Part shown: piece after piece, positions 1-39,250 of the stretch
How positions within the stretch are numbered: position 1 is the stretch's first letter
How the letters are laid out: every line of letters starts with the position of its first letter
From: Opitutia bacterium
GTDB taxonomy: Bacteria; Verrucomicrobiota; Verrucomicrobiia; Opitutales; Opitutaceae
Direction: 5' to 3'
Assembly (NCBI GenBank): GCA_003153035.1
Contig: PMBT01000052.1
Span: 45,974 to 85,223 of the forward strand
DNA length: 39,250 nucleotides
Program-made: the position numbers and the translations under genes
The notes under the pieces: model-generated
What the model was told of the DNA's origin: nothing
The model's database searches: none
Seen by the model: the letters and a program-made list of their open reading frames with translations, nothing else

Positions 1-939
1 TGTTGGGGCGACCATTTCGACGTCGATCAGGCCGCTCGCTCCAAGACCTATTGCCGGGAAAAATGGCAGTTGCTCGCCGACCACGGCCTGACCTGCCACG
101 CGGTGTCGAATCACCTGGTCGGCCAGGCGGTTTGCGACCTCATTGACGAGCGCCACCAGTCTTGCCTTCCGCCCGATGTGTGGGGCGATGGCAAACCGGA
201 AGGAGTTCGCCGCCGCGCCGCGAAAAAGATAATTCTCACGGCAAAAGCTGCCCGGAGTTTCTTCGACCTGCAACCCGGCCGGAAGGGCGTCAGCGCCATT
301 CCCGCGATTGTGAATGGCTTTACCGGCTCGAGCATCTGGCACGCCCTCTACCCGTTCCCCCCCACCTCGCAGGATTTCTGGGAGAAAGGATTCCAGGATT
401 TCGCCCGGCGCTTCGGCCCAATCCTCGACGCCTTCGACCAGCTCAACGTCAACTTCGCCCTCGAGGTCCATCCGACCGAGATCGCGTTCGATCTCGCCTC
501 GGCCGAGCGCGCTGTCGCGGCTGTGGGCGGCCACCGGCGTTTCGGCTTCAACTACGACCCCTCTCATCTGGGCTACCAGGGCGTTGATTACGTGCGGTTC
601 ATCCGGGTCTTCGGCAAACGAATCTTTCACGTGCATATGAAGGATGTGTGGTGGGGCCATGGTGACGGCTCGGCGGGCGTCTTTGGCGGCCATGTGAGCT
701 TTGGCGACGCCCGCCGCTATTGGGACTTCCGTTCGCCCGGGCGCGGCGACATCAATTTCGAGGACATCATTGTCGCCCTTAATGACGTTGGATACCGCGG
801 ACCGCTTTCCGTTGAATGGGAGGACGCCCGCATGGACCGCGTCCACGGCGCCACCGAGGCGGCGGCCTTCGTGCGTCGGATCGATTTTCCGGGCAGCGCC
901 GTCGCTTTTGATGCGGCGTTCGACAAGAAGAACCAGTAG
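1..939 (+). CDS. sugar phosphate isomerase/epimerase, TIM-barrel family (5' end outside window)
   Basis: The reading frame is open from base 1, so the gene starts upstream; the ORF-track start at 70 is only an internal TTG. The 312 visible residues resemble the xylose-isomerase-like TIM-barrel family (AP endonuclease family 2 fold), which isomerises or epimerises sugars and inositol derivatives using a divalent metal. Family-type metal and substrate segments are visible: [10 protein letters not shown] (barrel-strand Glu and His), [11 protein letters not shown], the strand FHVHMKD and the late strand [11 protein letters not shown]. It is followed after 20 bases by a Gfo/Idh/MocA oxidoreductase and then by a second one, a pairing typical of inositol or unusual-sugar catabolism. 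The substrate cannot be read from the sequence. The family call is secure. Confidence 0.88.
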
Positions 940-959
940 GCTGAAGCCGTTTTCCCATC

Positions 960-2042
960 ATGAGTGTCAAGATCGGCATTATTGGCGCGGGCGGCATGCT
1001 GCGGTACCATGCGGCGGGTTTCCGCTCCGCCGGCGCGGAGATCATCGCGCTCGCTGACGTCAACGAGGACGCGGCCCGGAAGGCCGCCGCCCGCGAGGAT
1101 GTGACCCGGGTCTTTGGCGACGTCGGCCGTATGCTGCGGGAATGTCCGGAGCTCGACGCCGTATCGGTCATCGTGCCCAACAAATACCACGCGCCGGTTG
1201 CCCTGCAGGCGCTCCGGGCGGGCCGGCACGTTTTCTGCGAAAAGCCGCCGGCGCTCAATGCGCGCGAAGTCCGCGCGATGGCGGCCGCGGCCGCCAGGGC
1301 GAACAAGACCCTGATGTTCAATTTCAACAATCGCGCCCGGCCCGAGGCGTGCGCGATGATGGACTACATTCGCCGGGGGCAGGTCGGCCGCGTGAACTCG
1401 GCCCAGGCGAAGTGGATCCGGCGCACCGGCATTCCGGGGTTCGGCGGCTGGTTCACCACCAGGGCCCTCTCCGGTGGCGGACCGCTTATCGACCTCCTGC
1501 ACATGCTCGACCTCGCGCTCTATTTCATGGGCTACCCCGAGCCCGACTGGGTGCTGGCGCAGACCTTCCGCGATTTCATCGAGGACAAGTCCTTCAAGGG
1601 CCCGTGGGGCATTCCGGACGTGGTCAAGGGGGTGACCGACGTCGAAAGCGCCTGTCACGGCTTCGTGCGGTTGAAGACCGGCCAGGTGATCTCGCTGCAG
1701 ATCTCCTGGGCCGAGCTGGTGAAGCGCGAGGAGGTCTCGGTGACCTTCCAGGGCACGAAGGCGGGCGGCCTCGTGCGGCGTTTGTTCGGGAGCGACGGCC
1801 TCGACCAGACCGCGCTCGACACCTGCGAACTGTACGTCCAGGAAAACGGCCGCTCGGTCAACCGCACCATCGTGGTGCCGCCCGACGAGTCGATGGGCCG
1901 GCTTGGATCCGCGGCCAATTTCGTCCACGCGCTGGAGGGCCGCGCGCCGCCGCTCAACGCCCCGGACCAGGCGCTGACCCTGATGCGGATCATTGATGCC
2001 GCCTACGCCTCCGCCCGCACCGGCCGGCCGGTGAAATGCTGA
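960..2042 (+). CDS. Gfo/Idh/MocA family NAD(P)-dependent oxidoreductase
   Basis: A 360-residue protein, the usual family length. The N-terminal Rossmann fold begins at once (KIGIIGAGGMLRYH), followed by strand ALADVNEDAA. The family lysine motif CEKPPALN lies near residue 96, and a GGGPLIDLLHMLDLAL segment supplies the His/Asp expected in the C-terminal alpha/beta substrate domain. Members oxidise or reduce sugars, inositols or amino sugars with NAD(P) in the cytoplasm. The ATG at 960 is chosen because the nucleotide-binding motif starts five residues later; no strong ribosome-binding site is visible. It lies 20 bases after the isomerase/epimerase gene and 79 bases before a paralogous oxidoreductase, so the three are probably co-transcribed. 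Substrate unknown. Confidence 0.92.
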   Translation: MSVKIGIIGAGGMLRYHAAGFRSAGAEIIALADVNEDAARKAAAREDVTRVFGDVGRMLRECPELDAVSVIVPNKYHAPVALQALRAGRHVFCEKPPALNAREVRAMAAAAARANKTLMFNFNNRARPEACAMMDYIRRGQVGRVNSAQAKWIRRTGIPGFGGWFTTRALSGGGPLIDLLHMLDLALYFMGYPEPDWVLAQTFRDFIEDKSFKGPWGIPDVVKGVTDVESACHGFVRLKTGQVISLQISWAELVKREEVSVTFQGTKAGGLVRRLFGSDGLDQTALDTCELYVQENGRSVNRTIVVPPDESMGRLGSAANFVHALEGRAPPLNAPDQALTLMRIIDAAYASARTGRPVKC

Positions 2043-2121
2043 GCGCAACGACGAGAATCCGGACGGTCGCACCGGTGCAACCGTCCCCACCGGCCTGAAC
2101 CCTGATCTCTTCTCCGATCCC

Positions 2122-3288
2122 GTGAAACTGAAACACAAACTGCGCATGGGCATGATCGGCGGCGGCCGCGGCGCGTTCATCGGCGCCGTGCACCGCATGG
2201 CGGCGGCGTTGGACGGCCGGATCGAGCTGGTCGCCGGTTGCTTCTCCTCCGACCCCGAAAAATCCCGGGCCTCCGGCGCCGACCTCTGGCTCGACCCGGC
2301 CCGGGTCTATGGCGCCTACGAGGAAATGGCCCACGCCGAGGCCGCGTTGCCGCCCGACCGGCGCCTCGACTTCGTCAGCATCGTCACCCGCAACGACACC
2401 CATTTTGCCGTCGCCCGGACCTTCCTCAAGGCCGGTTTCAACGTGATCTGCGACAAGCCGCTCGCCTACAACCTGGCGCAGGCGAAACAACTGCGTACCC
2501 TTGTCCGCCGGAGCGGCAAGGTGTTCGCGCTGACGCACAATTACACCGGCTATCCGATGGTGAAGGAAGCGCGCGCGCTGGTGCGCGCCGGTCGGCTTGG
2601 CCGGATCCTCAAGGTCGTGACCGAGTATCCGCAGGGCTACGCCATTGCCGCGCTCGAGGACCAGGCGGAAGGCCAGATCTCCAACTGGCGCATGGATCCC
2701 CGCATCGCTGGCGCCTCCAACTGCATGGGCGACATCGGCACGCACGCCGAAAACCTCGGCCGCTACATCACCGGGCTCGAAATCGACGAACTCCTGGCCG
2801 AGCTGTCGACCTTCATCCCCGGCCGGCCGCTCGACGATGACGGCAACTGCCTGATCCGCTACCGGGGCGGTGCCAAAGGCATCCTCTATGCCTCGCAGAT
2901 TTCCAACGGCGACGAGAACAACTTGAATATCCGCGTCTACGGCACGAAGGCCTCGCTCGAGTGGTGCCAGGAGCAACCGAACGAGTTGATCGTGAAGGTG
3001 GCCGACCAGCCGCGCGAGATTCGCCGACGCGGCAACACCTACCTCTCGCCTGCCGCCCGGGCGAACAGCCGCACGCCCTTCGGCCACCCGGAGGCGTTCA
3101 TCGAGGCGTTTGCCAATGTTTATCTGGCCGCGGCCGCCGCCATTGCCGCGGAGGTCGAGGGTCGGCGGCTTCCGAGGGATCTCGATTTTCCGACCATCGA
3201 CGACGGCGTAATCGGCATGGCGTTCATCGAAACCGCGGTGAAGAGCGCCCGGCTTGGTGCGAAGTGGGTCAAGTTCCCCAGGGTGTGA
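2122..3288 (+). CDS. Gfo/Idh/MocA family oxidoreductase, second copy
   Basis: A 388-residue protein with the glycine-rich nucleotide-binding motif MGMIGGGRGAFIG, the family lysine in CDKPLAYN and a C-terminal GDIGTHAENLGRY segment carrying the conserved Asp and His. The sequence differs clearly from the preceding oxidoreductase, so this is not a recent duplication. The track start is GTG at 2122; an ATG at 2146 would begin the protein almost on the Rossmann motif and is a possible alternative. Such paired oxidoreductases often act in successive oxidation and reduction steps of one pathway, with the isomerase/epimerase upstream in the same operon. Substrate unknown. It converges with the toxin gene on the other strand 55 bases downstream. 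Confidence 0.9.
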   Translation: MKLKHKLRMGMIGGGRGAFIGAVHRMAAALDGRIELVAGCFSSDPEKSRASGADLWLDPARVYGAYEEMAHAEAALPPDRRLDFVSIVTRNDTHFAVARTFLKAGFNVICDKPLAYNLAQAKQLRTLVRRSGKVFALTHNYTGYPMVKEARALVRAGRLGRILKVVTEYPQGYAIAALEDQAEGQISNWRMDPRIAGASNCMGDIGTHAENLGRYITGLEIDELLAELSTFIPGRPLDDDGNCLIRYRGGAKGILYASQISNGDENNLNIRVYGTKASLEWCQEQPNELIVKVADQPREIRRRGNTYLSPAARANSRTPFGHPEAFIEAFANVYLAAAAAIAAEVEGRRLPRDLDFPTIDDGVIGMAFIETAVKSARLGAKWVKFPRV

Positions 3289-3343
3289 GGAGCCGGCAGG
3301 CGCCAGGGTGGACTCGCACGTCCGAATCTGGCTGACTGCCGAT

Positions 3344-3613
3344 TCAGCGGAGCGGCTTCCGGGCCTTGAAGAACTGGTAGACCGTCTTCCGCGGAGCGAG
3401 GTATTCCACCATGATCTCTTTTGACTCGCTGAGCCGGTAGATGACGCGAAAACGGCCGACCCGCAGTCGGAAGAAACCGGCGAGCTCATCTTCAAGCGGC
3501 TGGGTGTTTTGAAGGACGCCCCTGGCCAGGTCATCGAGCGCCCGGCGGATCTTCCTGCGCCTTTCGGGATGGCAGGTGCGCAGCGCCTCGACTACCTGGT
3601 CCGAAAATTTCAC
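3344..3613 (-). CDS. RelE/ParE-family type II toxin
   Basis: An 89-residue basic protein with the RelE/ParE layout: an N-terminal helix pair (ERRRKIRRALDDLARG), a central strand with GFFRLRVGRFRVIYRL and a C-terminal strand and helix ending in QFFKARKPLR. Family members are ribosome-dependent mRNA nucleases (RelE) or gyrase poisons (ParE); which applies here cannot be told from sequence alone. The start codon is GTG at 3613 and overlaps the antitoxin stop codon (GTGA), so toxin translation is probably coupled to that of the antitoxin just upstream. Confidence 0.85.
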   Translation of the reverse strand: MKFSDQVVEALRTCHPERRRKIRRALDDLARGVLQNTQPLEDELAGFFRLRVGRFRVIYRLSESKEIMVEYLAPRKTVYQFFKARKPLR

Positions 3614-3873
3614 GCCGGAACGTTCTTGGCGTCGGTATAGCGAACCTCGCCGGCCTGCATGCGTTTCAGGTGGGCCAGAAAGCCGGAATCCGCCAGGAGT
3701 CCCTTCGTTTCCTTGCTGCGCAATTCGAACGGAAAGTCCTCCTCCGCTTCGATCTTGGCGAAAAACACATTGACGGCTTCGCCCGGGTTGAGGCCGAAAC
3801 GCGAGAGAATCTTCTCGGCACGTTTGAACCGTGCCGCCGGGATGTGGGTGCGCAGATAGGCTGTTTTTGCCAT
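3610..3873 (-). CDS. RelB/DinJ-family antitoxin
   Basis: An 87-residue protein beginning MAKTAYLRTHIPAARF. It shows the RelB/DinJ signature: a short basic N-terminal strand of ribbon-helix-helix type, helix KRAEKILSRFGLNPGEAVNVFF and the acidic FPFELR segment. It should neutralise the adjacent RelE/ParE-type toxin and repress its own promoter. The track extends the ORF to 3960, but the ATG at 3873 matches the family start and lies directly beside a tandem 10-bp repeat likely to be the operator. It overlaps the toxin start by four bases. Confidence 0.83.
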   Translation of the reverse strand: MAKTAYLRTHIPAARFKRAEKILSRFGLNPGEAVNVFFAKIEAEEDFPFELRSKETKGLLADSGFLAHLKRMQAGEVRYTDAKNVPA

Positions 3874-3874
3874 G

Positions 3875-3894
3875 TGCCCAAAATTGCCCAAAAT
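3875..3894. promoter_or_regulatory. tandem 10-mer, candidate antitoxin operator
   Basis: Two perfect, directly adjacent copies of TGCCCAAAAT lie immediately before the antitoxin ATG (read on the opposite strand, ATTTTGGGCA twice). Tandem sites with about one helical turn of spacing suit cooperative binding by ribbon-helix-helix dimers, as known for RelB-type autorepressors. The functional assignment is inference; the repeat is seen directly. Confidence 0.5.
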
Positions 3895-3990
3895 GGTCAT
3901 AGGGTCAAGGGCGCGTTTCCGTTGCGCAGGGCCGCCTCCGGACCCGGCGTCACCGGCCATCCGGCCTGGCCTAGGCGCGGAAACCCCGCA

Positions 3991-5271
3991 CTACTCTGCG
4001 CGCACGGGCACGCGGCCGTCTGCAAACTCGTTGGTGAGCCGCTGCCCAGGCTTCACCGCGGCGCGCCGCAGCACCGGCCGGTCGCGTTCGTCGTGGACGA
4101 TCACAAAACCGCGGTTGAGCACCGACGCCGGGCTGGCCGCCTGCAGGCGTTTCCACAGGGCCAAGAGCCGGTGCGACTCAAGGCTGATCCGCGGATCCGG
4201 CGAACAGACGCGGTAGCGTCCGGCCGCCATTGTGAGCCGCTGCCGCTGCGCCTGCACGCCGGCGCGAACCGCGGCAACCGCCCGGTTGGCGAGGTCGTCG
4301 AGCCGCAGCTGGCTTTGTTCAAGGAGCGCCTGCGGCGACAGCAGTCGCAACCGGCTGCGCGCGTGGTCCAGACGTTCGTCGGCCCGTTCCACGGCGAGCT
4401 CGAGCGCACGGTCCATGCCCTCGGCGGCGCGCGCCGCCCGCTCGGCAGCGGCGACGAAATTGCTGGAGATCAGCTCGGCGGCGGCACTCGGAGTCTCCGC
4501 CCGGACGTCGGCTGCAAAGTCGCAAAGCGTGAAATCGATTTCGTGGCCCACGGCCGAGATGATCGGCACGGGACAGGCCGCCACCGCGCGTACCAGCGGT
4601 TCCTCGTTGAAAGCCCACAAGTCCTCCAGGCTGCCGCCGCCGCGCCCGATCACGAGGAGGTCGAAGAGCCCGGGCGCCGCGGCCAGCTCCAGCATCTCGA
4701 TCATCCCGGCGGCGGCACCCTCACCCTGCACCTTGGCCGGCAGCACCACCAGCCGGCCGCGCCAGCCGCGCCGCTGCAGGATGCGGATGAAATCCTGCAC
4801 CGCCGCACCGGTCGGCGACGTGATGAAGCCCACCGTGGCCGGCATTGGCGGGATGGCCGTTTTCCGCGCGGCATCGAACAGCCCCTCGTCGGCCAGGCGC
4901 TGCTTCAACCGCTCAAATTCCTGCTGCAGCCGGCCCAGTCCGTCCTCCTGCAACCGGCGGACGACGAGCTGATACTGACCGCGCTGCTCATAAACACTGA
5001 TGCCCCCACTCGCCAGGACCTGTAATCCGTCACGCAGAACCACCGACTGCCGCAGAGCATCCCCCCGGAACAGGACGCAGGCCAGCTGCGCCCCGGAGTC
5101 TTTGAGCGAGAAGTAAACATGCCCGCTGGCCTGCGCCCGCAGGTTCGACACCTCGCCGCGCACCCAGCCCGGCCGGACGCCCTCCTCGAGCAGCACCTTC
5201 ACGCGCCGCGTAAACTCGCTGACGGTCTCCACCCGGCCGCCGTCGTCGCTCAACTCGAGTTCAGCCTTCAC
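3991..5271 (-). CDS. xseA: exodeoxyribonuclease VII large subunit
   Basis: A 426-residue XseA. The N-terminal OB-fold is visible (WVRGEVSNLRAQASGHVYFSLKD, in short segments), followed by the conserved catalytic-domain blocks VGFITSPTGAAVQDF, VIGRGGGSLEDLWAFNEE, PIISAVGHEIDFTLCDFAAD and RAETPSAAAEL, then the long coiled-coil region rich in Arg, Ala and Glu. With the small subunit XseB (not in this window) it degrades single-stranded DNA from both ends in the cytoplasm. It is slightly shorter than the E. coli protein, mainly at the C-terminal end. The start is GTG at 5271, inside the end of the upstream VTT-domain gene (11-base overlap), which implies coupled translation. Confidence 0.96.
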   Translation of the reverse strand: MKAELELSDDGGRVETVSEFTRRVKVLLEEGVRPGWVRGEVSNLRAQASGHVYFSLKDSGAQLACVLFRGDALRQSVVLRDGLQVLASGGISVYEQRGQYQLVVRRLQEDGLGRLQQEFERLKQRLADEGLFDAARKTAIPPMPATVGFITSPTGAAVQDFIRILQRRGWRGRLVVLPAKVQGEGAAAGMIEMLELAAAPGLFDLLVIGRGGGSLEDLWAFNEEPLVRAVAACPVPIISAVGHEIDFTLCDFAADVRAETPSAAAELISSNFVAAAERAARAAEGMDRALELAVERADERLDHARSRLRLLSPQALLEQSQLRLDDLANRAVAAVRAGVQAQRQRLTMAAGRYRVCSPDPRISLESHRLLALWKRLQAASPASVLNRGFVIVHDERDRPVLRRAAVKPGQRLTNEFADGRVPVRAE

Positions 5272-5932
5272 GTTTCGCCAACTTCCGCCGGATCAGATGC
5301 ACCGCCGCCACTGCCGCGACAATCACGCCAAGTCCCATCGCGGCCATTTTGAAATTGCCGTTCAATACCCCGCGGCCGAGGACGACGGCGCCAACCGCCC
5401 ACGGCAAAACGCAGAACCAGGAGACGAGCATGTAGAGCCGGAACGGAACATCAGCGAGGCCAAGGAGGTAACTCTGCAGGAAGAAAGGCGGGCCCGGCGT
5501 CAATCGCACGAGCAGCGCGATCGACAGCGCATTGCCGGCCGTTGCGCGCGGCACGGCGTAGCCGAAGCGCCTGAGCAGTCGCTCGAGCAACGGCCGGACG
5601 GCCTGGCGCGCCATCCAGTAAGTCAACGCGATATTGACGGCGATGGCCGCGAGGGTGGCCGCGAGCACCCCGCCGAGCGTCATCTGGGCGGCGAAGGCCT
5701 CGCCGGCCGGAATGGTAAACGCCATCAACGGCGCCCCGATCACCGGCAGCACCGCCATCGCGCCGAAGAACACCCACGGACCGGCGCTTCGGATCATCGC
5801 CATGCCTTGATCGATCAACGGTCTCACCTCAATTCCCCGCAACACCAGGACGCCAGCCACGAGCACGACCAGACCGAGTGCCCCCGCCCTGATGAGCAGC
5901 TTACGTTTTGCCGCGGGATCAACCTCCTGCAT
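5261..5932 (-). CDS. TVP38/TMEM64 (VTT-domain, DedA-superfamily) membrane protein
   Basis: A 223-residue integral membrane protein from ATG 5932. The track extends the frame to 6073, but the extra N-terminus looks non-coding. A first membrane segment (LGLVVLVAGVLVLRGI) is followed by the VTT core: the IPAGEAF re-entrant region, a run of small residues, RLTPGPPFFLQSYLLGL and a final pair of membrane helices. The family is linked to lipid or small-solute movement across the membrane; a specific substrate cannot be given. It overlaps xseA by 11 bases on the same strand. It is transcribed divergently from the O-antigen-ligase-like gene, with about 265 bases between them. Confidence 0.85.
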   Translation of the reverse strand: MQEVDPAAKRKLLIRAGALGLVVLVAGVLVLRGIEVRPLIDQGMAMIRSAGPWVFFGAMAVLPVIGAPLMAFTIPAGEAFAAQMTLGGVLAATLAAIAVNIALTYWMARQAVRPLLERLLRRFGYAVPRATAGNALSIALLVRLTPGPPFFLQSYLLGLADVPFRLYMLVSWFCVLPWAVGAVVLGRGVLNGNFKMAAMGLGVIVAAVAAVHLIRRKLAKREG

Positions 5933-6109
5933 CGCGGCAACATGCCTGCCGCCAGCCGCCAGCGTCAAGGCCGCAGACGCCGCGAAACCCGCCTTGCCGC
6001 CCAGCCTCCGGGCGGCTGTAATGGCGGGTGCCTCGCGAAGATGCTCGAGGAAAGCCTCGGGGCATTTGCGCAAGCCACTCTATGTCTCGCTTCATCTATC
6101 GTCAGTTCC

Positions 6110-6168
6110 GTGGCACGGGTCTCCAAACCCGTGTTCCCGTTCACCACGGGTCGGGAGACCCGTGCCAC
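6110..6168. repeat. 59-bp intergenic inverted repeat with two nested arms
   Basis: The outer arms GTGGCACGGGTCTCC (6110-6124) and GGAGACCCGTGCCAC (6154-6168) are perfectly complementary over 15 bases. An inner pair, ACCCGTG (6127-6133) and CACGGGT (6145-6151), is also perfect. Together they would form a two-stage hairpin. It lies in the divergent gap between the VTT-domain gene and the ligase-like gene, 30 bases before the latter. It looks like a REP-type palindromic element; no T-tract supports a terminator. Confidence 0.75.
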
Positions 6169-6197
6169 CTCCCGAAGCGAGCTTCGCCCCAACGCGA

Positions 6198-8666
6198 ATG
6201 ACCACCGCCCGTCCCGGCTCGCTGCTGACGAGGATCCCCGCTTTGCTCGGCCTGCTCGCCTCGGCCGTGTTTGCGGCGCTTTCGCTCTGTACCAACGCTG
6301 CCACCCGGTTCTACCAATGGCCGTGGTTCTTCTACTGGCAGGTGCTCCTGGTCGCACCCATCGCGATCCTCGTCGCCCGGCTCGTCGCTGGCGCGCGGTT
6401 GGCCCGCTTTGGTGGATGGCTGGACGGTGGTCTGGTGCTGCTGGCGGCGGCCAATGTTGTTGCGGCGATATTCAGTCCGTTCCGCCCGCAAAGCCTCAAC
6501 GCAGCGCTGGTCCCCGTCGCCGCAGTGAGCCTAGCCTATCTCGGACTGGACTGGATTCAACGCGACCCTGTGCGCCGGCAGGAGCGGACCGCGCAGTTTG
6601 CCCGGACAATTGGATTGCTGATGATGCTGTTCGTCGGTGTTAGTCTGGGCCTCTGGCTGTTTGCGCGGGTGCTGCCGGCCTGGGGGGCCGGCGCCTCGCT
6701 GCCGGCCGCGCTGGCGATCCGCAATGCGGACCCGCTCGGTCATTCCGTCTACACCGCGGGCTTTGCCATTCTCTGCGCACCCTGGCTCGGAGTTCTCGGA
6801 TTGACCGCAGCCCGGCGATGGCGCGGGCTCTGGTTCTTCGCCGCCGCCCTCGCATTGGTGCTGGTCCTGACCACGTCCAGCCGCGGTGGTGTGCTGGCCG
6901 TGGTCACCATGTTCGCCTGCGCCGCGGCAATCTGGCTGGCCGGGTCCTCGCGGGGCGGCGGCCGGCGCCTTCTGGTCGTGGCCGGTCTGCTGCTGGCCGC
7001 GGGGATGTTCGTTGGAGTCAATCCCCGCCTCCGCGGCCTGGTGATCCACGGAGGATGGAATGACCCGGCAGTCGAAAGCAACCGTCAGCGCGCGGCGATG
7101 CTTCAGGCCGGATGGCTGATGGGGCACGACCGCCCGTGGACTGGGTTTGGCCCGGGCACAGTCTCACTGGTCTACCCGCGGTACCGGGCACGGCTGTCGG
7201 GCGGGGTGGATGATGTCCTGCAATTGCACAACACCCCGCTGCAACTCTGGGCGGAACTCGGGGCGGCCGGAGTGCTTGCCGGGCTGCTGCTGCTCGTCGG
7301 CGCGGTCTGTCTGGCGCGCGACGTCTGGAAGCAAGCCGCGGACCCGGTAAATCGCCTACGCACGCGAGCGGTGTTCATCGCTTTTGTCGGCTACGCCGTA
7401 ATGTCCCTGTTCGATTACCAACTCGATATCCCCCTGTTCGCCGCCACCACGATGGCCCTGCTGGTGGTATTGCGGGTAAGTTCCTCGGTGCCCGCCGGCC
7501 CATCCGTCCCTTCAGCGATGCCCTCCGCCGCCATGCGTCTGTCGGGCGCGCTGCTGCTGTTGGCGCTGGGCGTCATGCTGTGGCCGACCCTGCCCAACCT
7601 GCGCGCCCGTCAATTGTTCTCCCAAGCCGCCGACGCCCGTGAAGCCGGGGACAACGCCGCGTTTGTCGCCGGCGCCGAGCAGGCCGCCAGCGTGGCCCCG
7701 TGGGAGCCGTTTTACCTGACTCAGCTGGCGGCATATTATGGCGACGAATATCTGCAGGCCGGCACGGTGACCGAACGGACTCGCGCTGGCGACGAATGCC
7801 GTACGCGGCTGCGGCGTGCTCTCCAGATCGATCCCGATCAAGAATACTGCCATTTCAATCTCGCGTGGCTGTTGCTGCCGGGTGATCCGGCTGAAGCTGA
7901 AAAGCACTTTCGCGCCGCCGCGCGTCTCTCGCCGTATCGGGGAGGATTGTACCTTGGCATTGGTCTCAGCCTGCTCGCCCGAAACGACGACTCCGCCGTC
8001 TCCATGTTCGCCTTGGAATGGCTGAATGATCCGCAGGCGTTCACCTCGCCCCGCTGGGACGCACCGCCGTTGTCGGCCTTGCGGGGCAAGGTGGCAGATG
8101 CCCTTCAGCGGCTGGCCGCGCGCGCGCTGGAGCAAGCGGCGCTGGCCCCCGCCAGCCGGGATCAAGTGCGCTATGTGACCGCTCTCGCCGACTGGTGGCT
8201 CGGCCGCTCTACCGACACCACGGCACTGGTTCGATATAGTGCCCCCGAGCAGAGACACTTTTTCCAGAGCCTGGAGGCGATGGCAAAGCGCTCATTCACT
8301 CCTACGGAATCCAGGCTGCCGGAGCCGTGGAGACCGCTCTATGTCGCCTGGCGCGATGGCACGCTTCCCGCCGGTCTCGCCGTAGACCAGCCTGCTGCGA
8401 TTGACGCTTTCCGCCGGCGCCTTGCCAGCGTGCAGGATTCGTTTGTTCGACTGCTGACCGGCCCACCCGGGCCGGAAGCCGCCCTGATTCAGTACGGACG
8501 GAACGACCGGCCGGGCCACAGCGTGCTTCAGCGGAACCAGGACGGGTTTCTTTTGCGTGACCTGTATGTTTATCCTGAGAGTCTCCTGGTAAGAAAATAC
8601 GCCTCGTTTCTTTTCCCACCCAAAGGCTATCTTCCTGACTGGTTGCTCCGCCAATCCTCCGATTAG
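6198..8666 (+). CDS. O-antigen ligase/polymerase family (Wzy_C) membrane protein with TPR-like C-terminal region
   Basis: An 822-residue protein from ATG 6198; the track's 5892 start runs through the intergenic hairpin and is not credible. About ten to twelve membrane helices fill residues 10-460. The Wzy_C-type periplasmic loop is recognisable: TSSRGG near residue 223, then GHDRPWTGFGPGTVSLVYP near 308 and LQLHNTPLQLWAELG. From about 470 the protein is soluble with TPR-like helical pairs (SQAADAREAGDNAAF, PDQEYCHFNLAWLLLPGD). Such proteins transfer or polymerise undecaprenyl-linked glycans in the periplasm: Wzy, WaaL or PglL-type O-oligosaccharyltransferases; sequence alone does not separate these. 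It begins the + strand group that continues with the priming transferase. The long C-terminal extension is larger than in classic Wzy or WaaL. Confidence 0.85.
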   Translation: MTTARPGSLLTRIPALLGLLASAVFAALSLCTNAATRFYQWPWFFYWQVLLVAPIAILVARLVAGARLARFGGWLDGGLVLLAAANVVAAIFSPFRPQSLNAALVPVAAVSLAYLGLDWIQRDPVRRQERTAQFARTIGLLMMLFVGVSLGLWLFARVLPAWGAGASLPAALAIRNADPLGHSVYTAGFAILCAPWLGVLGLTAARRWRGLWFFAAALALVLVLTTSSRGGVLAVVTMFACAAAIWLAGSSRGGGRRLLVVAGLLLAAGMFVGVNPRLRGLVIHGGWNDPAVESNRQRAAMLQAGWLMGHDRPWTGFGPGTVSLVYPRYRARLSGGVDDVLQLHNTPLQLWAELGAAGVLAGLLLLVGAVCLARDVWKQAADPVNRLRTRAVFIAFVGYAVMSLFDYQLDIPLFAATTMALLVVLRVSSSVPAGPSVPSAMPSAAMRLSGALLLLALGVMLWPTLPNLRARQLFSQAADAREAGDNAAFVAGAEQAASVAPWEPFYLTQLAAYYGDEYLQAGTVTERTRAGDECRTRLRRALQIDPDQEYCHFNLAWLLLPGDPAEAEKHFRAAARLSPYRGGLYLGIGLSLLARNDDSAVSMFALEWLNDPQAFTSPRWDAPPLSALRGKVADALQRLAARALEQAALAPASRDQVRYVTALADWWLGRSTDTTALVRYSAPEQRHFFQSLEAMAKRSFTPTESRLPEPWRPLYVAWRDGTLPAGLAVDQPAAIDAFRRRLASVQDSFVRLLTGPPGPEAALIQYGRNDRPGHSVLQRNQDGFLLRDLYVYPESLLVRKYASFLFPPKGYLPDWLLRQSSD

Positions 8667-8763
8667 GAGTCTGGCGAAACGCAAGTCCGCCAGAATCCCG
8701 GCCAGGACATTTCACACTTCGATATGAACGCAACACAGGATGTTGGGCGCAGCATTCCAGGTT

Positions 8764-8843
8764 TGTCATTGCGAGGAGCGAAGCGACGAAGCAATCCATT
8801 CAGCTGGATCGCCACGCCCTCGTTCCTCGGGCTCGCGATGACA
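8764..8843. repeat. 80-bp REP-like palindromic element, copy A
   Basis: The element begins TGTCATTGCGAGGAGCGAAG and ends GGCTCGCGATGACA, so its ends are near-perfect inverted repeats (TGTCATTGCGAG against CTCGCGATGACA). A central AATCCATTCAGCTGGATC block is partly palindromic. A second member of the family lies at 37904-37989 with the same ends and central CAGCTGGATCGCC. Copy A fills most of the gap between the ligase-like gene and the priming transferase and has no outer transposon-like ends. It is non-coding. Confidence 0.8.
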
Positions 8844-8875
8844 GAAAAGACCGTACAATTTGCGGGCGCGCCCTG

Positions 8876-10312
8876 ATGAACAGTCTGACTCAAAAATCCT
8901 TCCGTCAGCGCACCCTGCCGGCCGTGCTGCTCGCTGGCGACACGCTCTGCGTGCTTGCGGGACTGCTCGTGGGTTATGGCTTGCGCTACCATACTTCGCT
9001 TGGCTCGACCTTCATCGAAGTGATCGGCGCCCGCCTGTCCGACTACCTGCCCCTGCTCTTGCTTGGTACCGCGTTTCTGATCGCCGCCTTCGCCCATCTC
9101 AATCTTTACGATGAACGCCTGCTGCTGCGCCGCTACCAGGCATTCAACATCATCGTCAAGGGCACCGCCTTTTGGTTCTTCGCCTACCTCGGAGTGTCGC
9201 TGGTGCTGAAGTTCGACCCACCGATTTCGCGCCTCTTCGTCATCTTTGCATCGGTGGCCGTGCTGGGGCTGCTCTACGCCTGGCGCAGCGTCTTCCATGC
9301 GCTCGTCGCGTCCTCTTCGTTGCGCAATCGGATCCAGCAACGGGTCGCACTGCTGGGATGGACGACAGACGCCCAGGCTCTGGCGATCGATATTGGTCGC
9401 ACGCCGGCCCATCCTTTCCGTCTCGTCGGGATCATTGAGCTGCCCGGCACGGCGCAGAGTCATCCTCCCTTTTCTCAGGAGGTGCCGGTGCTGGGCGGAT
9501 TCGCCGATCTGCCGGCGCTGCTGGAGCGCCATGGAATTGACCTGCTGATCGCGGCGCGCCTCGACCTGCCGCGCACCGAACTCACCCGCCTGGTGGCGCT
9601 CTGCGAACACGCTTACGTCGAGCTAAAGATCATTCCCTCGGTGTTTCAGATCTTCGTCTCCGGCCTCCGGTTGCAGACGGTCGGTCGCGTGCCCGTGCTT
9701 GGGGTCGACGAATTGGTGATCAACAAACTCTTCAACCGGGCGCTCAAGCGTGGAATCGATCTGGCCGGAGCCGCGGTCGGACTTGTCCTGTCGGCCCCGG
9801 TCATCGCCCTGCTCGCGGTGCTCATCAAGCGGGCTTCTCCCGGCGGGGGCGTCTTCTTCCGCCAGCCGCGTATCGGGGCCGGGCACCGGACCTTCACTCT
9901 AATTAAGCTGCGCAGCATGCAGCCCGACGCCGCGATGCTCGACCACGCGAACGTCAGCACCCAGTCCGGCGATCCGCGGGTGCTGCCGATCGGCGACTGG
10001 ATGAGGCGTTGGAACCTCGACGAGCTGCCCCAGTTCTGGAATGTGCTGCGCGGCGACATGAGCCTGGTCGGACCGCGCCCGGAGCGTCCGTATCACGTCG
10101 ATCAGCTGGCCGACACCATCCCGCACTACCTCCCGCGCCACCTGGTCAAGCCCGGCATGACCGGCTGGGCGCAGGTCAACGGACTGCGCGGCGGCAGCGC
10201 CCTGGAGCGGCGCATCCAGCATGACATTTACTACATCGAGAACTGGTCGCTGTGGCTCGACCTGCAGATCCTCGTGCTGACGTTCGTGCGCTGGCGCAAC
10301 CCCGCGGCGTGA
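8876..10312 (+). CDS. undecaprenyl-phosphate sugar-1-phosphate transferase (polyprenyl glycosylphosphotransferase, WcaJ/WbaP type)
   Basis: A 478-residue protein with the full WcaJ-like layout: an N-terminal block of four to five membrane helices (residues 15-135), a central Rossmann-like domain (RVALLGWTTDAQALAI onwards) and a C-terminal bacterial sugar transferase domain from about 290. The catalytic domain shows KRGIDLAGAAVGL, the membrane re-entrant segment, FTLIKLRSMQPDA, RWNLDELPQFWNVLRGDMS, LVGPRPERPYHVDQ and KPGMTGWAQVNGLRG, all diagnostic. It starts glycan assembly by moving a hexose-1-phosphate from a nucleotide sugar to undecaprenyl phosphate on the cytoplasmic face. It belongs with the flippase, glycosyltransferases and polymerase in this region. 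The sugar used cannot be told. Confidence 0.95.
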   Translation: MNSLTQKSFRQRTLPAVLLAGDTLCVLAGLLVGYGLRYHTSLGSTFIEVIGARLSDYLPLLLLGTAFLIAAFAHLNLYDERLLLRRYQAFNIIVKGTAFWFFAYLGVSLVLKFDPPISRLFVIFASVAVLGLLYAWRSVFHALVASSSLRNRIQQRVALLGWTTDAQALAIDIGRTPAHPFRLVGIIELPGTAQSHPPFSQEVPVLGGFADLPALLERHGIDLLIAARLDLPRTELTRLVALCEHAYVELKIIPSVFQIFVSGLRLQTVGRVPVLGVDELVINKLFNRALKRGIDLAGAAVGLVLSAPVIALLAVLIKRASPGGGVFFRQPRIGAGHRTFTLIKLRSMQPDAAMLDHANVSTQSGDPRVLPIGDWMRRWNLDELPQFWNVLRGDMSLVGPRPERPYHVDQLADTIPHYLPRHLVKPGMTGWAQVNGLRGGSALERRIQHDIYYIENWSLWLDLQILVLTFVRWRNPAA

Positions 10313-10384
10313 CTGCAAGCCGAGGAGAATGGTCCCCGCTGTTTCAGACTCGCCACCGATGCCCCGGTTCGGCTGATTCCCGCA

Positions 10385-11758
10385 ATGACCGCCCCCCTCG
10401 GTGAGGAAGCACCGGTGTCCGACCGCGGCCGGTTGCTCGGCGCGACCTTCGTGATCGGGACGTTTGCCATTTGCTTGGTCCGGCTAGTGGGCTTTGTGCA
10501 GGCCAACGCGGTGGACCTTCTCTATGAAGACCAGTGGACATTCCTGCAGCCGCTGTTCGAGGGCCGGGGTCCGTGGAGCTGTTTCTTTTACCAACATGGG
10601 CCGCACAGCTTGGGCCTGGGAGGACTGGTCGACTGGTATCTCTTCAACGCCACCGGCTGGGATGTGCGCGCGGAGGCGTGGGCCGCGGTGGTGGTGCTTG
10701 CTTTCGCCACGATTGTGGCGATCGCCCTCGCGGCCCGATTGCGCGGGCGCCTTTCCTGGAGCGACGCCGCGTTTCCCCTGCTCCTGCTGGGTCCGATTCA
10801 CTGGGAGACCATGGTCTTCACGCCGAACCTGGCCCATTCGATCCTCCCGCTTTTGTTCACGTTGCTGCTCGCCTACGCCTGGGGGCCGGCCGGTCCGTTG
10901 ACCCGGGTCGTCGTAGTCGGGGTTTTCGGCACACTGACTCTCTTCACCGGCTACGGCTCCTGCGGCATGCCGGTTTCCGTCGGCTTGGCGGTGCTGCTAT
11001 GGCTGCGACCGGGGAAGGATGAGACGCCGGTGGATCGCCGCCAGTTGGTGTTGATTCTGCTCATGCTCGGGGTCGCGGCGGTGGTTTTCGCCCACGGGTA
11101 TCACTGGGATCGGGGAACCCCCTGGCGTTTTCCGCTGCCGAACTGGTGGGACTACCCACGCTTCTGCGCGCTGATGTTTACGAGTCTGGTCGGATGGCGG
11201 GCGCTTTCAGCCGCGTCAGTGACGGCCGGATTCGTGATGCTGGGTTTCGTGGTGGCCGCATTCCTCGTCGCAGCGAAGGCAATCTGGCGGTGCCACGCCT
11301 CTCCCCGAACGCGGGCCGTGTGGATTCTGACCGGAACCTCGCTCCTGTATGCGGCGTTGACCGCAATCGGGCGCCTGCCTGTGAACCTGCAGGCCGCGTT
11401 CATGTGGCGATACATCACACTCATGATGCCCGCGGTTTGTGGACTCGCCCTCGCGATCGAGGGCTGGGCAATTTCCCGAGGAATCAGATTCCGCCTTGGA
11501 TTCGCCCTGGGCTGGCTGTTGCTGGCCGGCGTGGTCTGGAGTAATTTCCGGCCGGAAGCCTACGCGGCGACCGTGGCGCGCGGAAAAAACCTTTGGATCG
11601 CGAGCTACCTGCGGACGCGCGATCTGAACGTCGCCAACAAGGCGGCGGACTCTTCGGTGTTCTCCCCGGCCCCGGCTTCACCGGTCATTGCCGGACGCCT
11701 TCACTGGCTGGAAAAGCAGCACTTGTCGTTCTTCCGGATCCCGTCGGACAAGCAGTGA
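10385..11758 (+). CDS. multi-pass membrane protein, GT-C-like, function unknown
   Basis: A 457-residue protein with about ten membrane helices spread over its length and a short soluble C-terminus ending in HWLEKQHLSFFRIPSDKQ. After the first helix comes a loop with LLYEDQWTFLQPLF (E48, D49). An acidic pair at this position is characteristic of polyprenol-phosphate-sugar-dependent GT-C glycosyltransferases, but the rest does not let me assign a family. It follows the priming transferase by 72 bases on the same strand and is probably part of the same transcription unit. Other possibilities are a lipid-linked-glycan modifying enzyme or a polymerase. Start ATG 10385 is the first in frame close to the hydrophobic N-terminus. 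Confidence 0.7.
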   Translation: MTAPLGEEAPVSDRGRLLGATFVIGTFAICLVRLVGFVQANAVDLLYEDQWTFLQPLFEGRGPWSCFFYQHGPHSLGLGGLVDWYLFNATGWDVRAEAWAAVVVLAFATIVAIALAARLRGRLSWSDAAFPLLLLGPIHWETMVFTPNLAHSILPLLFTLLLAYAWGPAGPLTRVVVVGVFGTLTLFTGYGSCGMPVSVGLAVLLWLRPGKDETPVDRRQLVLILLMLGVAAVVFAHGYHWDRGTPWRFPLPNWWDYPRFCALMFTSLVGWRALSAASVTAGFVMLGFVVAAFLVAAKAIWRCHASPRTRAVWILTGTSLLYAALTAIGRLPVNLQAAFMWRYITLMMPAVCGLALAIEGWAISRGIRFRLGFALGWLLLAGVVWSNFRPEAYAATVARGKNLWIASYLRTRDLNVANKAADSSVFSPAPASPVIAGRLHWLEKQHLSFFRIPSDKQ

Positions 11759-11902
11759 CGGGGAAGACGTTCGCGAATTCAGATCGAGGAAAGCTCGCCG
11801 GCTCGACCCGCAGACCATCTTGCTGCCGTTTGTCCGCTCGCACGATCCGGCTACGTGGAACTCCTCGCTCTCAGGTTCATAAGCGGCACGTCGTCGAGAA
11901 TT

Positions 11903-11921
11903 TGTCATCTATTAGTTGACA
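11903..11921. repeat. 19-bp palindrome, uninterrupted counterpart of the 38-kb MITE target
   Basis: TGTCATCTATTAGTTGACA; on the other strand TGTCAACTAATAGATGACA. It is palindromic except for one mismatched pair and the central base. It lies in the 203-base gap between two convergent genes. The same palindrome, with perfect arms but split by a 121-bp insertion, flanks the element at 37889-38009. No gene is visible in the rest of this gap. Confidence 0.65.
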
Positions 11922-11961
11922 AGTTCCCCATCATTTCCAATCCGCAGCGCAGACGTCCGCG

Positions 11962-12861
11962 TTAGATGGGCTTTACCCGGCGGTAACCGGAGATCCGCGC
12001 CCGCAGCCGGGCCAGCAGTTTCCAGGCGCCAAAAGCCAGCTGATATTTCCAGAGCACAACCCTCGTGTGGCGCGGGTTGAAGTGCTTGAGAAAAACATCG
12101 CGGTTGGCGTCAAAGATGGCCCGGGCCATGAGATCATAATCCTTGCCTACACTTAGACCTTTGAGATGCGTCATCTGGACGCGTCCGTCGTACACGATCC
12201 GGTAGCCTGTGCGGGCGACACGGATGCAAAGATCAAGGTCATCGCCGTACATGAAGAACGATTCGTCAAACAGACCGACCCGCTCCAGCACCTCGCGCCG
12301 CGCCATCATAAAGGCGCCATTGATTGCACCGACGCCGTAGGTCCCGTCGGCCGGGAGATAGGTAAGGTTGTAGCCAGCGAAAACCTTGTTACCCGAGAAT
12401 GCCGCTGCCAGCCCCGTCGCGCGGCAGAAGCCGTCCCAGAGCGTCGGGATCGAGCGCCGGCACGCGAGGTCCATTTTCCCATCGGCTTGCACGAGTCGCG
12501 GGGAGATCAGGCCGATTTCCGGTTCCGCCTGCAGGCGCCGCAGGCAATGGCCCAGCGCCTCCGCGTTGCTGACGGTATCCGGGTTAAGAAACAACACACA
12601 CTCGCCGGAGGTCTGCCGGAAGCCGAGGTTGTTGGCGCGCCCGAATCCGAGGTTTTCCGGTGCCGCCACATACCGCACCCGCGGGAAATCGCGCCGCACG
12701 ATCTCGCCCGTGCCTTCGCCAGGCGAATTGTCGACGACGATCACCTCGATCGGTCCACCGTCTATCGCCTGCGGGAGCGACGCCAGGCACGGCCCGATCT
12801 CGTCGCGGGACTTGTAGGCGACAATGATGATCGAGAGCATGGACTGCACCGGCGAAGTCAT
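11962..12861 (-). CDS. glycosyltransferase family 2 (rhamnosyltransferase-like)
   Basis: A 299-residue GT2 enzyme. The GT-A fold starts MLSIIIVAYKSRDEIG, continues with EVIVVDNSPGEG and PENLGFGRANNLGF, and has the donor/metal region VLFLNPDTV followed by NGAFMMARREVLERVGLFDE and FFMYGDDLDLCIR, the pattern of WbbL-like rhamnosyltransferases. The track starts at 12930, but the ATG at 12861 forms an ATGA overlap with the stop codon of the upstream glycosyltransferase, so 12861 is chosen. It is the last gene of a seven-gene polysaccharide operon and should act on the cytoplasmic face on a lipid-linked acceptor. The donor sugar is inferred only by resemblance. Confidence 0.92.
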   Translation of the reverse strand: MTSPVQSMLSIIIVAYKSRDEIGPCLASLPQAIDGGPIEVIVVDNSPGEGTGEIVRRDFPRVRYVAAPENLGFGRANNLGFRQTSGECVLFLNPDTVSNAEALGHCLRRLQAEPEIGLISPRLVQADGKMDLACRRSIPTLWDGFCRATGLAAAFSGNKVFAGYNLTYLPADGTYGVGAINGAFMMARREVLERVGLFDESFFMYGDDLDLCIRVARTGYRIVYDGRVQMTHLKGLSVGKDYDLMARAIFDANRDVFLKHFNPRHTRVVLWKYQLAFGAWKLLARLRARISGYRRVKPI

Positions 12862-13844
12862 TTCATCGCACCTTTTCGCCCGCGCAGCCCGTCCCATGTT
12901 CCCCGGAGCATAGCCCTGAATTTCTGCCACCTCTGTTCTTCAAACACCAGGACTCGGAAGAGGTTGTAGAGGCTGTAAGACAGATCGAAGGCCGCCCAGT
13001 GGGGAACGGCCAGCGCATGTCGGCGCCACAGGGCGAGTCGGTTCCGGGCAATATAATAATGCCTGAAGGCGGCATGGTGCGTCGGCCGGAAGTCCCGTCC
13101 CAACAATAACGCACTTTCCCGCGCCCCCAATCGATGCTGCAAGAACGCCCCGGCTGCCACCGCCACCTGGCGTCCCGCCCGGATGACCCGCAGGCAATAG
13201 TCGGTGTCAATGTAGTCGATGAACAGGCCTTCGTCGAAACCCCCCAATGCTTGCCAGGTGGCTAGCTCGATCATCGAGCCGGAGGTCACCAGCATGGTCA
13301 CATTTCCAAGGTCTTTTCCCCGGCAGGGGGCCCGCTCAAAACAGCCGGGCCAGCGCGGATGCCGTCGAAGCCACCGGTACTTCCCGATCTCAGACGCTTC
13401 TTCCTGGATGCGCGGTCCGATCACCGCCGCGCGCGGCATGGCCAGATGCGTCGTCCATAGCGCCGCTGCGAATCCCGGTTCCGGCCGGCTGTCCTGATCG
13501 AAGGTCACCGCCCAGTCGAAATCCAAATTGAGCGCCTGCTTGACGCCCTGGTTCAGAGCAACACCCAGCCCGGAATTCCTACCGTTGGAGATCCAGACGC
13601 CCCCCCGAGCCTCAATCCATTGGGATAGCCGTACACAGGTCTCCATCGGACTGCCATTGTCAACGACCACCAGACACGCGAACTCCGAGGCGACCGCTTC
13701 GAGTCTTTCCAGGACAGCCTCATCAGGAAAGAACGTCACGACAACCGCCGCCACCGCTTTCATCGGGCCTGCCTTATCTCCGCGGTTCCGGCCCGCATTT
13801 GTGCGGGGTTCACCATTTGGCATTGCTTGGTTCCCCTTTCTCAT
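12858..13844 (-). CDS. glycosyltransferase family 2 (rhamnosyltransferase-like)
   Basis: A 328-residue GT2 enzyme. The catalytic domain begins at about residue 28 (MKAVAAVVVTFFPDEAVL) and shows LVVVDNGSP, GRNSGLGVALNQGV, the DWAVTFDQDS motif (DxD-like, typical of RfbF-type rhamnosyltransferases), NVTMLVTSGSMIEL and GLFIDYIDTDYCLRV. A C-terminal part with aromatic and basic helices may touch the membrane. ATG 13844 overlaps the upstream stop (ATGA) and is preferred; an internal ATG at 13763 gives the more typical family N-terminus and remains possible. The downstream gene overlaps its stop in the same way, so three glycosyltransferases are translationally coupled. Confidence 0.9.
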   Translation of the reverse strand: MRKGNQAMPNGEPRTNAGRNRGDKAGPMKAVAAVVVTFFPDEAVLERLEAVASEFACLVVVDNGSPMETCVRLSQWIEARGGVWISNGRNSGLGVALNQGVKQALNLDFDWAVTFDQDSRPEPGFAAALWTTHLAMPRAAVIGPRIQEEASEIGKYRWLRRHPRWPGCFERAPCRGKDLGNVTMLVTSGSMIELATWQALGGFDEGLFIDYIDTDYCLRVIRAGRQVAVAAGAFLQHRLGARESALLLGRDFRPTHHAAFRHYYIARNRLALWRRHALAVPHWAAFDLSYSLYNLFRVLVFEEQRWQKFRAMLRGTWDGLRGRKGAMK

Positions 13845-14917
13845 GAATTGCCCCCGTGCAAGGGCAACCAACGGAGAACGTGCCCGCGGAACCAGCAATA
13901 TGCTCGCTTGCTATACAACAGCACCCTCGTCCTGCGGAGCCACCGGTATTCTCTTCCGGAGAACTCCACGGCGAAAGGGTCGACTCTGGCCACCATCTCA
14001 AAGTACTCGCCGAGAGAGAACGCCGCGCGATCTTCGCGGAGGCAATCGCGCAAGAGTGCCAACCCAAACTGGGCGTAGCCCGTTCGGTCCAGTTGGATGG
14101 CAGCCAAGGCAAGTTCTATTCTTGCCGAACGCCTGGACGCCCCGAGGGCGCGCCAACCGAAAATCTCCCGAAGTTCCTCGTCGGCGAAACCAGCATAGTG
14201 GCGAAGAACCGACTCGGTTTCCCAGGCCAAGCGGGCCAGCGTTTCTCTCGAAGGAGCGCTGACATTCCGCTCTCCGTCGAGCACCCGGAAAGCCGTCAGT
14301 TTCTCCGGCATGACATGGATTTCAAATGCCCGACATAGCCGGATCCACATATCCCAATCGGGGAGTTGCCTTAGCAGCGGATCGAACAAACCCACTCGGT
14401 CATAACACACCTTCCGGATCATCACGGTCGGATGGCAAAGACAATTGCCCCTATAGAAGAACTGCTTCAGCCATTGTGATCGCGTCTGATTTTCCGTCGC
14501 GAATGCCTTCCAGAACAGGTGCCCGGGATTTCGGAACGCATGCCCCCGTTCGTCGACAAAGTGCGGCAGTCCGAACACGGCACCCACTTCTGGATGGGCG
14601 TCCAAAAACGCGACCTGCCGCTCGAGTTTTCCCGGCAGGAAGTAATCGTCGGAATTCAAGACGGCAATGTACTCCCCCTGGGCCCGCGTGATCGCGTCGT
14701 TTATCGCCACACAGGCGCCTTGATTCTCCGTGAAGACCCGCAGGCGAACCCGCGGATCGTCGGCCAATCGAATCGCCGCCACCGTGCCATCGCGGGAGCC
14801 ATCGTCGGTGATCACCAATTCGAAGTCCTGATACGACTGCGTTCGCACACTCTCAATCGCTTCGCGCACGAAGGGAGCATGGTTATAGGACGGCATCACG
14901 ACGCTGACTCTCGGCAT
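13841..14917 (-). CDS. glycosyltransferase family 2
   Basis: A 358-residue GT2 enzyme with a textbook GT-A start (RVSVVMPSYNHAPFVREAI), VITDDGSRDGT, ENQGACVAINDAI and the donor/metal motif YIAVLNSDDYFLPGKLE. The acceptor region contains CHPTVMIRK and LPDWDMWIRL, with W-D-W-x-R-like spacing common in O-antigen and capsule transferases. The C-terminal third is helical and basic. The start at 14917 is supported by GGAGG seven bases upstream, one of the few clear ribosome-binding sites in the window. It sits between the methyltransferase (18-base gap) and the next glycosyltransferase (4-base overlap). Donor and linkage unknown. Confidence 0.92.
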   Translation of the reverse strand: MPRVSVVMPSYNHAPFVREAIESVRTQSYQDFELVITDDGSRDGTVAAIRLADDPRVRLRVFTENQGACVAINDAITRAQGEYIAVLNSDDYFLPGKLERQVAFLDAHPEVGAVFGLPHFVDERGHAFRNPGHLFWKAFATENQTRSQWLKQFFYRGNCLCHPTVMIRKVCYDRVGLFDPLLRQLPDWDMWIRLCRAFEIHVMPEKLTAFRVLDGERNVSAPSRETLARLAWETESVLRHYAGFADEELREIFGWRALGASRRSARIELALAAIQLDRTGYAQFGLALLRDCLREDRAAFSLGEYFEMVARVDPFAVEFSGREYRWLRRTRVLLYSKRAYCWFRGHVLRWLPLHGGNS

Positions 14918-14935
14918 GGTTGGTCCTCCGGTCAG

Positions 14936-15709
14936 TCAGCACCGCTCAAACAGAAACAATGGCTCATCAGGATTCACTCCATAGCGTTTGGCGTCGACAG
15001 CGGGCAAGGCTTGGTCGTGCCGCACGACACGGGAGACAAACCCTGCAGCGGTGAAAGAGGCAAATATATCCCGGCCATAGAGCCGTACGTGGTCCTCTTG
15101 TCCATAAAGCTGCAGACGCGTCTCCCTGGCGGTCACACCTGGGTCGGAAATGGTATGATCGAGCACGTTACTAAAGGGGGTTTGCAGGATGGCCAATCCC
15201 CCCGGTCGAAGGACCCGACACAATTCGGAGAGGGCTTTTGTATCGTCCGCCACGTGCTCCATGACATGATTCGCGATCACGAAATCGAAGCGGCCTTCAA
15301 CATAGGGTATCGCCAGCATGTCAATTCTTTCGATCCCCGGAGCAGTCGGAGTCAAATCCGCCCGCACGTAACTCGCCGGCCCGGCCTGTTCGATCAGTGG
15401 TCCGAATCTCGGTTCCGGCGCAAAATGCAGAACCGCGCTCCCCCGTACTTTTTCGAAGAGGCCCAGCTCGCGGAAATAGAGCGCCAGGTGCCGCTCCCGG
15501 TCATTGCAGCCACAGGCGGGACACAGGTAGTTATCAAGGTCGCTCCCCACTACCCGCAAAGCCCTCATCAAGGGAGGCGCGGCGCGCCAACCGTCGCGGT
15601 ACGGCAGGAAGCGTCCGACGCGATTCCCACACAACAGGCACTCCCGCCCGGAACCGAGCGCAATCCGCGCCAGAAGTTTCTGCGCTTTGCGTGTGAGCCT
15701 CCCGATCAT
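14936..15709 (-). CDS. class I SAM-dependent methyltransferase with N-terminal Cys cluster
   Basis: About 257 residues from ATG 15709. An N-terminal cysteine cluster, CLLCGN (24-27) and CPACGCNDRERH (63-68), resembles a zinc-binding knuckle. It is followed by a Methyltransf_11-like domain with VLHFAPEPRFGPLIE, YVRADLTP, FDFVIANHVMEHVADD and LRPGGLAILQTPFS. Motif I (HFAPEP) departs from the usual GxGxG but is common in this SAM-dependent group found in glycan clusters. The likely role is methylation of a sugar or of the glycan terminus. The start at 15709 is chosen because AGGG lies five bases upstream; an in-frame ATG at 15721 is an alternative. The gene is embedded between the flippase and three glycosyltransferases on the same strand. 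Confidence 0.85.
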   Translation of the reverse strand: MIGRLTRKAQKLLARIALGSGRECLLCGNRVGRFLPYRDGWRAAPPLMRALRVVGSDLDNYLCPACGCNDRERHLALYFRELGLFEKVRGSAVLHFAPEPRFGPLIEQAGPASYVRADLTPTAPGIERIDMLAIPYVEGRFDFVIANHVMEHVADDTKALSELCRVLRPGGLAILQTPFSNVLDHTISDPGVTARETRLQLYGQEDHVRLYGRDIFASFTAAGFVSRVVRHDQALPAVDAKRYGVNPDEPLFLFERC

Positions 15710-15728
15710 GTTCACCCTCATTTGCGCA

Positions 15729-17240
15729 TTAGGCCGGTTTCGCCGCAAACAAACTCCGGGACAGGCGGAACAGCGCCGGCCGGGACTCCGCACCAGCGAG
15801 TACGCCCGCGAGCGCCACGCAGGCCGTCGCCAGCCCTAAAGCCGCGCCCGTACCTATTCGTCCCAACGTTGCCACGTCAATCCGGCTGACAAGCGCCAGT
15901 AACGCCGCTTCGGCGAGCACGATCAGCCCGATATCACAGATCAGCCATCGCCACCATAGCGACCGGATCAGGCGGAAGTGCACGTAGGGAAGCCACAAAA
16001 TGAGAAACGCGCAGTTTCCGACCAGCCAGACCCATCCCGTTCCGACTGCGCCGGCATAGGAAGCCGATAAATAGGCACCAGGAATCCAGATCGCGCCGAA
16101 CAGACAGTTTCCGATCACATGCCATCGCACTTTTCCGTAGGCAAACTGCACCAGAAACGCCAATCCCAACAGCGTCACCACAGCATACCCAAGGGCGTAG
16201 AGTGGCAGCGGTCGAGCCGCCTCGCGCGCGACCTCCGCATTCCCGGTCCACGCCTGAAGCAATGGTCCAGCGAAGCAGGACATTACGCCAGCAAGAGCGA
16301 ACACAATGGCGCTCGTGGCTTGCGTACTGGTCCGGTAAAGAGTCGTTAACTCCGCATCGCGGTGTTGCGCCGCCAAAATGCTGAATCGGGGCTGCAGGGC
16401 CTGGCTGATCGGTGCAGCCAACATGGAAATGGCGCTGGTCAACGTCACTGTGACCATGAAACAGCCGTAGTCCTTGAGCCCGAGTACCCAGGAAAGCACC
16501 AGCTTGTCCGTCTGACTAACCACAACCCACATTCCGGCGAGAAATGCCATGCCGCCAGAAAGCCCGAGGATATCTCCCAACGATTGCCATGACGGCGCCA
16601 TTCCCGCCGTCTGCATGGGAAAGGCCCGGTAGAATAACCCGCCCATCACCACCAGCTCGAGGGCCGCCACGACTAATTGATAAGCGAAAAACCCACTCGG
16701 GCTTGTCGTCCAAAACAAGAAGATCGCAACCACACCGACTGATCGTAGTGTCGCAATCGTTACAGTCGCTAGATTGAGAGTCACCATCCGTTCGAGCCCG
16801 GCCAGCCCGCCCCGATAGAGCCCACCCCACCAGCGCAACCCAATCATGGCGCCCATGAAGGCCACCGACAGCCGCAACTCCTCCTGCCCAAGGTGTTGAG
16901 CCTTCAGCCAGTCTCTCGCGATCCACCCCGCCGCCAGGCACACGGCCAGCGCGCCCAAGATCCCGAGCCCACCGAAAGACCATTCCAAGGTGCGGACCAT
17001 CGCGGCCGCCTTTCGCCCCTCCAGGACACCCGCCTGGAAACGCGAAAGCTCACGCGAGAGAGTTGGCGTCAGCCCCAGGTCCAACAATTGAAACCACGCC
17101 TGCAACATGGTGAAAAAGCCCACCAGTCCGTAGGCTTCCGCTCCCATGTATCTTACGTAAACCGGCACCATCACGAGGCCAATCAACGCTGCAAAGGCCT
17201 GCCCTATGTAGTTGGCCAGGATGTTGCGCCTGAGTGACAT
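15729..17240 (-). CDS. polysaccharide flippase (Wzx/MATE-like, MVF superfamily)
   Basis: A 503-residue membrane protein with 12 to 14 predicted helices. It starts MSLRRNILANYIGQAFAALI and has VYVRYMGAEAYGLVGFF in the first loop, the pattern of polysaccharide-export flippases. Basic residues lie between the hydrophobic segments. It moves undecaprenyl-pyrophosphate-linked repeat units to the periplasmic face. The track starts at 17345 inside the upstream gene; ATG 17240 lies 10 bases after the acyltransferase stop and begins the recognisable family N-terminus. It is the third gene of the seven-gene operon. Together with the ligase/polymerase at 6198 it points to a Wzx/Wzy-type pathway. Confidence 0.92.
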   Translation of the reverse strand: MSLRRNILANYIGQAFAALIGLVMVPVYVRYMGAEAYGLVGFFTMLQAWFQLLDLGLTPTLSRELSRFQAGVLEGRKAAAMVRTLEWSFGGLGILGALAVCLAAGWIARDWLKAQHLGQEELRLSVAFMGAMIGLRWWGGLYRGGLAGLERMVTLNLATVTIATLRSVGVVAIFLFWTTSPSGFFAYQLVVAALELVVMGGLFYRAFPMQTAGMAPSWQSLGDILGLSGGMAFLAGMWVVVSQTDKLVLSWVLGLKDYGCFMVTVTLTSAISMLAAPISQALQPRFSILAAQHRDAELTTLYRTSTQATSAIVFALAGVMSCFAGPLLQAWTGNAEVAREAARPLPLYALGYAVVTLLGLAFLVQFAYGKVRWHVIGNCLFGAIWIPGAYLSASYAGAVGTGWVWLVGNCAFLILWLPYVHFRLIRSLWWRWLICDIGLIVLAEAALLALVSRIDVATLGRIGTGAALGLATACVALAGVLAGAESRPALFRLSRSLFAAKPA

Positions 17241-17250
17241 TCTGTGTGCG

Positions 17251-17817
17251 TCAGTCCGCCCGGCTCTGTAACCTCTTCTCCAGTTCGAGTAGATCCCGTT
17301 TGCGTTCTCGCACGCGCCGCACTGGCACACCGGCATACATGCCAAAAGCGGCGCAGTCGTGCTTCACGAGGCTCAAGGCCCCGATCGCCACCCCGTCCCC
17401 CAGTGAGACTCCGGGCAGAATCACGGAGCCGGAACCGACGATCACATGGCGCCCGAGGAACACGTCCCCCGTGGTGACGGCAGTGAACTCCGCCGGGACC
17501 ATCGGATTCGTCATGGCCAGTCCAGAATAGTCGTCGTTGCTGGAATAGACCGCCACCCGTGAGGAAATGTTGCAGTAATCGGACAACACGATTCGCCCCG
17601 CGCCAATCAGGAGGGAATAGACGGCGATGTGGAGGTAATTTCCGAGCAGGATTCCTCCCTCGCCAGCCGATAACACGCAAAAATCGTCCACCCTCACATG
17701 GTTGCCAATCCGGATTGCCGCGCACCTGTAATACGAGGCCTTGTCGGACAAATACACTTTTTCCCCCACCGCCGCGAACCCCATCGCGGCAATCTGTTCG
17801 CGGGTCAGCCAGGCCAT
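17251..17817 (-). CDS. hexapeptide-repeat (left-handed beta-helix) acyltransferase
   Basis: A 188-residue acyltransferase with imperfect hexapeptide repeats through the middle (IRIGNHVRVDDFCVLSAG, GDVFLGRHVIVGSGSVILPG, VSLGDGVAIGALSLV) and a C-terminal AGVPVRRVRERK tail, as in WbbJ/LacA-like sugar acetyltransferases. It would acetylate a sugar or amino sugar using acetyl-CoA. It starts four bases after the stop of the DegT aminotransferase, with AAAGGAT overlapping that stop as its ribosome-binding site. The pairing matches FdtB/FdtC-like modules, in which a 3-amino-3,6-dideoxyhexose is made and then N-acetylated. That substrate is inference; the required dTDP-sugar genes are not in this window. 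Confidence 0.88.
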   Translation of the reverse strand: MAWLTREQIAAMGFAAVGEKVYLSDKASYYRCAAIRIGNHVRVDDFCVLSAGEGGILLGNYLHIAVYSLLIGAGRIVLSDYCNISSRVAVYSSNDDYSGLAMTNPMVPAEFTAVTTGDVFLGRHVIVGSGSVILPGVSLGDGVAIGALSLVKHDCAAFGMYAGVPVRRVRERKRDLLELEKRLQSRAD

Positions 17818-17820
17818 AGG

Positions 17821-18933
17821 TTATCCTTTGATGAGTTGAATGACCCGCTCCTGGTCCGGCACGCTCAAGTCCGCATGGATCGGCAGGCACAGGACCTGCT
17901 GCGCTACCCGGCTGGCCACCGGCAGGTTTTCCGCGGCGGCCGAAGGCAGGCCGCGGTACATGGGCATTTCGCTGACCAAAGGGAAAAAATACCGGCGGGC
18001 AAAGATGCCGTGTTCCCGCAGGCGCTCGTACAGGGCATCGCGGCTGCTGGCATGCTCGGGTCCGACGAGAATCGGAAAGTAGGAGTAATTCACATCCGTG
18101 TCTGCCGGTTCGGGCAGACACCGGATGCCGGGCAGCCCGGCCAATTCTGTCCGGTAGCGGCGGTCCACCGCCCGGCGCTTCTGTTTCCCGTCCTCCAGAT
18201 AGCGCAGCTGCAGGAGGCCAAACGCCGCCTGAACCTCGTTCATCTTTCCGTTGATGCCAGGGCCGACTACGGTCACTTCGTCTGCAATTCCAAAGTTCTT
18301 CAGGTAGTCGATGCGCTGCTTGGTCTTTTCGTCCGGGGAAACAATCGCCCCGCCCTCAAACGTGTTGAACGACTTCGTGGCGTGAAAACTCAGGACCGTG
18401 AGATCGCCGTGCCGGGCAAGGCTCTTGCCATGATAGCGTACATCGAAGGCATGCGCCGCGTCGTAAATCACCTTGAGCCCGTAGCGGTCGGCAATGCGCT
18501 GGATCCGGTCGACATCGCAGGGATGGCCGTAACAATGCACCGGCATGATCGCCGTGGTGAGCGGCGTGATGGCGGACTCGATCCGATCCGCATCTAGATT
18601 GAAAGTTTCCGCATCGATGTCGACGAAAACCGGTTTAATGCCATTCCACAACAGCGAATGCGTCGTCGCGACAAACGTGAATGGTGTCGTGATCACCTCT
18701 CCGCTGATGCGCAGGGCCTGCAGGGCCACCACCAGCCCGATCGTGCCGTTGGCAAAAAGTGACAGGTGGGGCACCTCCAGATGCTGGGCCAGCGCGGCTT
18801 CCAGTTCGTTGTGAAAGGGTCCCGCGTTGGTCAGCCATTTGTTCTTCCAGATCTGCTGGAGATACGGAATGAATTCTTCCAGCGGAGGAAGATAGGGTTG
18901 GGTGACGTAAATCGGCCTGCTGGTAGGTTCCAT
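17821..18933 (-). CDS. DegT/DnrJ/EryC1/StrS-family sugar aminotransferase
   Basis: A 370-residue PLP enzyme. Family markers include NKWLTNAGPFHNELE, the cofactor-loop segment ANGTIGLVVALQAL, TTPFTFVATTHSLLW, YDAAHAFDVRYHGKS and the lysine segment SFHATKSFNTFEGG, where the Lys forms the internal aldimine. Such enzymes transfer an amino group from glutamate to a nucleotide keto-sugar, giving amino sugars for O-antigen or exopolysaccharide. ATG 18933 begins a typical N-terminus. It is the first gene of the operon that runs through acyltransferase, flippase, methyltransferase and three GT2 enzymes. No clear promoter is visible in the 384 bases upstream. The exact sugar product cannot be read from sequence. 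Confidence 0.94.
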   Translation of the reverse strand: MEPTSRPIYVTQPYLPPLEEFIPYLQQIWKNKWLTNAGPFHNELEAALAQHLEVPHLSLFANGTIGLVVALQALRISGEVITTPFTFVATTHSLLWNGIKPVFVDIDAETFNLDADRIESAITPLTTAIMPVHCYGHPCDVDRIQRIADRYGLKVIYDAAHAFDVRYHGKSLARHGDLTVLSFHATKSFNTFEGGAIVSPDEKTKQRIDYLKNFGIADEVTVVGPGINGKMNEVQAAFGLLQLRYLEDGKQKRRAVDRRYRTELAGLPGIRCLPEPADTDVNYSYFPILVGPEHASSRDALYERLREHGIFARRYFFPLVSEMPMYRGLPSAAAENLPVASRVAQQVLCLPIHADLSVPDQERVIQLIKG

Positions 18934-19317
18934 GGCTGTTCAATCCGTCCCGGCGCGACCAGCGGCCGCCACGCCGGCGGCGATGCCCTTGCGCTTGGTG
19001 GGCTTCAGACCCGGCCGCAATCCAGGGGTCGAAAAAAGCTCCGCCATATTCATGAGGACTTTGTGGCATCGGTCTTCACTCTGGTCAACTGCCGCGTCAG
19101 CCTGGAAAGAAGCCGGCATTCCCGCCAACCGTCACCCCGGTCCCAGCCGGCGCGTCCGGCTGGACAATGCCACCTCTTGCTTTTGTTGCCCGGCAGGCGG
19201 CAGACCTTCCATGACATGAATTGGGCTCGATTGTGCTTGCGCCGCGTACGGATGCATTCGGACCAGCGCCAAAGCTCATCCCTTGACAGGATCTCTCCTG
19301 CCATACATCGGTATTAC
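18934..19317. other. intergenic region between divergent units, no gene seen
   Basis: About 380 bases separate the aminotransferase operon (-) from the toxin-antitoxin pair (+). The ORFs offered on both strands here have no recognisable protein features. A TTGACA hexamer at 19283 could be a -35 element for the antitoxin, but no convincing -10 lies at 16-18 bases. The promoter of the - strand operon must also lie here but was not identified. Confidence 0.5.
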
Positions 19318-19536
19318 ATGCCCGTTGCCACCCTTCGCCTCACGACCGCCGAGAAACGCCGCTTCAACGCGGAAGCCCGGCGCCGCGGTCTTTCACTCTC
19401 CGAGTACCTTCGCCGGGCCGGTCACGCCGAGGCCACCCGGGTCGATTGGAGGACCTTTTTTGCCGCCACGCCTCCGGTAGCCCTGCCGCCTCGCGCCCCC
19501 ACCGACCTCTCCACTCGTGAAGGATTCGGAGGTTAG
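19318..19536 (+). CDS. ribbon-helix-helix-like antitoxin (VapB-type partner of PIN toxin)
   Basis: A 72-residue protein, MPVATLRLTTAEKRRFNAEA onwards. A short N-terminal strand (ATLRLT) is followed by two helices, the second containing GLSLSEYLRRAGHAE, which fits the ribbon-helix-helix DNA-binding fold. The C-terminal half, rich in Pro and Thr, is probably the toxin-binding tail. The track merges it into a long ORF from 18766; the ATG at 19318 gives the family-like start. The next gene, a PIN-domain protein, overlaps it by 20 bases, the usual type II arrangement. Confidence 0.72.
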   Translation: MPVATLRLTTAEKRRFNAEARRRGLSLSEYLRRAGHAEATRVDWRTFFAATPPVALPPRAPTDLSTREGFGG

Positions 19537-19951
19537 GTATCTGATCGATGCCGGCCCGCTCGTCGGCGCCTTTTGGCCCGCCGATCAGTGGCACGCCTGG
19601 AGCCGCAAGACCCTTTCTTCGGTCGGCGGACCCGTCTACACGACCGAGGCCGTTTTCGCCGAGGCTGCATATCATTTGAAAGCGCCGACCAACGCGCTGC
19701 TCCAATTGCTCGCCGCACTGGAGACCGGGTTGGTGCGCTTGACCCCCGTGGCGCCCGTTGATGCCGTCCGCGCCGCGGAAATCATCACCCGCTATGCCCC
19801 CCGCTCCGATTGGGGCGATGCTTCGCTCGTCATTCTCTCCGAGCGTTTTCCTCGCGCCCGCCTGATCACGGTCGACATCCGTGATTTCACCATCTACCGC
19901 CGGCGCAATGGCAGCCCGGTGCCTTGCATTGCGCCGCCAAGTCCTATTTGA
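19517..19951 (+). CDS. PIN-domain ribonuclease toxin (VapC-like)
   Basis: A 144-residue PIN-domain protein. The acidic residues that build the PIN metal site are visible: D11 in VRYLIDAGPLVG, a Glu in TTEAVFAEAAYHL, an Asp in DWGDASLVILSE and the late ITVDIRDF strand. VapC-type toxins cleave tRNA or rRNA when the antitoxin is lost. The start is GTG at 19517, inside the antitoxin gene, so translation is coupled. The pair sits between two oppositely oriented polysaccharide units and ends 33 bases before the DPM1-like glycosyltransferase. Target unknown. Confidence 0.85.
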   Translation: MKDSEVRYLIDAGPLVGAFWPADQWHAWSRKTLSSVGGPVYTTEAVFAEAAYHLKAPTNALLQLLAALETGLVRLTPVAPVDAVRAAEIITRYAPRSDWGDASLVILSERFPRARLITVDIRDFTIYRRRNGSPVPCIAPPSPI

Positions 19952-19984
19952 GTGTTCGGTCGGCCCGCTTTGCCCCTCTCCTGA

Positions 19985-20674
19985 ATGAAACTCTCCATCG
20001 TCATACCCTGCTACAACGAGGCCAAGACCATCCGGCAGATCGTGGAGCGCGTCCGCGCCGCCCCGGTGCCGGACAAGGAAATCCTCATCGTCGACGACTG
20101 CTCGCAAGACGGCACGCGCGAGCTGTTGGAGCGGGAGATCGCGCCGCTGGTGGCAAAAATCCTCTACCATGACGTCAACCGGGGCAAGGGCGCCGCGCTT
20201 CGGACCGGCTTTGCCGCGGCCACGGGCGACGTGGTCATCGTGCAGGACGCCGACCTTGAATACGACCCTCAGGAGTATCCGCGCCTGATCGGGCCCATCG
20301 CCGAGGGCAAGGCCGATGTCGTCTTCGGCTCGCGCTTCATGGGCGCCGAGGCGCACCGGGTGGTCTATTTCTGGCACATGGTCGGCAACAAGTTCCTCAC
20401 CCTGCTTTCCAACATGTTCACCAACCTGAACCTCACTGACATGGAAACCTGCTACAAGGTCTTCCGGCGCGAGGTGCTGTCGAAAATCGCCATCAAGGAA
20501 GATCGCTTCGGATTCGAGCCGGAGATCACCGCGAAGGTGGCACGGCTCGGCTGCGTGATCTACGAAGTCGGCATCAGCTACTACGGCCGCACCTATGCCG
20601 AGGGCAAGAAGATCGGCTGGCGGGACGGCTTCCGCGCGTTCTACGCCATCGTGAAATACAACGTCTTCCGGTGA
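19985..20674 (+). CDS. glycosyltransferase family 2, DPM1-like (polyprenol-phosphate sugar synthase-like)
   Basis: A 229-residue GT2 enzyme with no membrane tail. Motifs follow dolichol/polyprenol-phosphate mannose synthases: [44 protein letters not shown], the metal motif [15 protein letters not shown] and [10 protein letters not shown], then [14 protein letters not shown] and [15 protein letters not shown]. It should move a sugar from a nucleotide donor to polyprenyl phosphate, giving the lipid-phosphate donor used by GT-C enzymes on the periplasmic side. A GT-C-like gene begins only 27 bases downstream, which supports a two-step branch. The sugar is unknown. Confidence 0.93.
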
Positions 20675-20701
20675 GGAAGCACCGCCTCATCCCCTCCGAT
20701 C

Positions 20702-22384
20702 ATGCTTCAATGGTTCGACGACAATCCTAGCTGGTATTGGTGGCTGGTCTGCGCCGCGCTCATTGCGTCCTTCGCCGTCATGCTCCGGCCGCTGGTTCGC
20801 GCGGACTGGAAGGACGTCAATCGCACTGACTGGCGCTGGGGGTGGGTCATCCTCGGCCTGCTGGTCGTGGGGCGCTGGCCTACTTGGTTTGTGACTCGCG
20901 AGTTCAACACGGACGAAAGCCAGCTCATCGCCGGCGTCATCACCCTGCGCCACGATCCCATGTTCTGGCGGTCGGTTGACGGTGTCACCGCGGGCCCACT
21001 GGACTTTTACGCCCTGATGCCCGCCGGCTGGATCCATGGGGCGGACGACTATTTTTCCGTCCGCCTCACCGCGCTCCTCCTGGTCGCCGCGGCCCTGGTG
21101 TTCGCGCACCAGGCCGTCGCCCTGGCGTTTGGCCGGCAGGTGGCGCGGACGACCGGCTTTGCCGTTGTCTGCTTTGAATCCCTGACGCTGCACGTCGACA
21201 TCCTGCACTACTCCACCGAACTCGTGCCAGTTACCCTGCTGGCGGCTGCCGTCTTCCTGTGCGTGCGGCGGTTCCTCGAGGAGGCCGATTGGCGGTGGAA
21301 TGCCGTGGGCGGCCTGATGCTGGGAGCCGTGCCACTGGCCAAACTGCAGGCCGTCCCGATCGCCGGCTTGCTCGGCCTGGGTTGGGTGGCCGGGGAGCTT
21401 TGGCTCTGGCGACAGCGCTCGCTGGACTGGAAACGAAGGCTCGCGGCGCTGTGCGCCGGTGCGGCCGCGCCGATCCTGGCATGCGCCCTCGCGCTTTTCC
21501 TGACCGGCCAGTGGCAGCACGCGTTGATTCCCTACTTTCTGCACAACATTTCCTACGTCGAGGCGGCCCAGTGGCACTTCAAGGAGGTCGTCGCCACCAT
21601 CGCGGACAGCTCCTTCCCCGACGACGGCCTGTTGCTCTGCTGGCTGGCCGGGGCCGGTTCCTGGCTGCTGTTGACGCTGCCGCTTTCGCGCGCCACCGAC
21701 CGCTCGAGCCGGCTGCTCGCAGCCGGCGCCGTGGGGTTATGTTTGACCAGCCTGGTCTGTATTTTCGTGCCCGGTCGCCCCTTTCCCCATTATCTTCAAT
21801 TGCTGGTTGTGCCCTTGATTCTCGTCCTCGGCGCCACGACTGGCCTCGTCGTCAACGCCCTCGAGAATCACCGCTCCATCTACCGGCGCGGCCTTTTGGG
21901 CGCTGCGGTGCTCTGCACCACCGGGGGCTTGCTCTACGTGCGGGGCACCTACAAACACCCGTACGTGGGGATCCTGACCATGTACCAGGCCCATCCGCAG
22001 GGCACCATCGCCCGGGAGCTCAGAAAATACGCCCAGCCGGGCGAGGCCCTAGGCGTTTGGGGCTATCTGAACAGCGCCTATGCCGAGGCGGGGCTGCGCC
22101 AGGCGACACGGGATACCCATTCCGCCTCGGCGATTGTCGACAACCCGCAGCGCCCGTATTTCCGACGCCGATACCTCGCCGACCTGGAGCGCTCGGCGCC
22201 TCCGGTGTTTGTCGACGCGGTTGGTCCGCGCAATATCGCCTTTGAAAACCGGGCATTGATCGCCCACGAAACGAATTTTCCCGAGCTCGGTGCCTATATT
22301 CGCGCGCACTACACGCAGGTGGCCGATGAGAAGGGCTGCCGCGTCTACGTCCGCAACGACCGCCTCCCGGCCGCGCCCCATTAA
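20702..22384 (+). CDS. GT-C-fold membrane glycosyltransferase-like protein (PMT/ArnT-like topology)
   Basis: A 560-residue protein with roughly ten to twelve membrane helices in residues 15-430 and a soluble C-terminal domain. The first extracytoplasmic loop carries FNTDESQLIAGV near residue 68, matching the acidic motif of GT-C enzymes. A C-terminal soluble part (YAQPGEALGVWGYLNSAY) resembles the periplasmic domain of related proteins. Such enzymes take the sugar from a polyprenyl-phosphate donor and attach it to lipid, glycan or protein in the periplasm. It directly follows the DPM1-like gene, probably its donor-producing partner. ATG 20702 is preferred. The acceptor is not known. Confidence 0.8.
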   Translation: MLQWFDDNPSWYWWLVCAALIASFAVMLRPLVRADWKDVNRTDWRWGWVILGLLVVGRWPTWFVTREFNTDESQLIAGVITLRHDPMFWRSVDGVTAGPLDFYALMPAGWIHGADDYFSVRLTALLLVAAALVFAHQAVALAFGRQVARTTGFAVVCFESLTLHVDILHYSTELVPVTLLAAAVFLCVRRFLEEADWRWNAVGGLMLGAVPLAKLQAVPIAGLLGLGWVAGELWLWRQRSLDWKRRLAALCAGAAAPILACALALFLTGQWQHALIPYFLHNISYVEAAQWHFKEVVATIADSSFPDDGLLLCWLAGAGSWLLLTLPLSRATDRSSRLLAAGAVGLCLTSLVCIFVPGRPFPHYLQLLVVPLILVLGATTGLVVNALENHRSIYRRGLLGAAVLCTTGGLLYVRGTYKHPYVGILTMYQAHPQGTIARELRKYAQPGEALGVWGYLNSAYAEAGLRQATRDTHSASAIVDNPQRPYFRRRYLADLERSAPPVFVDAVGPRNIAFENRALIAHETNFPELGAYIRAHYTQVADEKGCRVYVRNDRLPAAPH

Positions 22385-22493
22385 GACCAGCGGTCGAACC
22401 GGCCGTCGTTTTCCCATGGGATCTGGCGGCTCCGGTGCCGGAGGCGGAACGTCGGATGGCAGGACGGCGTCGGCGCGATGATTGCGAAGCCGT

Positions 22494-24599
22494 TCAGGTC
22501 GTGGAGACTTTTGCCTCTGCCTGCCTGCGAAGGAGCCCAAAGGCGAGAAGGTAAAGAACCAGGGCCATGAGTGCCGTCGAGCGCAGGCCACCAAGCATCG
22601 AGTAGTATTCCAGGCACCCGCCAAGCACCGCACCGAGCAGGTTGGCGCCGAGCGACGCCGCTCCGTCTGTCGCGCGCGCCAGCAGCATGGGAACGATGAT
22701 GCCGGCGAGGCCCACGGGCAGTCCGGTGATCAATCCGGCAAGAACTCCTTTTGCGAGAAGCGGCAGAGTCTGCAGCCAGCCGACCGGGAAAAAGCTGAGC
22801 AGGGCCACCGCGATGAACAGGACCACAAAACCCGGGAATGGATTGGTCCACCGGGTTCTCATTACGAGGGCGTTTGCCAACAACACCATGAGCAGAATGC
22901 CACCAAAGATGGCGGCATTGACGATCCAGGTTGAACCGAAAAGCAGGGACATGCTGGTCACGCCTCGCGTCTCAATCAGCATGAAGGCGGCGCCCATGAG
23001 GAAGATCGGCCAATCGAAAGCGGTGCCGCTCTTCCCAATTCCGAAAACCGGGCGGACGGTCACGGCAGCAAGGATCAGGATAAAGCAGAGCATGGTGGCA
23101 TAGCCCCACGGGACTACTCCGGGACGAATGTAGAGGAAGGGCCAATCATCGCTCGTCGTTATGACAACGTCCATTTTCGACTCCGGCATCACGCGATGGC
23201 TCCGCCCGAGAACCGCGAAATCGATCTGCGCTCCGTCGCGGGGAACAATGAAGGTCGCCGTGGCATGCAACGGGGAAAGAACCGTATAGGGTTCGCGGCC
23301 CGTTGCCTTGGTGATGGTCCAGTAGATTCGGTCAAAAAACCACTGTCCAGCCACGCAGGAGAAGGCGAGCGAGAGGTGTCCGCCTTGGGCGACCCGGTTC
23401 CAGGCGGCGCGGATGCCTTCTTCGGTGTAAACGTAATTGTCCAGCCGCAGGGTGGCCATGGCGGATACCATTGCGTGCGAGTCGAGGAGACCGTAGCAGA
23501 CGACGTCGTACTTCGCTTCGCGATTCTTGTCAAAAAAGGCCCGGGCGTCATCCACGACTGGAATCACCCGTGGGTCGCTGTAAGGCTTTTCGGGATGACG
23601 GGCCCGACCGATATCGATGATCATCCCATCAATATCCACGCTGGTCACTTGCGAGTAGCCATTGCGAAGGGCGGCCTGCACATCGTTGCCGGTCCCGGCT
23701 CCGACGATGAGCGCGGTTCCCCGGTGTCGGTTTGCCTGGAACGGAAGATCGTAAAGGTTTCGGAATTGTCCGAGAAAAAGCCGCTCTTCTTCCGTCAGTT
23801 TGGGCTCAGCGAGCCGAAGGTCCGAAAGATCGTGAAGGTACTGATGGAAATCGCGATTTACCTCGAGTTTCTGGAAGAGCAGCGAGGGGTCGTTTGACAC
23901 GACAATGCGATTGTAGGGCGAGAAAACCGCGCCCTGAACGGAATAGAAACCGAGCGCCACGACCAGAACCGCGAGCAGTACGGAGGTTCGCGTGCGGACG
24001 AGAGCGACGAACGGGGCGCAAGCCAGGGCCAGCCAAACTGCCGGGCCCGCGTTGCACCAGGCGACCGCCGTGAAAAGCAGCACGCCCAGGAGGGAGCCCG
24101 TGAGGTCGGCGGAGTAGGCTTTCAACACGGGCAGTCGTGAAAAGAGATAGCCCAATGGCGCGCCGCAGCAGACAAAGATGAAAATAATAAGGCAATGGAG
24201 ACTCAGGAAAACCGCCAGGTGGGTGGCGAAGACGGTGAAATTGGCGGGGATGACCTCACCGCCCCACAGCATGATGCTGTTATCAGGGAAGGTCATTCTT
24301 ACGAGATTCAGCTTCTCCGCAAAAGCCATGGGGATGGCCAGCACGAGCAGCGCGGGAAGCGCCAGATGAACCAGGCCCGGCAAACGCTTCCCAAGGGCCA
24401 CACCGACGCCCATGCCGAAAAATACACCGATGAGGACCACGTTGTTGAAATAGGCGAAGATCCGCACCTGCGACGACGTCCAGCGAATGATCGCCAGCTC
24501 AAGGGTCAAAATGCCGAACGTCACTAACCCAATCATCCATGGCGTTGAAACGCGCCGATCTGCCCAACGCGCGTCTGAAAGCACCTTCGGGAAGCGCAT
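22494..24599 (-). CDS. membrane-embedded spermidine-synthase-like (SAM-fold) protein
   Basis: About 701 residues from ATG 24599; the track's 24635 start is TTG. It has an N-terminal block of six to seven membrane helices, a central cytoplasmic-type Rossmann domain and a C-terminal block of about seven helices. The central domain resembles spermidine synthases and SAM methyltransferases: ALIVGAGTGNDVQAALRNG (about 297-315), VTSVDIDGMIIDIGR, DPRVIPVVDDARAFF and KYDVVCYGLLDSHA. The catalytic D-x-x-DP motif of aminopropyltransferases is replaced by YGLLDSH, so ordinary polyamine synthesis is unlikely. The type is common in environmental bacteria and its function is not established. It lies between the two glycan groups, convergent with the GT-C gene and divergent from the second ligase-like gene. 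Confidence 0.85.
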   Translation of the reverse strand: MRFPKVLSDARWADRRVSTPWMIGLVTFGILTLELAIIRWTSSQVRIFAYFNNVVLIGVFFGMGVGVALGKRLPGLVHLALPALLVLAIPMAFAEKLNLVRMTFPDNSIMLWGGEVIPANFTVFATHLAVFLSLHCLIIFIFVCCGAPLGYLFSRLPVLKAYSADLTGSLLGVLLFTAVAWCNAGPAVWLALACAPFVALVRTRTSVLLAVLVVALGFYSVQGAVFSPYNRIVVSNDPSLLFQKLEVNRDFHQYLHDLSDLRLAEPKLTEEERLFLGQFRNLYDLPFQANRHRGTALIVGAGTGNDVQAALRNGYSQVTSVDIDGMIIDIGRARHPEKPYSDPRVIPVVDDARAFFDKNREAKYDVVCYGLLDSHAMVSAMATLRLDNYVYTEEGIRAAWNRVAQGGHLSLAFSCVAGQWFFDRIYWTITKATGREPYTVLSPLHATATFIVPRDGAQIDFAVLGRSHRVMPESKMDVVITTSDDWPFLYIRPGVVPWGYATMLCFILILAAVTVRPVFGIGKSGTAFDWPIFLMGAAFMLIETRGVTSMSLLFGSTWIVNAAIFGGILLMVLLANALVMRTRWTNPFPGFVVLFIAVALLSFFPVGWLQTLPLLAKGVLAGLITGLPVGLAGIIVPMLLARATDGAASLGANLLGAVLGGCLEYYSMLGGLRSTALMALVLYLLAFGLLRRQAEAKVSTT

Positions 24600-24947
24600 G
24601 CCTGGAAGGCCATCGGCTCTTGGAGCCTGCGGCAAGCGGTAAGCATCATTTTGTAGAATAACGAGTTCACGACCGGTCGTTGTGTATCATATTCCAGAGG
24701 AATCTGTTGCCTCATTTGAGGTCCGTACGTGATCCACCGCTTTCATCGCTTTCTCACATCCCCTATGCCGGAGTGAACTTCGACTATCGATTGAATCCTC
24801 GGTGTCGTCGCAACTCAGTCGAGACCGACCTTGGCGCTCCTGCAGGATGCCCCGGCACGGCGCTCCTCTTTATAACCAGCGGAGGCACGGTCGTATTCTG
24901 CGAAGTCCAGCAATTGAACTATTGCGGCGCGGTTCTCGCGCGCCAAC
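24600..24947. other. divergent intergenic region, no gene seen
   Basis: About 350 bases lie between the spermidine-synthase-like gene (-) and the second ligase-like gene (+). The part from 24640 to 24800 is noticeably richer in A+T than the flanking genes, as expected of a region holding two divergent promoters. The 106-residue ORF 24680-25000 overlaps the start of the ligase-like gene and has no protein-like features. No promoter is called. Confidence 0.45.
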
Positions 24948-26639
24948 ATGAGGCGGCTTCAACCCCGCCTTTTCCCGCGCAATTTGGACCCGATGGTTAA
25001 CCAAAGTGTCTCTGCAGATGATGGAGAAGCCGCCATCCCGCCGGCTGTCTGGGCAGTCGCCGTGGCGGCGGCGGTTCTGCCATTTCTCGCAGATCTCCCC
25101 ATCGATTATGACCGGCTCGCCCCGGTCGCCGTGCTGCCGGCGCTCTGGCTTGGCCGGAAATATCGGCCCGCCGACCAGGGGAACCCCCAAGCGCGGAAGA
25201 TTGACCGGGTGCTAATTACCGCCGCGGCGGGGGTGGCGATTCTATCGGCAATTCTCGGTCCTCATCCGGTTCCGTCGCTTGTCGGCTCCGCGTCCTGGGC
25301 TTGGATTCTGGCCGGCGCTCTTCTGGCCCGGCGACTGGCCGCCAACACCCGGGCCGTCCGGTTGATTCTGGCCGGCATCACTATGGGGGCCACGCTCGGC
25401 TGTCTGGTCGTGTGGGCGCAATGGGTGGAGGGGACCCCGATCAACGCGTTTCCTCACTACGGTCATGGGCGGCTGTTCGGACTCCATATGATGGTGGGAA
25501 CGATGACTGCGCTGGCCTGGGTGGTTTTGACCCCCACCCACAGCGTTGCGCGCCTGCTGGGGTATGTGGTCGCGGTGATCAATTGCGGCGGGATGCTGTG
25601 GTCAGGCGGGCGCGCCCCGCTGGTCGGCGTGGCGGCGGGGCTTGCTCTCTGGTTTTGGCGCAGCGAGCCGGCCGAGCGGCGCGTTCTGATTCGCGGTGTG
25701 CCCCTCGTGTTTCTCGGCGGAATACTGCTCTCGTGCTTGCGGTGGTCGCCCGAGCCCTATCTCGGGTGGTGGAACGCGCTCGCCCGCACGAATGCAGCGA
25801 CTTCCGTCGACGCGCTTTCTTCCACCCGCCTGAGTTTCTGGCAGGTCACCTGGCACGAGATCCTGAAGGCGCCGTGGATTGGACATGGGGCCGACTCGTA
25901 CCGTTTCATTGTTCCCAAACAGGACGGCAACCAACCCCACAACTGGGTCCTGCAGTTCCTGCTCGATCTTGGCGTGCTGGGCGCCGTGCCTCTCGGTTGG
26001 CTGCTGCTTCGCCAGGCCCACGGAGGACTGGCTGGCAACCGTGCCGACGGGGACGCAGGAGCTTTTGCCGCCCGGCGGGCAATTGCCGGAGGATTGGTTG
26101 CATGCCTGGCCGCAGGATTGCTTGACGGTGTTTTTTATCATGCGGTCCTTTTGCTGCCGGCTGCCTTGCTTGCCGGCCTGGTGGGAAGCACCGGCGCAGA
26201 ATCGACCGGCAATCCTGGCCGGACTTTCCGGCCAGGATGGTTGTGCCTCGTTGCCTCGGGCGCATTGTTGGGATTGCACAGTTATCTGGTCGCCTGCATG
26301 GCGTACCCGCCCGCTCCGGCCGGACCCGATGCACCGGCTGCGCGTCTGCTGCGAGTTTTCCCCAGCACCACCTTTGCCCTGCATGGCTGGCTCAACGCCT
26401 GGCGAACCACCCATCCCGACGTTGTTCTCGAATGGTCACAATGGGCCCAGCGAGAGAGCGACAATCCGTCGGAGTTTCATGTCTATGCGGCCGTGCTCTA
26501 TTCCGAGAGGCGCGACTTTGCCTCGGCCCGCCGCGAGGTGGAGGCCGCCATGCGCACAGCGCACTGGAATTCACTCCCTAAACTGAGGGCGCTGCTGGCG
26601 GCCATCCGCGCCGCTGAGGCGCAATCCAGCTTACCGTAG
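24948..26639 (+). CDS. O-antigen ligase/polymerase family (Wzy_C-like) membrane protein, second copy
   Basis: A 563-residue protein with about ten to twelve membrane helices. The Wzy_C pattern is visible as LWSGGRAPLVGVAAGLAL near residue 218, then STRLSFWQVTWHEILKAPWIGHGADSYRF near 300-315 and QPHNWVLQFLLDLGVLGAVP, which parallel the RG, G-x-G and H-N-x-x-L motifs of WaaL, Wzy and PglL proteins. A short helical C-terminal tail (VYAAVLYSERRDFASARREV) is TPR-like. It would transfer or polymerise lipid-linked glycan in the periplasm. ATG 24948 is used; ATG 24993 is an equally possible start. Its relation to the first ligase-like protein is distant. Two such enzymes in one region suggest separate roles, for example polymerase and ligase or protein O-glycosylation. 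Confidence 0.82.
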   Translation: MRRLQPRLFPRNLDPMVNQSVSADDGEAAIPPAVWAVAVAAAVLPFLADLPIDYDRLAPVAVLPALWLGRKYRPADQGNPQARKIDRVLITAAAGVAILSAILGPHPVPSLVGSASWAWILAGALLARRLAANTRAVRLILAGITMGATLGCLVVWAQWVEGTPINAFPHYGHGRLFGLHMMVGTMTALAWVVLTPTHSVARLLGYVVAVINCGGMLWSGGRAPLVGVAAGLALWFWRSEPAERRVLIRGVPLVFLGGILLSCLRWSPEPYLGWWNALARTNAATSVDALSSTRLSFWQVTWHEILKAPWIGHGADSYRFIVPKQDGNQPHNWVLQFLLDLGVLGAVPLGWLLLRQAHGGLAGNRADGDAGAFAARRAIAGGLVACLAAGLLDGVFYHAVLLLPAALLAGLVGSTGAESTGNPGRTFRPGWLCLVASGALLGLHSYLVACMAYPPAPAGPDAPAARLLRVFPSTTFALHGWLNAWRTTHPDVVLEWSQWAQRESDNPSEFHVYAAVLYSERRDFASARREVEAAMRTAHWNSLPKLRALLAAIRAAEAQSSLP

Positions 26640-26700
26640 CCCTAGAACGTCTACCGACGCGTACCGGACCCTGTCCGGCGCTCGAAGATCCACCCGGCCA

Positions 26701-28593
26701 TCACGGCAGTTTGTGGAACCACTCGTCCGAAAACGATACATCCCGGAAATCAACTTTGGGATTCGCCTCCGTTAAGGGGTTCTTGGCGATGGCCTTGGCC
26801 GCGACGGCCCAGGCGCGCAACGCTTTTTCGTCAATTCCCACGATGCGGCTGAGGCGGATAACGTAGGTTGGCGCATAACGGATCTCCCGCACGGTTTCTA
26901 ATCTCAGCGCCGGGCCGAAATCGTGGGCCACCACCGGAACAAGCCGGCCGCTCGCATAGTCGCCGACACCCATCCGCTGCGACACCAAACAGTCGCCAAA
27001 AGTGCCCTGCCGATAATGGTAGCAGAATTCCTCTATCCGCTCGGCCAGAATCTCGTAACTGAGGCTTGGTACGCCGTAGGCGAGCCACAGGCGGGGCATC
27101 CTCGGCTCGATGACGAACAGGTGCCGATCTGGGCGCGTCCGGAGATACTCCCGGTACCAATTACTGGTCTCGGCCGCGAAGTTCTCATGTGCGTAAGCCC
27201 GCCGGGCCAGCGTTGGCAGCGTCCACCAGCAGAAATAGAAACCCGTGACGATCACCAGCAGGCGCCAACGCCACGCCGTCGCCGGCACCAGCAGTGGATA
27301 GACAAACACCAACACCAGGACGAAGAGCAGCAGCGTTGGCAGCGACAGCCGCACGGTGAGCACTTCGTCATAAGCACCCCAGAAATAGCACAGCATCAGA
27401 AAGGCCTGCGCGCAAAGCGCGACGACGAATACGGCAAATACCGTTTCTGCCGGCCGGCTTTGGGCCATTTCGCGATGCCGCCGGTAGAGATACATCCAGA
27501 AGAACCCGAGGCCGATGATCCCGCCCAGCGCCACGAGGTGAGAATTGGACTGCGAATGATCCCAACTGAAGGAATAGCGCAGCGCCCGCCCAACATTCTC
27601 GTAGAAATAGGCCAGACTATAGACACCGTGCCCGCTCGGCCGGTCGGTCAACTGTAACAATTCCGGCTTGAGCCGGAATAGGTTGAATTGCAGCGGATAA
27701 ATCACCAGCAGCAACGGCGCACACAGGAGCGGCCAAGGCAGCTCCAGCACCCGGTTCCTCCAGGACACAAACAAGATCGCCGCCGCCACCGGCACAACGA
27801 ACAGCACCGACTCGTAGCGCACCTGGGCCAAGAGCACGCCGGCGAGAGCGAAGGCGCTTACAGTGGCGGCACTCGGAGTTGTCGCGTAGCACATGCCGAG
27901 ATAGATCGTGGCCAGGATCATTACCAGGTTGAGCACCTCGAACCCCCCGCCAGCCACAGTCTGCGTCAGCAGGGGTACCGTGATGAAAAGCAAGATCGCA
28001 CTGACGCCGCCGGCCGTCCCCGCAACGCGCTGAACCGTTAGGTAAAGCAGCCCCAGTAGTACCGGCGTCAGCAGGGCATTCAGAATAAACGAGTTCTCCG
28101 GACGGTAGCCGCTAAGATCATGCAGGGTCGCGACTAGAAACGGGAAGAACAGCGGCCGCTTGTCCAGGTCACCCTGCAGAAGCTCGAAATTGCTCCCCAG
28201 TTCGTAGCCGCGGCTGACCATCTGGGCCTCGCGCGAAAGATGCATCCGCTGCGATGTCGAAAGCTGCAGGATCTCGTCGTTCACCACTTTGAACCCGTGC
28301 GGCTCCTGCACGTGGAGCAGCGCCGACACCCCCACCAACAACAACGCGATCCTCCATCCACCGGCGCGCCAGCTCTCCACCACCTTATTCCAGCAAACCA
28401 GACGGACAACGGACCAGACGAACAATCCGAACGTTCCCAGCATCACGGCATAGCCATAATCCTGTACCAGATTGACCGCGACCTTAGGGGAGAAGGTCCA
28501 GAACCCAAGTTGGCAGGCCAGCGCGGCGATCAGTACGAAAAGTACCATTCGCGCCCGGGGCTCAGCCAACAGACTCCTCGGCAGAAGGTTCAT
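26701..28593 (-). CDS. GT-C-like integral membrane protein (PMT-type topology)
   Basis: A 630-residue protein with about 12 membrane helices up to residue 470 and a soluble C-terminal domain. The loop after the third helix holds FKVVNDEILQLSTSQ (D106, E107), the acidic pair expected of lipid-phosphate-sugar-dependent GT-C enzymes, followed by DLDKRPLFFPFLVATLHDL, which resembles the second conserved region of PMT-like proteins. Donor would be polyprenyl-phosphate sugar; acceptor unknown. It lies directly downstream of the prepilin gene on the same strand but behind a strong terminator, so it needs its own promoter or read-through. ATG 28593 is the chosen start. Family is inferred from topology and motif and not from a close match. 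Confidence 0.75.
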   Translation of the reverse strand: MNLLPRSLLAEPRARMVLFVLIAALACQLGFWTFSPKVAVNLVQDYGYAVMLGTFGLFVWSVVRLVCWNKVVESWRAGGWRIALLLVGVSALLHVQEPHGFKVVNDEILQLSTSQRMHLSREAQMVSRGYELGSNFELLQGDLDKRPLFFPFLVATLHDLSGYRPENSFILNALLTPVLLGLLYLTVQRVAGTAGGVSAILLFITVPLLTQTVAGGGFEVLNLVMILATIYLGMCYATTPSAATVSAFALAGVLLAQVRYESVLFVVPVAAAILFVSWRNRVLELPWPLLCAPLLLVIYPLQFNLFRLKPELLQLTDRPSGHGVYSLAYFYENVGRALRYSFSWDHSQSNSHLVALGGIIGLGFFWMYLYRRHREMAQSRPAETVFAVFVVALCAQAFLMLCYFWGAYDEVLTVRLSLPTLLLFVLVLVFVYPLLVPATAWRWRLLVIVTGFYFCWWTLPTLARRAYAHENFAAETSNWYREYLRTRPDRHLFVIEPRMPRLWLAYGVPSLSYEILAERIEEFCYHYRQGTFGDCLVSQRMGVGDYASGRLVPVVAHDFGPALRLETVREIRYAPTYVIRLSRIVGIDEKALRAWAVAAKAIAKNPLTEANPKVDFRDVSFSDEWFHKLP

Positions 28594-28610
28594 GTTGAAA
28601 ATCGCGCCTC

Positions 28611-28649
28611 AAAAAAGCAAAAAGCCGTCCCCACAACCAGGGACGGCTT
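28611..28649 (-). terminator. rho-independent terminator of the prepilin gene
   Basis: A perfect 10-bp stem, AAGCCGTCCC (28622-28631) with GGGACGGCTT (28640-28649), closes an 8-base loop. On the - strand it is followed by a U-rich tract (TTTTTGCTTTTTT). It begins 23 bases after the prepilin stop codon. This is the clearest terminator in the window and suggests a strongly expressed monocistronic prepilin transcript. Confidence 0.9.
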
Positions 28650-28671
28650 GCAATGGCCCTTCAAGCCAAAA

Positions 28672-29031
28672 TCAATTGGTAAATGAGATGTTCGGTTTGT
28701 TCGCAACGTTGCTGCCGGTCGCAACGATCGAAGCGTCCGTCTGGTTGTAGGAGGCCGGATAGGTCTCACCCGCGACCGTAGCGATGGTCTTGATGTACGC
28801 AGTAGGACCAACTAAGTCACCCCAAGCGGCAACGGAGACACCATTCTCCAGGAAATATTGCTGCGCGGCGGCAGAGAGCTGGCGAAGATTGTTGATGATG
28901 GTCTTCTCCTGCGAGGCGGCGCGAACCTTCTGGAATGCGGGAATGGCCATCGCCGCGAGCAGACCGATGATGACGACGACAATCATGATTTCGACAAGGG
29001 TAAAGCCCTTGTTTGAACGATTAGTTTTCAT
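28672..29031 (-). CDS. type IV prepilin-like protein (N-terminal methylation motif)
   Basis: A 119-residue protein from ATG 29031 (the track's 182-residue version runs upstream into non-coding DNA). The leader MKTNRSNKG ends with Gly before the cleavage site, and the mature protein starts FTLVEIMIVVVIIGLLAAMA with Glu at position 5, the exact prepilin pattern recognised by a PilD-type peptidase. A short alpha-helix (QEKTIINNLRQLSAAAQQYF) follows, then a small globular part ending in PNISFTN. It could be a major pilin or a type II secretion pseudopilin; the small size and own terminator suit an abundant subunit. No pilus assembly genes are nearby. Two N-x-S/T sequons, NQT and NIS, lie in the C-terminal part. 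Flanking glycosyltransferase genes raise the possibility of glycosylation. Confidence 0.9.
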   Translation of the reverse strand: MKTNRSNKGFTLVEIMIVVVIIGLLAAMAIPAFQKVRAASQEKTIINNLRQLSAAAQQYFLENGVSVAAWGDLVGPTAYIKTIATVAGETYPASYNQTDASIVATGSNVANKPNISFTN

Positions 29032-29080
29032 GGGATGATACGATTTGGATCTATTATTGGTTGATGATATGAATTTATGC

Positions 29081-29094
29081 TTCCCACTAGGGAA
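29081..29094. promoter_or_regulatory. small palindrome upstream of prepilin, possible operator
   Basis: TTCCCACTAGGGAA has perfect 5-bp arms around a 4-base centre. It lies about 50 bases before the prepilin start, overlapping the only weak promoter-like pair. Its placement fits a regulator site, but a palindrome this short can arise by chance. Confidence 0.25.
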
Positions 29095-29321
29095 ACAACC
29101 CTGGAGAGAACTGTACTTGCAGATGAACGGCAAGAAGGAATGCTCGCCAAGTCCATCAATAAACTGTGAAAACCGCGGCTGGTTGCAAGCTGACAATCCG
29201 ATTCCGGGTCGAATACCCACGGTTGGCCGTCCGGATCACCTGGTGAAAATCCGGTGAATCGTGTCGTGACAGGTGTCTGGTCGCAAACAAGTTAGGCCGC
29301 GTATTCAATCTTCCATTGCAC

Positions 29322-29342
29322 CTCTGCCGGCCAGCAGAGCGC
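29322..29342. repeat. diverged copy of a palindromic intergenic element
   Basis: CTCTGCCGGCCAGCAGAGCGC is the reverse complement of the core of the palindrome at 38083-38103 with one mismatch in 21 bases. The arms CTCTGC and GCAGAG are retained. It lies between rsfS and the prepilin gene and appears to be a decayed member of a dispersed REP-like family. Confidence 0.6.
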
Positions 29343-29348
29343 GGTGCC

Positions 29349-29366
29349 ACCGGCTTCTTCGCCGGT
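29349..29366 (-). other. hairpin directly after the rsfS stop codon
   Basis: ACCGGC (29349-29354) pairs with GCCGGT (29361-29366) over a 6-base loop, starting immediately after the rsfS TAA. No T-tract follows on the - strand, so it may be an mRNA 3' end stabiliser or a weak terminator. Confidence 0.4.
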
Positions 29367-29810
29367 TTACGGCGCTTTCCGGCGAGACTTCCTGGTTGCG
29401 CTCTTCCGCTTGGGAACCGCTCGTTCCTCCAGCAACCCGGCCACCGGAATGTCGATGGCATCCCTCCAGAGCAGATCGAGCCGGTATTTCTCCCGGTTCT
29501 CCGCGGTGAATAGATGAACCATGATGTCGAACGCATCAAAGACCGTCCAGCCACTGCCCGGCCGGCTCTCCACCCCGACGATCCGCGCCCCCGCGGAATC
29601 GAGGACTTTTTCCATCTCGATGCGCAAGGCCCGCAAATGCGGCTCCGAGGTCCCGGTGGCCAGCACCAGGTAGTCCGTGATCGACGACTGCGCACGCACT
29701 TCCAGCACCCGCAAGTCCTCCGCCTTCTTGCCGTCGAGCGCGCGCACCAGCATTTTCAGCAACGTCAGGGATTTCGAGGCGGTCTTTTTGGGGGCGGAGG
29801 ATTTTTTCAT
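29367..29810 (-). CDS. rsfS: ribosomal silencing factor RsfS (Iojap/YbeB family)
   Basis: A 147-residue protein. The RsfS core spans about residues 15-125: LVRALDGKKAEDLRVLEV, SSITDYLVLATGTSEPHLRAL, GVESRPGSGWTVFDAFDIMVHLF and ENREKYRLDLLW, with the conserved W-x-x-x-D and D-x-x-V-H-x-F elements. It binds ribosomal protein L14 and blocks subunit joining during starvation. A basic Lys/Arg-rich tail of about 20 residues (KRKSATRKSRRKAP) extends beyond the usual domain. It follows nadD by only four bases on the same strand, the widely conserved nadD-rsfS order. Confidence 0.95.
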   Translation of the reverse strand: MKKSSAPKKTASKSLTLLKMLVRALDGKKAEDLRVLEVRAQSSITDYLVLATGTSEPHLRALRIEMEKVLDSAGARIVGVESRPGSGWTVFDAFDIMVHLFTAENREKYRLDLLWRDAIDIPVAGLLEERAVPKRKSATRKSRRKAP

Positions 29811-29814
29811 GCGG

Positions 29815-30393
29815 TTAGCGGTAAAGTTGGCGGGCCTCGATGTGATTGATGACCTTTTGCGGACAAAAATAGTGCAGCGATAGCCCCCGCCGCACGCGAT
29901 CGCGCAGTTCGCTTGAACTGATTTCGATCAGGTGACCGTCACAGCGATGCAGGCGCAAGCCGGGAACGTCGGGCGTCGGTTTTGCCGGATGCCCCGGTCG
30001 CTCCAGGAAGATGAACTCGATGATTCGGGCCAGTTCCTCAATATCCTTCCAGAGGTTTATCCGGGGGAGCTGATCGCCGCCGATGATCCAATACAGCTCG
30101 TCGTCGGGAAACATCGCCCGAAAATGCCGCACCGAATCAATCGTGTAGCTCACCCCGCCCCGGCGGAGTTCGACGTCGGAAATCTCAAATCGCTTGTCCC
30201 ATTCGATGGCGGCACGGAGCATGACCAGCCGGTCCTCGAGGCTGGATTGAACCTCCTTCGGCTTGAGCGGCGCTTGCGCCGCCGGCACCAGGATCAGCCG
30301 GTCGAACTGGTATTGTTCGTAGACGTCCTGCGCCGCCAGCAGGTGACCGAAGTGCACCGGGTCGAAACTCCCGCCTAAGAATCCGATCTTCAA
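29815..30393 (-). CDS. nadD: nicotinate-nucleotide adenylyltransferase
   Basis: A 192-residue NadD. It starts MKIGFLGGSFDPVHFGHLLA, the nucleotidyltransferase G-x-F-x-P-x-H-x-G-H motif that binds ATP, and ends with the second signature ISSSELRDRVRRG. Between them are LILVPAAQAPLK and YWIIGGDQLPRINLWKD, which contact the nicotinate mononucleotide. It makes deamido-NAD from nicotinate mononucleotide and ATP. The initiation codon is TTG at 30393; no in-frame ATG gives the conserved N-terminus, so the rare start is well supported. It lies downstream of tRNA-Leu and just upstream of rsfS. Confidence 0.96.
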   Translation of the reverse strand: MKIGFLGGSFDPVHFGHLLAAQDVYEQYQFDRLILVPAAQAPLKPKEVQSSLEDRLVMLRAAIEWDKRFEISDVELRRGGVSYTIDSVRHFRAMFPDDELYWIIGGDQLPRINLWKDIEELARIIEFIFLERPGHPAKPTPDVPGLRLHRCDGHLIEISSSELRDRVRRGLSLHYFCPQKVINHIEARQLYR

Positions 30394-30522
30394 GCCATTC
30401 GCCCGTCGTGCGGGTCAGGGGTTGATGCGGTTGCGGCAGTGACAGATCATGCGAGCTTGCGATGCCCACACTCCTAAAAGGGAATCCTCGGGGGGCAAGG
30501 TCAAACGCAGCGGTTCTCGAAG

Positions 30523-30605
30523 TGCCCAGGATGGGAATCGAACCCATACGGCCTTACGGCCAGGGGATTTTAAGTCCCCAGCGTCTACCATTCCGCCACC
30601 CGGGC
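30523..30605 (-). tRNA. tRNA-Leu (anticodon UAA)
   Basis: Read on the - strand, the 83-base gene starts GCCCGGGTGGCGGAATGGTA. The acceptor stem GCCCGGG pairs with CCTGGGC (one G-T), followed by discriminator A; CCA is not encoded. The anticodon arm GGGGACTTAAAATCCCC has a loop CTTAAAA with anticodon TAA. The long variable arm TGGCCGTAAGGCCGTA marks a class II tRNA, and the T arm has GGTTCGATTCC. It decodes UUA leucine codons. No integrase gene is adjacent. Confidence 0.97.
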
Positions 30606-30678
30606 AGGGGCTGTGCCGGCCATCATGCGACTGGACCGCCCGCAGGCCAGCCAATCCTTCGCCGCCAGGCCGTCCGCC

Positions 30679-31029
30679 TCAGGGCAGCGGTGACGACGTC
30701 TTGAAGCCGAAGGCGAACACCACGGCCAGCATGATGAAGGCGAAGCTTGCCACGTAGTTCCACTCCAGCCTTTCCTTCAGCACCAGGATCGCGAACCCGC
30801 AAAAAACCACCAGCGTGATGACCTCCTGAATGACCTTCAGCTGGAATCCGCTGAACGTGCCGTAACCGAGCCGGTTGGCCGGCACCATGAAGCAATACTC
30901 AAAGAACGCGATCCCCCACGACAGGAGCACGACCAGCCACAGCGGACGGTCGTGAAGGTATTTGAGGTGCCCATACCAGGCATAAGTCATGAACACGTTG
31001 GAGACGCAGAGCAGCAGAATCGTTTGCAT
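30679..31029 (-). CDS. DUF486 (DMT-like) small membrane protein
   Basis: A 116-residue membrane protein from ATG 31029; the track's longer form reaches into the neighbouring divergent gene. Four hydrophobic segments are visible, and the DUF486 pattern is clear: SNVFMTYAWYGHLKYL, LSWGIAFFEYCFMVPANR and QLKVIQEVITLVVF. Members belong to the drug/metabolite transporter superfamily with four helices, possibly acting as dimers; no substrate is known. It is divergent from the deoxyribosyltransferase-like gene and lies 73 bases upstream of tRNA-Leu on the same strand. Confidence 0.9.
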   Translation of the reverse strand: MQTILLLCVSNVFMTYAWYGHLKYLHDRPLWLVVLLSWGIAFFEYCFMVPANRLGYGTFSGFQLKVIQEVITLVVFCGFAILVLKERLEWNYVASFAFIMLAVVFAFGFKTSSPLP

Positions 31030-31216
31030 AGTCGTCGAGATTCCCGGCATGGTGCACAAGATCGGGAAATCCGCAGCACCGAAGACTGCGGCCCAATGAC
31101 CGGGCGGCCGGCGACCAATCTTCGCCCACCATGGGCCACCGGGGGCGGCTGGAGAATCTCTCTCGAAATAGCATTGAGCGGCGCCGCCTTCGGCCCAACC
31201 TTGGCCCCAACCCGGC

Positions 31217-31909
31217 ATGAAAAAGAAGCCCAGCTACGCGGTCTATTTCGCCGGCGAGCTCTTCAGCGCGAAGCACCTGATCGGCAACGCCTACCTGGCC
31301 GAGGCCATCTTCGAGAAATCGCACGGACGCTTCCAGTGCGTGCTTCCGCAGAATATCGAACACCGCAGTCTTTCGGCGCAATCGGTCCGCGACCGCAACC
31401 TGCGCACGCTCGCGGCCTGCGACCTTGCCCTGTTCAATTTCGACGGCCCGGAACTCGACGCCGGCACGGTCGTTGAGTTCATGTTCGCCAAGTTTGCCGA
31501 CATTCCGGCGGTGCTGATCCGCAGCGATCCGCGCCGGCGCAGCCCGGCGCCCGGCGGCAGCTGGAACCTGATGTGCAGCTTCTATCCGCGCACCGAGCAC
31601 GTCATTCTGGACAGCCTCGGCCTGTATCGGAAGTTCGCCCAACAGCGACGCCTCCGCCTTGTCGACATGCACCTGCTCGCCGGCCAGCATAGTTCGGCCG
31701 CGGCTCAGGCGGCCTGCGAAGTGATCGCCGCCCACGCCGTGCGCGCGCTCGACCGCGTCCTTCGCGAGGAACCGGTGATGCCAAAATACGTGCGGGCCGA
31801 GGTCTACAACTGGCTGGCCCTCCTGCCCGGTTTGCGCGGCCCGGCCAAGAAATTGCGCAAGGAGTTGGAGCAAATCCTCGAACGCAAGGTCGACCGCGAC
31901 CTCCTCTAG
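31217..31909 (+). CDS. nucleoside 2-deoxyribosyltransferase-like protein
   Basis: A 230-residue protein. The N-terminal 120 residues match the nucleoside 2-deoxyribosyltransferase fold: YAVYFAGELFSAKHLIGNAY, RNLRTLAACDLALFNFDGP and LDAGTVVEFMFAKFADIPAVL, where the acidic D-x-GT-x-x-E motif corresponds to the substrate-binding and nucleophile region. The C-terminal helical part (about residues 150-230) is an extension with no family I recognise. It precedes upp by 96 bases on the same strand, so both may serve base or nucleoside salvage. The substrate is unproven; related proteins also cleave modified nucleotides. Confidence 0.8.
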   Translation: MKKKPSYAVYFAGELFSAKHLIGNAYLAEAIFEKSHGRFQCVLPQNIEHRSLSAQSVRDRNLRTLAACDLALFNFDGPELDAGTVVEFMFAKFADIPAVLIRSDPRRRSPAPGGSWNLMCSFYPRTEHVILDSLGLYRKFAQQRRLRLVDMHLLAGQHSSAAAQAACEVIAAHAVRALDRVLREEPVMPKYVRAEVYNWLALLPGLRGPAKKLRKELEQILERKVDRDLL

Positions 31910-32005
31910 CGATTTTCGCCTTTGGGTTTACGATTGCCAATTGCTTCCCCGGCTCGCCCGCGTCTCGTCAGGTCGGATACCGAAGATCCAAACTTAAATC
32001 TCAAA

Positions 32006-32623
32006 ATGGCCCTGACCGTCATCCAGCATCCCCTCGCCGCCCACGTGCTCACGCACCTGCGCGACAAGACCACCAAACCCGCGCTCTTTCGAACCCTGTG
32101 CCACCAGATCACGCTGCTGCTGGCGCTGGAGGCCACGCGTGATCTCGCCACGGAGGAGAAGGAGATCGCGACGCCGCTTGAGTCGGTGCTGGGCCGGGTG
32201 CTCGCCCGGCCGCTGGTCATCGTGCCCATCCTGCGCGCCGGCCTCGGCATGGTGGAACCGTTTCTCGGCCTGTTCCCCGATGTCAGTGTCGGCTATGTGG
32301 GCCTGGAGCGCGACCATGCCACCGCCATCGCGCATTCGTATTACTGCAAGCTTCCCCCGCTCGCGGGCCGGCGGGTGCTGGTCATCGACCCCATGCTCGC
32401 CACCGGCGGCTCCGCCGTCCAGACGCTTGACGTGGTCAAGGCCGCCGGAGGCGCGGATGTCGTACTGGTGTGCATCGTCTCCGCGCCCGAGGGCGTGGCC
32501 CTCCTCACGCAACGACACCCCGAGGTGCCCATTTTCACCGCCGCACTCGACCGCGAGCTCAACGCGGAAAAATACATCCTCCCCGGCCTTGGCGATTTTG
32601 GCGACCGGCTGTACGGGACGTGA
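32006..32623 (+). CDS. upp: uracil phosphoribosyltransferase
   Basis: A 205-residue Upp from ATG 32006; the track's extension to 31922 is upstream sequence. Conserved blocks: DKTTKPALFRTLCHQITLLL, VIVPILRAGLGMVEPFL (base-binding loop), the PRPP-binding motif VLVIDPMLATGGSAVQTL and the uracil-recognition tail YILPGLGDFGDRLYGT. It converts uracil and PRPP to UMP in the cytoplasm. Length matches the family. The preceding gene is deoxyribosyltransferase-like, suggesting a small pyrimidine-salvage group; no attenuator is visible in the 96-base gap. Confidence 0.97.
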   Translation: MALTVIQHPLAAHVLTHLRDKTTKPALFRTLCHQITLLLALEATRDLATEEKEIATPLESVLGRVLARPLVIVPILRAGLGMVEPFLGLFPDVSVGYVGLERDHATAIAHSYYCKLPPLAGRRVLVIDPMLATGGSAVQTLDVVKAAGGADVVLVCIVSAPEGVALLTQRHPEVPIFTAALDRELNAEKYILPGLGDFGDRLYGT

Positions 32624-32693
32624 ACCGCCGCGGGTGCGGCAGGCCGGATCAGGCGCCCGCCAGAGCCGCCACGCCCGGGGAATCGCCCCGCGG

Positions 32694-33758
32694 CTATTTC
32701 CAGTTCAGCAGCAGCCGGGTATAGTAGGTGGTGTCGAGATGTTCGCGGCCGGGCTGGGGACGCCCGTCGTACTGGTTCGTCACGCCCATGCGCATTTTCC
32801 ACAAGCTCGCGGCCATTGGCACCTCCAAGCCCGAGTCGTGCACGAAACGAAAGTCGGCGAAATCCGCGGCGTTGGGCAGGTACTTGATGTCCGTGGTGAG
32901 CACGGCCGCCCGGCTGAACTTGTAGCTGTGGAAAACGCCAAAAGCCAGAATAACCCCCTCGCGACTGCTCGTGGTGGTAAAGTTCTCATAGCGGTAACCA
33001 GTACCGATGCGACCGGCCAATTCCTCCCGTAGATCCTTGATGAACCGGTAAGTCAGACCGACGTCGGAGGTCGCGCGCAAATTGACTTGCGCAATCTCAT
33101 CCCGCTGCAACTCGGACCGGGTGAACCAACCGAGTCTGTCATGGAAGAAGTTGGTGTAGTCCACCCCGGCCTTCGTCTCGTCGGTGCTTTTGGAGTTGTC
33201 AGTCCGCAAATAGTTATAGTCACCGTACAACTTGAGCGCGTCCTTCGGGCCGGTCAGCGTGGCAACAATGTTCGTGGCCACCCCGGAAGAGGAAGCGTTG
33301 CCGCTCTTGCCGGTGATATCGACGCCGATCTGTAAAGCCCAGCGTCGCCTCCTGTCGGCGACCGCCTTCTTCATCGCGATAACCGCCGGGTCTTCCCCCG
33401 CCGCCGGCCAGGTGGCCGCGATTTTGTCCACCCGGATGCGAGTCTCCCCGGCCGCGCCGGTGACCACCAGTCCGCCTTCAGGAGAACCGGCAACCCTTCC
33501 CCGCAGGGTGGTGCCGCCCTGCAGACGCACCGCCATGATTTCCTCGGTGGCAATGCCGGTGACCTCGCTTTGTTTGATTTCAAGTTTGCCGGCATAGTCA
33601 GTCTCCAGGAAGACCTTGCCATCATCGATTTTCGTGATCTTGCCCACCAGGCGGGCGCCCGCGCGCGTATCAACGACATCGGCGTGGAGCCATCCGGTGG
33701 GCCAGGCTAGGCTCAGCAGGAGACCAAAGAGCAAAATGGAAAGACGACGAAGAATCAC
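32694..33758 (-). CDS. DUF481 outer-membrane beta-barrel protein (YdiY-like)
   Basis: A 354-residue exported protein. The N-terminus is a signal peptide (basic RR followed by LSILLFGLLLSLAWPTG, cleavage near HADVV). Residues 30-125 form an Sm-like beta domain (ARLVGKITKIDDGKVFLETD), followed by a DUF481 beta-barrel from about 140 with alternating strands such as LKLYGDYNYLRTDNSKS and GVDYTNFFHDRLGWF. It ends in an aromatic/polar strand (YTRLLLNWK) as outer-membrane barrels do. The start is GTG at 33758. Role unknown; related proteins respond to salt or envelope stress. It is divergent from the methyltransferase and convergent with upp. Confidence 0.85.
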   Translation of the reverse strand: MILRRLSILLFGLLLSLAWPTGWLHADVVDTRAGARLVGKITKIDDGKVFLETDYAGKLEIKQSEVTGIATEEIMAVRLQGGTTLRGRVAGSPEGGLVVTGAAGETRIRVDKIAATWPAAGEDPAVIAMKKAVADRRRRWALQIGVDITGKSGNASSSGVATNIVATLTGPKDALKLYGDYNYLRTDNSKSTDETKAGVDYTNFFHDRLGWFTRSELQRDEIAQVNLRATSDVGLTYRFIKDLREELAGRIGTGYRYENFTTTSSREGVILAFGVFHSYKFSRAAVLTTDIKYLPNAADFADFRFVHDSGLEVPMAASLWKMRMGVTNQYDGRPQPGREHLDTTYYTRLLLNWK

Positions 33759-33896
33759 AGGCGCGAAAAGACATTAGCGGACGTGCATGTCAACTGCCGG
33801 CTCCTGATCTTTGCGCCGTCGCGCTGGCACTCGGCCTCACCGCCATCTCGACAAGCCCGGCGCGCGCCTCCAGCCTCGCCTTCTCCCGGTTTCACC

Positions 33897-34790
33897 ATGC
33901 CAGCCGACCGCTCCGAACCTCTTCTCGCCGACCGCTGGACCGACTACCAGCTCCTGGATTGCGGTGATGGTATGAAGCAGGAACGCTGGGGTCCCTATGT
34001 GCTCGTGCGGCCCGATCCGCAGGTTCTCTGGCCGCGCCACGGACAGGCCCCGGGCACACCGTGGGAGCGCTGGGATGGCATTTATCACCGCAGTGCGAGC
34101 GGCGGAGGCCGCTGGGAATTCCGGCAGCCGCTGCCGGAGCACTGGAGTATCCGCTATGAGCCGCTCAATCTCACCTTCAAGATCCGGCCCACCGGCTTCA
34201 AGCATACCGGACTTTTCCCCGAGCAAGCGGTCAATTGGGACTGGCTGTCGCAGAAAATCCGCGGGGCCGGACGCGCCGTGGGCGCGCTCAACCTTTTCGG
34301 CTACACCGGCGCCGCCACCTGTGCCGCCAGTGCCGCGGGCGCCAGTGTCTGCCACGTTGACGCCGCCGAAGGCATGGTCAAATGGTGCCGGGAGAACGCC
34401 GCGCTCTCCGGCCTGGCCGCGGCCCCGGTTCGCTATATCACCGACGACTGCCTCAAGTTCGTGCGGCGCGAACACAAGCGGGGCCGCCGCTACGACGCTA
34501 TCATCATGGACCCACCCACCTACGGCCGCGGCGGCGGAGGCGAGTTGTGGAAACTTGAGGACCAGCTCTGGGAGCTGCTGGTGGAGTGCCGCCGCCTCCT
34601 GAGCGACCGGCCGCTCTTCTTCCTGATCAACGCCTACACCGCCCGGCTGGCCCCCACCGTCGTCATCAACCTGCTCACCGAACTGATGCATCCAGCGGGC
34701 GGACGGGTATCCGGCGGTGAAGTCGGCCTGCCGGTCGCTTCCGACGGGAAGATCCTCCCCTGCGGCATATACGGCCGCTGGGAGCCATGA
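33897..34790 (+). CDS. class I SAM-dependent methyltransferase, RlmI/RlmK-like
   Basis: A 297-residue protein from ATG 33897; the N-terminal extension of the track ORF (from 33783) looks non-coding. It has an N-terminal beta region (VLVRPDPQVLWP), FKHTGLFPEQAVNWDWL before the SAM domain, motif I ALNLFGYTGAATCAASAAGA, the acidic strand VCHVDAAEGMVKW and the catalytic-loop motif IIMDPPTYGRG, the DPP(Y/F) pattern of RNA N- or C-methyltransferases acting on 23S rRNA bases. The PUA domain of RlmI is absent, so the exact target is unknown. It starts 138 bases after the divergent DUF481 gene and precedes the SIS-domain gene by 55 bases. Confidence 0.88.
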   Translation: MPADRSEPLLADRWTDYQLLDCGDGMKQERWGPYVLVRPDPQVLWPRHGQAPGTPWERWDGIYHRSASGGGRWEFRQPLPEHWSIRYEPLNLTFKIRPTGFKHTGLFPEQAVNWDWLSQKIRGAGRAVGALNLFGYTGAATCAASAAGASVCHVDAAEGMVKWCRENAALSGLAAAPVRYITDDCLKFVRREHKRGRRYDAIIMDPPTYGRGGGGELWKLEDQLWELLVECRRLLSDRPLFFLINAYTARLAPTVVINLLTELMHPAGGRVSGGEVGLPVASDGKILPCGIYGRWEP

Positions 34791-34845
34791 TCTCTGCACC
34801 AGCCTCTTCTTCCCCCGCGCCTCTTCCCTGATCCGTGATAAACTC

Positions 34846-35583
34846 ATGCAGCCCGTGACCTCGCTTTCCGCCACCTACCTGGCAGCGGCTACTGATCTTT
34901 TGCGGCGCGCCAGCGAAACTAACCGCCCCGCCCTTCAGAAGCTGGGTCCGATTCTAGGCCGTTCTGTCGCCGCGGGCGGCATGATCCACACTTTCGGCAG
35001 CGGTCACAGCGAAATCATCGCCCGGGAAATCGTCGGCCGCGCCGGCGGCCTGGTGTGCGTGAGCAGCATTGACGATCCCACGGGCGGTTTCATTGAAACT
35101 CTTGCCGGTTACGGGACCAGGCTGGCCGAACGCTACGACCGCCGGCACGGCCTGCGGGCTGGTGAGACTGTGATTGTTGTCTCCAACGCCGGCCGCCACG
35201 CCGCACCGCTCGAAGTTGCCCACTTCGCTCAACAAAAGGGCCTGATCGTTGTCGGCCTCACCAGCGTCGCTGTGTCCCGCTCGGTTCCGGCCGTTTCCCC
35301 GGGCGGTCGGAACCTGCACGCCCTCGCCGACTACGTGCTGGATAACTGCGGTTTGCCTGGCGATGCCATTGTCGAAGTCGCCGGAGGTGTCCGCGCTGGA
35401 CCGACCTCCACGCTCGTGGGAACGCTGCTGCTCAATTTGCTTTTCCTTGAGGTGGTCGAATGGCTCACGGTCAACGGCCACTCTCCGCCTGTCTTGCGCA
35501 GCCAGAGTTTGCCCGGCGCCGTGGAGCATAACCGGGCGCTCGCGGAAAAATACGCCGGCCGCCTCAGCCGCCCACTGGCATGA
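34846..35583 (+). CDS. SIS-domain sugar isomerase-like protein (UPF0309-type)
   Basis: A 245-residue protein from ATG 34846; the track's 34717 start runs through the end of the methyltransferase gene. The SIS fold is visible: IHTFGSGHSEIIAREIVGRA with the phosphosugar-binding loop, then VIVVSNAGRHAAPLEVAHFA and VVGLTSVAVSRSV, and near the end TSTLVGTLLLNLLFLEVVEW. Such proteins bind phosphorylated ketoses or amino sugars. It is followed after 151 bases by a BadF-type sugar kinase on the same strand, a pairing also seen in amino-sugar recycling (kinase plus MurQ-like SIS enzyme). Substrate unproven. Confidence 0.88.
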   Translation: MQPVTSLSATYLAAATDLLRRASETNRPALQKLGPILGRSVAAGGMIHTFGSGHSEIIAREIVGRAGGLVCVSSIDDPTGGFIETLAGYGTRLAERYDRRHGLRAGETVIVVSNAGRHAAPLEVAHFAQQKGLIVVGLTSVAVSRSVPAVSPGGRNLHALADYVLDNCGLPGDAIVEVAGGVRAGPTSTLVGTLLLNLLFLEVVEWLTVNGHSPPVLRSQSLPGAVEHNRALAEKYAGRLSRPLA

Positions 35584-35734
35584 CTCCGTCGCCACCCAAG
35601 CCCAGTGAAGCTCACCGGGGGCGCCGGGCAACCAGAGCGATTCGCTCCAGAACCTTGCTCCGTCATGCTTCCACTTCCGCTGCGGATGCCCAGTGGGTTG
35701 TTCCGGCCACTTTAGTGAGCTTGCTGATCCCCTC

Positions 35735-36649
35735 ATGAGCTTCCGCATCGGAGTCGATGGCGGTGGGACCAAGACCGAGTGCATTTTGCTCGACGGGCTC
35801 GGCGCCGTCGCGGCGCGCCATACGGCCCCGGGCTGTAATCCCAACCTGGTCGGTCCGGAACGCGCGCGGGCAGTTTTCCTCGCAGCGCTTCGGACGATGC
35901 TGGCGAACGCCGGCGTCGGAGTCTCCCCGCCCGAGATCGCGGCGACCCTGCTCTGCATGGCAGGAAACTCCTCGTTTTGGGGGGAGACTGCCACCACCAT
36001 GACCGGTTTCGGAAAGGTGACCACCGCGTCAGATTCCCTGCCCGTGCTCGAACTCGCCACCAGCGGGGCGCCCGGCCTGGTCCTCCACGCCGGCACCGGG
36101 TCGTTCGTCACGGCCCGCGCACCCGATGGGTCGGTTCATTATGCCGGCGGACTTGGCTGGCGCTTCGGCGATGCGGGCGGCGGGTACGATCTCGGCCGCC
36201 GCGGCATCGCCCGGGCGCTGCTCGAACTCCAAGGCTGGGCGGAGCGCACCGCCCTCGCCGAGGCCCTCTGCCAGCACACGGGGGCGGCGGACTACGCCGC
36301 CAATTCGCGGATCCTCTACTCCTCGGCGGACCCCGGCCCGAGCATTGTCGCGTTCGCTTCCCGTGTGGCCGACCTGGCCGGCGAGGGCTGCCGTCCGGCG
36401 CAACAAGTCATTGCCCAATCCCTTTCCGAACTCGCGGCGTTGGTGAACGCGGTGCTGCCGCGCCTGTTCCCGCTCGCCACTGCGGACGCGAGGGTTCCTT
36501 GCGGGGTGAGCGGCGCCCTCCTGAACCGTCCGCCCTGCCTTTACACGTTGCACGCCCTCGCGGCCACGCACGCCTGGCCCTTCCGGTTGCAGGCCGTCAC
36601 CGAGCCGCCGATCGAGGGCGTGCGCCGGTTGCTGCTGAAGATGAGCTGA
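35735..36649 (+). CDS. BadF/BadG/BcrA-family sugar kinase (N-acetylglucosamine kinase-like)
   Basis: A 304-residue ASKHA-fold kinase from ATG 35735 (the track start at 35693 is upstream). Phosphate-1 motif FRIGVDGGGTKTECILLD opens the protein, HAGTGSFVTAR is the phosphate-2/adenosine region and GWRFGDAGGGYDLGRRGI is the family-typical loop of N-acetylglucosamine kinases. It should phosphorylate an amino sugar with ATP in the cytoplasm. It sits just after the SIS-domain gene and 69 bases before an unrecognised kinase-like gene. Sugar specificity is inferred from family only. Its antisense strand is open for a long stretch, which is compositional. Confidence 0.88.
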   Translation: MSFRIGVDGGGTKTECILLDGLGAVAARHTAPGCNPNLVGPERARAVFLAALRTMLANAGVGVSPPEIAATLLCMAGNSSFWGETATTMTGFGKVTTASDSLPVLELATSGAPGLVLHAGTGSFVTARAPDGSVHYAGGLGWRFGDAGGGYDLGRRGIARALLELQGWAERTALAEALCQHTGAADYAANSRILYSSADPGPSIVAFASRVADLAGEGCRPAQQVIAQSLSELAALVNAVLPRLFPLATADARVPCGVSGALLNRPPCLYTLHALAATHAWPFRLQAVTEPPIEGVRRLLLKMS

Positions 36650-36718
36650 GATCCCCGGGACTGCGTTGGCCGCGAAGTGCGGGTTTGCCTGGGCGCCGCG
36701 CATCACTACCCTCCCCTC

Positions 36719-37804
36719 ATGGCCGCCGACGCGGAGAACATCGCCCCGACACAGAAGAAGCCGAGCTACCCGGTCATCGACGAGCTCCGCTCCTACCTGC
36801 GTCGCTACCGGCGCGATCGCGATCTGCCCGTTACCTACGAACGGCTCCGCAACTTTCAGGAGACGGCGCCACTCATCGACGCCGACGGCCGCGCCACGCT
36901 CTGGGAGACCGTGGCTTATCACGCAGAGGAGATGCGCGTGCTCAATGAGGACCTCAAGCGCATCTACGCCCTCCTCAAGGTCGACGGCGACTTCTCGGTC
37001 ATGACCCACCTGTACATCGACCGCATCGACTTCTGCTCCTTCGGCAACTCCCAGCCGTTCCGCATCCGGATTGTCAACGCCTACAACGACAACCCGGACT
37101 ATTTCTACATCAAGAAGGCCGACGCCTCCCGCGTGTACGGACTGGAGCTCGAACACCTGCTCTCGCCCAACCGCCTCAGCTTTCTCACCTCCGGCCGCAT
37201 GCTGGTCGAGGAGCACATCCCCGGCATCCCCGGCGACGTTTTCACCGAGCGCTGGCTGCACCACAGCGACTTCAAACCCATCCGCGTGGCCAAGGAGCTC
37301 GTGAAGTTCAACGAGCGCTGCTTCGTCCGGCTGCTGGGCGACATGCGCGCCTACAATTTCGTTGTGATCGTCATGCCCGACTTCGAGGACGCGCAGATCC
37401 GCATCCGGGCGATGGATTTCGATCAGCAATCGTACAACGGCCGAAAGAACTTCTACCTGCCGCAGTTCTTCAAGGAGAACCGGCCGCTGGCCCTCTACTG
37501 CCTCCAGCACCTTCGCTACGAGACCTCGCTGCAATACCAGCGCGAGGAACAGACGCTCATGCTCCAGCGCAGCGAGATCGCGGCCCACCGCCTCGGCTAC
37601 CTGCTGCAGATCATGGCCCGGGACCGCATCGCGCCGGATGAGAAAGTCCATCAGCTCCGCGAGAGCCTGGCCGAGCACTTCCACTCCGATCATTACCTGC
37701 GCTGCCAGACGATGGGCGAGCTCGTGCGTGAAAACCTCGAGACCCTCCGGCGGAACATCAGCCGTCCCATCGCGCCGCCGGCCGGCCAGGAGGAACTCGC
37801 CTGA
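36719..37804 (+). CDS. unrecognised protein with protein-kinase/APH-like fold motifs
   Basis: A 361-residue soluble protein from ATG 36719. I recognise no named family. Its order of motifs resembles the protein-kinase/aminoglycoside-phosphotransferase superfold: FYIKKADAS (K132/K133, beta-3 Lys), YGLELEHLL (E143/E145, helix-C Glu), hinge-like MLVEEHIPGI (161-170), catalytic loop LLGDMRAYNFVV (D208 and N213, the D-x4-N spacing of kinases) and IRAMDFDQQSY (D233/D235, DFG-like). A helical N-terminal domain (1-90) with charged residues and a C-terminal helical part flank the core. No glycine-rich loop is evident. It follows the sugar kinase on the same strand by 69 bases. It may be a small-molecule or protein kinase, or a pseudokinase; function not assigned. 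Confidence 0.8.
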   Translation: MAADAENIAPTQKKPSYPVIDELRSYLRRYRRDRDLPVTYERLRNFQETAPLIDADGRATLWETVAYHAEEMRVLNEDLKRIYALLKVDGDFSVMTHLYIDRIDFCSFGNSQPFRIRIVNAYNDNPDYFYIKKADASRVYGLELEHLLSPNRLSFLTSGRMLVEEHIPGIPGDVFTERWLHHSDFKPIRVAKELVKFNERCFVRLLGDMRAYNFVVIVMPDFEDAQIRIRAMDFDQQSYNGRKNFYLPQFFKENRPLALYCLQHLRYETSLQYQREEQTLMLQRSEIAAHRLGYLLQIMARDRIAPDEKVHQLRESLAEHFHSDHYLRCQTMGELVRENLETLRRNISRPIAPPAGQEELA

Positions 37805-37888
37805 CCCGGCCCGCACCTTTCACGGTCTCGACCGTTGCTGCGATCAACTGCCTGGCTCCAGTTCACCGACCAATCTTTTGTCAACTAA

Positions 37889-38009
37889 GGCGTGTCTTCA
37901 AAATGTCATTGCGAGGGGCCGCGCTGAGCGAGGCACTGAAGTAATCCAGCTGGATCGCCGCGGCCCGCGCAGCGGGCCTCGCGATGACACGGCGTTTTGA
38001 AGACACGCC
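37889..38009. mobile_element. 121-bp MITE-like element with CTAA target duplication
   Basis: The ends GGCGTGTCTTCAAAA (37889-37903) and TTTTGAAGACACGCC (37995-38009) are perfect 15-bp terminal inverted repeats. Directly outside are CTAA (37885-37888) and CTAA (38010-38013), consistent with a 4-bp target duplication of the YTAR kind known for some IS5-family transposases. Removing the element and one CTAA restores TGTCAACTAATAGTTGACA, a palindrome with perfect 9-bp arms. No transposase is encoded; it would be mobilised in trans. It lies between convergent genes in the 368-base gap before the FeoB-associated gene. Confidence 0.8.
37904..37989. repeat. 86-bp REP-like palindromic core, copy B
   Basis: It begins TGTCATTGCGAGGGGCCGCG and ends GGCCTCGCGATGACA, sharing ends and the middle block CAGCTGGATCGCC with copy A at 8764-8843. 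In this copy the core is enclosed by the 15-bp terminal repeats of the MITE-like element, with five extra bases (CGGCG) on the right. Confidence 0.8.
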
Positions 38010-38078
38010 CTAATAGTTGACATGTGGGTGGAGGCTCCCGGGAACGTCGGTTGCACCACGATTCTGGGCGCATTCATG

Positions 38079-38114
38079 GAGGGCGCTCTGCTGGCCAGCA
38101 GAGTCGCGCCCTTC
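38079..38114. repeat. palindromic intergenic element (CTCTGCTGGCCAGCAGAG core)
   Basis: The core CTCTGCTGGCCAGCAGAG is a perfect 18-bp palindrome, extended by GGGCG on the left and CGCCC on the right with three extra bases, giving a long hairpin. A diverged copy lies at 29322-29342. It is downstream of the FeoB-associated gene on the - strand and could end its transcript, but no T-tract follows, so a REP-type element is more likely. Confidence 0.7.
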
Positions 38115-38172
38115 GAATGGGGAGTAGCGGGCCTGCGCCTCTCCGATTCTCCCCAGATGTTCCGGCCAGCCT

Positions 38173-38343
38173 CTATCTTTTCTTGAGTTTCTTGAGCAGG
38201 GCCTTGGCCTCGGGACTGACCGCGCCGCAGCCTTCGTTTCCGCAGCCCGGGTGGCCGCGTTTCGCCAGCCCGCGCCACAGGAGCCAGCCTGCGGTCAGCG
38301 CGACGATTCCAAGCGCGGCGATGGTCTGTTGACCCGGGGTCAT
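38173..38343 (-). CDS. FeoB-associated small Cys-containing membrane protein
   Basis: A 56-residue ORF absent from the provided track. It starts MTPGQQTIAALGIVALTAGW, a single N-terminal membrane helix ending at LLWRG, followed by GHPGCGNEGCGAVSPEAKAL with two cysteines and a basic tail KKLKKR. It begins 49 bases after the feoB stop on the same strand. Size, helix, Cys-rich tail and position match FeoB-associated small proteins, thought to assist ferrous iron uptake in place of or beside FeoC. The role is inferred from context; the reading frame is clear. Confidence 0.8.
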   Translation of the reverse strand: MTPGQQTIAALGIVALTAGWLLWRGLAKRGHPGCGNEGCGAVSPEAKALLKKLKKR

Positions 38344-38392
38344 GGGCGCACTCTAGGCCAGTTGGGTCCAGTTGTCATTTTGCGGGGTGATT

Positions 38393-39250
38393 TTAGAAAC
38401 CGAACGCGCGCCCGGCCTGGTACACCACCAGGCAAACCAGCCAAGCCGTGCCCGTCATGTAGGCGATCTGGAAAAGCGGCCAGCGCCACGAGTTGGTCTC
38501 GCGCTTCACGACGGCCACCGTGCTCATGCATTGCATCGCGAAGACGTAGTAGATCATCAGGGTGAGGCAGACGAGCGGGGTGAAGAGCGGCGCGCCCCCC
38601 GGCCACCGCGCCTGCCGCAGCGCCGTGCGCAGCGGCGTGGGGCTCTTGCCGCCCGCATCCTCGACCCCGAAGACCACTCCCATCGAGCTCACGAAGACTT
38701 CGCGCGCCGCGAAGGAGGTGATCAGGCCGATTCCGATGCGCCAGTCAAAACCGAGCGGCTTGATCACCGGTTCGAGCACCCGGCCCGCGGCGCCGGCAAG
38801 GCTGTGGGTGATTTGCGCCTGCGGTGTCACCGCAGCCGACGACTTGGGATAGGTCGTCAGGAACCACAGCAGGATCGAGATGCCGAGGATGATCGTGCCA
38901 GCGCGGCGCAGGAACAGGCCGGCCCGTTCCAGCATGTGGAACAGCACGTCCTTCATCCGGGGCAGACGGTAGGATGGCAGTTCCATAATCATGAGCGGCG
39001 GCTCGCCCTTGAGCAGGTAATTCTTGAACAGCCACGCGAAGCCAAACGCACCGAGTGTGCCCAGCGCATACATCAGCAGCATGAGTCCGACCTTGGCGCC
39101 CACGGTCACGCGGTCGTCCGGCAGCAGCGCGGCGATCATCAGCAGGTAGACGGGAAGGCGCGCCGAGCAGCTCATCAGCGGCGCCACCAGGATGGTTACC
39201 AGGCGATCCTTGGGGTCCTCGATCGTGCGCGTGGCCATGATGCCCGGGAT
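38393..39250 (-). CDS. feoB: ferrous iron transporter FeoB, C-terminal part (5' end outside window)
   Basis: The frame is open to the window edge (codons for IPGIMATRTIEDPKDRL continue past the track's ATG at 39238), so this is the C-terminal portion, 285 residues, of FeoB. It includes the permease gate region with LMSCSARLPVYLL, the first conserved Cys-containing motif, then YRLPRMKDVLFHMLERAGLF and AAREVFVSSMGVVFG and the late MIYYVFAMQCMSTVAVVKRET motif with the second conserved Cys. The GTPase domain lies outside. FeoB imports Fe(II) across the cytoplasmic membrane. A 56-residue partner gene follows. FeoA would be expected upstream, outside the window. Confidence 0.97.
   Translation of the reverse strand: MPGIMATRTIEDPKDRLVTILVAPLMSCSARLPVYLLMIAALLPDDRVTVGAKVGLMLLMYALGTLGAFGFAWLFKNYLLKGEPPLMIMELPSYRLPRMKDVLFHMLERAGLFLRRAGTIILGISILLWFLTTYPKSSAAVTPQAQITHSLAGAAGRVLEPVIKPLGFDWRIGIGLITSFAAREVFVSSMGVVFGVEDAGGKSPTPLRTALRQARWPGGAPLFTPLVCLTLMIYYVFAMQCMSTVAVVKRETNSWRWPLFQIAYMTGTAWLVCLVVYQAGRAFGF

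Follow-up and report, generated by a model that had tools for sequence, protein, structure and literature searches.

The minus strand of the window, by which we mean the whole 39,250-nucleotide stretch of Opitutaceae DNA that was analysed, contains an open reading frame that begins with an ATG at 24599 and ends with a stop at 22494, giving a protein of 701 aa (or of 713 aa, if an in-frame TTG upstream at 24635 is taken as an alternative start). Its relatives share 56-65% identity with it in the matched stretch and confirm that it is a real coding gene. A reading of the sequence alone had placed a spermidine-synthase-like (SpdSyn-like) domain between two membrane bundles of about seven helices each at these coordinates, and this layout is borne out: the AF2 model, made from a five-sequence input, has 7 membrane helices on each side of the Rossmann domain (Table 1). 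The mean pLDDT of the full-length model is 60.7, with the C-terminal half modelled poorly, versus 73.2 (pTM 0.77) for the domain modelled alone. Pfam Spermine_synth (PF01564) matches residues 283-376 only, at 27.5 bits against a cut-off of 22.9. The spermidine synthases of the PDB match the 701-aa protein at 1.6e-8 in the sequence search and the isolated domain model at 2.9e-11 by fold (Foldseek), and the nearest solved structures are aminopropyltransferases on both measures. Methyltransf_25 and Methyltransf_12 match weakly, all below cut-off. The speE equivalogs TIGR00417 and PRK00811 gave no match to the query at E<=1, and the relatives reach 31-41 bits with these models, whose cut-offs are about 250-260. 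A viral or phage origin of the gene was set aside, as no relative was found in the viral contigs and there was no PHROG match.

Table 1. Features of the gene and the encoded protein, in window coordinates
Feature	Position	Strand	Description
Gene	22494..24599	-	701-aa protein: 7 TM + spermidine-synthase-fold Rossmann domain + 7 TM
N-terminal membrane half, TM1-7	23937..24545	-	Residues 19-221; AF2 helices, hydropathy, positive-inside counts (28 relatives)
SAM-type loop GAGTGND	23682..23702	-	Residues 300-306; T303 at acidic position of GxG(D/E)G; D306 invariant
YGLLDSHAMVSAMATLRLDNYVYT	23424..23495	-	Residues 369-392; in place of DxxD catalytic loop
Rossmann domain (spermidine-synthase fold)	23124..23924	-	Residues 226-492; PF01564, Foldseek to SpdSyn; predicted to lie outside the cytoplasm
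DDWPFLY	23130..23150	-	Residues 484-490, entry to TM8; D484, P487 invariant
C-terminal membrane half, TM8-14	22509..23111	-	Residues 497-697; AF2, positive-inside counts, hydropathy

The gene is set in a glycan cluster encoding O-antigen ligases, GT2 enzymes, PMT_2 mannosyltransferase-like proteins, a flippase and a DegT aminotransferase. Two of the cluster's proteins belong to the Wzy_C (O-antigen-ligase) family, at 5892-8663 (+), where the protein has a long C-terminal extension, and at 24948-26636 (+). A prepilin-like protein near the gene studied, at 28675-29220 (-), has an N_methyl motif (GFTLVEIMIVVVIIG), and its gene adjoins that of a PMT_2 glycosyltransferase. The cluster also contains a PIN-domain protein at 19517-19948 (+) with a small ORF just upstream in an overlapping frame, and this protein may act as the toxin in a VapBC-type pair. 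The long ORFs at 3670-5022 (+), 10385-11755 (+) and 36032-37816 (-) had no Pfam match at E<=1e-4.

Conservation was assessed in a family set of 28 full-length proteins, the query included, from Verrucomicrobiota, Desulfobacterota, Actinomycetota (Nonomuraea, Streptomyces) and Sphingomonadales (Novosphingobium). One relative, from a Desulfobacterales MAG (L005/L112), groups inside the Opitutaceae clade, apart from the other Desulfobacterota, and its C-terminal portion is found at the end of a different contig; the grouping suggests either a recent transfer or a misassigned (misbinned) contig.

The SAM-type loop, as originally noticed, is followed by the acidic strand VDID (residues 321-324), and a SAM-type nucleotide site is supported. 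Residue 303, which in spermidine synthases is the Asp or Glu of GxG(D/E)G that serves decarboxylated SAM, is T, S, G, A or N across the family. In YGLLDSH (residues 369-375), G370 occupies the place of the first Asp of the aminopropyltransferase DxxD, and the second Asp is kept as D373; residue 370 is Gly, Ala or Ser, and never Asp, in 28/28 family members. The absence of the usual catalytic motif had been read from the window copy, and the alignment indicates that the catalytic Asp has been lost throughout the family, a strictly conserved change rather than a quirk of that copy. G300, G302, G304, D306, D324, D351, R353, D365, D373, S374, R385, D484 and P487 are invariant in all 28 proteins, and 19 of the 37 invariant positions fall in the Rossmann domain, at catalytic-type positions. 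Because D306, D373, S374 and R385 are invariant while position 370 is never Asp, the family alignment suggests an active site that is functional though not the usual one, and a different site that is so strictly conserved would therefore mean that the domain is something other than a decayed synthase.

The membrane orientation was predicted by a positive-inside count, with the TM segments fixed on the query and the family alignment and the Rossmann domain left out of the K+R count. The even loops, on the N-terminal side, have a mean K+R of 14.3 versus 3.5 in the odd loops, the direction being the same in 28/28 proteins, and the same orientation is returned by the N half alone in 27/28 and by the C half alone in 28/28. 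Because this bias is shared by all 28 proteins and by both halves, it argues strongly that both termini are cytoplasmic and that the Rossmann domain, entered by TM7 and exited by TM8, lies outside the cytoplasm. As a control, the count was repeated for PilD in nine of the host genomes and gave the correct, opposite orientation, with the SAM-using domain in the cytoplasm. TM8 is strongly hydrophobic and among the most hydrophobic segments in 28/28 proteins. The weak point of the orientation is TM7, which has a hydropathy of 2.22 in the query, is marginal in several relatives and reaches Kyte-Doolittle 1.6 in 17/28, the best soluble stretch reaching 1.5. A domain facing outward, as predicted, would fit a membrane-linked or exported substrate, which upholds that half of the original proposal of a membrane-bound or exported glycan or lipid; the glycan half did not survive the comparison of neighbourhoods described below.

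Membrane 'spermidine synthases' are present in every host genome checked. Apart from the window's family, the same genomes encode class B (seven TMs, the domain and seven TMs, a layout identical to that of the 701-aa protein), class C (13 TMs, then the domain) and class D (7 TMs, then the domain). In all three, the number of TMs ahead of the domain is odd, and the positive-inside count puts it outside in 11/11, 8/8 and 1/1 proteins, respectively. The scanned representatives of the three classes all exceed the cut-off of MFS_SpdSyn (NCBIfam NF037959), and MFS_1 matches one MFS_SpdSyn relative weakly (8.3e-5). Loci of this MFS/spermidine-synthase class with the domain after 7 or 13 TMs are L127:264-2531 (+), L010, L122, L123, L125, L130, L134 and L141. 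Classes B and C share the six-TM repeats that form their membrane halves, with the order exchanged, the profile of the B N-half matching the second repeat of C at 2.5e-15 and that of the B C-half matching the first repeat of C at 9e-17, and on these profiles the two classes look like circular permutations of two six-TM repeats. Internal duplication is clear in classes B (1.3e-11) and C (6e-35), in contrast to the weak signal between the two membrane halves of the window's family (E 0.004 local, 0.0003 global), for which a duplication was dropped as an explanation.

The Rossmann profile of the window's family matches class B at 7.8e-29 and its membrane halves match weakly, at 7e-5 to class B and 3e-4 to class C; judged by this profile similarity, the family is a divergent relative of the membrane SpdSyn classes. 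Its layout, in which an odd TM leads into the SpdSyn domain, and its predicted orientation are those of the MFS_SpdSyn (NF037959) and PRK03612-type proteins, and its membrane halves may likewise be MFS-like six-TM repeats. However, it falls below the NF037959 threshold of 40 bits (no match of the query at E<=1, and none of two relatives at E<=0.01), the profile similarity of the membrane halves is weak, and where class B has DPxTxxLNRFYT the window's family has DSHxxxSxxSxxRLDNYVYT. To our knowledge, the NF037959 MFS_SpdSyn proteins and the PRK03612-type membrane aminopropyltransferases are annotated, but none has been characterised.

AdoMet decarboxylase is the source of decarboxylated SAM. 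This enzyme (SpeD, PF02675) was undetected in 18 of the 23 host genomes carrying the family, which include the window's own genome (G000, 86% complete) and a complete genome (G169, which encodes two members of the family). Four host genomes yielded a canonical soluble SpeE; all four have AdoMet decarboxylase, and the two genes adjoin in three of them. Because the decarboxylase was undetected in so many hosts, aminopropyl transfer is unlikely. Of the two cofactors put forward by the sequence-only reading, SAM would be the likelier one, and decarboxylated SAM is unlikely. We know of no SAM pool in the bacterial periplasm, and a search of the open-access literature for such a pool returned nothing. 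In comparison with soluble SpeE (1uir, 3anx, 6o64), the window's family has the same fold, nucleotide-binding strand, DAR motif and second Asp of DxxD, whereas it lacks the catalytic Asp and the acid in the glycine loop, is membrane-embedded and is usually without an AdoMet decarboxylase partner. PA4774/SpeE2, which is associated with surface spermidine, was set aside as a 349-aa thermospermine synthase outside the window's family.

A connection with glycans had been proposed, and a survey of the neighbourhoods of relatives had been set beforehand as the test to refute it. The survey found settings unrelated to surface glycans. No conserved partner was present among the neighbours of about 28 relatives, no neighbour family recurred beyond close relatives, glycan families (GT, Wzy) were rare among 135 neighbours, and gyrA adjoined the gene in two of the closest relatives. 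The glycan cluster is thus a local setting, and a glycan-modifying role is not supported. Two further roles were considered and rejected. On the one hand, methylation of LPMOs was discarded, as LPMOs of PF03067 were absent in 23/23 hosts. On the other hand, a stand-in for the pilin N-methylation of PilD would be needless, since the prepilin peptidase/methylase has a normal PilD N-terminal domain in 21/23 hosts.

Within the open-access literature on bacterial membrane spermidine-synthase fusions (subscription journals were mostly outside the scope), only the paper on the fungal NHMT (AN4663) was relevant. NHMT is an ER-resident membrane enzyme composed of 7 TM and a SpdSyn-like domain, with no acid at the GxG(D/E)G position; its substrates are secreted LPMOs, in which it methylates the N-terminal histidine, and the paper reports its 7TM region from filamentous fungi only (PMC10349129). 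Both proteins have seven TMs followed by a SpdSyn-like Rossmann domain from which the GxG(D/E)G acid is lost, and they would probably also agree in sidedness, the ER side being topologically equivalent to the bacterial outside. They differ in that the likeness covers the first seven TMs only, the 701-aa protein having seven more after the domain, and in that NHMT acts on N-terminal-His LPMOs, a substrate for which these hosts have no PF03067 candidate. NHMT was compared by description only, which holds for its specific segment 389-394 and its 7TM sequence. By analogy, the 701-aa protein would be a bacterial analogue of NHMT in its working, and membership in NHMT is not claimed.

The reading that we prefer, to which we give slightly less than an even chance, is that the protein is an outward-facing, membrane-embedded SAM-dependent transferase, probably a methyltransferase and not an aminopropyltransferase. 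The Rossmann domain would be held on the periplasmic side between TM7 and TM8 of two distantly MFS-like six-helix bundles, SAM would serve as the cofactor, and the product would be a methylated exported or membrane-bound substrate. The bundle, in which the buried polar residues E34, R39, Y50, N53, Y162, E543 and N653 are conserved, may bring SAM or the substrate to the domain. Against this reading stand the lack of a known periplasmic SAM pool, the statistical nature of the orientation, with TM7 weak in several relatives and AF2 weak in the C half, the closest folds, which are spermidine synthases and not methyltransferases, and the surveys of neighbours, PF03067 and PilD, which pointed to no partner gene or substrate. 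That bacteria carry out SAM transfer periplasmically in several SpdSyn-like architectures, with MFS-like bundles carrying SAM or a precursor across, is a wider proposal that we hold to be doubtful.

The abundance of SAM in the cytoplasm and the marginal hydrophobicity of TM7 in several relatives would both be accommodated if the domain were cytoplasmic and the protein an ordinary SAM-dependent methyltransferase or other transferase whose lipid-linked or membrane substrate is found at the inner leaflet, with TM7 not spanning and TM8 re-entrant. We regard this as rather unlikely, in view of the hydrophobicity of TM8 throughout the family, the single orientation that the two membrane halves yield independently, and the outside placement also obtained for the sister classes, in which 7 or 13 TMs precede the domain. 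The conserved polar residues in the bundles, together with the MFS-like repeats of the MFS_SpdSyn relatives and the single weak MFS_1 match, could alternatively point to a transporter or sensor, in which a degenerate, non-catalytic SpdSyn domain binds periplasmic polyamine, SAM or SAH and gates the MFS-like bundle. This is improbable, as the share of invariant positions at the catalytic-type sites of the Rossmann domain goes beyond the needs of binding alone; the pure sensor allowed for by the sequence-only reading is less likely because these residues are invariant. Finally, an aminopropyltransferase whose active site has been rewired, and which makes or attaches polyamine-like groups at the membrane, would agree with the nearest folds and sequences, which are aminopropyltransferases, and with the retention of D373. 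The family-wide loss of both the first Asp and the GxG(D/E)G acid, and the scarcity of AdoMet decarboxylase among the hosts, make it quite improbable.

If the predicted orientation of the window's family is true, SAM would be needed outside the cytoplasm, with a supply for which there is no known bacterial route; for an enzyme of this kind NHMT is a eukaryotic precedent, on the topologically equivalent side (ER). Membrane 'spermidine synthases' are annotated as polyamine enzymes. With the orientation as predicted, the window's family, and probably its larger relatives, would be outward-facing transferases and not polyamine synthases.
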